Source: a virus
Strand: one strand, 5' to 3'
IMG/VR virus record: IMGVR_UViG_3300028025_000470
Location: 1 to 30,917 of that record
Length of the DNA: 30,917 bases
Below, one piece after another: positions 1-30,917 of this stretch. Numbering within the stretch: the stretch's first letter is position 1; each line of letters opens with the position of its first letter. A program made the translations under genes and the position numbers. Under the pieces are notes generated by a model. That model ran no database searches and was not told the DNA's origin. It saw nothing but the letters and a program-made list of their open reading frames with translations.

Positions 1-63
1 CTCGTCAATTACGCGGCTGGCTTTTCCGTATCCGAAGGGATTTAAAATTTCAGATTCCTCCAT
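1..63 (-). CDS. 5' fragment of the leftward hypothetical gene completed at 30591-30839
   Basis: Read leftward from the ATG at 63-61, this is the first 21 codons (MEESEILNPFGYGKASRV...) of the 82-residue protein seen whole at the other end of the window. It runs off the contig edge and appears here only because of the terminal repeat. It should not be counted as a second gene. Confidence 0.85.
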   Translation of the reverse strand, partial: MEESEILNPFGYGKASRVIDE

Positions 64-126
64 CGTTTTATTTGCAAGTTATAAGCGAAAAAATGGGATT
101 TGAGAAAAAACTTAAAATTTGTTGAA
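1..126. repeat. Left copy of 126-bp terminal direct repeat (circular closure)
   Basis: Every base of 1-126 is identical to 30777-30902. The copies diverge in an A-run: the left copy continues with more A, while the right copy switches to an unrelated 15-base end. The repeat includes the 5' end of a leftward gene, whose full copy lies at 30591-30839. This is what an assembler produces at the ends of a circular or circularly permuted genome, and it gives a unit of 30,776 bp. It is not good evidence for a packaged terminal repeat, because its length is in the range of an assembly overlap and it cuts a gene. Confidence 0.93.
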
Positions 127-144
127 AAAAAAGTAAGATTTATT
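64..144 (-). promoter_or_regulatory. Probable leftward promoter region of the divergent intergenic space
   Basis: The leftward operon starts at base 63 and the rightward early operon at 209, so this 145-bp gap must carry divergent promoters. On the minus strand the closest -7-like element is TATAACTTG (about 83-75), an imperfect match to TAnnTTTG, some 12 bases before the start codon. A long A-tract lies on the plus strand at 125-132. No strong -33 TTG is visible at the right distance, so the exact promoter is uncertain. Confidence 0.3.
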
Positions 145-174
145 TTGGAATCTAATTTATTTCTTCGATATTTG
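145..174 (+). promoter_or_regulatory. Early rightward promoter (Bacteroidota type)
   Basis: TTG at 145-147 is followed after 19 bases by GATATTTG (167-174), which matches TAnnTTTG at seven of eight positions. The spacing is normal for the primary Bacteroidota sigma factor. Transcription would begin near 181, giving a leader of about 28 nt before the ATG at 209. It probably drives the early operon from 209 onward. Confidence 0.55.
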
Positions 175-208
175 AATCAACAAACAAGGACATAAAACCA
201 AAAACACC

Positions 209-436
209 ATGAGCATTACATCAATTCAAATCAAAAACAAGGCTGCTGAACTAGGAATGAATGTAAAAACAATAATTCCAGGAGTTTATTCGGAGATTGA
301 ATACCTTGCTGTTACTCTTAAATTTGGAAAGACTGCTTTCTTTTTGATGGATAACAAAACTTTTAAATACACTTATTCTCACACTTACGATGCTGTCTTA
401 GACAAGACAACAAAATCAAAACCAAAAGGCTTCTAA
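209..436 (+). CDS. Hypothetical early protein, 75 aa
   Basis: This is the first gene of the rightward early operon, behind a Bacteroidota-type promoter and an A-rich leader ending ACACC-ATG, with no Shine-Dalgarno sequence. The product is small and basic at its C terminus (KTTKSKPKGF). No catalytic motif or membrane segment is visible and I do not recognise the family. The pattern of short predicted strands with several aromatic residues suggests a small folded protein. A stable UUCG hairpin follows the stop codon directly, so this gene may be expressed partly as a separate unit. First early genes of phages often encode host-directed proteins, but nothing here proves that. Confidence 0.6.
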   Translation: MSITSIQIKNKAAELGMNVKTIIPGVYSEIEYLAVTLKFGKTAFFLMDNKTFKYTYSHTYDAVLDKTTKSKPKGF

Positions 437-441
437 TAAAC

Positions 442-457
442 AGCCCTTCGGGGCTTT
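442..457 (+). terminator. UUCG-tetraloop hairpin, weak terminator or mRNA stabiliser
   Basis: AGCCC (442-446), TTCG (447-450) and GGGCT (451-455) form a five-pair stem closed by an exceptionally stable UUCG tetraloop. Only TTT follows, so as a terminator it would be leaky. It sits 6 bases after the stop of the 75-residue gene and 19 bases before the next start. It could attenuate transcription or protect a 3' end. Confidence 0.55.
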
Positions 458-475
458 CACTTAAACCCTAAAAAA

Positions 476-742
476 ATGAATTACGAACAAGAAAATTACT
501 ACGACCAAGAAATCGAGTTCGACTACGAAGGTCGCAGCTACCAGTGGCGAGGCGATTACACGACTACCAGCTGGGGAGAAGACGAAGGCGAATTTTCGCC
601 AGCTTACGGCGAGTTTGAGGTTACGATTGAACATACCGAAACTCTTAATTATTACGACGAGGACAACGAGCGCATTGTGGAAGTTGACCAGACGGCTTCA
701 ATGTTGTCAGTTGTCGAAAATCAAATTGAACGAAACTTTTAA
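476..742 (+). CDS. Acidic hypothetical protein, 88 aa
   Basis: The product is very rich in Glu, Asp and Tyr, with almost no Lys, and so strongly negatively charged. Examples are YYDQEIEFDYEG and GEDEGEFSPAYGEFEV. No enzyme motif is seen. Small acidic early phage proteins sometimes mimic DNA to block host nucleases or DNA-binding proteins. That is only a possibility here, based on charge and position in the early operon next to recombination genes. The start has an A-run (AAAAAA) immediately upstream and no Shine-Dalgarno sequence. It lies 11 bases before the ERF gene, so they are probably co-transcribed. Confidence 0.65.
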   Translation: MNYEQENYYDQEIEFDYEGRSYQWRGDYTTTSWGEDEGEFSPAYGEFEVTIEHTETLNYYDEDNERIVEVDQTASMLSVVENQIERNF

Positions 743-753
743 CCAAAACACCT

Positions 754-1296
754 ATGAAAGAATTAATTGCAATCCAAGCGGAGTTGAAAGCTCCAAAAAA
801 TCAGTACAACTCCTTTGGCAAATACAAGTACCGGTCTTGCGAGGACATACTAGAGGCTCTTAAGCCTTTGCTAGTTAAATACGAATGCACCTTAATTATA
901 GAAGACGAAGTTAAAGAAGTTGGCGGCGTTCTTTTTATTGAATCAACCGTAAGCATACAAAAAGAAATGGAAGGCAGGGCGGTAACGGCACAGGCTGGCA
1001 TAGACATCAATCGCAAAGGCATGGACATAGCACAGTCATTTGGTAGTTCCTCAAGTTACGCTCGAAAGTACGCGCTCTCGGGTCTTCTATTAATCGAAGA
1101 TAGTCACCTAGACCCAGACGCAAGTAACGACCACCAGCCAAAAGCACCGGTTAAGGTAGCGCCAACCGAGGAACAATTTGCTTACATCGTCCGGTATCTA
1201 AACGGAACGGATGCCCAGCGTAAACAAGCTTTGGAGGCAATGAGCAAATACAGATTTAACAAAGACCAGCAGGACACTTTAGACGGATTGATATGA
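754..1296 (+). CDS. erf: ERF-family single-strand annealing recombinase
   Basis: ERF proteins bind ssDNA and anneal complementary strands, serving phage recombination and circularisation. The N-terminal 120 residues carry the family pattern: a YKYRSCEDILEALKPLL segment (about 24-40), a central beta region, and the diagnostic QSFGSSSSYARKYALSGLL stretch (94-112) followed by IED. Its 180-residue length is usual for the family. The C terminus (130-180) is a linker plus a short helical domain, probably for partner interaction. The start follows the recurring AACACCT-ATG context. Its stop overlaps the next gene's start by 4 bases, indicating translational coupling with the Gp157-like gene, a common pairing in phages. 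The call is firm at family level; the mechanism is inferred. Confidence 0.9.
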   Translation: MKELIAIQAELKAPKNQYNSFGKYKYRSCEDILEALKPLLVKYECTLIIEDEVKEVGGVLFIESTVSIQKEMEGRAVTAQAGIDINRKGMDIAQSFGSSSSYARKYALSGLLLIEDSHLDPDASNDHQPKAPVKVAPTEEQFAYIVRYLNGTDAQRKQALEAMSKYRFNKDQQDTLDGLI

Positions 1297-1775
1297 ATTT
1301 ATACGAAATAACAAGGGACGCGCTTGAATTGGCGTCCCTTCTTGAAACGGAGGAACTAACGCCAGAACTAGAGTCGGCGCTGGTAATTAACCAAGAGCAG
1401 TTGCAAGCCAAGGCTGGTAACTACGCCAAGGTTATCGCAAATATCCAGAGCGATGCTGACGCAATCGAAACGGAAATTAAGCGACTAAAGGCAATGAAGG
1501 AAAGCAAGGAGCGAGCCATTACGCGGCTCAAGGACGCGCTTAGGGATGCAATGCTTGTAAGTGCAATCGACAAAATAGAAAGTCCTTTATTCAAGCTTGC
1601 TTTGCGCCGTAGCGAAGCGGTGGAGGTGGATATGGTGGAGGCTTTGCCAAACGCTTACCAGAATGTTAAGAACGTCGTAACTGCGGACAAAGTAGCCATT
1701 AAAGAGGCTATTAAACGCGGAGAAAATGTTTATGGCGCCAGATTAGTTGAAAATTTTAACCTGCAAATCAAATGA
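1293..1775 (+). CDS. Siphovirus Gp157-like protein
   Basis: The 160-residue protein has the Gp157 layout. A helical N-terminal half predicted to form a coiled coil runs about 40-95 (ETEIKRLKAMKESKERAITRLKDAL). It is followed by a short beta region (SPLFKLALRRSEAVEV, about 99-114) and a C-terminal part containing ADKVAIKEAIKRGENVYGARL. Gp157 homologues in other phages lie next to ERF or other annealing proteins and have been linked to phage resistance and recombination, but their biochemistry is not settled. Start and stop codons overlap both neighbours (ATGA style), so it is translated from the same message as ERF. Confidence 0.85.
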   Translation: MNLYEITRDALELASLLETEELTPELESALVINQEQLQAKAGNYAKVIANIQSDADAIETEIKRLKAMKESKERAITRLKDALRDAMLVSAIDKIESPLFKLALRRSEAVEVDMVEALPNAYQNVKNVVTADKVAIKEAIKRGENVYGARLVENFNLQIK

Positions 1776-1909
1776 AATATCTAGGAAAAGAAATAGCACG
1801 TCCGGGAGACCTCGCGCCAAAAGGCGTGCGGTCAACTTACCAAACAGAAAAATTACCTTTTAACGAAACTTTTGAGCGTTTATGGCAGCTGACAAATTCC
1901 AAAAAGTAA
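1772..1909 (+). CDS. Small hypothetical protein, 45 aa
   Basis: ATG at 1772 overlaps the TGA of the Gp157-like gene, and the frame stays open to TAA at 1907-1909, with 28 bases overlapping the next gene in another frame. The peptide begins MKYLGKEIARPGDLAPKG and has a polar C-terminal half. The overlapping start/stop arrangement, normal in this operon, is the main support. I do not recognise a family. Confidence 0.5.
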   Translation: MKYLGKEIARPGDLAPKGVRSTYQTEKLPFNETFERLWQLTNSKK

Positions 1910-2223
1910 AGGCAATGATACAAGACTTGTATCTAGATGGCTACACCAAAAATTCAATCAGCAAGGTTCTGGGCATGAGCGTTAATCAAGTTTCTTATGT
2001 CCTTTACACCAAGCTTAAAATGCACGAGAAAAGTCCTCGCAAAATGTCCAGCACTAACCTTGTCGAGTCAATGCCTAAGCACCTAGTTGACCGGGTAATT
2101 ACCTTGGCCAGCTGGGGATATAACAACAAGGAAATTGCGGAGGACACAAGGCTGCCATATAACCGCGTTCACGTTCTGGTTAAGGAAGCGACCAACAAGG
2201 ATTTGATAAAAAAATTAGTTTAA
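1882..2223 (+). CDS. Double helix-turn-helix DNA-binding protein
   Basis: The 113-residue product holds two HTH-like units. The first is at about 13-45 (LYLDGYTKNSISKVLGMS, then VNQVSYVLYTKL) and the second at about 67-103 (LASWGYNNKEIAEDTRLP, then YNRVHVLVKEA). Each has the helix, G-x-N-K/S-x-I, turn and recognition-helix pattern of resolvase- or sigma-like HTH domains. No catalytic domain is attached, so it is probably a regulator or architectural protein. It ends the first early block. A promoter follows at once, which it could control, but no operator was identified. Confidence 0.7.
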   Translation: MAADKFQKVKAMIQDLYLDGYTKNSISKVLGMSVNQVSYVLYTKLKMHEKSPRKMSSTNLVESMPKHLVDRVITLASWGYNNKEIAEDTRLPYNRVHVLVKEATNKDLIKKLV

Positions 2224-2227
2224 TCTT

Positions 2228-2256
2228 TTGTGTTTTTAATTTATTTCTTAGTTTTG
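2228..2256 (+). promoter_or_regulatory. Internal early promoter, TTG-18-TAGTTTTG
   Basis: TTG at 2228-2230 and TAGTTTTG at 2249-2256 (a full TAnnTTTG match) are 18 bases apart in the gap between 2223 and 2279. Transcription would start near 2263, about 16 bases before the next ATG, giving a second early transcript for 2279-3899. Confidence 0.65.
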
Positions 2257-2278
2257 ATAAACATTTAACCAATTACCT

Positions 2279-2434
2279 ATGGAAAATTTAAATAATTACG
2301 GCCCTAAGTACGGACCATTTACCAAAGAAGGCGCAAAGTATCTTTACTCCTTTTACTCTGCCGAGGCAGTGGTTGGCACAATTGACTGGCCTAGCGCAAA
2401 AAGATTTATGGACTTTTACAAAACTTACCTATGA
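2279..2434 (+). CDS. Small hypothetical protein, 51 aa
   Basis: ATG at 2279 lies directly behind a promoter and an ATTTAACC-AATTACCT leader like those of other early genes. The peptide is aromatic-rich (YGPKYGPFTKEGAKYLYSFY, later WPSAKRFMDFYKTYL). Its stop overlaps the start of the next small gene. No family is recognised. Position, leader and coupled stop/start make it a likely real gene. Confidence 0.6.
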   Translation: MENLNNYGPKYGPFTKEGAKYLYSFYSAEAVVGTIDWPSAKRFMDFYKTYL

Positions 2435-2532
2435 AAAAAGCAATCAAGATTACCGGAAAAATCATTTACGCAATTATAGCTTTTCTGCCAATTTTCGCGA
2501 TTGGCTATATGCTAGGACTTAAATTACTTTAA
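2431..2532 (+). CDS. Single-pass membrane miniprotein, 33 aa
   Basis: The product has a Lys-rich N terminus (MKKAIKITGK) and one hydrophobic helix, IIYAIIAFLPIFAIGYMLG. It is predicted to be a small inner-membrane protein. Its start overlaps the previous stop by 4 bases. The role is unknown; size and composition fit small phage membrane effectors. Confidence 0.55.
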   Translation: MKKAIKITGKIIYAIIAFLPIFAIGYMLGLKLL

Positions 2533-2552
2533 ACAATCAATCTAAAACACCT

Positions 2553-2855
2553 ATGGAAAATTTCACTTTAAACATTACCGACAGCGTTACGCGCTCAGTT
2601 TCTTTGCCGCAATACTTCTCAATAAGTGACGGCATATTTTACAAATTGCTAGACGCGCAGAATTATTTGTGTGTGACCTATTACGGCGACGATACACTAA
2701 GCTTTGGACTGTATTTATACCCAAGGATTGAAATGCACAGCACCGATTTATTAAAAAGCTTACGCATTGACCAAATTAACGAATTACCAGCCGACGAATT
2801 TTACACGGCTTATTTTAACGCTAAAAATTTAATCGAAAAACTTGCTGAAATATGA
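2553..2855 (+). CDS. Hypothetical early protein, 100 aa
   Basis: The product shows a mixed alpha/beta pattern, with beta-rich residues 1-65 (FTLNITDSVTRSVSLPQYFS and YLCVTYYGDDTLSFGLYLY) and a C-terminal helix (NAKNLIEKLAEI). No catalytic motif is visible and I do not recognise it. The start follows CTAAAACACCT-ATG, nearly the same leader as the ERF gene. The stop overlaps the next start by 4 bases, so it is cotranslated with the HTH gene. Confidence 0.65.
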   Translation: MENFTLNITDSVTRSVSLPQYFSISDGIFYKLLDAQNYLCVTYYGDDTLSFGLYLYPRIEMHSTDLLKSLRIDQINELPADEFYTAYFNAKNLIEKLAEI

Positions 2856-3055
2856 AACCAGATTCTCAAAACGCACTAATCAAAGGCTGGCTTTTAAACG
2901 GCTATTCAATTACACCGATGGAGGCGCTTAATATGTTTGGCTGCTTTAGGTTATCCGCAAGGATTGCTAACCTCCGAGAGGATGGGATGCCAGTGGTGAC
3001 CGACATGGTTACTATAAACGACAAGCGAGTTGCACGTTATTATCTAAGCCGTTGA
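2852..3055 (+). CDS. Small HTH protein (HTH_39-like)
   Basis: This 67-residue protein fits the small winged-helix or HTH proteins common in phages. It reads QNALIKGWLLNGYSITPMEAL, then NMFGCFRLSARIANLREDGMPV, then a basic beta wing (TINDKRVARYYL). The family pattern is LNxGxSITPxEALxxFGCFRLxARIxxLRxxG. It binds DNA by inference and may control early transcription or assist replication. It overlaps both neighbours by 4 bases. Confidence 0.8.
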   Translation: MKPDSQNALIKGWLLNGYSITPMEALNMFGCFRLSARIANLREDGMPVVTDMVTINDKRVARYYLSR

Positions 3056-3411
3056 ATTACAACTCAGATTTTAGATACGATTTAGAGTTTGGAGTCCTAG
3101 AGGGTGAAACTTGGTTTGAGCAGATAGTTTCCAATAAAAAATTTGAGGTTAAAACTGACCGGCAAAGCGCAAGAACTGGAAACATTTATATTGAATATGA
3201 AAGCCGAGGTAAACTCTCTGGGATTGCAACAACTCAAGCAGATTATTGGGTTTACAAAATTACCGACGTTAAGGCAATCGTAATTGCAACTGACGAATTA
3301 AAACGAGTTGTAAAGCAATTAGTATTTGAACAAAAAGCAAGAGCAAACGTCAGAGGCGGTGACAATAACACAAGCGTTGGCGTATTAGTTAAAATTAAAG
3401 ACCTAGTTTAA
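3052..3411 (+). CDS. PD-(D/E)XK-like nuclease-fold protein
   Basis: The 119-residue product matches a recurrent small phage protein. An N-terminal acidic helix (GVLEGETWFEQIV, 14-26) precedes the core strand KFEVKTD (30-36), with E32-V-K34 as a likely (D/E)XK pair. TGNIYIEYES and SGIATTQADYWVY follow. The order helix, strand with ExK, then QADYWVY resembles Holliday-junction resolvase and restriction-like nucleases, so a DNA-processing role is likely. Which carboxylate completes the active site is unclear (E19 or E23). The best start is TTG at 3052, overlapping the previous TGA. The next methionine is far inside the conserved region. Confidence 0.72.
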   Translation: MNYNSDFRYDLEFGVLEGETWFEQIVSNKKFEVKTDRQSARTGNIYIEYESRGKLSGIATTQADYWVYKITDVKAIVIATDELKRVVKQLVFEQKARANVRGGDNNTSVGVLVKIKDLV

Positions 3412-3412
3412 A

Positions 3413-3796
3413 ATGACAAAAGAGGAAATAATACAAGAGTTGCAATTTAGGGCGACCCAGAAATATCTAATTTATCTGGCTTTGCAGGAAATTATGCTAG
3501 ACAATTACGAAGACGCAACGTTTTTAAAGGATTACGACCACGACCTAACTGTTAAGCATAAAAACATAATCAACTCCTTAAAACGCAACGCAACTAAGGC
3601 GTTTAGATTTCTGGAAGGCTACGACGAAGGCGAGGCAACAATTAAGCAATTCCACGACTTTGTAAAGCTTTTCGAACGCATACACGAGTCGATTGACTGG
3701 GGAGGTCCAGTATACACCGATTGCCTTACTGCGGTTGAACAAATAATAAATAACTATGCGAAAATTCACGGAAGCGGAAGCGGAGACAATGCTTGA
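3413..3796 (+). CDS. Helical hypothetical protein, 127 aa
   Basis: The product appears almost wholly alpha-helical and acidic, with an EEIIQELQFRATQKYLIYLA N-terminal helix and a C-terminal GSGSGDN tail. No motif is recognised. It begins one base after the previous stop. Its last 41 bases are overlapped in another frame by a small HTH gene. Confidence 0.65.
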   Translation: MTKEEIIQELQFRATQKYLIYLALQEIMLDNYEDATFLKDYDHDLTVKHKNIINSLKRNATKAFRFLEGYDEGEATIKQFHDFVKLFERIHESIDWGGPVYTDCLTAVEQIINNYAKIHGSGSGDNA

Positions 3797-3899
3797 CCTT
3801 TGGCGTGACCGGTTGCCTGTAAAGTCAATCGCGCACGAAATGAAACGCTCATATAATTGCATTTTAATTCAACTAAAAAAGCGTTCACTAATTGGATAA
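3756..3899 (+). CDS. Mini HTH protein, 47 aa
   Basis: ATG at 3756 opens a 47-residue frame overlapping the end of the previous gene. It reads RKFTEAEAETMLDLWRDRLP, then VKSIAHEMKRSYNCILIQLKK: helix, IAxxMxRS turn, recognition helix, as in minimal resolvase- or SANT-type HTH folds. Its stop TAA (3897-3899) lies within the ATTGGATAA motif that forms the -33 side of the next promoter, so gene and promoter are interlocked. A regulator of that promoter is a plausible but unproven role. Confidence 0.6.
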   Translation: MRKFTEAEAETMLDLWRDRLPVKSIAHEMKRSYNCILIQLKKRSLIG

Positions 3900-3919
3900 C
3901 TTTAAAATAGTTATATTTG
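3892..3919 (+). promoter_or_regulatory. Promoter of the structured RNA and replication gene, TTG-17-TATATTTG
   Basis: TTG (3892-3894) and a perfect TATATTTG (3912-3919) are 17 bases apart. The start site predicted about 7 bases downstream falls at or near G3926, the first base of a 12-bp stem. The region shares ATTGGATAA and the 17-base spacing with the promoter at 6827-6854, so the two are probably co-regulated. Confidence 0.72.
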
Positions 3920-3925
3920 AAAAAC

Positions 3926-4010
3926 GAATTATTCTTGAGGTGAGAGGCAAGAATAATTCCATAGGTTCCTAAACCTAACCCCGGCAGTCTCTCACCTGTT
4001 GGGGTTTTTT
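3926..4010 (+). ncRNA. Candidate structured RNA (~85 nt): three hairpins with complementary loops, ending in a terminator
   Basis: The stretch from the predicted start site to the T-tract is almost wholly base-paired. Hairpin 1 is a perfect 12-bp stem, GAATTATTCTTG (3926-3937) with CAAGAATAATTC (3948-3959), and loop AGGTGAGAGG. Hairpin 2 is TAGGTT (3962-3967) with AACCTA (3972-3977). Hairpin 3 is ACCCC (3978-3982) with GGGGT (4001-4005), plus an inner CAG/CTG and loop TCTCTCAC (3988-3995), then TTTTTT. Loop 1 and loop 3 are complementary: 3938-3946 AGGTGAGAG pairs with 3989-3997 CTCTCACCT. This predicts a kissing-loop RNA or an alternative antitermination fold. I know no named family that matches. 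It could be a free ncRNA, an attenuator for the replication gene, or partly a DNA operator. Confidence 0.6.
3978..4010 (+). terminator. Rho-independent terminator five bases before the replication gene
   Basis: The ACCCC/GGGGT stem with an inner CAG/CTG pairing is followed by TTTTTT (4005-4010), then ATTTTATG. It should end most transcripts from the 3912 promoter just before the ATG at 4016, unless antitermination or loop pairing changes the fold. Confidence 0.65.
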
Positions 4011-4015
4011 ATTTT

Positions 4016-4768
4016 ATGAAAAAAGAAGCTTATTACTTTTCACACGATGCCAACGCTAAGGACGACCCTAAGATTTTAAAGCTTAGGATGGAAATGGGTT
4101 GGGAAGGCTACGGACTTTTCTGGGCGTTAATTGAACTGCTAAGAAACGAAAGCGACTTTGTTATGCGAACGCATTGCAAAAGCATTGCCTTCGCATTGCA
4201 AACGCATGAGGACACAATTAAAAAAGTAATTGAGGACTTTGATTTATTTATAATTGAAGACGGTTATTTCTGGAGCGAAAGCCTTTTAAAACGTATGGAA
4301 TTAAAGGAGGAACGCTCAGAAAAGGCTAGAGAATCGGCCAAAAAACGCTGGAATAAGGATATTGATGCGAACGCAATGCGAACGCATAGCGAACGCAATG
4401 CGAATGCAATGCAATTAAAGGAAAGTAAAGTAAAGGAAATTAAAGAAAATGAAATAAAAGAAAGTAAAGTAAATGAGGATTCACACAATGCGATTTTTCG
4501 CGAATTATGGAAAAATAAGATTTGGCTGGAAGGATTAGCAATAAATTGGAAAGCGGATATTAAAGAAGTTCAAGACCATTTAAATACCTTTAGGCAAGAA
4601 TGTATCTTAAAAGGTAAATACAAGGAAAACGAAACTCTCGCTAAAGAGCATTTTTTTAATTGGGTAAAAAGAGGCAACCCAATTCCTAAAAAGGAAAGCG
4701 CCAAAGAAAATGTTTTTAGCCAACTTTACCGGGAGGAACTAGAAAAAGAAAAATTAAACGACCTATGA
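4016..4768 (+). CDS. Replication protein with Lin1244/Lin1753 (DUF4373)-type N-terminal domain
   Basis: Residues 1-115 carry the phage replisome-organiser-type domain: YYFSHDANAKDDPKILKLR (7-25), GWEGYGLFWALIELLR (28-43), a winged-helix region to FWSESLLKRM (85-94), and a basic KARESAKKRWNK end. A Lys/Glu-rich linker (115-155) joins it to a C-terminal helical domain, FRELWKNKIWLEGLAINWKA and onward. Proteins of this type bind a phage origin and recruit the helicase loader. The linker DNA carries iteron-like repeats and a C-free AT-rich tract, the same layout as lambda O, whose origin lies inside its gene. Its stop overlaps the next gene by 4 bases. Expression probably depends on reading through the upstream terminator. 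Confidence 0.82.
   Translation: MKKEAYYFSHDANAKDDPKILKLRMEMGWEGYGLFWALIELLRNESDFVMRTHCKSIAFALQTHEDTIKKVIEDFDLFIIEDGYFWSESLLKRMELKEERSEKARESAKKRWNKDIDANAMRTHSERNANAMQLKESKVKEIKENEIKESKVNEDSHNAIFRELWKNKIWLEGLAINWKADIKEVQDHLNTFRQECILKGKYKENETLAKEHFFNWVKRGNPIPKKESAKENVFSQLYREELEKEKLNDL
4162..4205. repeat. Iteron-like array 1: four 11-bp units around TGC-N4-GCA
   Basis: Four decamers with palindromic ends lie at a strict 11-bp period: TGCGAACGCA (4164), TGCAAAAGCA (4175), TGCCTTCGCA (4186) and TGCAAACGCA (4197), each separated by T. Read on the minus strand the units are GCGTTTGCAAT, GCGAAGGCAAT, GCTTTTGCAAT and GCGTTCGCATA. The period is not a multiple of three, so protein repetition does not explain it. 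Confidence 0.8.
4367..4410. repeat. Iteron-like array 2: four tandem 11-bp units
   Basis: The units are GCGAACGCAAT (4367), GCGAACGCATA (4378), GCGAACGCAAT (4389) and GCGAATGCAAT (4400). The same TGC-N4-GCA core occurs, with one unit beginning AGC, separated mainly by A where array 1 has T. The two arrays therefore look inverted relative to each other. Each is 44 bp and they are 161 bp apart. A C-free AT-rich tract follows directly. Confidence 0.85.
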
Positions 4769-5394
4769 GAAAAACAATTTTAAAGCACCTGCAAAAAATG
4801 GAGTTTGTCTGCGGACTAAAGCAATTTAAAGAGTACAAAAAAGAGGACGCAAATGAATTAATTGAATGCCTCCACGACCTATTTAAAAAGTTTGGTTGGA
4901 TGACCGAGGAACGTGTGGACTATATTTTACAGGCCGGTATGCGCGGCCAGTACGGAGATTTTTACCACGTAAACGAAAAGACGGTAAACGGCTGGATTAA
5001 CCAGTATTATATGCACCACCAGAGCCAAATTGTAATGGAAGTGCAAAACGCCAGCAACAAGGAAAAAGAGCCAAGCGCCGAGGAAATAGCATACTGGATT
5101 GAAATAGGTAAAAACATATTTAGAGAAAATTACCAGCATGCCAAGGACACCGGATTTTGCCGAGACATTGCAGACTGGGGAATTAACTGGTTTAACAAAT
5201 TTCAAGAAAAAGGAATTTTAAAACCTTGGGCATACAACGTGGAGGAAATTGAGCAGGAGGTCCGGAAGGAGTTGCGATTAACTAAGCACTGGGTTGAAGA
5301 ATCAACCGTAGGCGCCAAATCAAAAAATAGAATTTGGAAACTATTTATATTAGAATCAATTAGAGAAAATAGAGAGTTAGATAAATTAATTTAA
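4765..5394 (+). CDS. Conserved phage protein next to replication gene, 209 aa
   Basis: The start overlaps the stop of the replication protein, so the two are cotranslated. The protein is mostly helical. It has an N-terminal segment EFVCGLKQFKEYKKEDANEL, a conserved-looking core RVDYILQAGMRGQYGDFYHV and NEKTVNGWINQYY (about 52-84), and a charged C-terminal half with several Trp. Genes of this appearance often follow DUF4373-type replication genes in Bacteroidota phages. No Walker motif is present, so it is not a DnaC-type AAA+ loader. A role as a replisome accessory or non-ATPase loader is inferred from position only. Confidence 0.65.
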   Translation: MRKTILKHLQKMEFVCGLKQFKEYKKEDANELIECLHDLFKKFGWMTEERVDYILQAGMRGQYGDFYHVNEKTVNGWINQYYMHHQSQIVMEVQNASNKEKEPSAEEIAYWIEIGKNIFRENYQHAKDTGFCRDIADWGINWFNKFQEKGILKPWAYNVEEIEQEVRKELRLTKHWVEESTVGAKSKNRIWKLFILESIRENRELDKLI

Positions 5395-5405
5395 ACAAAT
5401 AAACA

Positions 5406-5705
5406 ATGGAAGCAATTTACGCAGGGACTGCAAAGGTAGTTCCAACCAAATTTGGAGAAATGACAAAGGTAAGTTTTAACAGGACAGACCTAGAAAAGTT
5501 AACCAAGTACCTAAACGAAAACGACAGCGAATGGGTCAACCTAGTTATTAAGGAGAAAAAAGAAAAGCAGCCGGGCAAGCCAACGCATTACTTGCAAGTA
5601 GACGACTGGAAGCCTACGGCGGTTAAAGAAAAAAACGAGTTTGCACCAGTAGTTGCTAAAAAAGAAATAATCGAAAAATATGAAAAAGATACTTTACCAT
5701 TTTAA
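5406..5705 (+). CDS. Small protein with SSB-like acidic C-terminal tip
   Basis: The 99-residue product has a beta-rich N-terminal part (IYAGTAKVVPTKFGEMTKVS, 4-23) and WVNLVIKEKKEKQPGKPTHY, then a linker and the ending EKYEKDTLPF. The last residues resemble the DDDIPF tip through which bacterial SSB proteins recruit replication and repair partners. Size and strand pattern could fit a small OB fold, but I do not see the classic SSB sequence. It lies between replication genes and RusA, where phages often carry an SSB. The next gene overlaps its end by 26 bases. Confidence 0.6.
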   Translation: MEAIYAGTAKVVPTKFGEMTKVSFNRTDLEKLTKYLNENDSEWVNLVIKEKKEKQPGKPTHYLQVDDWKPTAVKEKNEFAPVVAKKEIIEKYEKDTLPF

Positions 5706-5856
5706 GCCAAACAAACAGGATTTGTTTAGCATTGTCAACACGGTGCTAGGCATTTTCTTGTTGAGATATTTTCAGATGCCAGTGGACTTTCTATTTCTTG
5801 TTCTAGTTGCTTTGTTTACGATAGCAATGGACCAAGTTTACAAGGCTTGTGAATGA
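5680..5856 (+). CDS. Small membrane protein, 58 aa
   Basis: ATG at 5680 opens a 58-codon frame overlapping the SSB-like gene. The N terminus is basic (MKKILYHFKPNKQ), followed by two hydrophobic stretches: FSIVNTVLGIFLLRYF (about 16-31) and VDFLFLVLVALFTIAM (35-50). Two membrane helices are likely. It ends in an ATGA overlap with the RusA gene, which supports its reality. The function is unknown. Confidence 0.6.
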   Translation: MKKILYHFKPNKQDLFSIVNTVLGIFLLRYFQMPVDFLFLVLVALFTIAMDQVYKACE

Positions 5857-6194
5857 TTAGTTTTAAGCTAAACGAAAAGCCGTTAAGCATAAACGAAGCT
5901 TGGCAAGGCAAACGCTTTAAAACGCCAGCCTACAAGCGCTACGAGGATGCAATGCTTTTATTAATGCCAAAGGCTAAGGTTGACCCAGAGCAAATGCTTC
6001 GAGTTGAGTTTTTTTTTGGCTTTAGCAACAAGGCTAGCGACCTAGACAATCCGGTTAAGTTGCTTATGGATATTGCACAGAAAAAATACGGCTTTAACGA
6101 TAAAATGGTTTTTGAGTTAAACGTACGCAAGTGCATCGTCAAGAAAGGAGAGGAATTTATACAAATGGGCATTTACCAGCTTTTACCGTTTTAA
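5853..6194 (+). CDS. rusA: RusA-like Holliday junction resolvase
   Basis: RusA-family endonucleases cut four-way and branched DNA so that replicated phage DNA can be packaged. The 113-residue length and the core SDLDNPVKLLMD, then KKYGFNDKMV, are typical. D63, D65, K69 and D83 match the order and near-spacing of the catalytic Asp/Asp/Lys/Asp set of E. coli RusA (70, 72, 76, 91). The N terminus (LNEKPLSINEAW) also fits the family. It is translationally coupled to the membrane protein before it. Confidence 0.88.
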   Translation: MISFKLNEKPLSINEAWQGKRFKTPAYKRYEDAMLLLMPKAKVDPEQMLRVEFFFGFSNKASDLDNPVKLLMDIAQKKYGFNDKMVFELNVRKCIVKKGEEFIQMGIYQLLPF

Positions 6195-6196
6195 TT

Positions 6197-6808
6197 ATGA
6201 AAGCAGACAAAACAAGGTCTTTTAATTTGGATTGCATTGAATTTATGCAATCGGTACCAGATAAATTTTACAATTTGGCGATTGTGGACCCTCCCTATGG
6301 AATAGATAGGAATAACATGAACATGGGAAATTCTGTATTTAAAAAAGATGATAAAAATTGGGATATTGATGTGCCAAAACAAAAGTATTTTGATGAACTT
6401 TTTAGAGTTTCAAAAAATCAAATAATTTGGGGCGGTAATTATTTTAATTTGCCTTGCAGTCAATACTTCGCTATTTGGGACAAAGGGGAGACAATGTATG
6501 GAAGGGATTTTGCCGAGGCTGAGTACGCTTGGATAAAAAGTGGAGGTACAAGAATTTTTAAAAAATCACCAATGCAGCCAGAAAGAATACATCCAACACA
6601 AAAGCCAGTTAATCTTTACGAGTGGCTTTTAATGAATTACGCAAAAGAAGGGGATAAGATACTTGACACGCATGGAGGTAGCCAATCCAGTCGAATTGCT
6701 TGTTTTAACCTTGGCTTTGAATTGGACATAATTGAATTGGATAAGGATTACTTTGACGCTGGCAACAAACGATTTGAGCAGCACAAAAAGCAACTGACTT
6801 TATTTTAA
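6197..6808 (+). CDS. DNA methyltransferase (DPPY type)
   Basis: The protein transfers methyl from SAM to adenine N6 (or cytosine N4) in DNA. The catalytic IVDPPYGI motif is at 29-36, HPTQKPVNLYEWLL at 132-145, and the SAM-binding ILDTHGGSQSSRIA at 155-168. This order (catalytic motif first, then motif I) is the beta-class arrangement. At 203 residues it is short, with little room for a large recognition domain. ATG at 6197 is chosen because it lies 2 bases after the RusA stop and begins the conserved N terminus (FNLDCIEFMQSVPD). Its codon use is more AT-rich, with many AGA/AGG, than flanking genes, suggesting later acquisition. It likely protects phage DNA from host restriction; no cognate nuclease is present. 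Confidence 0.88.
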   Translation: MKADKTRSFNLDCIEFMQSVPDKFYNLAIVDPPYGIDRNNMNMGNSVFKKDDKNWDIDVPKQKYFDELFRVSKNQIIWGGNYFNLPCSQYFAIWDKGETMYGRDFAEAEYAWIKSGGTRIFKKSPMQPERIHPTQKPVNLYEWLLMNYAKEGDKILDTHGGSQSSRIACFNLGFELDIIELDKDYFDAGNKRFEQHKKQLTLF

Positions 6809-6826
6809 CAAATTATCTGTTTTTAA

Positions 6827-6854
6827 TTGGATAATTATTTAAAGTTTATATTTG
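6827..6854 (+). promoter_or_regulatory. Promoter of the XRE regulator gene, TTG-17-TATATTTG
   Basis: TTG (6827-6829) and TATATTTG (6847-6854) are 17 bases apart, 16 bases before the ATG at 6871. ATTGGATAA (6826-6834) overlaps the -33 element exactly as in the 3892 promoter. A repressor bound there would block both promoters, so the XRE product is a candidate for autoregulation. Confidence 0.7.
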
Positions 6855-6870
6855 CACAAACGATAAAGAA

Positions 6871-7074
6871 ATGAGCCTAATTGAAGGACGATTAATAAGA
6901 CAAGCAAGAAAGCGCAGCGGATTTACTCAGCTGGAACTTTGCAAGAAACTTGGAATAAGTCACGCGCCAATAAATCAAGTGGAAAATGGCTGGGAGTCAA
7001 TTAGCCTTTTTAACTTGCGACTCATTTGTGAGGAAATAGGATTGGAGGTTATTATTAAAGAAAAGCATGGCTAA
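6871..7074 (+). CDS. XRE-family HTH transcriptional regulator
   Basis: The 67-residue protein is a single Cro/CI-type HTH domain: LIRQARKRSGFTQLELCKKL, then GISHAPINQVENGWESISLF and NLRLICEEIGLEV. The first helices, GISxAxINQVENG recognition region and LxLICEEIGLE end match the XRE pattern. There is no C-terminal oligomerisation or peptidase domain, so it resembles Cro or an antitoxin-type regulator more than a cI repressor. It has its own strong promoter carrying the ATTGGATAA motif. The next gene overlaps it by 8 bases. A toxin partner is possible but not recognised. Confidence 0.85.
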   Translation: MSLIEGRLIRQARKRSGFTQLELCKKLGISHAPINQVENGWESISLFNLRLICEEIGLEVIIKEKHG

Positions 7075-7318
7075 AGGGTTGCCGAAAAGCAAAACAGATT
7101 ATTCGCTGGAAATAAGATACCGATTAAGAGACGGCCAGTGGTCTGCTTGGAGTAACAAAGGCAAAGGCACATTTGAAAGCATAGAAATAGTCCAGCGCCA
7201 GATTAGATTACTAGCTTCGTCTTATCAAGGCAGGGAAAAAGAAGTTAAATTTGAGTGGAACGGATGGCTTTGCGACTTTAGCGGACATCCTACCGGGGAA
7301 GTTATTTCATTAAAATAG
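7067..7318 (+). CDS. Hypothetical protein, 83 aa, beside the XRE regulator
   Basis: The start overlaps the XRE gene by 8 bases, so the two form a two-gene unit between a promoter (6827) and a terminator (7347). The protein is basic at the N terminus (MAKGLPKSKTDYS) and beta-rich, with four Trp and a C-terminal WLCDFSGHPTGEV. I do not recognise the fold. The repressor-plus-small-basic-protein layout resembles a toxin-antitoxin pair, but no known toxin motif is visible, so this is speculation. Confidence 0.65.
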   Translation: MAKGLPKSKTDYSLEIRYRLRDGQWSAWSNKGKGTFESIEIVQRQIRLLASSYQGREKEVKFEWNGWLCDFSGHPTGEVISLK

Positions 7319-7346
7319 TTTTATTGGGTTTGTTATTTTGTTAAAG

Positions 7347-7373
7347 CCTTGCTCAATCGGGCAAGGTTTTTTT
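7347..7373 (+). terminator. Rho-independent terminator after the XRE unit
   Basis: CCTTGC (7347-7352), an eight-base loop and GCAAGG (7361-7366) form a stem extended by A-T pairs, followed by seven T. It separates the regulator unit from the late region. Confidence 0.85.
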
Positions 7374-7382
7374 CTACTTTTG
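7349..7382 (+). promoter_or_regulatory. Promoter before the SAM methyltransferase
   Basis: TACTTTTG (7375-7382) fully matches TAnnTTTG and lies only 4 bases before the ATG at 7387, so the transcript would be nearly leaderless or start at the ATG region. The nearest TTG (7349-7351) is 23 bases away, inside the terminator stem, which is at the edge of usual spacing. Confidence 0.4.
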
Positions 7383-7386
7383 AAAT

Positions 7387-7947
7387 ATGCAGATAAATAA
7401 TTTAGGATTCTGGGAAACTACCGACGGCACCGGACACGTCCACGACCGCAGTTTAGCCAATGCGATTACCCAATACCTTTTGGACAACCAGATTAAAACA
7501 GTTGTCGATTTTGGTTGTGGTATGGGTGACTATGCTAAGGCGTTTAAGGCGGTAAATCTTGACGTGGAGGCGTTCGATGGGAATCCGAATACGGAAGTAC
7601 TAACCGGTGGCATTGGACGCGTCCTAGACCTATCAAAACCGTTCTATTTGCAAAAGAAGTTTGACGCAGTAATGTCGCTGGAAGTTGGCGAGCATATACC
7701 AGCAGAATTTGAGGACGTGTTTATTAGCAACATTACCAAGCACGCAAAAAAAACGCTAATTATTTCTTGGGCAGTAGAAGGCCAAGGAGGGGACGGACAC
7801 GTTAACTGCAAAAATAATGACTACATTATTGGGCAGATTGAGGAACGTGGATTTAAGTACAAAAAGAAAGCAAGCGAGGAACTAAGGAAGGCGGCAACAA
7901 ATGCGTCTTGGTTTAGCAATACTTTGATGGTTTTTGATAAGGTCTAA
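7387..7947 (+). CDS. Class I SAM-dependent methyltransferase
   Basis: The 186-residue protein has the Rossmann methyltransferase core: TVVDFGCGMGDYAKAF (38-53, SAM motif I), VEAFDGNPN (strand beta-2 acid), FDAVMSLEVGEHIP (motif IV region) and later TLIISWAV. The N terminus contains HDRSLANAI. There is no DPPY or Cys-loop, so it is not a standard DNA methyltransferase. Small-molecule or sugar methyltransferases of this type are found near phage structural genes. It stands alone between a terminator and terminase, upstream of two glycosyltransferases in the same late region, so glycan methylation is a reasonable guess. The substrate is unknown. Confidence 0.82.
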   Translation: MQINNLGFWETTDGTGHVHDRSLANAITQYLLDNQIKTVVDFGCGMGDYAKAFKAVNLDVEAFDGNPNTEVLTGGIGRVLDLSKPFYLQKKFDAVMSLEVGEHIPAEFEDVFISNITKHAKKTLIISWAVEGQGGDGHVNCKNNDYIIGQIEERGFKYKKKASEELRKAATNASWFSNTLMVFDKV

Positions 7948-7966
7948 GGGTGGCTAGACTTTTTTT

Positions 7967-7974
7967 TATCTTTA
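7967..7974 (+). promoter_or_regulatory. Possible late promoter -7 element before terminase
   Basis: TATCTTTA followed by C lies 24 bases before the small terminase start, resembling the TATTTTTAC boxes upstream of portal and protease. No TTG is present at normal spacing, so this is weak. Confidence 0.4.
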
Positions 7975-7998
7975 CATGAATAAACAAATTTTTGCAAG

Positions 7999-8259
7999 AT
8001 GGCAAACGGACACGGAGGAGCAAGACAAGGTGGCGGTCGCAGACCAAAGGCAGACGAAATTAAAATAATTGAGCAAATGGACGCGATTGCCGTCCCAGAG
8101 GAGGCATGGCAAGCGCTTTGGAGCCGTTGTAAAGACGGCGATATTCAAGCAATTAAGACTTGGCTAAATTATCGCTTTGGTATGCCTAAGCAGCAGATTG
8201 ACGTGACAACACAAGGCGACAAAGTAACGCCGCCAATCGAGTGGCTCAAAGGCAAATAA
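7999..8259 (+). CDS. terS: Terminase small subunit (putative)
   Basis: Small terminases bind the packaging site and hand DNA to the large subunit. The 86-residue product starts with the basic, Gly-rich GHGGARQGGGRRPKA seen in many short phage terminase small subunits and ends in an acidic/helical segment (VPEEAWQALWSRCKDGDIQA and KTWLNYRFGMPKQ). It lacks an obvious N-terminal HTH, being shorter than typical family members. It sits directly before the large subunit with overlapping TAATG, which gives most of the support. Confidence 0.75.
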   Translation: MANGHGGARQGGGRRPKADEIKIIEQMDAIAVPEEAWQALWSRCKDGDIQAIKTWLNYRFGMPKQQIDVTTQGDKVTPPIEWLKGK

Positions 8260-9470
8260 TGGATTCAATAAAACTTCTTGACAAATACCAGCCTTTATTT
8301 TACGAGCAGCCAGAAAGTCGGTATTACCTAATTACTGGCGGACGTGGTTCTGGCAAGTCTTGGACCTTGTCAATGTTTCTTTTAAACTTGACTTACGAGG
8401 AGGGCCACGTAATTCTTTTTACGCGCTGGACTTTGACCTCTGCGTTTATTTCGATTATTCCAGAATTCATTGATAAGATTGAGTTAATGAATAAGGAAGG
8501 CGACTTTGAAATAACGCAAAGCGAAATAATTAATAAGGTCACAGGCTCAAAGATTTTATTCCGAGGAATTAAGACCAGCCAAGGGACGGCAACGGCTAAC
8601 CTAAAGTCGATTGCTGGCGTAACTACATGGCTACTAGACGAAGCCGAGGAATTAGTTGACGAGGATATTTTTGACCGAATCGACTTATCTGTTAGGGCAG
8701 TAGACAAAGCCAACCGGGTGCTGCTAGTTATGAATCCTGCAACTAAAGAGCATTGGGTTTATAAGCGTTTTTTTGAGGATTACGCCGTTAATTCTGGATT
8801 TACAGGAGTTAAAAACGATTGCACCTACATACATACCACCTACCTAGACAATATAAACAACCTAAATTCGACAATTATAAACCGATTTGAGGCAATGCGG
8901 GAGCGCAATCCAGCCAAATACAACCATATTGTTTTGGGTAACTGGATGGACAAAGCCGAGGGAGTTATCTTTGAAAATTGGAAAATTGGCACTTTTGACA
9001 ATTCACTGCCATTTGGTTTTGGTATGGACTTTGGTTTTAGCATAGACCCAACTGTTTTAATTAAGGTTGCGGTTGACGAAAATAATGGTTTTATATATTG
9101 TGAGGAATGTTTTTCAGAAATTGGCTTAACGACAACGGATATTGCCAAGCGTATTGGAAAATACTGCCAGCCTAATGAAATGATTGTAGCGGATAGCGCC
9201 GAGCCTCGTCTAATTAACGAGGTTTACAATATGGGATTTAATATAATCCCTTGCACTAAAGGCCCAGACTCGGTACGTTACGGAATTAAAAAAATGCAGG
9301 ACTATCAAATTATTGTGACGCCAGAAAGCAAGACAATAATCAAGGAATTAAACAATTACGTTTGGAATGATAAGCGAAGCGACACACCGATTGACGATTA
9401 CAACCATACAATCGACGCAATCCGGTATGCCTTTGACAAGCTATCAATTACTAAGTTTTGGCACGTTTAG
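8259..9470 (+). CDS. terL: Terminase large subunit
   Basis: The packaging motor cuts concatemers and pumps DNA into the prohead. ATPase domain: Walker A GGRGSGKS (27-34) and Walker B TWLLDEAEE with D127-E128. The nuclease domain has GMDFGFSIDPT (D257), VADSAEPRL (D312) and HTIDAIRYA (D386), the three-Asp RNase H-like site. Length 403 residues is normal for the PBSX/terminase_3 type. ATG at 8259 overlaps the small subunit stop (TAATG); a GTG at 8241 is possible but less likely. All catalytic residues appear intact. Confidence 0.95.
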   Translation: MDSIKLLDKYQPLFYEQPESRYYLITGGRGSGKSWTLSMFLLNLTYEEGHVILFTRWTLTSAFISIIPEFIDKIELMNKEGDFEITQSEIINKVTGSKILFRGIKTSQGTATANLKSIAGVTTWLLDEAEELVDEDIFDRIDLSVRAVDKANRVLLVMNPATKEHWVYKRFFEDYAVNSGFTGVKNDCTYIHTTYLDNINNLNSTIINRFEAMRERNPAKYNHIVLGNWMDKAEGVIFENWKIGTFDNSLPFGFGMDFGFSIDPTVLIKVAVDENNGFIYCEECFSEIGLTTTDIAKRIGKYCQPNEMIVADSAEPRLINEVYNMGFNIIPCTKGPDSVRYGIKKMQDYQIIVTPESKTIIKELNNYVWNDKRSDTPIDDYNHTIDAIRYAFDKLSITKFWHV

Positions 9471-9471
9471 G

Positions 9472-9509
9472 TTATCCAATGATTTTTTTATATTAATATC
9501 CTATTTTTA
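9472..9509 (+). promoter_or_regulatory. Late promoter before portal with upstream TTATCCAAT
   Basis: TATTTTTA (9502-9509), then CAAAAAAAG, is the same box and downstream context as before the prohead protease gene. No clear TTG is present at the -33 position. The motif TTATCCAAT (9472-9480), the complement of ATTGGATAA found at two other promoters, begins right after the terminase stop codon. Confidence 0.5.
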
Positions 9510-9527
9510 CAAAAAAAGACGCACGGA

Positions 9528-10907
9528 ATGAATTACATCGACCGCATCAAATCCTTGGTAGGACTTAATAAAAAAGACGCCACATATTTAAACGCCGTTT
9601 TTCCTTACTTGGGAAACAATGTTATCTGGACCGCACCGACAACGCAAAATTTTATTGAGAAAGGTCTTTACCTTAATTCTGACCTTTATTCAATAATTAA
9701 CCTAATTATCAATAAGCTTGCAGCGGCTCCGCTTATTACCTACGAAATCAAAGACCAGAAGGCGTTTAAATACTACAAATCAATGAGCGGAACGATGCCT
9801 AACTCTGGCGCCAAATGGTCCGCTGAAAAGCTACGCACCAAGGCAATGGAGGAGGTAACTATTCCAGAATTTGAAAAGCTTTTAAAGAAACCAAACGAGT
9901 TCCAGACTTGGGACCTGTGGTTAAAAGAAATTGCTGCTTTTAGATTAATTACTGGAAATGCTTACATGTACGGCGCAAGACGTGGCGAGCAACCAAACGC
10001 GCCAATCATTGCGCTTTATTCTTTGCCTTCGCAATACATGGAAATTATTTCTGGCGGTCTAAACCAACCGATTAAAGAATACCGGTTAACTTACAACGGC
10101 TACGACAGAATCGATGCTGCCAATGTTGGCCACCTAAAAAATATAAATCTAAGCTACCAAGCTGGAACGGCTAACCACCTTTACGGTGCTTCACCTTTGC
10201 GTTCTGCCGTTCGTGACCTTACCACCTCAAACGATGGCAAGCAGGCGCTTTTGTCAATGCTGCAAAATATGGGTGCTAGAGGAATCCTAACTGGAGACGG
10301 AACGGTTAACATTACACGCGAGCAAGCGCAAGGACTAAAAGAGGATTACGCACACAATTACCAAGGCGCAAACAGGGCAGGCGACGTAATTATTACGCCA
10401 GCTAAACTAAGCTGGGTACAAATGGGAATGAACGCGGTCGATATGTCTATAATTGACACGCAGAAAGTTATTTTGCGTTCACTATGCCGCGTTTACGGCG
10501 TTGATGCTAAGTTACTAGGTGACACCGAGGCAAGCACGTTTAACAACACGGAAACCGCTTACAAGGCGCTAATTAATAACGTGGTGCGTCCTTTGCACGT
10601 AGAAATCCGCGATGTTCTAAACAACTGGCTTTTGCCAAGCTACGGCAAAAACAATTACTTTGTAGATTTCGATTACATGGCTTATCCGGAAATGCAGGAC
10701 GACATGGACAAGCTAGTAGACCAGTTGGCGAAAGCTTATTGGTTAACGCCAAACGAGAAACGTGCGGCAATGAGTTACGGCGAATATGAGAACGACCTAA
10801 TGAACAAGCCATTTATTCCGCAGGGATTGATGACCTTGGACGAATTTGGTGCGCAACCAGTTGACAATGTAGACAACATGGGAGATTATGCCGAAACCAA
10901 CGCCTAA
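9528..10907 (+). CDS. Portal protein (HK97-type)
   Basis: The portal forms the dodecameric ring at one capsid vertex through which DNA enters and leaves. Length (459 aa), position directly after terminase, and sequence fit. Diagnostic parts are NSDLYSIINLIINKLAAAPL (50-69), PNEFQTWDLWLKEIAAFRLI and TGNAYMYGARRG, the LRSAVRDLTTSNDG segment, and the ILRSLCRVYGVDAKLLGD and STFNNTETAYKALINN helices typical of the portal stem and wing. The C-terminal 20 bases overlap the MuF-like gene. Confidence 0.93.
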   Translation: MNYIDRIKSLVGLNKKDATYLNAVFPYLGNNVIWTAPTTQNFIEKGLYLNSDLYSIINLIINKLAAAPLITYEIKDQKAFKYYKSMSGTMPNSGAKWSAEKLRTKAMEEVTIPEFEKLLKKPNEFQTWDLWLKEIAAFRLITGNAYMYGARRGEQPNAPIIALYSLPSQYMEIISGGLNQPIKEYRLTYNGYDRIDAANVGHLKNINLSYQAGTANHLYGASPLRSAVRDLTTSNDGKQALLSMLQNMGARGILTGDGTVNITREQAQGLKEDYAHNYQGANRAGDVIITPAKLSWVQMGMNAVDMSIIDTQKVILRSLCRVYGVDAKLLGDTEASTFNNTETAYKALINNVVRPLHVEIRDVLNNWLLPSYGKNNYFVDFDYMAYPEMQDDMDKLVDQLAKAYWLTPNEKRAAMSYGEYENDLMNKPFIPQGLMTLDEFGAQPVDNVDNMGDYAETNA

Positions 10908-11676
10908 AGAGTTAGCGCTTGCCAATCAACTGGACGCGTTGCAAAGACGTTACGAGCGTAGATACGAGAAGCAAATTTACACGGCTTTAAAAAAGCAGTT
11001 GCAGCCTTATTTGGACGCAATAAAACAGGCTCCGGGTAATATCAATCAATTTGATTTGATAAGTCCAGCGCCTTTGGCTGACGTATTGGAAAACCTTTAC
11101 GTTACTGCTGGCGTTGCGTATGCCGACGCAATGTATTCCGCAATACAACCGCCGAGCAAAGCAACCAAGGAGCAACTCCGCGCTGGCTGGCGTGACTTTA
11201 TGCGTCGCTTTGCAGTTACAAATTTAACTGGCCTACTGCTGGACATAAACCGGACCTCGGTAGCTATTATTGAGCGAATCGTGACGGCTGGATTGCAAGA
11301 AGGATTAGGCATTTTAGAAATAGCTAGAAGCATTGAGGAACGCGTGACAAAAATTTTTACTGACCGCTCCAAATTGATTGCTAGGACTGAAATGGTTAAA
11401 GCAACCAACACAGCTGCAATGCAATCCGCTTCCACCTCGGATTTTATGTACGAAAAGAAATGGGTACCAGCGACAGATAACAGAACGCGTGAGGACCATA
11501 TTGTAATGCTTAATAAACCCTATATTCCTTTTGACCAGCCGTTTATTGTCGGAGGTTACGAAATGGACAGACCCGGAGATAGTACAAATGCGCCAGCATC
11601 TCAAATTTGCAACTGCCGATGCAAGGTAGTTTTTAGATTAATGCGAGACGTTGACGGCTTACCAATTAGAAAATGA
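10888..11676 (+). CDS. MuF/SPP1 gp7-like minor head protein
   Basis: These proteins bind the portal or scaffold and may leave with DNA. The 262-residue product has an N-terminal helical region (LDALQRRYERRYEKQIYTAL), and the C-terminal MuF core: KLIARTEMVKATNTAAMQSA (about 163-182), KWVPATDNRTREDHIVML, then ICNCRCKVVF with paired Cys. The RTE...N...A and TREDH...CRC pattern identifies the family. It overlaps the portal gene by 20 bases. No toxin domain is fused to its C terminus. Confidence 0.9.
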   Translation: MPKPTPKELALANQLDALQRRYERRYEKQIYTALKKQLQPYLDAIKQAPGNINQFDLISPAPLADVLENLYVTAGVAYADAMYSAIQPPSKATKEQLRAGWRDFMRRFAVTNLTGLLLDINRTSVAIIERIVTAGLQEGLGILEIARSIEERVTKIFTDRSKLIARTEMVKATNTAAMQSASTSDFMYEKKWVPATDNRTREDHIVMLNKPYIPFDQPFIVGGYEMDRPGDSTNAPASQICNCRCKVVFRLMRDVDGLPIRK

Positions 11677-12251
11677 TTGCAAAGGTTATTAACCTTAATT
11701 CACGCCAAGACAAGTGGAGGACAACTCAACTAGAATTGGAGCCACATTTTCAAGTTGAGCGCGTGCCAGCTATTCGTGACGACTGGGGTTGGCTTGGACT
11801 AGCCAAAACATTTAAGCAGATATTTGAGCAGGCAGAAGGCGACATTTTAATTTTTGAAGACGACGCAACTTACCGAGGCTGGGCGACCAACTTAGAAAAT
11901 GCAATAAAGGATTTACCGGAAGGCTGGGAAATGTTAATGCTTGGCGCCAACATTAAGGACCAAAGGATTGACCGGATAAATAAAAACCTTGCCAGAACTT
12001 ACGGCGCTTGGACTACGCACGCCATTTACTATTCTCATAAGCTTTGCAAAGAAATTGCCAGTATTGATTTTGACGTGCCAATCGACGAGTATTTTAGAAC
12101 AGTTGTCCATCCTCGCGGGCATAGCTACATTATTTATCCGTTCCTAAGTTACCAGCGGCCAAGTGAGTCAGACATTGAAGGAAGTTTTAAAGATTATACA
12201 CGTATATTTGAGGAATCGGAGGCACGTGTAGGAAATTTTGTAAATCAATAA
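11673..12251 (+). CDS. GT25-like glycosyltransferase in the head module
   Basis: The 192-residue protein carries the LPS-type GT25 (GT-A) signatures. An N-terminal VINLNSRQDKW strand (5-15) is the usual INLxxRxDR. Acidic ILIFEDDA (59-65) supplies the DXD-like metal/sugar-nucleotide site. Later parts are EMLMLGANIKD and VPIDEYFRTVVH. It likely transfers a sugar from a nucleotide donor. Its start overlaps the MuF stop (ATGA), so it is made with the head proteins. It has no membrane segment or signal peptide, so it acts in the cytoplasm. Targets could be a virion protein or host LPS precursors. The neighbouring operon layout favours a virion target, but this is inference. Confidence 0.8.
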   Translation: MIAKVINLNSRQDKWRTTQLELEPHFQVERVPAIRDDWGWLGLAKTFKQIFEQAEGDILIFEDDATYRGWATNLENAIKDLPEGWEMLMLGANIKDQRIDRINKNLARTYGAWTTHAIYYSHKLCKEIASIDFDVPIDEYFRTVVHPRGHSYIIYPFLSYQRPSESDIEGSFKDYTRIFEESEARVGNFVNQ

Positions 12252-12259
12252 TTTATTGG

Positions 12260-12290
12260 TTTGCATTTTTTTTTATCCCTTTTATTTTTA
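12260..12290 (+). promoter_or_regulatory. Late promoter of the protease-capsid operon
   Basis: TTTG (12260-12263), 19 bases, then TATTTTTA (12283-12290) and CAAAAAAAG. The extended form GTTTGCAT...CCTTTTATTTTTA is repeated before the major tail-tube gene at 17733, with the same 19-base spacing. Confidence 0.7.
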
Positions 12291-12304
12291 CAAAAAAAGA
12301 AGCA

Positions 12305-13018
12305 ATGATTTATAAGAGCATAAACGAGGGAATAATTGAGGACGTCGATAGCGTTAAAGGTATCGTCACCGGATATTTTTCCGCATTTAACAACATTGAT
12401 TCAGACGGAGACGTTATTGTTTCTGGCGCATATAAAAAGACAGTTGGCGAAAACGGACCAATGGGACGCAATCGCATTATGCACCTACTCCAGCACAATC
12501 CTTTGATGCCATTGGCCAAGCCGATGGAATTAATTGAAGACGGAAAAGGATTGCGTTTTGTTTCTAAGATTACCGAAACCAGCTACGGCAAAGACGTAAT
12601 TAAACTTTATGCCGAGGGCGTATTTAACGAGCATAGCGTTGGCTTTGAAATTGTAAAAAGCGACAACAAAGCTGGGTACCGAGAAATTAGAGAAATTAAA
12701 CTTTGGGAAGGCTCAACTGTTACATGGGGAGCCAATCCTAATACACCGATTGAATCAATGAAAAGCTGGGATAAGCCTAAGAGCGAGGAAATGATTGCAA
12801 AGTTCTGCAACATTTTACGCAATGGTGACGTAAGCGACGAATCAATGATTCAAATTGAAATCGGATTAAAGCAAATTCAAGAGCATTTAAAGGCATTGGA
12901 AATAAAGTCAGTAGAAATCGTGGAATCCGTGGAGACACAATTCAAAAGCGACGAAGACCCGACGTTAACAATGGCTTTGGAGTTCGAATATATACCTAAA
13001 CTTAAAAAATTTATTTAA
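12305..13018 (+). CDS. HK97-type prohead protease (S78)
   Basis: This serine protease is built into the prohead and trims the capsid protein's scaffold arm. The 237-residue product shows GIVTGYFSAFNNIDSDGDVI (19-38), the catalytic-His LLQHNPLMP (H64) and the catalytic-Ser FNEHSVGFEI (S111), with EGSTVTWGANPNTP after. This matches the family's DxxGD, LWxH and SxGF pattern. The C-terminal ~70 residues are Glu/Lys-rich. It is directly followed by the major capsid gene, and both use a shared late promoter. Confidence 0.93.
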   Translation: MIYKSINEGIIEDVDSVKGIVTGYFSAFNNIDSDGDVIVSGAYKKTVGENGPMGRNRIMHLLQHNPLMPLAKPMELIEDGKGLRFVSKITETSYGKDVIKLYAEGVFNEHSVGFEIVKSDNKAGYREIREIKLWEGSTVTWGANPNTPIESMKSWDKPKSEEMIAKFCNILRNGDVSDESMIQIEIGLKQIQEHLKALEIKSVEIVESVETQFKSDEDPTLTMALEFEYIPKLKKFI

Positions 13019-13024
13019 AACACA

Positions 13025-14227
13025 ATGGAAGCAATTAAATCACAATTAGATTCAGTATTGGCTAAATTGGAAGGCAACGAAGCACTTATTGCCGACGTAA
13101 AGTCAATGAAAGAAGCTGGCGAGGAATTCAGAAAGAACCTTTCTCAAGAAACCGCAAAGCTAAACGAAAAAGCTAACGCACTTCAGGCTCAGCTTGATGG
13201 CGTAGACGCTAGAACTCAAGCTGGTTTCGCAGCTGCTCAAAAAGGATATTCTTTTTCTAGCGAACTAGAGAAGGCATTGACTTCTGACGCATTTGGAAAC
13301 TACAAGAGCGGAAACGCTAACAAAGTAAAGTTGGACCTTGAATTGAAAGGTGCTGACATGACAGTAGGTAACGCTTATTCTGGTGAAGTTATCCCAGCTG
13401 ACCGCGTTCCAGATTTGAAGTTTGTACCTAACAGAAAGGTTAATGTTCGTCAGTTGTTGCCAGTTGGCCAGACTTCTAGCAACCTTATCCGTTTTGTACG
13501 TGAATCAGCTTATGATAACGCTGCGGTACCAACTGCACAAGGTTCTCCTAAGCCTCAGTCTGACTTCGATTTGGCTGCTATCGACCGTTCCGTTAGAACA
13601 ATCCCAACTTTCATGAGATTGACAAAGGAAATGTTGGATGATACTCCGGGCCTTATCGCTTACTTGTCTAGCCGCGCTCCTTCTAAGCTTTTGAACGTAG
13701 AAGATACCCAAATCCTTTATGGTTCTGGTATCGGTCAAAACTTGCATGGCTTTGCAACTGACGGTTCTGCTTATGTTAACGTTTCTTTTGGTTCTACAAT
13801 CAACAGATTTGACGTATTGGCTGCTGCGGTAGTTCAAACTACTAAGAACGAGTACGCTCCTAACGCAATCATGATTAACCCAACCGATTACTTGAGACTT
13901 GTTTCTACAAAAGAAACCGAAGGCGCTTACGTGTTGCCTTCTTATGTTTCAATGGCTGGTGGACAAATGTTTATCATGGGCGTTCCAGTTTACGCAATCA
14001 ACGGAGTTGTTGCTGGTGACTTCTTTGTTGGTGACTTGGCGCTTGGTTCTCAGTTGTTCGTTCGTCAGGGAATCACGCTTGAGTTCTTTGAGCAGGATGC
14101 TGACAACGTAACTAAGAACTTCGTAACTGTACGAGTTGAGGAAAGAATTGCTTTGGCAGTTTACACTTCTCAGTCCATCGTTTACGGAAGCTTTGCCGCG
14201 GCTCTTGCCTCTGGCTCTGGTAACTAA
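13025..14227 (+). CDS. Major capsid protein (HK97 fold)
   Basis: The capsid shell subunit. Residues 1-70 form a coiled-coil delta/scaffold domain (LDSVLAKLEGNEALIADVK, then ETAKLNEKANALQAQLD), likely removed by the protease. The HK97-fold body follows: GEVIPADRVPDLKFV, IRFVRESAYDN, RTIPTFMRLTKEMLDD, GSGIGQNLHGF, LRLVSTKETEGAYVLP, PVYAINGVVAGDFFVGD and a final FVTVRVEERIALAVY. Its length, 400, is typical. Codon choice is strongly biased (GGT, TCT, CGT, TTG, GCT) compared with neighbours, as expected for the most abundant virion protein. A strong terminator follows. Confidence 0.95.
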   Translation: MEAIKSQLDSVLAKLEGNEALIADVKSMKEAGEEFRKNLSQETAKLNEKANALQAQLDGVDARTQAGFAAAQKGYSFSSELEKALTSDAFGNYKSGNANKVKLDLELKGADMTVGNAYSGEVIPADRVPDLKFVPNRKVNVRQLLPVGQTSSNLIRFVRESAYDNAAVPTAQGSPKPQSDFDLAAIDRSVRTIPTFMRLTKEMLDDTPGLIAYLSSRAPSKLLNVEDTQILYGSGIGQNLHGFATDGSAYVNVSFGSTINRFDVLAAAVVQTTKNEYAPNAIMINPTDYLRLVSTKETEGAYVLPSYVSMAGGQMFIMGVPVYAINGVVAGDFFVGDLALGSQLFVRQGITLEFFEQDADNVTKNFVTVRVEERIALAVYTSQSIVYGSFAAALASGSGN

Positions 14228-14254
14228 TTTTCATAGGTTAGTTTAGTTGAAATT

Positions 14255-14282
14255 CCCGCACCAATGTGGTGCGGGTTTTTTT
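14255..14282 (+). terminator. Strong terminator after the major capsid gene
   Basis: CCCGCACCA (14255-14263), loop ATG, TGGTGCGGG (14267-14275) form a perfect nine-pair GC-rich stem followed by seven T. It ends the capsid transcript and insulates the following glycosyltransferase gene. Confidence 0.93.
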
Positions 14283-14329
14283 ATTTATTTAAAAATCAAT
14301 AGGTTTACCAAAACCAAAGCAAAAAATTT

Positions 14330-15316
14330 ATGAATGTAGTTTTTTTTGTACACGCGTGGGCAGGAACGCACAACTCCGGGGCAGAGTGGACCGTCCAGCA
14401 TTACGCTAAATTTTTGCATCAAAAAGGATGCAGCATTGAAGTTATTTTACCTGAAAATCAAATTTACCCAGACGGCGAAAAGTTTTCTTTTATTAAATTT
14501 TCTACTGGATATTATTCAAACGAGTTTTTTTTAGCCTTGCAAAATGCTGACGTAATTTTTACGCACCTAGACAGCACCGGCGTAGCAATTAATTGGGCAA
14601 GGCATTTTAAAAAACAATTAATTTTCCTTAGCCATAATGACCACGATTATAGAAACGTAAGATTTAAAGCGAATAATATCCACGTGGTTTACAACAATAA
14701 AGCAAACGAAAAAAACGTAGGTAATGGACCTTATCCAAACGCCTCGGTTGTTTGCAAGCCACCAATCTTTGCTGAGGACGTAAAATACAATCGCAAGCAT
14801 GGCCAGAACGTGACGCTTATCAACTGCAACGAAAACAAAGGCGGTAAAATCCTTATTGAACTTGCAAAGCGGTTGCCTAAAATCAAATTCCTTGGAGTTC
14901 TTGGAAGCTACGGCGAGCAAATCATTGACGACACGCTAAAAAATTTAAAGTACGTGCCACAAACGCCAGACGTGCATTTGGTTTACGGAAAGTCTAATAT
15001 CGTTTTGATGCCAAGCGATTATGAAAGCTATGGACGCGTAGCCTTGGAGGCAGCCATTAACCGATTACCTGTAATTTGCACGCCTACTGACGGCTTAAAA
15101 GAATGTCTTGGCGCTGCTGGTCTTTACTTTGACCGGAACGACATTGAAGGCATGGCAAAGAAAATTGAGGAGTTAATGACTGACGAAATTCTTTACGATT
15201 TCCACCAGAATATAATGCGCAACCTTGCAGACGAACGGCTAAAATACCAAGACCAAGAATTAGAAGCATTTTATACCTTTATCGTTGACAAAGCAAAAAG
15301 ACAATATAATGAGTGA
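14330..15316 (+). CDS. GT-B (GT4-like) glycosyltransferase
   Basis: The 328-residue protein has the GT-B layout. The N-terminal Rossmann half starts VVFFVHAWAGTHNSGAEW (3-20) with GAEW like the Gly-rich acceptor loop. The C-terminal donor-binding half contains LMPSDYESYGRVALEAA (226-242), the E-x7-E motif (E232, E240), then PVICTPTDGLKECLGAAGLYF. It is predicted to be a cytoplasmic retaining sugar transferase. It follows the capsid terminator and may use TAGGTTTA (14300-14307) as its own weak promoter. The connector gene overlaps its end by 8 bases. With the GT25-like gene it suggests glycosylation of virion or host surface; the substrate is unknown. Confidence 0.85.
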   Translation: MNVVFFVHAWAGTHNSGAEWTVQHYAKFLHQKGCSIEVILPENQIYPDGEKFSFIKFSTGYYSNEFFLALQNADVIFTHLDSTGVAINWARHFKKQLIFLSHNDHDYRNVRFKANNIHVVYNNKANEKNVGNGPYPNASVVCKPPIFAEDVKYNRKHGQNVTLINCNENKGGKILIELAKRLPKIKFLGVLGSYGEQIIDDTLKNLKYVPQTPDVHLVYGKSNIVLMPSDYESYGRVALEAAINRLPVICTPTDGLKECLGAAGLYFDRNDIEGMAKKIEELMTDEILYDFHQNIMRNLADERLKYQDQELEAFYTFIVDKAKRQYNE

Positions 15317-15902
15317 TTTACTATTTACACCTAGCAACGGGTCATTTACTGGTTATTCAGTTGACCCCGTAGTAATTGCGCCAGTTGTTGAACCAATTAC
15401 ATTGGCGGAGGCAAAAGAATACGCAAAAATTGACGGAAGCGCAGAGGACGTGCTAATTACTAGCCTTATAAAAATGGCTCGTTTACATTGCGAATCTTTT
15501 ACTGGTAAATGTTTAGTGCCTAAAACGGTAACCGTAACCTCATTTACTTATCCGTATCAATTCCAAATGCCTTATGGGCCATTATTGGCGGAAAATAATA
15601 TAACTAAATGCGTAACTATTGACCAAAATGACGTCGAAACAGCCTTAAATTTTGAAGTTAACACTGGTTTATATCCTAAATTATTTATCCTTGGAGGCGC
15701 TCAAAGCTTTAAATTTAAGCTAGTATACACGGCTGGATTTACAACGGTACCAGAGGACATAAAATTGGCAATTAAAATGATGGTTAACACGCTTTACGAG
15801 CGTCGTGAGGACGTAATTATTGGTACAATCGTGGCAGATTTTCCTTTAGGCGTTAAAGCCTTGTTGATGCCGTACAAAACTTACAACTGGTTTGGCGCAT
15901 GA
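15309..15902 (+). CDS. Head-tail connector (gp6-like)
   Basis: The ring below the portal. Residues 27-70 hold the family helices: EPITLAEAKEYAKIDGSAED, then VLITSLIKMARLHCESFTGKC. A beta region follows, with the ending IKMMVNTLYERREDVI and the PLGVKALLMPYKTYNWFGA C terminus, which are classic. ATG at 15309 is preferred to earlier alternatives because it gives the usual length (197 aa) and an 8-base overlap with the upstream gene. It is followed by an overlapping head-closure gene. Confidence 0.88.
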   Translation: MSDLLFTPSNGSFTGYSVDPVVIAPVVEPITLAEAKEYAKIDGSAEDVLITSLIKMARLHCESFTGKCLVPKTVTVTSFTYPYQFQMPYGPLLAENNITKCVTIDQNDVETALNFEVNTGLYPKLFILGGAQSFKFKLVYTAGFTTVPEDIKLAIKMMVNTLYERREDVIIGTIVADFPLGVKALLMPYKTYNWFGA

Positions 15903-16240
15903 GAACAAACAATGAACTCAAAGCTGGCGATTTACGAGAGCGAATTTCGTTTTATTCACCAAACTTACTTGCAGATGGGTTTGGTGGGTATTATTCTAGC
16001 AATTCCGTTTTTTATACTTGCTGGGCAAAAGTTACCAACCAATCTGGACGTCGTCAAAATAGCGAGGACCAAATGGTTATCAAAAATCAATGGGAAATAA
16101 TTATTCGCGACAATCCGCTGGTTACAATTACCAAGTCGATGCACATTATTTACGCAGGCCAAACGCTTATAATTGATTCAATTATTAACGCGCTGGAATA
16201 CGACCGAATGATTAGAATTATTGCTAAAGAAAGGGAATAA
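15899..16240 (+). CDS. Head closure protein (gp16-like head-tail adaptor)
   Basis: The 113-residue protein has the small beta-barrel pattern of head-tail adaptors: AGDLRERISFYSP at the N terminus, then WAKVTNQSGRR, QWEIIIRDNP, and YAGQTLIIDSIINALEYDRMIRI at the end. It joins connector to tail. It overlaps the connector gene by 4 bases and abuts the next gene exactly. Confidence 0.85.
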   Translation: MRTNNELKAGDLRERISFYSPNLLADGFGGYYSSNSVFYTCWAKVTNQSGRRQNSEDQMVIKNQWEIIIRDNPLVTITKSMHIIYAGQTLIIDSIINALEYDRMIRIIAKERE

Positions 16241-16690
16241 ATGATAAGCATTGAATTTAATAAGAAAAGCCTAAGTTCATTTTACAAGTATTTAAAAGAC
16301 TTGGAGGGTGAGGTTGCTAACTTTGTCCGGGCAGAAATAGAGGATTCAATGCTTGCGATTGAAAGCGACGCGGCAAGAGACGTTCGTGTTGACTTTGGTA
16401 ACTTAAAAAATAGCATACAATCAACGCCAATAAAGCAAAGCAAAAACGAAATAACTGGAGGCGTTGAGGTAGGTGCTACCTACGCGCCTTACATTGAGTT
16501 CGGTACCGGTGGAGGTGTTGACGTACCAACCGAATTAGAAAAGTTTGCAATCCAATTTAAAGGCAAGACTGGACGCGTTAGAAACTTTAATGCTGACCCT
16601 TTCTTTTATCCTGCTGTTTTTAAGCAAAGACAAGAGTTACCTAAAAGGATTGAAAAGACCTTAAAAACTTTAATGAATAAAAACCAATGA
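16241..16690 (+). CDS. HK97 gp10-like tail completion protein
   Basis: The 149-residue product fits this family: DARDVRVDFGNLKNSI-type segment (AARDVRVDFGNLKNSIQSTP, about 46-65), VEVGATYAPYIEFGTGGG (75-92) and ADPFFYPAVFKQ (116-127). The VDTGxLxxS, YAxYxEFGT and PFxxPA elements are diagnostic. It takes part in joining head and tail. There is a 4-base overlap with the next gene. Confidence 0.88.
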   Translation: MISIEFNKKSLSSFYKYLKDLEGEVANFVRAEIEDSMLAIESDAARDVRVDFGNLKNSIQSTPIKQSKNEITGGVEVGATYAPYIEFGTGGGVDVPTELEKFAIQFKGKTGRVRNFNADPFFYPAVFKQRQELPKRIEKTLKTLMNKNQ

Positions 16691-17112
16691 GAAATATCAA
16701 AAAGTTTATCCGTAAGGCTTATTGGACGGCCCTAAATAATACAATTACCTATAAAGGTAGTCCGGTACCTTGTTACGATACTTTTGCTCCAGATAACGCC
16801 GTTTTTCCATACATTTTAATTGGGAATCAAACGCAGGCGGACGACAAAGACAATCAGGAATATAATTACGTCACCACAATCGTTTTAGACGTGGTTACAG
16901 CCGCTATCGCTCCTTATGGTAGGTTAGATGCGGATAACATTGCCGATTCAATCCTGCAGCTTGTATGCCTTTATCCGGAGAACTATTTAGCGCTAGAGGT
17001 TGGCAAAATTGTAACGGCCAAACTTATCCAGCAGACTAGCCTTTCAAGCATTACCGACACCAACGTAGTGCATCGGGAAATTTTAACGATTGAGAACTGG
17101 ATAGATGGCTAA
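16687..17112 (+). CDS. Tail terminator/tail completion protein (DUF3168-like)
   Basis: The 141-residue protein lies where tail terminators are found and shows the family pattern: PVPCYDTFAPDNAVFPYILI (24-43), YNYVTTIVLDVVT, then ADNIADSILQLV, and a C-terminal IVHREILTIENWI-type strand. It stops tail-tube polymerisation and docks to the head. It overlaps the first tail-tube gene by 8 bases. Confidence 0.78.
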   Translation: MRNIKKFIRKAYWTALNNTITYKGSPVPCYDTFAPDNAVFPYILIGNQTQADDKDNQEYNYVTTIVLDVVTAAIAPYGRLDADNIADSILQLVCLYPENYLALEVGKIVTAKLIQQTSLSSITDTNVVHREILTIENWIDG

Positions 17113-17569
17113 GGTTAACGGCTCCACGCTTTTCGTTTTAGTTGGCGAGCAAATGATTGCCAAGGCTAAAGCTTACGAGTTGTCGATTGAAATGGAGCAG
17201 CTGGATTCCGTATCAAATGCCAACGGATTCTTTGCCGACCACATTAGTAAAATAGGTTCTTGGTCTTTATCATCGGATGCGCTTACGATTTACGACGGTT
17301 ATTCCTATGGGGACCTTTTCGAGGTTTTTAAAAACAGGCAACGCGTCTGGTTATCCATTGGCTCGGAAACAGATTACAACTTACTTGGTCTGGCAATGGT
17401 CGAATCTTTAAGCCAATCCGGAGAAATGGAAAGCGTAGCAAGCTTTTCCGTAAGCTTTACAGGAATTGGTCAACTTTACGCAAACGATTTACCTGCCGAG
17501 CGCTTTATTGTTGACGAATTATTTGAAAAAATAATTGACCAAGACGGCAATTTCTTAGTTTATACCTGA
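17105..17569 (+). CDS. Tail tube protein paralogue 1
   Basis: The 154-residue product aligns along its length with the 140-residue tail-tube protein at 17793. Matching blocks are NGSTLFVLVGEQMI/NGTLLNVYLDNVMI, FFADHISKIGSWSLSSDAL/WADHIAGLRDWSVSTDGL, YGDLFEVF/VGDLYTLL, and SVSFTGIGQL/SVEFTGKGPL. The family is TP901-1-type major tail protein. It has an extra C terminus (about 25 residues, ERFIVDELFEKII...). It is translated with the connector operon and does not show the capsid-like codon bias, so it is likely less abundant. It might be a specialised ring at one end of the tube. Confidence 0.8.
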   Translation: MAKVNGSTLFVLVGEQMIAKAKAYELSIEMEQLDSVSNANGFFADHISKIGSWSLSSDALTIYDGYSYGDLFEVFKNRQRVWLSIGSETDYNLLGLAMVESLSQSGEMESVASFSVSFTGIGQLYANDLPAERFIVDELFEKIIDQDGNFLVYT

Positions 17570-17724
17570 TGGCAGATATTACCAAATGCAGACCGCAGAG
17601 GTGCAAATTAAAAAGCCTTTGTTTGCGATACACAATACCGGCAGGCGATTGGCAAAGTTATTTTAGCAAAGAGCCAAGCGCGCCTTGCGGCACAAAATGC
17701 GAAATGTTTAAACCAAAAGATTGA
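17569..17724 (+). CDS. Cys-rich miniprotein (possible zinc binder), 51 aa
   Basis: ATG at 17569 overlaps the previous TGA. The 51-residue product has Cys at 7, 12, 18, 40 and 44 (ITKCRPQRCKLKSLCLRYTI, then APCGTKCEMF), plus AGDWQSYF. The pattern C-x4-C-x5-C-RYT-...-QSYF-...-C-x3-C looks like a small zinc knuckle. Similar short genes are familiar to me in Bacteroidota phages, without a known role. Position between two tail-tube genes suggests a regulator or assembly factor, but this is not shown. Confidence 0.65.
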   Translation: MADITKCRPQRCKLKSLCLRYTIPAGDWQSYFSKEPSAPCGTKCEMFKPKD

Positions 17725-17732
17725 TTTATAAG

Positions 17733-17763
17733 TTTGCATTTATTTAACAACCTTTTATTTTTA
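17733..17763 (+). promoter_or_regulatory. Late promoter of the major tail-tube gene
   Basis: TTTG (17733-17736), 19 bases, TATTTTTA (17756-17763), then an A-run. It shares GTTTGCAT, CCTTTTATTTTTA and the 19-base spacing with the promoter at 12260-12290. Confidence 0.7.
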
Positions 17764-17792
17764 AAAAAAAATAGAATTAAACGCTCAAAAAT

Positions 17793-18215
17793 ATGGCTAC
17801 TACTGGCAAATTTAACGGCACGCTCCTAAACGTTTACCTTGATAACGTAATGATTGGATGCGCGACCTCCTCTGAACTATCTGTAAACGTTGACCTTGCA
17901 GACGCAACTTGCAAAGACGACGGCGGCTGGGCTGACCACATCGCAGGACTTCGCGACTGGTCTGTTTCAACTGACGGACTTGTTGCATTTGACGACGTTA
18001 ACAATGTTGGCGACCTTTACACGCTTTTGAGCGGTCGTTCTGTCGTTGCTTTGAAATTCACTACCAACATTACTGGAGACCTAGTATTCTACGGTAACGC
18101 AAGCGTTGCATCAATCAGCGTAAGTGCTGAAATGGAAGCAGCTGTGACTTACTCCGTAGAATTTACTGGAAAAGGTCCTCTACTAAAAGCAACCGTTGTT
18201 CCAGCAAGTACTTAA
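17793..18215 (+). CDS. Major tail tube protein
   Basis: The 140-residue tail-tube subunit of the TP901-1-type family: KFNGTLLNVYLDNVMIGCA at the N terminus, GWADHIAGLRDWSVSTDGL in the middle and AVTYSVEFTGKGPLLK at the end. It forms the stacked hexamer rings of the tail. Its codons are host-optimal like those of the capsid gene, and it has its own strong promoter, both fitting the most abundant tail protein. It is homologous to the preceding tube-like gene. Confidence 0.85.
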   Translation: MATTGKFNGTLLNVYLDNVMIGCATSSELSVNVDLADATCKDDGGWADHIAGLRDWSVSTDGLVAFDDVNNVGDLYTLLSGRSVVALKFTTNITGDLVFYGNASVASISVSAEMEAAVTYSVEFTGKGPLLKATVVPAST

Positions 18216-18234
18216 AAATTGCTAACTTGCCTGC

Positions 18235-18597
18235 ATGAATTATACAGGGAGAACAACAATTCAAATAAATGGCGGCACCTATCCTCTTAAATTTGGGATG
18301 GGTGCCTTAATCCATTTTAGCGAAAAGCTAGGTTACGACGTTCAAGCGACGATTGAGGAACTTACAACGCCGGGCGTTGGTCAAATTAAATCCATTGCAA
18401 AGTTTATTTATTGCGCGCTTTACGTGGAGGCGATTTACAAAGACAAGGAGTTTGCTTTAACCTACGAGGATATTATTGACTGGGTTGACTTTAGCAATCC
18501 GGAGGAACTTGGGAAAGTAATGCAGACAATCATGTTTGGCTTGTCTACAATTACACAAGTAGAATATCCAGCACAAGAAGGCGCAAAAAAAAAGTAA
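18235..18597 (+). CDS. Tail assembly chaperone, G-like product
   Basis: The 120-residue product has the tail assembly chaperone pattern: TTIQINGGTYPLKFGMGALI (8-27), HFSEKLGYDV, and AKFIYCALYVEAIY. It precedes the tape measure gene. It ends at a run of nine A and AAG-TAA: codons AAA AAA AAG TAA. The heptamer A-AAA-AAG in frame just before the stop allows a -1 frameshift into the T-like frame, as in lambda G/GT. Most product would be this short form. Confidence 0.85.
   Translation: MNYTGRTTIQINGGTYPLKFGMGALIHFSEKLGYDVQATIEELTTPGVGQIKSIAKFIYCALYVEAIYKDKEFALTYEDIIDWVDFSNPEELGKVMQTIMFGLSTITQVEYPAQEGAKKK
18588..18594 (+). promoter_or_regulatory. -1 ribosomal frameshift site A-AAA-AAG
   Basis: The slippery heptamer is in the correct frame, and the zero-frame stop TAA follows at once (18595-18597). 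After slipping, reading continues GTA ACT TTT AAT, open to 18956. A small hairpin, TGGCA (18612-18616), loop CTA, TGCCA (18620-18624), lies 17 bases downstream. This is farther than usual stimulators, so its role is doubtful. Confidence 0.8.
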
Positions 18598-18956
18598 CTT
18601 TTAATGACATTTGGCACTATGCCATTGGGGAGTTGGGTCTTGCACCTGACTCCTTTTATTTTATGTCCTTTGCCGAGTACCAGTCGATTGCCTACGGCCA
18701 CCAGATTCGGGAAAGCAAGCAGGAGAATTTGTTTAGGTCTTTATGGGTGCAGCTTAATAACGTCAACGTAACTAGAAAAAGCGACCTTATCCGGAAGCCA
18801 GAAAAGTACTGGAAAATTCCGCTTTTGGATGCCAAGCCAGTTAAGATTCCGACCGAAGCCGAGAAGGCAAAGGCATACGAAATTGGACTACAATGGCAAA
18901 ACCTTAAATTTGAAGAAGAAGCCAATTTTGACACGATAACAAAGACGATAAAATGA
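18594..18956 (+). CDS. Tail assembly chaperone T-like domain, made by -1 frameshift
   Basis: After slippage the frame reads VTFNDIWHYAIGELGLAPDS, then FYFMSFAEYQSIAYGHQ, followed by a charged region to 18956, adding 120 residues to make a fusion of about 240. The LGLxPxxFYxMSFxEYxxI pattern is typical of second-frame chaperone domains in siphoviruses. A TTG at 18633 could start a separate protein, but it would cut off the conserved beginning, so the frameshift reading is preferred. The stop overlaps the tape measure start. The fusion should load the tape measure protein for tail assembly. Confidence 0.82.
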   Translation, partial: VTFNDIWHYAIGELGLAPDSFYFMSFAEYQSIAYGHQIRESKQENLFRSLWVQLNNVNVTRKSDLIRKPEKYWKIPLLDAKPVKIPTEAEKAKAYEIGLQWQNLKFEEEANFDTITKTIK

Positions 18957-20881
18957 GCGCAAAATTAAACGTTGACATAGTTGCCCAGTTAAAGGATTTT
19001 AACAAGGCTATGAGCGACCTCAAAACAGAGGTTTCAGATATGGGTAAAACCATAAACAAAAGCAACGAAAGCAATATAAAATCTACTAATAAATTAAGTT
19101 CCGCATTTACGTCTATTGGCAAAACTTTGGCTGGCGTTTTTGCAGCCGATATGCTAATAGGTTTTGGAAAAGCCGTTGTAAATACAACTGCCGAGTTTCA
19201 AAAAATGGAGGCGGTTTTAACTAATACTTTAGGTAGTAATTCACTTGCGCAGCAATCAATGGCCCAGATTGTTGCATTTGCATCAAAAACTCCATTTCAG
19301 GTAAACGAATTAACAGATTCATTTGTAAAATTAGCCAATAGAGGTTTTAAGCCTACAATGGCAGAAATGACTGCGTTAGGTGACTTGGCATCGTCTACTG
19401 GTAAATCATTTGACCAGCTTACCGAGGCTGCATTGGATGCAATGACTGGTGAATTTGAGCGTTTAAAAGAGTTTGGAGTACGTGCAAAAAGCGAGGGTGA
19501 CAAGGTACAATTTACTTTTAAAGGAGTTACGACAGAAGTTCAAAAAACAGATGGCGCAATAAAGGATTATCTATTAAGCCTCGGCAAAGCGGAAGGAGTT
19601 TCTGGTGCAATGGCAGCTATTTCTGAAACTGTTGGCGGTAAAATTTCAAATCTTGGGGATAACGTTGACCAGTTAAAATTGGCGATTGGAAACCAAACGT
19701 CTGGCGTATTTGCTGCGTCAATAGATTGGCTAAGTGAATTTGCAAAGCATGCTACTTTAGCTTTAAAAGGCATTACAGAAATTAAAAAAGAAGTTGGGGA
19801 TATTACTTTTGCTAGTAACCTTGACCAAACTTTACAAGAAGTTGATTTTTTAGTAAAAAGGTACAAATCAATTTATCCAGAGTTAAGCAATACCGCTATA
19901 ATTGATAAAGCTATTAATTCAGTTACTGAATCTTATCGTGCCTTATCAAAAACTTCATTGCAAAATGGTGGAATAACAGTTGGTCAACTCTGGGAAATTA
20001 TTGGACAATTAGATGCTTATGGTTTAAAATTAAAGGAAACTGCGGCGATTAGTAGTATAAAATCTAAGGAAGAAATTGAAGAATTAAAAAAACTAGCCGA
20101 GGAACAGAAAAAAGCACATGAAGAAAGATTAAAGCAACTAAGAAAAGAGTCCGATGAATTTCAAAAACACGTTCGCGACACATATAAATTAGTTGTCAGA
20201 GACCCATTTGGTGGGCCAGCAGCAGATTTAAATAGGAATGCAGACCCTGAGCGCCAGCAAATGATGGAAAACGCTGGAAAAAGAATTTTAGCTTTAAATA
20301 AACAAATTGGCGCCTCCATGCAAGGGATAATTATTCCTGAGGATGCAATTATTAGAATGAATGCAGCAGCTGAAGCGCAAAAGAAAATGGCAGATGATAC
20401 CGCTTTGGTTGCTAAATACATGGGAGCCGCTTTATTTGTTGGCGATATGTTTGCGCAATCACTTAGCCAAATAGGTGAAGGAGGCAAAGCTATATTTCAA
20501 GGAATAATGGACTCTTTAAAAGCTTTAATTATCAGATTTGTTGCGGCTATTGCAGCAGCTTTGACTTTAAACATTTTAACAGGTGGAGCGGTAATGTCTG
20601 CTGGTCAAAAAACAGGAGCAAAAGGATTAGGTGCTTTAATTAAAGGCGGAAAAGCTTATGGCATTGGAGGGTTAACACCTTTCGCAAACGGCGGCATAGT
20701 TTCTGGACCAACGCCAGCGCTTGTTGGTGAATATACTGGTGCCAGAACTAATCCAGAAGTAATTGCGCCATTGTCTAAATTGCAAAATATGCTTGGCGGA
20801 AATGTTACCTTTACAATTAGCGGCGACAACTTAGTTGGTACGCTTAATCGAGCAAACAAAACAAGAGCGAGAAAATTCTAA
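18953..20881 (+). CDS. Tape measure protein
   Basis: This long helical protein fixes tail length and is sited directly after the frameshifted chaperones. The N-terminal 60 residues are coiled-coil-like (AQLKDFNKAMSDLKTEVSD). The region 90-210 has the tape-measure core (LGSNSLAQQSMAQIVAFASK, TPFQVNELTDSFVKLANRGF, then DQLTEAALDAMTGEFERLKE). A coiled coil follows around 370-410, then a hydrophobic segment (IIRFVAAIAAALTLNIL, about 525-541) and the Gly-rich FANGGIVSGPTPALVGEYTG with a PEVIAPL end, which is typical. With 642 residues, a short tail of roughly 95 nm is expected by the usual 1.5 Å per residue rule. Base composition is more AT-rich than the connectors. Confidence 0.92.
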   Translation: MSAKLNVDIVAQLKDFNKAMSDLKTEVSDMGKTINKSNESNIKSTNKLSSAFTSIGKTLAGVFAADMLIGFGKAVVNTTAEFQKMEAVLTNTLGSNSLAQQSMAQIVAFASKTPFQVNELTDSFVKLANRGFKPTMAEMTALGDLASSTGKSFDQLTEAALDAMTGEFERLKEFGVRAKSEGDKVQFTFKGVTTEVQKTDGAIKDYLLSLGKAEGVSGAMAAISETVGGKISNLGDNVDQLKLAIGNQTSGVFAASIDWLSEFAKHATLALKGITEIKKEVGDITFASNLDQTLQEVDFLVKRYKSIYPELSNTAIIDKAINSVTESYRALSKTSLQNGGITVGQLWEIIGQLDAYGLKLKETAAISSIKSKEEIEELKKLAEEQKKAHEERLKQLRKESDEFQKHVRDTYKLVVRDPFGGPAADLNRNADPERQQMMENAGKRILALNKQIGASMQGIIIPEDAIIRMNAAAEAQKKMADDTALVAKYMGAALFVGDMFAQSLSQIGEGGKAIFQGIMDSLKALIIRFVAAIAAALTLNILTGGAVMSAGQKTGAKGLGALIKGGKAYGIGGLTPFANGGIVSGPTPALVGEYTGARTNPEVIAPLSKLQNMLGGNVTFTISGDNLVGTLNRANKTRARKF

Positions 20882-20884
20882 ACG

Positions 20885-23218
20885 ATGGCATACGGTTTAA
20901 AATACACGATTCCTTTTAAAGACGTTGACAACTATTCCAATGTCGTAGAAATTTACCAAGACAACTTTGTTGGTTCGTCTACGGAATTAATTGCAACTGA
21001 CGTTCCAGCGGTGCATACCTACGAGCGCGAGGATAATGAGGACATACTTTCGCCAATTATGTCAAGCACGTTAACAATTAGCTTTTATTCTACTGAAAAC
21101 ACAGATTTTTCAAATTTCTTTAGTTATTCTGACCGCGAGTTTTATGTGGTTTACGAATTTGAGGGTAATGTAGTATTTAAAGGCTATTTACTTAATGACA
21201 TTGTAGGCGAGCCGTTTCAGGACCCGCCTTACCCAGTTGTATTGACTGCAACGGATGCACTTGCGCAACTTAAGGAAGTTGCTTTAACTGGTCCAAGCGT
21301 TGATACCGATTTAGGAACTTTGATATTTCAGCAGTTGAATAGCCTTGGTCTGGCTATGGATTTTGAGATTTGTAACGACCTATATGAGGGTCTGGTTATG
21401 GACAACACCAAATCTATTTTTAGCCAAGACGTTGACGAAAATTTATTGGTGCAAGCTGGCACCTTTGATGCTTTAGGTTTAAACGCCTTTGAGTTTTTAG
21501 CAGAAGTTTGCAAAACCTTTGGCTGGGTTTTATTCCAATCAAATGATAAATGGATTATTCAAAGACCAATTTCTAGGAATATATCCACGACCAAAATTTA
21601 CCTATATGATTTCTTTACCGGTGAATTAACATCAACAACAAATAATCCAATGACATTGGAAAAAGTTGCTGACCAAACAAACGCCAACACGGACTGGATT
21701 CCAGTAGACCAAGACCAGCTTTTGCAGTACCAAAGACCGATTAAAAAGCTTACTGTTACGCAAGGAGACTTAGGCCAGTCAATCATTGCAAATGGGGAAA
21801 ACTTTAATGAATCTAGCTGGTATTTAGAAGGCCCATATAAGCCAGTAGATTGGACAGTAACGCCTGACCCAGATAGCACACCAATACAAGTTTTTCCTAA
21901 TAACATTCCATCGCAAGGAGGTTACGACGATGAGCAAGGAGTTTCTTGGGATATTCGATTTGAACCAAATAACGAGGAAACAGACCAGCCTATTATTTCT
22001 AAGCCAGTTTTTTTGGACTTTGCTGGTTTAAGTTTAGACTTAGAAATAGATATTAATTTTAAAAGTGGTTTAAATGGTTTAGCGATTGCAATTAAACACG
22101 TTGATTCTCTTGGGACTGCAAGGTATTTGCAAACAGCTATTATTGGAAGTTTTAAAATTTTAGATTGGTCTGAAACATATTACACTTTTGCTTTTTACTC
22201 AACTAGAGAAACCCAAACTAGGAAGTTTAAATTAGACTCTTTTGTACTGCCAACCGCTGGGTTTTTATCCGTTGAATTAAAATATATAAGTTTAAACTAT
22301 ATATTACCCGGAAATTCAGTTGTTACTAGTGCAAAGATTACTCCAACATTTGAAGGCGTAAGGAATCCAAGCGAAGTAAAAAAGATTTACGAGACCGCTA
22401 GAGCATATACCAGCCTTCGTGAGGACACTTTAAAATTTAGCGACCTTTGCATTACCGCGTCAAAAAACTGGCTTAAAATAGGGGAATTACCTGCCATTGT
22501 CTTTGTTGAAAAGTCTTTAGCAGCAACGCCAAACATTATTCAAGTTCCAAGTGGTGCAGTGACGCAAGTCAACAGATTGACTGACACCTTAGGCGCAAAT
22601 AGTTTAAGTTTCTCAGGAGGCACAGTTACTGGAGCATACCAGCGGCAATTTGTTTCTGCAGCTGGCTTTACGATTGATTCTGTTTTTATACTTGTGAGTA
22701 GCTTATCCGGAAATCCTCCACCTCCAAGCGCCGAATTGAACGTGGCAGTTACAACAATTTCTAGCACGCAAAGAAATGTGACAATTACCTTTAACGGATA
22801 TGACTACACAGGCGAGGCAAACGTGCAAATTCAGGTTTTTTTAAAGGATTCCAACGGAAATAATTACCAGACCTCCACGTTCCTTTTGCAAGTAAATGCC
22901 AATGGCTCGATAACCTACACGCAAACAAATTTATCGTTTGAAAACCAAGCGCTTTTGGGCGGTTATTCGCCTACTTTGCGCGATTGCTATGCCAGAAACG
23001 TTTTGACAATTTACAATGCTTTAAGCTATCGCCTAGAGGGTTCATTTAGACGAAAAGGCAATACCTTTGGTTATGCCGATTTATCAACCGAATTAGATTA
23101 CATTGGTTACAGCACAGTCCGATTGCAAGTAATTGGCTGGGAGTACGACTTGGCAAGTCGCGTTGCAAGAATTACCTTTGGGCAAGTACCTACGGCATAC
23201 GTTTATCCAATATCCTAA
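20885..23218 (+). CDS. Large tail tip/baseplate hub protein
   Basis: The 777-residue protein follows the tape measure, the usual place for distal tail and hub proteins. The N terminus (LKYTIPFKDVDNYSNVVEIY; VHTYEREDNEDILSPIMSST; LLNDIVGEPFQDPPYPVVLT; TATDALAQLKE) has the pattern of Bacteroidota phage hub proteins. The central part (about 290-470) is beta-rich and looks like a carbohydrate-binding jelly-roll module. About 620-680 reads like an Ig/FN3-type domain (NVTITFNGYDYTGEANVQIQ). The C terminus returns to YSTVRLQVIGWEYDL. Its stop TAA overlaps the fibre gene start. Confidence 0.72.
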   Translation: MAYGLKYTIPFKDVDNYSNVVEIYQDNFVGSSTELIATDVPAVHTYEREDNEDILSPIMSSTLTISFYSTENTDFSNFFSYSDREFYVVYEFEGNVVFKGYLLNDIVGEPFQDPPYPVVLTATDALAQLKEVALTGPSVDTDLGTLIFQQLNSLGLAMDFEICNDLYEGLVMDNTKSIFSQDVDENLLVQAGTFDALGLNAFEFLAEVCKTFGWVLFQSNDKWIIQRPISRNISTTKIYLYDFFTGELTSTTNNPMTLEKVADQTNANTDWIPVDQDQLLQYQRPIKKLTVTQGDLGQSIIANGENFNESSWYLEGPYKPVDWTVTPDPDSTPIQVFPNNIPSQGGYDDEQGVSWDIRFEPNNEETDQPIISKPVFLDFAGLSLDLEIDINFKSGLNGLAIAIKHVDSLGTARYLQTAIIGSFKILDWSETYYTFAFYSTRETQTRKFKLDSFVLPTAGFLSVELKYISLNYILPGNSVVTSAKITPTFEGVRNPSEVKKIYETARAYTSLREDTLKFSDLCITASKNWLKIGELPAIVFVEKSLAATPNIIQVPSGAVTQVNRLTDTLGANSLSFSGGTVTGAYQRQFVSAAGFTIDSVFILVSSLSGNPPPPSAELNVAVTTISSTQRNVTITFNGYDYTGEANVQIQVFLKDSNGNNYQTSTFLLQVNANGSITYTQTNLSFENQALLGGYSPTLRDCYARNVLTIYNALSYRLEGSFRRKGNTFGYADLSTELDYIGYSTVRLQVIGWEYDLASRVARITFGQVPTAYVYPIS

Positions 23219-26200
23219 TGGCGAATAAAAGATTTATAGACTTTCCGATTGCCACCACGGTTGGCGACAACGATATTATCCTAATTTGGCAAAGCGGCGC
23301 AAATAAGCAGACGACCAAGGCAACGATTTTAAGCGGCGTTCCAGATTCGTTAAACGATTTAACGGACGTTACAATTTCTGGATTAACAAATGGCCAGATT
23401 TTACGATACGATTCTGTTTCCGGGCAATGGGAAAATACCGACCAAGGCAACTTAGACCTAAACGACCTAAACGACGTTACGATAGTTTCGCCTACCAATG
23501 GACAGGTTCTGGTCTATAATTCGACAACAAGTAAATGGGAGAACTCCAGCGGCGGATATGTGCCTTACGTTGGCGCAGTTACAACCGTTAACCTTGGCGC
23601 GCAGACGATACAAGCTGGCTCTTTTGTCAAGCAAGGCGGAACTTCAAGCCAATTCTTAAAAGCTAATGGCTCGGTCGATTCTACGGCCTACGGGACTGGT
23701 AGCGTCACCTCGGTTGCGTTAACTATGCCGACCGCGTTTAGCGTTGCTGGCAGTCCAATTACAACGGCAGGAACGCTTGCGGTTACTGGTGCAGGTACCG
23801 TTGCTCAATACATCCGAGGCGATGGTTCTTTGGCTGACTTCCCAGAATCAAGCGGTGGCGGCTCCTCGGTTAGTTACTATTTAAACGGCTCGGTTGCCCA
23901 AGGTACTATCGGAGGAATTGCTTACAATGAATTAAGCAAGGTTCCGATTCTTGGCGCAGGTACCGACTTTACAATTAATGCCGACGGCTACATTGCTTCG
24001 TTTATTACCGATGCAGGAGACCCTAATTTGCTAGAGATTCCCGGAGGAAACTGGAACTTTGAAACTTATTTTAGTGCGTCAAGCGGTGGTGGTTCACCTA
24101 CCTTCTATGTTGAACTTTACAAAGTAAATGCAGGCGGAACGGCTACTTTGATAGCTTCAAGTAGTTCTGCTCCAGAATTAATTGCGTTTGGCACCAACTT
24201 AACTCCTTATTTCTCTAGTCTTGCAGTTCCTACAACTACGCTTGCGTTGACAGATAGATTGGCGGTTCGTTACTATGTTACGCACAGCGGTAAAACGATT
24301 ACGATGCACACGGAGAATAATCACCTATGCCAGATTATTACCACGTTCACGACAGGACTAACTGCGTTGAATGGATTGACTGCTCAGGTGCAGAACTTTG
24401 CCGTAGGAACCACAGGAACGGACTTTAACATTGCAAGTGCGGTATCTACGCATACGTTTAACCTGCCTACTGCTAGTGCTACGAATCGAGGTGCTTTGAG
24501 TAGTGCGGATTGGAGTATGTTTAACGCAAAGGAAAACGCAATAACCGCTGGCACAACTGCTCAATACTTTAGAGGCGATAAGACGTTTCAGACGCTTAAC
24601 ACGGCAGCGGTTCCAGAATTAACTAACCTTTATTACACAGACGCAAGGTCCCGTGCTGCGTTGTCCTTTGCCGCAGGTAGCGGAGCGTACAATACTAGCA
24701 CAGGGGTAATAACAATCCCAACGAATAACAATCAGATTACCAACGGAGCAGGGTATATAACAAGCTCAGGAACAATAAGTGGGGCATCAGGTTCATTAAC
24801 CGCTAGAGATAACAGAACAATAGCTCCAGACGAGGACTTTGCTGGCCAATTAAAATTTGGATTTACTTCTTGGGCAAATGATAATAGTTCACCTTATGCT
24901 GACTATTTGCATTTACGTTCCTACACTGATAGCAGCGGAGGCAATGATAATCTTGTAATGTTTTTAAAAAGTGCCATTGGAATGCGTATTTATCAGCAAT
25001 CTTTTGGCTCAAGTACTGCATACTCATCTTTTAAAGACATTGCATTTACTGACGGTACTAACGCCACAGGTACTTGGGGAATAAACATTACAGGTAACGC
25101 ATCTACTGCAAATACTTGGACTACTGCAAGAACAATAACGATAGGAAACACAGCTAAATCTGTTAATGGTAGCGCAAACGTAGCTTGGTCACTTGCTGAA
25201 ATAGGAGCGCAAGCAGCTTTAACCAACCCAATTACAGGGACAGGTGCAAGTGGTCAAGTTGCCTACTTTAACGGAACTACATCAATTACAAGCGAATCAA
25301 ATTTATTTTGGGATGCTACAAATGATAGGCTAGGAATTGGAAATATACTTCCATTAAAAAAATTACAAATATCTGCTGGTGACGAAGGTTTATTGCGTTT
25401 AGAAAGGACAGGAGCATCTGCTAGGCAATGGGATATAAATATAAAACCTGATTTTACTATTGGGGATAATACTGCTGCTTTAGATAGGTTTACTATTACT
25501 ACTGCTGGAAATGTAGGAATTAATACAATTACTCCATCCGACTTTATAGACGGAGAAAGCGGAATGGCTATATTGCAATCAACAAATGGCCGAGCAGTTT
25601 TATCTTTAGTAGGCACTAGAACAGATGCAAATGAAGCTTTAGGTAGAATTTCATTTACAAATAGTAATTCCACAAATGCAGGAAGTAAAAGAGTTTCTTA
25701 TATTTCTGGAGTTAGGGGAAGTAGCAATAATAGTGCATATTTAGAATTTGCAGTTGCTAATAATGCTTTAGGTAGTCCACAAATGATTTTAAGCCAATTA
25801 GGTAACCTTTTAGTTGGAGTTGCGAATCCATCATCCGACAACGGAGCAAGGTTGCAGGTTAGTGGAGAAGCTACGTTTAGCAGTACTGTTCGTTCTTTAG
25901 ACCAAAATGCTTTTCAATTATTCCAATCAGGAAACCCAACAGATGCAAAAAATTGGTTTGTTCAGAATCTTACATCAACTGGTCAATTTAGAATTAGAGC
26001 TGCAAACGATGCAATTACAGATGGACAAAACGCTTTAGTTATTTCAAGAAGCGGAATTTCAATTACAACTGTAAGTTTTCCAAACGGCAACGTAGGGATT
26101 AACCAAGCCAATCCAAGTGGCAAATTAGAGGTCGTACCAGCAAGTGCTGGAGGAAACGAGGGTATTTTTGTAAATCAATTAGGTTCACATCAATCTACAA

Positions 26201-26706
26201 TTAGATTTAAATCTGCACATGATTCAAATTCGGATTATAGAATAGGAGCTTCAATTTTAATTGGTTCTGCGTTTGAAATTTTTAGCGTTGCGGCTAATAC
26301 TAGTAGATTAGTAGTTACTTCAGGCGGCAATGTTGGGATTAATCAACTCAGCCCCAATTCAAGATTGCAAGTTTCAGGCTCTCTGGCATTACCTCATGTT
26401 ACAAAGTCTGCAAACTACACTTTAGACGCATCGGACTACACCGTTGGTTTTGATTGCGCAAGCAATAGGACCGCTAACTTACCAGATGCAACTACTTGCG
26501 CAGGTCGTATTTATGTTATATATCAATATAATACAGGAAATCTTGGTCAAAGATATGTTACTTTAGATGGTAATGGCTCTCAAACAATTGATGGATTAAC
26601 AACTGTTAGTTTACAGTATTATTATGATTATAGTTCATTAATGATTCAATCAAATGGCTCTAATTGGATTATAATTGCAGATGCAACATATCCAGCTCCT
26701 GTATAA
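23218..26706 (+). CDS. Tail fibre protein, 1162 aa, mosaic
   Basis: A long repetitive beta-structured protein and the probable receptor-binding fibre. The N terminus has two repeats of about 33 residues (LTDVTISGLTNGQILRYDS...WEN and LNDVTIVSPTNGQVLVYNS...WEN). Further on come TVAQYIRGDGSLADF and TAQYFRGDKTFQTLN units. From about residue 690 there are five GNVGIN-type repeats (for example GNVGINQANPSGKLEV and GNVGINQLSPNSRLQV), known from trimeric phage fibres. The end is a YVIYQYNTGNLGQRYVTLDG-type cap; the S74 autoprotease catalytic Ser/Lys segment is not seen. Codon use becomes more AT-rich from about base 24780, indicating exchange of the distal module. Confidence 0.85.
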   Translation: MANKRFIDFPIATTVGDNDIILIWQSGANKQTTKATILSGVPDSLNDLTDVTISGLTNGQILRYDSVSGQWENTDQGNLDLNDLNDVTIVSPTNGQVLVYNSTTSKWENSSGGYVPYVGAVTTVNLGAQTIQAGSFVKQGGTSSQFLKANGSVDSTAYGTGSVTSVALTMPTAFSVAGSPITTAGTLAVTGAGTVAQYIRGDGSLADFPESSGGGSSVSYYLNGSVAQGTIGGIAYNELSKVPILGAGTDFTINADGYIASFITDAGDPNLLEIPGGNWNFETYFSASSGGGSPTFYVELYKVNAGGTATLIASSSSAPELIAFGTNLTPYFSSLAVPTTTLALTDRLAVRYYVTHSGKTITMHTENNHLCQIITTFTTGLTALNGLTAQVQNFAVGTTGTDFNIASAVSTHTFNLPTASATNRGALSSADWSMFNAKENAITAGTTAQYFRGDKTFQTLNTAAVPELTNLYYTDARSRAALSFAAGSGAYNTSTGVITIPTNNNQITNGAGYITSSGTISGASGSLTARDNRTIAPDEDFAGQLKFGFTSWANDNSSPYADYLHLRSYTDSSGGNDNLVMFLKSAIGMRIYQQSFGSSTAYSSFKDIAFTDGTNATGTWGINITGNASTANTWTTARTITIGNTAKSVNGSANVAWSLAEIGAQAALTNPITGTGASGQVAYFNGTTSITSESNLFWDATNDRLGIGNILPLKKLQISAGDEGLLRLERTGASARQWDINIKPDFTIGDNTAALDRFTITTAGNVGINTITPSDFIDGESGMAILQSTNGRAVLSLVGTRTDANEALGRISFTNSNSTNAGSKRVSYISGVRGSSNNSAYLEFAVANNALGSPQMILSQLGNLLVGVANPSSDNGARLQVSGEATFSSTVRSLDQNAFQLFQSGNPTDAKNWFVQNLTSTGQFRIRAANDAITDGQNALVISRSGISITTVSFPNGNVGINQANPSGKLEVVPASAGGNEGIFVNQLGSHQSTIRFKSAHDSNSDYRIGASILIGSAFEIFSVAANTSRLVVTSGGNVGINQLSPNSRLQVSGSLALPHVTKSANYTLDASDYTVGFDCASNRTANLPDATTCAGRIYVIYQYNTGNLGQRYVTLDGNGSQTIDGLTTVSLQYYYDYSSLMIQSNGSNWIIIADATYPAPV

Positions 26707-26729
26707 ATAACTTTAACAAAAAATAATAT

Positions 26730-26999
26730 ATGAAAACAATCGAAGCGATTACAATCTGGAAAAACGGCCAAAGCCAAGAGGCTAATTTACTAAATGCCTA
26801 CATTATCAACGACAACCTTGAGTCGTCTTGTACATTTTATTACCAGCTTTGCTCTAGCGGTGAGCAGCCCGATACAATCGGCCAATCGCTTGCAGATGGA
26901 AATGTAAGTATGTCAGGACAAGATTATTTAGACTGGGATGGCGATAATAACTATGCCTATACTTATATTGCACAGCAATTAAACTTAACACTTATATGA
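26730..26999 (+). CDS. Small protein downstream of tail fibre, 89 aa
   Basis: The acidic, beta-rich product starts KTIEAITIWKNGQSQEANLL and ends SMSGQDYLDWDGDNNYAYTY, then IAQQLNLTLI. Genes of this size right after fibre genes often encode fibre chaperones or a tip component. I recognise the general type in Bacteroidota phages but no tested role. It overlaps the next start by 4 bases. Confidence 0.65.
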   Translation: MKTIEAITIWKNGQSQEANLLNAYIINDNLESSCTFYYQLCSSGEQPDTIGQSLADGNVSMSGQDYLDWDGDNNYAYTYIAQQLNLTLI

Positions 27000-27283
27000 A
27001 AGTAAACTTAGCAGTTGCCGTTACAGACATCGAAGGCAACGAAATCCCAAACGAGAGAGGTGAACAAATGCTTCTTAGCAAGCTAGTTGGAAACGCTCTA
27101 TTCACCGCTGAGGACAAAGATGACCCAATTCGAGTTTATGAGTTGGCCAAAAAAATCTACTACTCCGAAGGCGAGATTGAGATGACCAAAAGCGATGCTG
27201 ACCTAATCAAGGAGAAGGTCAAGGCTAAAGGCTTTACTGTGCTTATTTTAGCACCGCTTTACGAGGCTTTGAGCGAAAAGTAA
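26996..27283 (+). CDS. Hypothetical protein at the end of the tail operon, 95 aa
   Basis: The charged alpha/beta protein reads MKVNLAVAVTDIEGNEIPNE, then LSKLVGNALFTAEDKDDPIR and VYELAKKIYYSEGEIEMTKS. It resembles a small conserved phage family found between fibre and lysis genes, sometimes annotated only as a phage protein. It is coupled to the preceding gene by ATGA, and a terminator 34 bases after its stop closes the tail operon. Confidence 0.7.
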   Translation: MKVNLAVAVTDIEGNEIPNERGEQMLLSKLVGNALFTAEDKDDPIRVYELAKKIYYSEGEIEMTKSDADLIKEKVKAKGFTVLILAPLYEALSEK

Positions 27284-27316
27284 TGGTAATGGTCAACTAC
27301 CAGACTAAAATCAAAT

Positions 27317-27343
27317 TAAAGGCTAAAATTTAGCCTTTTTTTT
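27317..27343 (+). terminator. Terminator of the tail operon
   Basis: AAAGGCTAAA and TTTAGCCTTT form a nearly perfect hairpin (27318-27338) with a very small loop, followed by eight T. It separates tail genes from the lysis region. TATTTTG at 27361-27367, one base short of the consensus, could restart transcription for the next gene. Confidence 0.88.
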
Positions 27344-27390
27344 ATTGCCTAAAATTGCGGTATTTTGATAAACGAAATGCAATTAATGAA

Positions 27391-27597
27391 ATGAACCATA
27401 TTCCACCATTTGAGCAAGTACTTGGCCTTGGCATTATCGGAACGCTTGCAAGCATCCTAGACATGAACGAGGCTTTAAAATTCTTAATTCTTATCATGAC
27501 CTTTTGCGGTCTTGTTATCAAATTGTGGGAACAGATTAAAAAAAGCGAGCATTTTCTACCGGATTTAAAAAAAATTTGGGATAAGATTAAAAAATGA
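27391..27597 (+). CDS. Small membrane protein, holin candidate, 68 aa
   Basis: ATG at 27391 gives the best start. The protein has two hydrophobic segments, FEQVLGLGIIGTLASIL and ALKFLILIMTFCGLVIKLW (about 7-42), and a strongly basic, helical C terminus (EQIKKSEHFLPDLKKIWDKI). Two membrane helices plus a charged cytoplasmic tail is the class II holin plan, and the endolysin-like peptidase is 1.3 kb downstream in the same direction. Holins cannot be named by sequence alone, so this stays a candidate. Confidence 0.6.
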   Translation: MNHIPPFEQVLGLGIIGTLASILDMNEALKFLILIMTFCGLVIKLWEQIKKSEHFLPDLKKIWDKIKK

Positions 27598-27716
27598 AAA
27601 AAGGTGCTACAAATTTAAAGCCAACTTCGTTTGGCAAGCGTAGAAATGGGGCCGCAAAAAAAGCCTTTTCTAAGTTCCAGCAAAAGCCAAAGAAATATCG
27701 TGGACAAGGACGTTAA
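27594..27716 (+). CDS. Highly basic miniprotein, 40 aa
   Basis: ATG at 27594 overlaps the previous stop. The product has about 14 Lys/Arg in 40 residues and ends KPKKYRGQGR. It overlaps the following membrane protein gene by 71 bases in another frame. It could bind nucleic acid or be a ribosomal-type mimic. The short length keeps the call cautious, but the ATGA coupling supports translation. Confidence 0.5.
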   Translation: MKKGATNLKPTSFGKRRNGAAKKAFSKFQQKPKKYRGQGR

Positions 27717-27855
27717 ATCTAATCGAATCCGCTTGGGTATCTGGGCGGCTTTTTTAATTGTGGTCGGCGGAATCGCTGCCTTCTTTCTGCCAGAGCATAG
27801 CGTAGGTTCGTTTTTTGACCTGCTAAAAACAATCGTCACCAGCCTACTCCTATAA
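27646..27855 (+). CDS. Small membrane protein, 69 aa (alternative holin or antiholin)
   Basis: From ATG 27646, a polar basic N terminus (about 30 residues, FLSSSKSQRNIVDKDVKSNR) precedes one clear membrane helix (IWAAFLIVVGGIAAFFLP) and a second hydrophobic C-terminal stretch (FFDLLKTIVTSLLL). It overlaps the basic miniprotein and shares a stop/start with the phosphoesterase gene. With the 68-residue membrane protein it could form a holin-antiholin pair, by analogy only. Confidence 0.6.
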   Translation: MGPQKKPFLSSSKSQRNIVDKDVKSNRIRLGIWAAFLIVVGGIAAFFLPEHSVGSFFDLLKTIVTSLLL

Positions 27856-28736
27856 TGGAAGTAACTAAAATAGCACGAAACGTGCATACAATCGCCTTAA
27901 CAAAGGACGAAAATAAATTAGCCTTACTTAGCGACGTTCACTGGGATAATCCTAAATGCGACCGAAAAATGTTAAAGGCGCATTTGGAGTACTGCAAAGA
28001 GAATCAAATACCGATTTTTATTAACGGCGATTTTTTCTGTTTGATGCAAGGAAAATACGACCCACGGCGAAACAAAAAGGATATTTTGCCAGAGCATAAT
28101 AAGGCTAATTACATTGACGCAGTAATTGAGGACGCGGTTGAATACTGGAGTCCTTATGCGCATTTGCTAACTGTTATCGGCTACGGCAACCACGAGACGG
28201 CTATTATCAAAAACTTGGAGACCGACCCATTGCAACGATTTGTTGATTTGTTGAACTACACGAATAAAACAAACGTGCAGACAGGCGGTTACGGAGGCTG
28301 GTTGGTATTGAGGTATTCCTATTATGAAAGTACTATTTTAAGCAAAAATTTAAAGTATTTTCATGGCTCCGGAGGAGGTGGAATAGTTACCAAGGGCGCC
28401 ATTAACTTGACCAGAGCGCTGGAAATGTACGAGAATATGGACGTTTTTGTTATGGGACATATTCACGAGAACGCAAGCCGTAACGACGTCCGGGAAACGA
28501 TGGAATATAACACAGGAAAACGCATTTATGAATACCTGCACAAGCCGATTCACCTTGCCATTACCGGCAGCTATAAAGAGGAATACCAAGACGGCGCTTT
28601 TGGGTGGCACGTTGAACGAGGCGCGCCTGTTAAGCCAGTAGGCGGTCGAATCCTTTTGCTCAATGGTACCAGAGACCGGACAGACGGCAGGCAGAATTAT
28701 GATTTATTAATTGACAGCTATAAATTTCCTTTATGA
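27855..28736 (+). CDS. Calcineurin-like metallophosphoesterase
   Basis: A two-metal phosphoesterase of 293 residues with the full motif set: SDVHW (D27, H29), NGDFF (G58-D59), GYGNHET (G111-N112-H113-E114), H170 and GHIHE (H202, H204). Substrates in the family range from nucleic acid ends to cyclic nucleotides and phosphoproteins. Extra N-terminal and C-terminal parts (GGRILLLNGTRDRTDG near the end) do not identify one. It lies between membrane proteins and the endolysin, with overlapping starts, so it is expressed late. All metal ligands are intact. Confidence 0.85.
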   Translation: MEVTKIARNVHTIALTKDENKLALLSDVHWDNPKCDRKMLKAHLEYCKENQIPIFINGDFFCLMQGKYDPRRNKKDILPEHNKANYIDAVIEDAVEYWSPYAHLLTVIGYGNHETAIIKNLETDPLQRFVDLLNYTNKTNVQTGGYGGWLVLRYSYYESTILSKNLKYFHGSGGGGIVTKGAINLTRALEMYENMDVFVMGHIHENASRNDVRETMEYNTGKRIYEYLHKPIHLAITGSYKEEYQDGAFGWHVERGAPVKPVGGRILLLNGTRDRTDGRQNYDLLIDSYKFPL

Positions 28737-29110
28737 AACTTTCAACCAACTTTGATTTAAAAGAATTTGCAAGCGCCGACGGCAAAGACCCAAACGCCGA
28801 GGTATTGCGCAATCTAACCGAATTAGCTAAAAATTTGGAGGTCTTGCGAACGCATTTAAAAACGCCGATTCATATTACCAGCGGCTACCGGTCTAAAGAG
28901 CATAACGCAAAGATTGGCGGCGCGTTAAAGTCTTTTCACGTTCTGGGTATGGCGGCGGATATTCAAGTTAAAGGATTAAAGCCAGAGCAAGTTGCCAAGG
29001 CAATCGAGTTGCTAATTAAAGAAGGCAAAATGCAAGAAGGCGGATTAGGTATTTACAGAACTTGGGTGCATTACGACAACCGGGGTACAAAAGCGAGATG
29101 GACAAAATGA
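28733..29110 (+). CDS. M15-family peptidase endolysin
   Basis: A zinc L,D- or D,D-peptidase that cleaves the peptide stems of peptidoglycan. The 125-residue length suits a single catalytic domain (peptidase M15_3). It shows NFDLKEFASADG near the start, ITSGYRSKEHN (48-58), SFHVLGMAADIQV with zinc ligands H69 and D76, and WVHYDNRG with H113. No signal peptide is present, so it needs a holin. It overlaps both neighbours by ATGA. Confidence 0.9.
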   Translation: MKLSTNFDLKEFASADGKDPNAEVLRNLTELAKNLEVLRTHLKTPIHITSGYRSKEHNAKIGGALKSFHVLGMAADIQVKGLKPEQVAKAIELLIKEGKMQEGGLGIYRTWVHYDNRGTKARWTK

Positions 29111-29328
29111 AAGCAACTTTAACATTCAACCTACCGGAGGAAAACCACGAGTATTTGAACGCATTACAAGGCGCGCAGTTAAAAAGTATTTTATGGGACG
29201 TTGACCAGTGGCTCCGGGCAAAAATGAAATATGAGGAATTAAGCGACGGACAATATGACGCGTTTAAGGAAACAAGAGACCACCTGCGCAGGTTATTAAA
29301 TGACGAAAACATAGATTTAGAAAAATAA
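29107..29328 (+). CDS. Small phage protein, MKATLTFNLPEE family, 73 aa
   Basis: ATG at 29107 overlaps the peptidase stop and starts the well-conserved ATLTFNLPEE segment. Next are LKSILWDVDQWLRAKMKY and YDAFKETRDHLRRLL. This short acidic helical protein is common in phages of several phyla, generally without function. It precedes the overlapping 56-residue gene. Confidence 0.75.
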   Translation: MKATLTFNLPEENHEYLNALQGAQLKSILWDVDQWLRAKMKYEELSDGQYDAFKETRDHLRRLLNDENIDLEK

Positions 29329-29498
29329 TGCCGTTACCTAAACCAAATCCCGGAGAAAGCCAAAATGATTTTGTTGCTAGATGCGTTACTGACCCAGTAA
29401 TGGAGCGAGAATTTCCGCGTCAAGACCAGCGCATTGTAGTTTGTTACGTTCAATTTAAAGACAAAAATGAGACAGTTACTGGACGACGAAAGGATTAG
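29328..29498 (+). CDS. Small conserved protein, 56 aa
   Basis: ATG at 29328 shares its first base with the previous stop. The sequence LPKPNPGESQNDFVARCVTD, then PVMEREFPRQDQRIVVCYVQ, follows a motif I know from many phages (PKPxxGExxxDFxxRCxxDPxMxxEFPxxxQRxxxCY). That motif is often appended to larger structural or maturation proteins, though here it is a stand-alone miniprotein. Two Cys could bind a metal. The role is unknown. The following gene overlaps its end by 32 bases. Confidence 0.68.
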   Translation: MPLPKPNPGESQNDFVARCVTDPVMEREFPRQDQRIVVCYVQFKDKNETVTGRRKD

Positions 29499-30015
29499 AA
29501 TTGCCACAATTTCTTTTTTGATAGGCGTTGTTTTAACATTTGTTCTGTTTCCTAGACCAGAAACGGAGCAGGTCTATAAATTTACTACGAGGGTAAAAAC
29601 TGACACAATTTACTCTCGAGTTGTTGACACGGTTTACATTTCTAAAAACAAGATAAAAACGCAAGTTTTAAGGGATACAATACTAATCGATTTTAAGCCA
29701 CAAATTAGCCAGTTTAACGCGTCTTTTCCTTTTGAGCATGGAAGTACTAGCATAAGCGGCGAAGTCCTTGGAGAAGTGCTTAAAATGACCGCCACGAACG
29801 AGTTTAATTTACCAGTGGTAAATAATACGATAACCAACACAGAAACCAAGACAATTATCCAAAAGCCAAAGGGAATATACCTTGGTGGATTGGTTAGTTC
29901 CAAAATGGAACTTGGTGCTAAAGTTGCCTATCTGGACAACAAGTACTTGTTTGAATACCAATACCAGCCTTTCCAGAAAGTGCATCAAATAGGAATAAGT
30001 AAAAAGTTATTTTAA
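29467..30015 (+). CDS. Membrane-anchored protein, possible spanin
   Basis: The 182-residue product has a short cytoplasmic start, one N-terminal membrane helix (IATISFLIGVVLTFVLF, 12-28) and a periplasmic remainder. That remainder is Thr-rich with beta segments (KFTTRVKTDTIYSRVVDTVY; NTITNTETKTIIQKPKGIYL) and ends FQKVHQIGISKKLF. Its position at the end of the lysis block fits an i-spanin or a unimolecular spanin, but neither a lipobox nor a second transmembrane helix is present. It could alternatively be a periplasmic exclusion protein. It is the last rightward gene. Confidence 0.6.
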   Translation: MRQLLDDERIRIATISFLIGVVLTFVLFPRPETEQVYKFTTRVKTDTIYSRVVDTVYISKNKIKTQVLRDTILIDFKPQISQFNASFPFEHGSTSISGEVLGEVLKMTATNEFNLPVVNNTITNTETKTIIQKPKGIYLGGLVSSKMELGAKVAYLDNKYLFEYQYQPFQKVHQIGISKKLF

Positions 30016-30040
30016 AAGTTAACACAATTTCCTTATTTGT

Positions 30041-30114
30041 AAACCTTTAGGTTTGTTTGTTACCTTTTTATATTTTTTTGTAACAAATCCACATACTACT
30101 CGGATTTTTTCCGA
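30041..30114. terminator. Convergent intergenic region with three inverted repeats
   Basis: The 135-bp gap between convergent genes (30016-30150) holds AAACCT-TT-AGGTTT (30041-30054), TTTGTTAC (30056-30063) with GTAACAAA (30080-30087) around a T-rich 16-base loop, and TCGGA (30100-30104) with TCCGA (30110-30114). T-runs after the first and inside the second support rightward termination. Leftward termination is less clear because no T-tract follows on the minus strand. Confidence 0.55.
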
Positions 30115-30150
30115 TAAGGTTAAAGATATTTTACAAAAACATAGCAAAAG

Positions 30151-30513
30151 TTAATACAGGCCTTCTCTTATTTCCTCTTGCATCAATTTAATTAACTCCT
30201 GCTTTTCCTTGATTTCTCGCCATTTATGGGAGCCGTCCAGTTCGTCGTATTTACTGGCATCGATTGCATGAATCTTTAATAAAACAAGATAGCCAATCAG
30301 GTCATTAATTACGTCCTCGTCGTCCCGGTCAAGCGAGCCATTTTTAATTCGCTTTAGCTTGTCGTCAATCCGGACCAATAAGCCTTCCTCAGCGGACAAC
30401 TTGCTAAATACACCAAGCGGCTCCAGCGCCGAGTTGCCGTATTTTTTGTTTTTGCTAATTAGCAGTTCCTTAATTTCAATTAAGATATTGGAAACTTGAA
30501 TGTTAAATTCCAT
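30151..30513 (-). CDS. MazG/DUF1599-like nucleotide pyrophosphohydrolase-fold protein
   Basis: Read leftward from ATG at 30513 (MEFNIQVSNILIEIKELLIS), the 120-residue all-helical protein contains KKYGNSALEPL, then AEEGLLVRIDDKLKRIKNGS and DEDVINDLIGYLVLLKIHA. The E-x-x-x-x-x-R-IDDK and DVxxDLxGY pattern matches MazG-like/DUF1599 (nucleotide modification associated) proteins of phages. These act on nucleotides or phage DNA modification pathways. The start is chosen at the methionine before the conserved helix; longer starts would run through the preceding membrane gene. It is last in the leftward operon. Confidence 0.72.
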   Translation of the reverse strand: MEFNIQVSNILIEIKELLISKNKKYGNSALEPLGVFSKLSAEEGLLVRIDDKLKRIKNGSLDRDDEDVINDLIGYLVLLKIHAIDASKYDELDGSHKWREIKEKQELIKLMQEEIREGLY

Positions 30514-30604
30514 TGATTTGTAAAAATTCTTGCCACCAGATAATAAGTAAAGCAAACAGGATGGCCAAGCCAACCACAATAAACCAGCTTTTAAACTTTT
30601 TCAT
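30503..30604 (-). CDS. Single-pass membrane miniprotein, 33 aa (leftward)
   Basis: ATG at 30604-30602 opens MKKFKSWFIVVGLAILFALL, then IIWWQEFLQINGI. It has a basic start and one membrane helix. It overlaps the gene before it by 14 bases and the MazG-like gene by 11 bases, the usual coupling in this operon. The function is unknown. Confidence 0.55.
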   Translation of the reverse strand: MKKFKSWFIVVGLAILFALLIIWWQEFLQINGI

Positions 30605-30839
30605 AAACTTGAAGGAATGAGGTAAACTTTTCGCCTTTAATGTACTGGCTAGTCCGGAACTTAGACCGACCTTTTTTAACCAGCAATCCGTCGGAGAACA
30701 AAATGTAAAATTCGTTTTCAGCAAATACTTCGTTGAAATCAAAATACTCATGCCACCAATCTGCTGGCTTGCGGTTCTCGTCAATTACGCGGCTGGCTTT
30801 TCCGTATCCGAAGGGATTTAAAATTTCAGATTCCTCCAT
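30591..30839 (-). CDS. Hypothetical protein, 82 aa, first of the leftward operon
   Basis: The gene reads leftward from ATG at 30839. The product begins MEESEILNPFGYGKASRVID and continues with an aromatic, acidic middle (WWHEYFDFNEVFAENEFYIL) and a basic end. It is not recognised. Its 5' part lies in the terminal repeat and appears again at 1-63. It leads a leftward transcript of three small genes, opposite to all other genes. Confidence 0.65.
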   Translation of the reverse strand: MEESEILNPFGYGKASRVIDENRKPADWWHEYFDFNEVFAENEFYILFSDGLLVKKGRSKFRTSQYIKGEKFTSFLQVYEKV

Positions 30840-30902
30840 CGTTTTATTTGCAAGTTATAAGCGAAAAAATGGGATTTGAGAAAAAACTTAAAATTTGTTG
30901 AA
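30777..30902. repeat. Right copy of the 126-bp terminal direct repeat
   Basis: It is identical to 1-126 and joins the ends into a circle. The copy ends where a run of A begins on the left end. Beyond base 30902 the sequence no longer follows the left end. Confidence 0.93.
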
Positions 30903-30917
30903 GGCTTATTGGTCCGG
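30900..30917. other. Chimeric contig end: inverted copy of 30370-30387
   Basis: The last 18 bases are the exact reverse complement of 30370-30387, inside the MazG-like gene. They do not continue the circular sequence. The likely cause is a chimeric or fold-back read at the contig tip. They should be dropped from the genome. Confidence 0.8.

Follow-up and report, generated by a model that had tools for sequence, protein, structure and literature searches.

A loop-paired, three-hairpin RNA element upstream of replication genes in uncultivated phages

Positions 3926-4010 of the window, by which we mean the whole 30.9-kb virus record that was analysed, contain three consecutive hairpins, the first and last of which have complementary loops. 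This raises the question of whether the loop contact is real and, if so, what such an RNA would do for a phage. The original prediction, made before relatives were compared, had proposed either a phage noncoding RNA or a cis switch whose termination depends on loop pairing. The window carries tailed-phage head and tail genes, and the element sits between a 47-aa open reading frame and a Lin1244-type gene. The terminase shares 52% identity with that of a Nonlabens phage and the promoter box belongs to the Bacteroidota type, from which we infer that the host is probably a flavobacterium-like bacterium.

The element and the pairing of its two loops

Sequence reading and folding upheld the three hairpins as first described, including the perfect 12-bp stem (Table 1). 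The fold has a calculated energy of -32.8 kcal/mol in RNAfold (z -4.3), and 0 of 200 shuffles folded equally well. The original prediction had counted 9 complementary bases between the loops, 7 of them within both loops; the 7 held, but the remainder includes bases that are paired in the stem of hairpin 3. The contact compatible with both stems therefore consists of 7 Watson-Crick pairs, with one further G-U pair possible. A 7-nt match between the first and last loops was found in 0 of 2342 dinucleotide shuffles that had at least two hairpins. When we scanned the 30.9-kb window with a descriptor written for the purpose (two hairpins, 7-nt loop complementarity, T run), the element was the only site that satisfied it. 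The terminator character of hairpin 3 is inferred by sequence only.

Table 1. Coordinates and basis of the features discussed; positions refer to the window unless a locus is named
Feature	Position	Strand	Description	Basis
47-aa ORF	3756..3899	+	directly 5' of the promoter; 3' end looks alike in many relatives	sequence reading
-7 promoter box	3912..3919	+	TATATTTG; Bacteroidota type TAnnTTTG	sequence reading; conserved in relatives
Hairpin 1 (H1)	3926..3959	+	stem 3926-3937/3948-3959, perfect 12 bp; 10-nt loop	fold
H1 loop	3938-3947		AGGTGAGAGG	
Loop-1 kissing heptamer	3940..3946	+	GTGAGAG (RNA GUGAGAG); complement of 3989-3995	conserved in relatives
Hairpin 2 (H2)	3962..3977	+	stem 3962-3967/3972-3977, 6 bp; variable among relatives	fold
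Hairpin 3 (H3), terminator-like	3978..4005	+	stem 3978-3987/3996-4005, 10 bp	fold, terminator scan
H3 loop	3988-3995		TCTCTCAC	
Loop-3 kissing heptamer	3989..3995	+	CTCTCAC (RNA CUCUCAC); complement of loop 1	compensatory changes
T run of terminator-like site	4005..4010	+		sequence reading, terminator scan
Downstream gene	4016..4768	+	Lin1244_N domain (PF14297); phrog_2562 replication initiation protein	family searches
Two elements in L433	2092-2193 and 6632-6723		differing loop versions	
Two elements in L436 (G038)	789-880 and 7279-7380		differing loop versions	

A protein search of IMG/VR with the downstream gene returned 67 loci. Besides the window, 56 of these loci have the element upstream of the gene, namely those with the 5' flank present and protein identity of at least about 70%; it is missing from the distant relatives L064, L066 and L067. 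Across 32 distinct elements, two-sided changes occur at 13 pairs, where shuffles give 8.3, and covariation scores 0.249 compared to 0.112, with 0 of 500 shuffles doing as well. Such changes affect 5 of the 12 stem pairs of hairpin 1 and 5 of the 10 of hairpin 3, and covariation support for hairpin 2 is weak.

For the loops, elements were gathered via homology of three downstream genes, avoiding selection by loop sequence, and were located with a model of the structure that left out the kissing pairs; the loops were measured afterwards. All 148 homologous elements (80 distinct) have a perfect 7-bp loop-loop match. The loops fall into six versions that always read GU-NNN-AG, with GAG, CGG, AGG, GGU, GGA or CGC in the middle. 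The GU..AG ends never vary, and the three middle pairs occur as 3, 2 and 4 Watson-Crick types in order, without a single mismatch or G-U pair. Between L053 and L621, 4 of 90 aligned positions differ. Two of them precede hairpin 1 at the 5' edge; the only changes inside the RNA are on both sides of kissing pair 5, which goes from U-A to A-U. As a control, the descriptor matched reversed and complemented sequence 21 times, with a GU-NNN-AG loop in 0 of the 20 matches inspected. The pairing of loop 1 with loop 3 is thus backed by sequence conservation, which we regard as the decisive evidence. The earlier claim that a chance match is unlikely held on both the shuffles and this conservation. The compensatory changes that it called for were found, as clean double changes in the kissing pairs and two-sided changes in hairpin 1, and a change in one loop without the other, which would have refuted it, was looked for and not met.

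Two phages carry two elements each, and in both the loops of one element pair poorly with those of the other. The second elements, which were found otherwise than by their own loops, have GGUCGAG/CUCGACC (L433) and GGUCAAG/CUUGACC (G038) and are again compensated. A second model match in L069/L438 is not an element, and model matches on the minus strand proved to be mirror images of the hairpins rather than antisense genes.

The element appears to belong to an undescribed RNA family of about 85 nt that precedes replication genes of many uncultivated phages. The original prediction knew of no named RNA family with this layout, and this held: a covariance-model search of the window against Rfam 15 found 0 families reaching the gathering threshold, and a permissive search gave weak matches only, the best being rli38 with 27 of 49 bits. 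The C4 and isrK models (RF01695, RF01394, RF03163) matched neither the window nor the divergent loci, including the antirepressor locus L438, and the same search did detect isrK and C4 in Gifsy-1. No description of the element was found in the open-access literature searched. Named phages gave no DNA match, and the element is absent from Nonlabens phage P12024L and four other retrieved relatives. An origin in prophages was also considered and rejected. In a sample of one genome per species, 74 pattern matches in 85k genomes included 0 that passed the kissing-hairpin descriptor with these loops, and 15 model matches in 395 Bacteroidota genomes included 0 with a 7-nt kissing pair.

Position relative to promoter and start codon

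The order of promoter box, element and start codon is shown by sequence evidence. In the window the 3' end of the -7 box is 6 nt upstream of hairpin 1, as had been claimed, and the box is conserved among relatives: TAnnTT[TC][GA] occurs upstream of 114 of 114 distinct homologous elements, at a distance of 4-10 nt in 113 of them, against a background of 0.087 per 40 nt. On the other side, the first T run and the start codon that follows it are 0-13 nt apart (median 7; 114 distinct cases), and in L601 and L608 a different open reading frame likewise starts directly after the element. The ATG of the window gene is 5 nt past the T run, leaving no space for a separate promoter. Without promoter space between T run and start codon, transcription has to pass the terminator-like site for the gene to be expressed. 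On sequence evidence only, the locus has what defines an attenuator, a terminator-like hairpin between promoter and gene with no second promoter, and it also has the loop pairing upstream of a replication initiator gene that marks I-complex-type control. On the minus strand, a search for the -7 type only found no box conserved across 115 rows, 45 of which have one somewhere.

The genes behind the element are not always of one kind. Pattern and descriptor scans placed it before a DnaD-like helicase loader and an antirepressor, and also before genes judged from translation alone to encode DUF6291-like, ParB-like, HNH-like and helicase-like proteins. Since the downstream gene differs in this way from the Lin1244-type initiator, the RNA is not tied to one protein. 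The first element of L433, with about 330 nt to the next clear gene, is an exception to the leader arrangement and may also act as a free RNA. Whether the element occurs beyond phages of Bacteroidota is uncertain; the promoters of L069 and L432 look sigma-70-like by eye, and the hosts of both are unsettled. We also observed an element at L438:9409-9498 (minus strand) before an antirepressor gene, with a sigma-70-like promoter, perhaps in a phage of another phylum. The 47-aa open reading frame upstream of the promoter had no match in a family search and could conceivably regulate the promoter.

Some relatives of the DnaD-like gene (L634, L635, L636, L641-L643, L647) have another leader at the same place, about 100 nt upstream. 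Its first part is a 4-bp hairpin with the loop AGGCAG, GUUGCAG or GUGCAG. A terminator-like hairpin follows, with an apical loop complementary to that of the 5' hairpin, and the loop-1 sequence is repeated immediately upstream of the start codon; the three sites covary in three versions. This second architecture points to competition between the 5' hairpin and the ribosome-binding region for the terminator loop, an inference from sequence alone. It also has an AGUA/GAA-like internal loop. A third variant was seen upstream of the matched gene in L639/L640, GGCUGGAC/GUCCAGCC, in which the 5' hairpin matches the terminator loop (GGCTGGAC with GTCCAGCC) and there is apparently no copy at the start codon. 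The window family has no third loop copy overlapping the start codon and none within 400 nt (99 distinct cases).

Turnover and specificity of loop versions

Sequence comparison also shows that loop versions turn over quickly. At least 17 changes of loop version are required on a tree of 47 initiator genes. Clusters of the flanking genes (5-6 classes) change 4-7 times in seven of eight comparisons and 9 times in the other, compared to 10-16 changes for the loop version on the same rows. This flanking-gene control is approximate and its cluster sizes are more uneven; on these figures the loop version turns over about 2-3 times as fast as neighbouring genes. In L036 and L042, for instance, the genes are 97% identical and the elements 71% identical. 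Loops that swap while their flanks stay are the pattern expected, by analogy, of plasmid incompatibility loops, with action in trans being inferred. Fast turnover could also result from recombination without selection.

Calculated pairing energies are -8.9 to -10.7 kcal/mol for matching versions and +0.6 to -5.7 kcal/mol for non-matching ones, with a single wobble-related exception at -8.6. The idea that the loops have a trans target within the phage is unsupported, as copies of the heptamers elsewhere were at no homologous place in nine phage records and at no homologous site in the 400-nt flanks of 99 distinct cases. A bolder reading, which we offer only as a possibility, is that the loops form an RNA self-recognition code in which a leader RNA acts only on leaders of the same version. 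Such a code would control copy number or let co-infecting phages exclude each other, and the fast turnover would be driven by selection for rare versions.

A leader model, its rivals and related systems

In the explanation we favour, the element would serve an early phage replication gene as its 5' leader, transcribed from a start just downstream of the -7 box. Hairpin 1 would form first in the nascent RNA, followed by hairpins 2 and 3, the last ending a few bases before the start codon. Some polymerases would stop at hairpin 3 and release an RNA of ~85 nt, and others would read through to yield the mRNA of the replication gene. Loops 1 and 3 would form the 7-bp kissing contact, and the share of readthrough or translation would depend on whether this contact is kept in cis or replaced by the loops of another RNA copy. 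Since good pairing is confined to identical loop versions, the switch would be specific to its own version, answering to same-version phage genomes and ignoring others as plasmid incompatibility loops do.

We lean modestly towards a leader or attenuator with a functional kiss, and regard version-specific action in trans as an inference that is no more than possible. Transcription, termination, readthrough and its regulation, the direction of the effect and action in trans are all inferred from comparative evidence, without transcript or probing data. The original prediction of a noncoding RNA or cis switch is supported to this extent, with a role for loop pairing in termination still inferred. 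The linker between hairpins 1 and 3 is short, so that kissing in cis needs sharp bends, which counts against the favoured explanation, and a translational variant of it is weakened by the loop copy at the start codon being seen only in the second architecture.

Among the alternatives, a free-standing phage small RNA remains possible. Hairpin 3 would then be an ordinary terminator, the kiss would compact and protect the RNA, and the gene would be expressed by leaky readthrough. The compact fold, conserved promoter-like box and terminator-like site agree with this, as does the stretch without a clear gene behind the first element of L433. Against it, in all 114 distinct cases no more than 13 nt separate the first T run from the next start codon, even with the different open reading frame of L601 and L608, and no conserved target of the loops was seen elsewhere in nine phage records. 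We favour the leader or switch because the element is directly before a replication-initiation gene, a position the original prediction did not mention.

An IncI-type translation switch, in which the loop contact governs ribosome access to the start codon rather than termination, is also conceivable. The target gene is of the same kind, and L634, L635, L636, L641 and L647 repeat loop 1 before the start codon in three covarying versions; however, the window family has no loop copy over the start, and the T run of hairpin 3 is typical of termination. A ligand- or protein-sensing, riboswitch-like leader with the loop contact as mere tertiary architecture is unlikely. Loop-loop contacts are common in riboswitches, and the invariant GU..AG heptamer ends would fit, but there is no conserved unpaired core apart from loops and linkers, and the differing downstream genes reveal no shared metabolite pathway. 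A DNA element (an origin or protein-binding inverted repeats) is suggested by inverted repeats adjoining a replication initiator gene, but is very unlikely given the strand asymmetry (a promoter box before the element and a T run after it), the lack of a conserved mirror arrangement and complementarity located exactly in the hairpin loops of every relative.

The leader favoured here represents a structured RNA family that is apparently undescribed, shows very clean loop-loop covariation and lies at the replication-starting gene of many environmental phages. Its small set of poorly cross-pairing heptamers offers natural kissing-loop pairs ready for RNA engineering. Like the structured RNAs of Bacteroidetes and phages in Rfam (PMC2864571), it is a conserved structured RNA found by comparative genomics, although none of those reaches its gathering score in the window.

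The closest described logic is that of IsrK of Gifsy-1, a short RNA that ends at a terminator preceding a phage gene, where readthrough gives the mRNA; the same paper compares IsrK to the system of P4, where RNA pairing halts transcription ahead of replication genes (PMC4825925). The element would share with IsrK and P4 CI/seqA a short phage RNA, a terminator just before a phage gene and a readthrough mRNA. In contrast, IsrK uses long refolding helices and P4 CI pairs at separate sites, and neither a kiss between loops 1 and 3 nor interchangeable versions are described there for either (PMC4825925). In attenuation of the pT181 type, a terminator upstream of the rep gene is regulated by RNA pairing. 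That system needs a countertranscript, and the element rows have no conserved -7 box for one.

The I-complex plasmids (IncI, IncK and IncB/O) have RNAI, a stem-loop I and a pseudoknot upstream of rep; kissing starts at three top-loop bases, and changing a single base can be enough for plasmids to become compatible (PMC10724649). Their kissing partner is an antisense RNA, whereas the element has both partners in one RNA; its hairpin 3 also looks like a terminator, and no conserved antisense -7 box was seen in 115 rows. Common to both are a leader before a replication initiator gene, loop kissing and a few bases that set specificity. If the loop versions do act in trans, they would do for phages what incompatibility does for plasmids, and RNA recognition between co-infecting phages would be directly testable.
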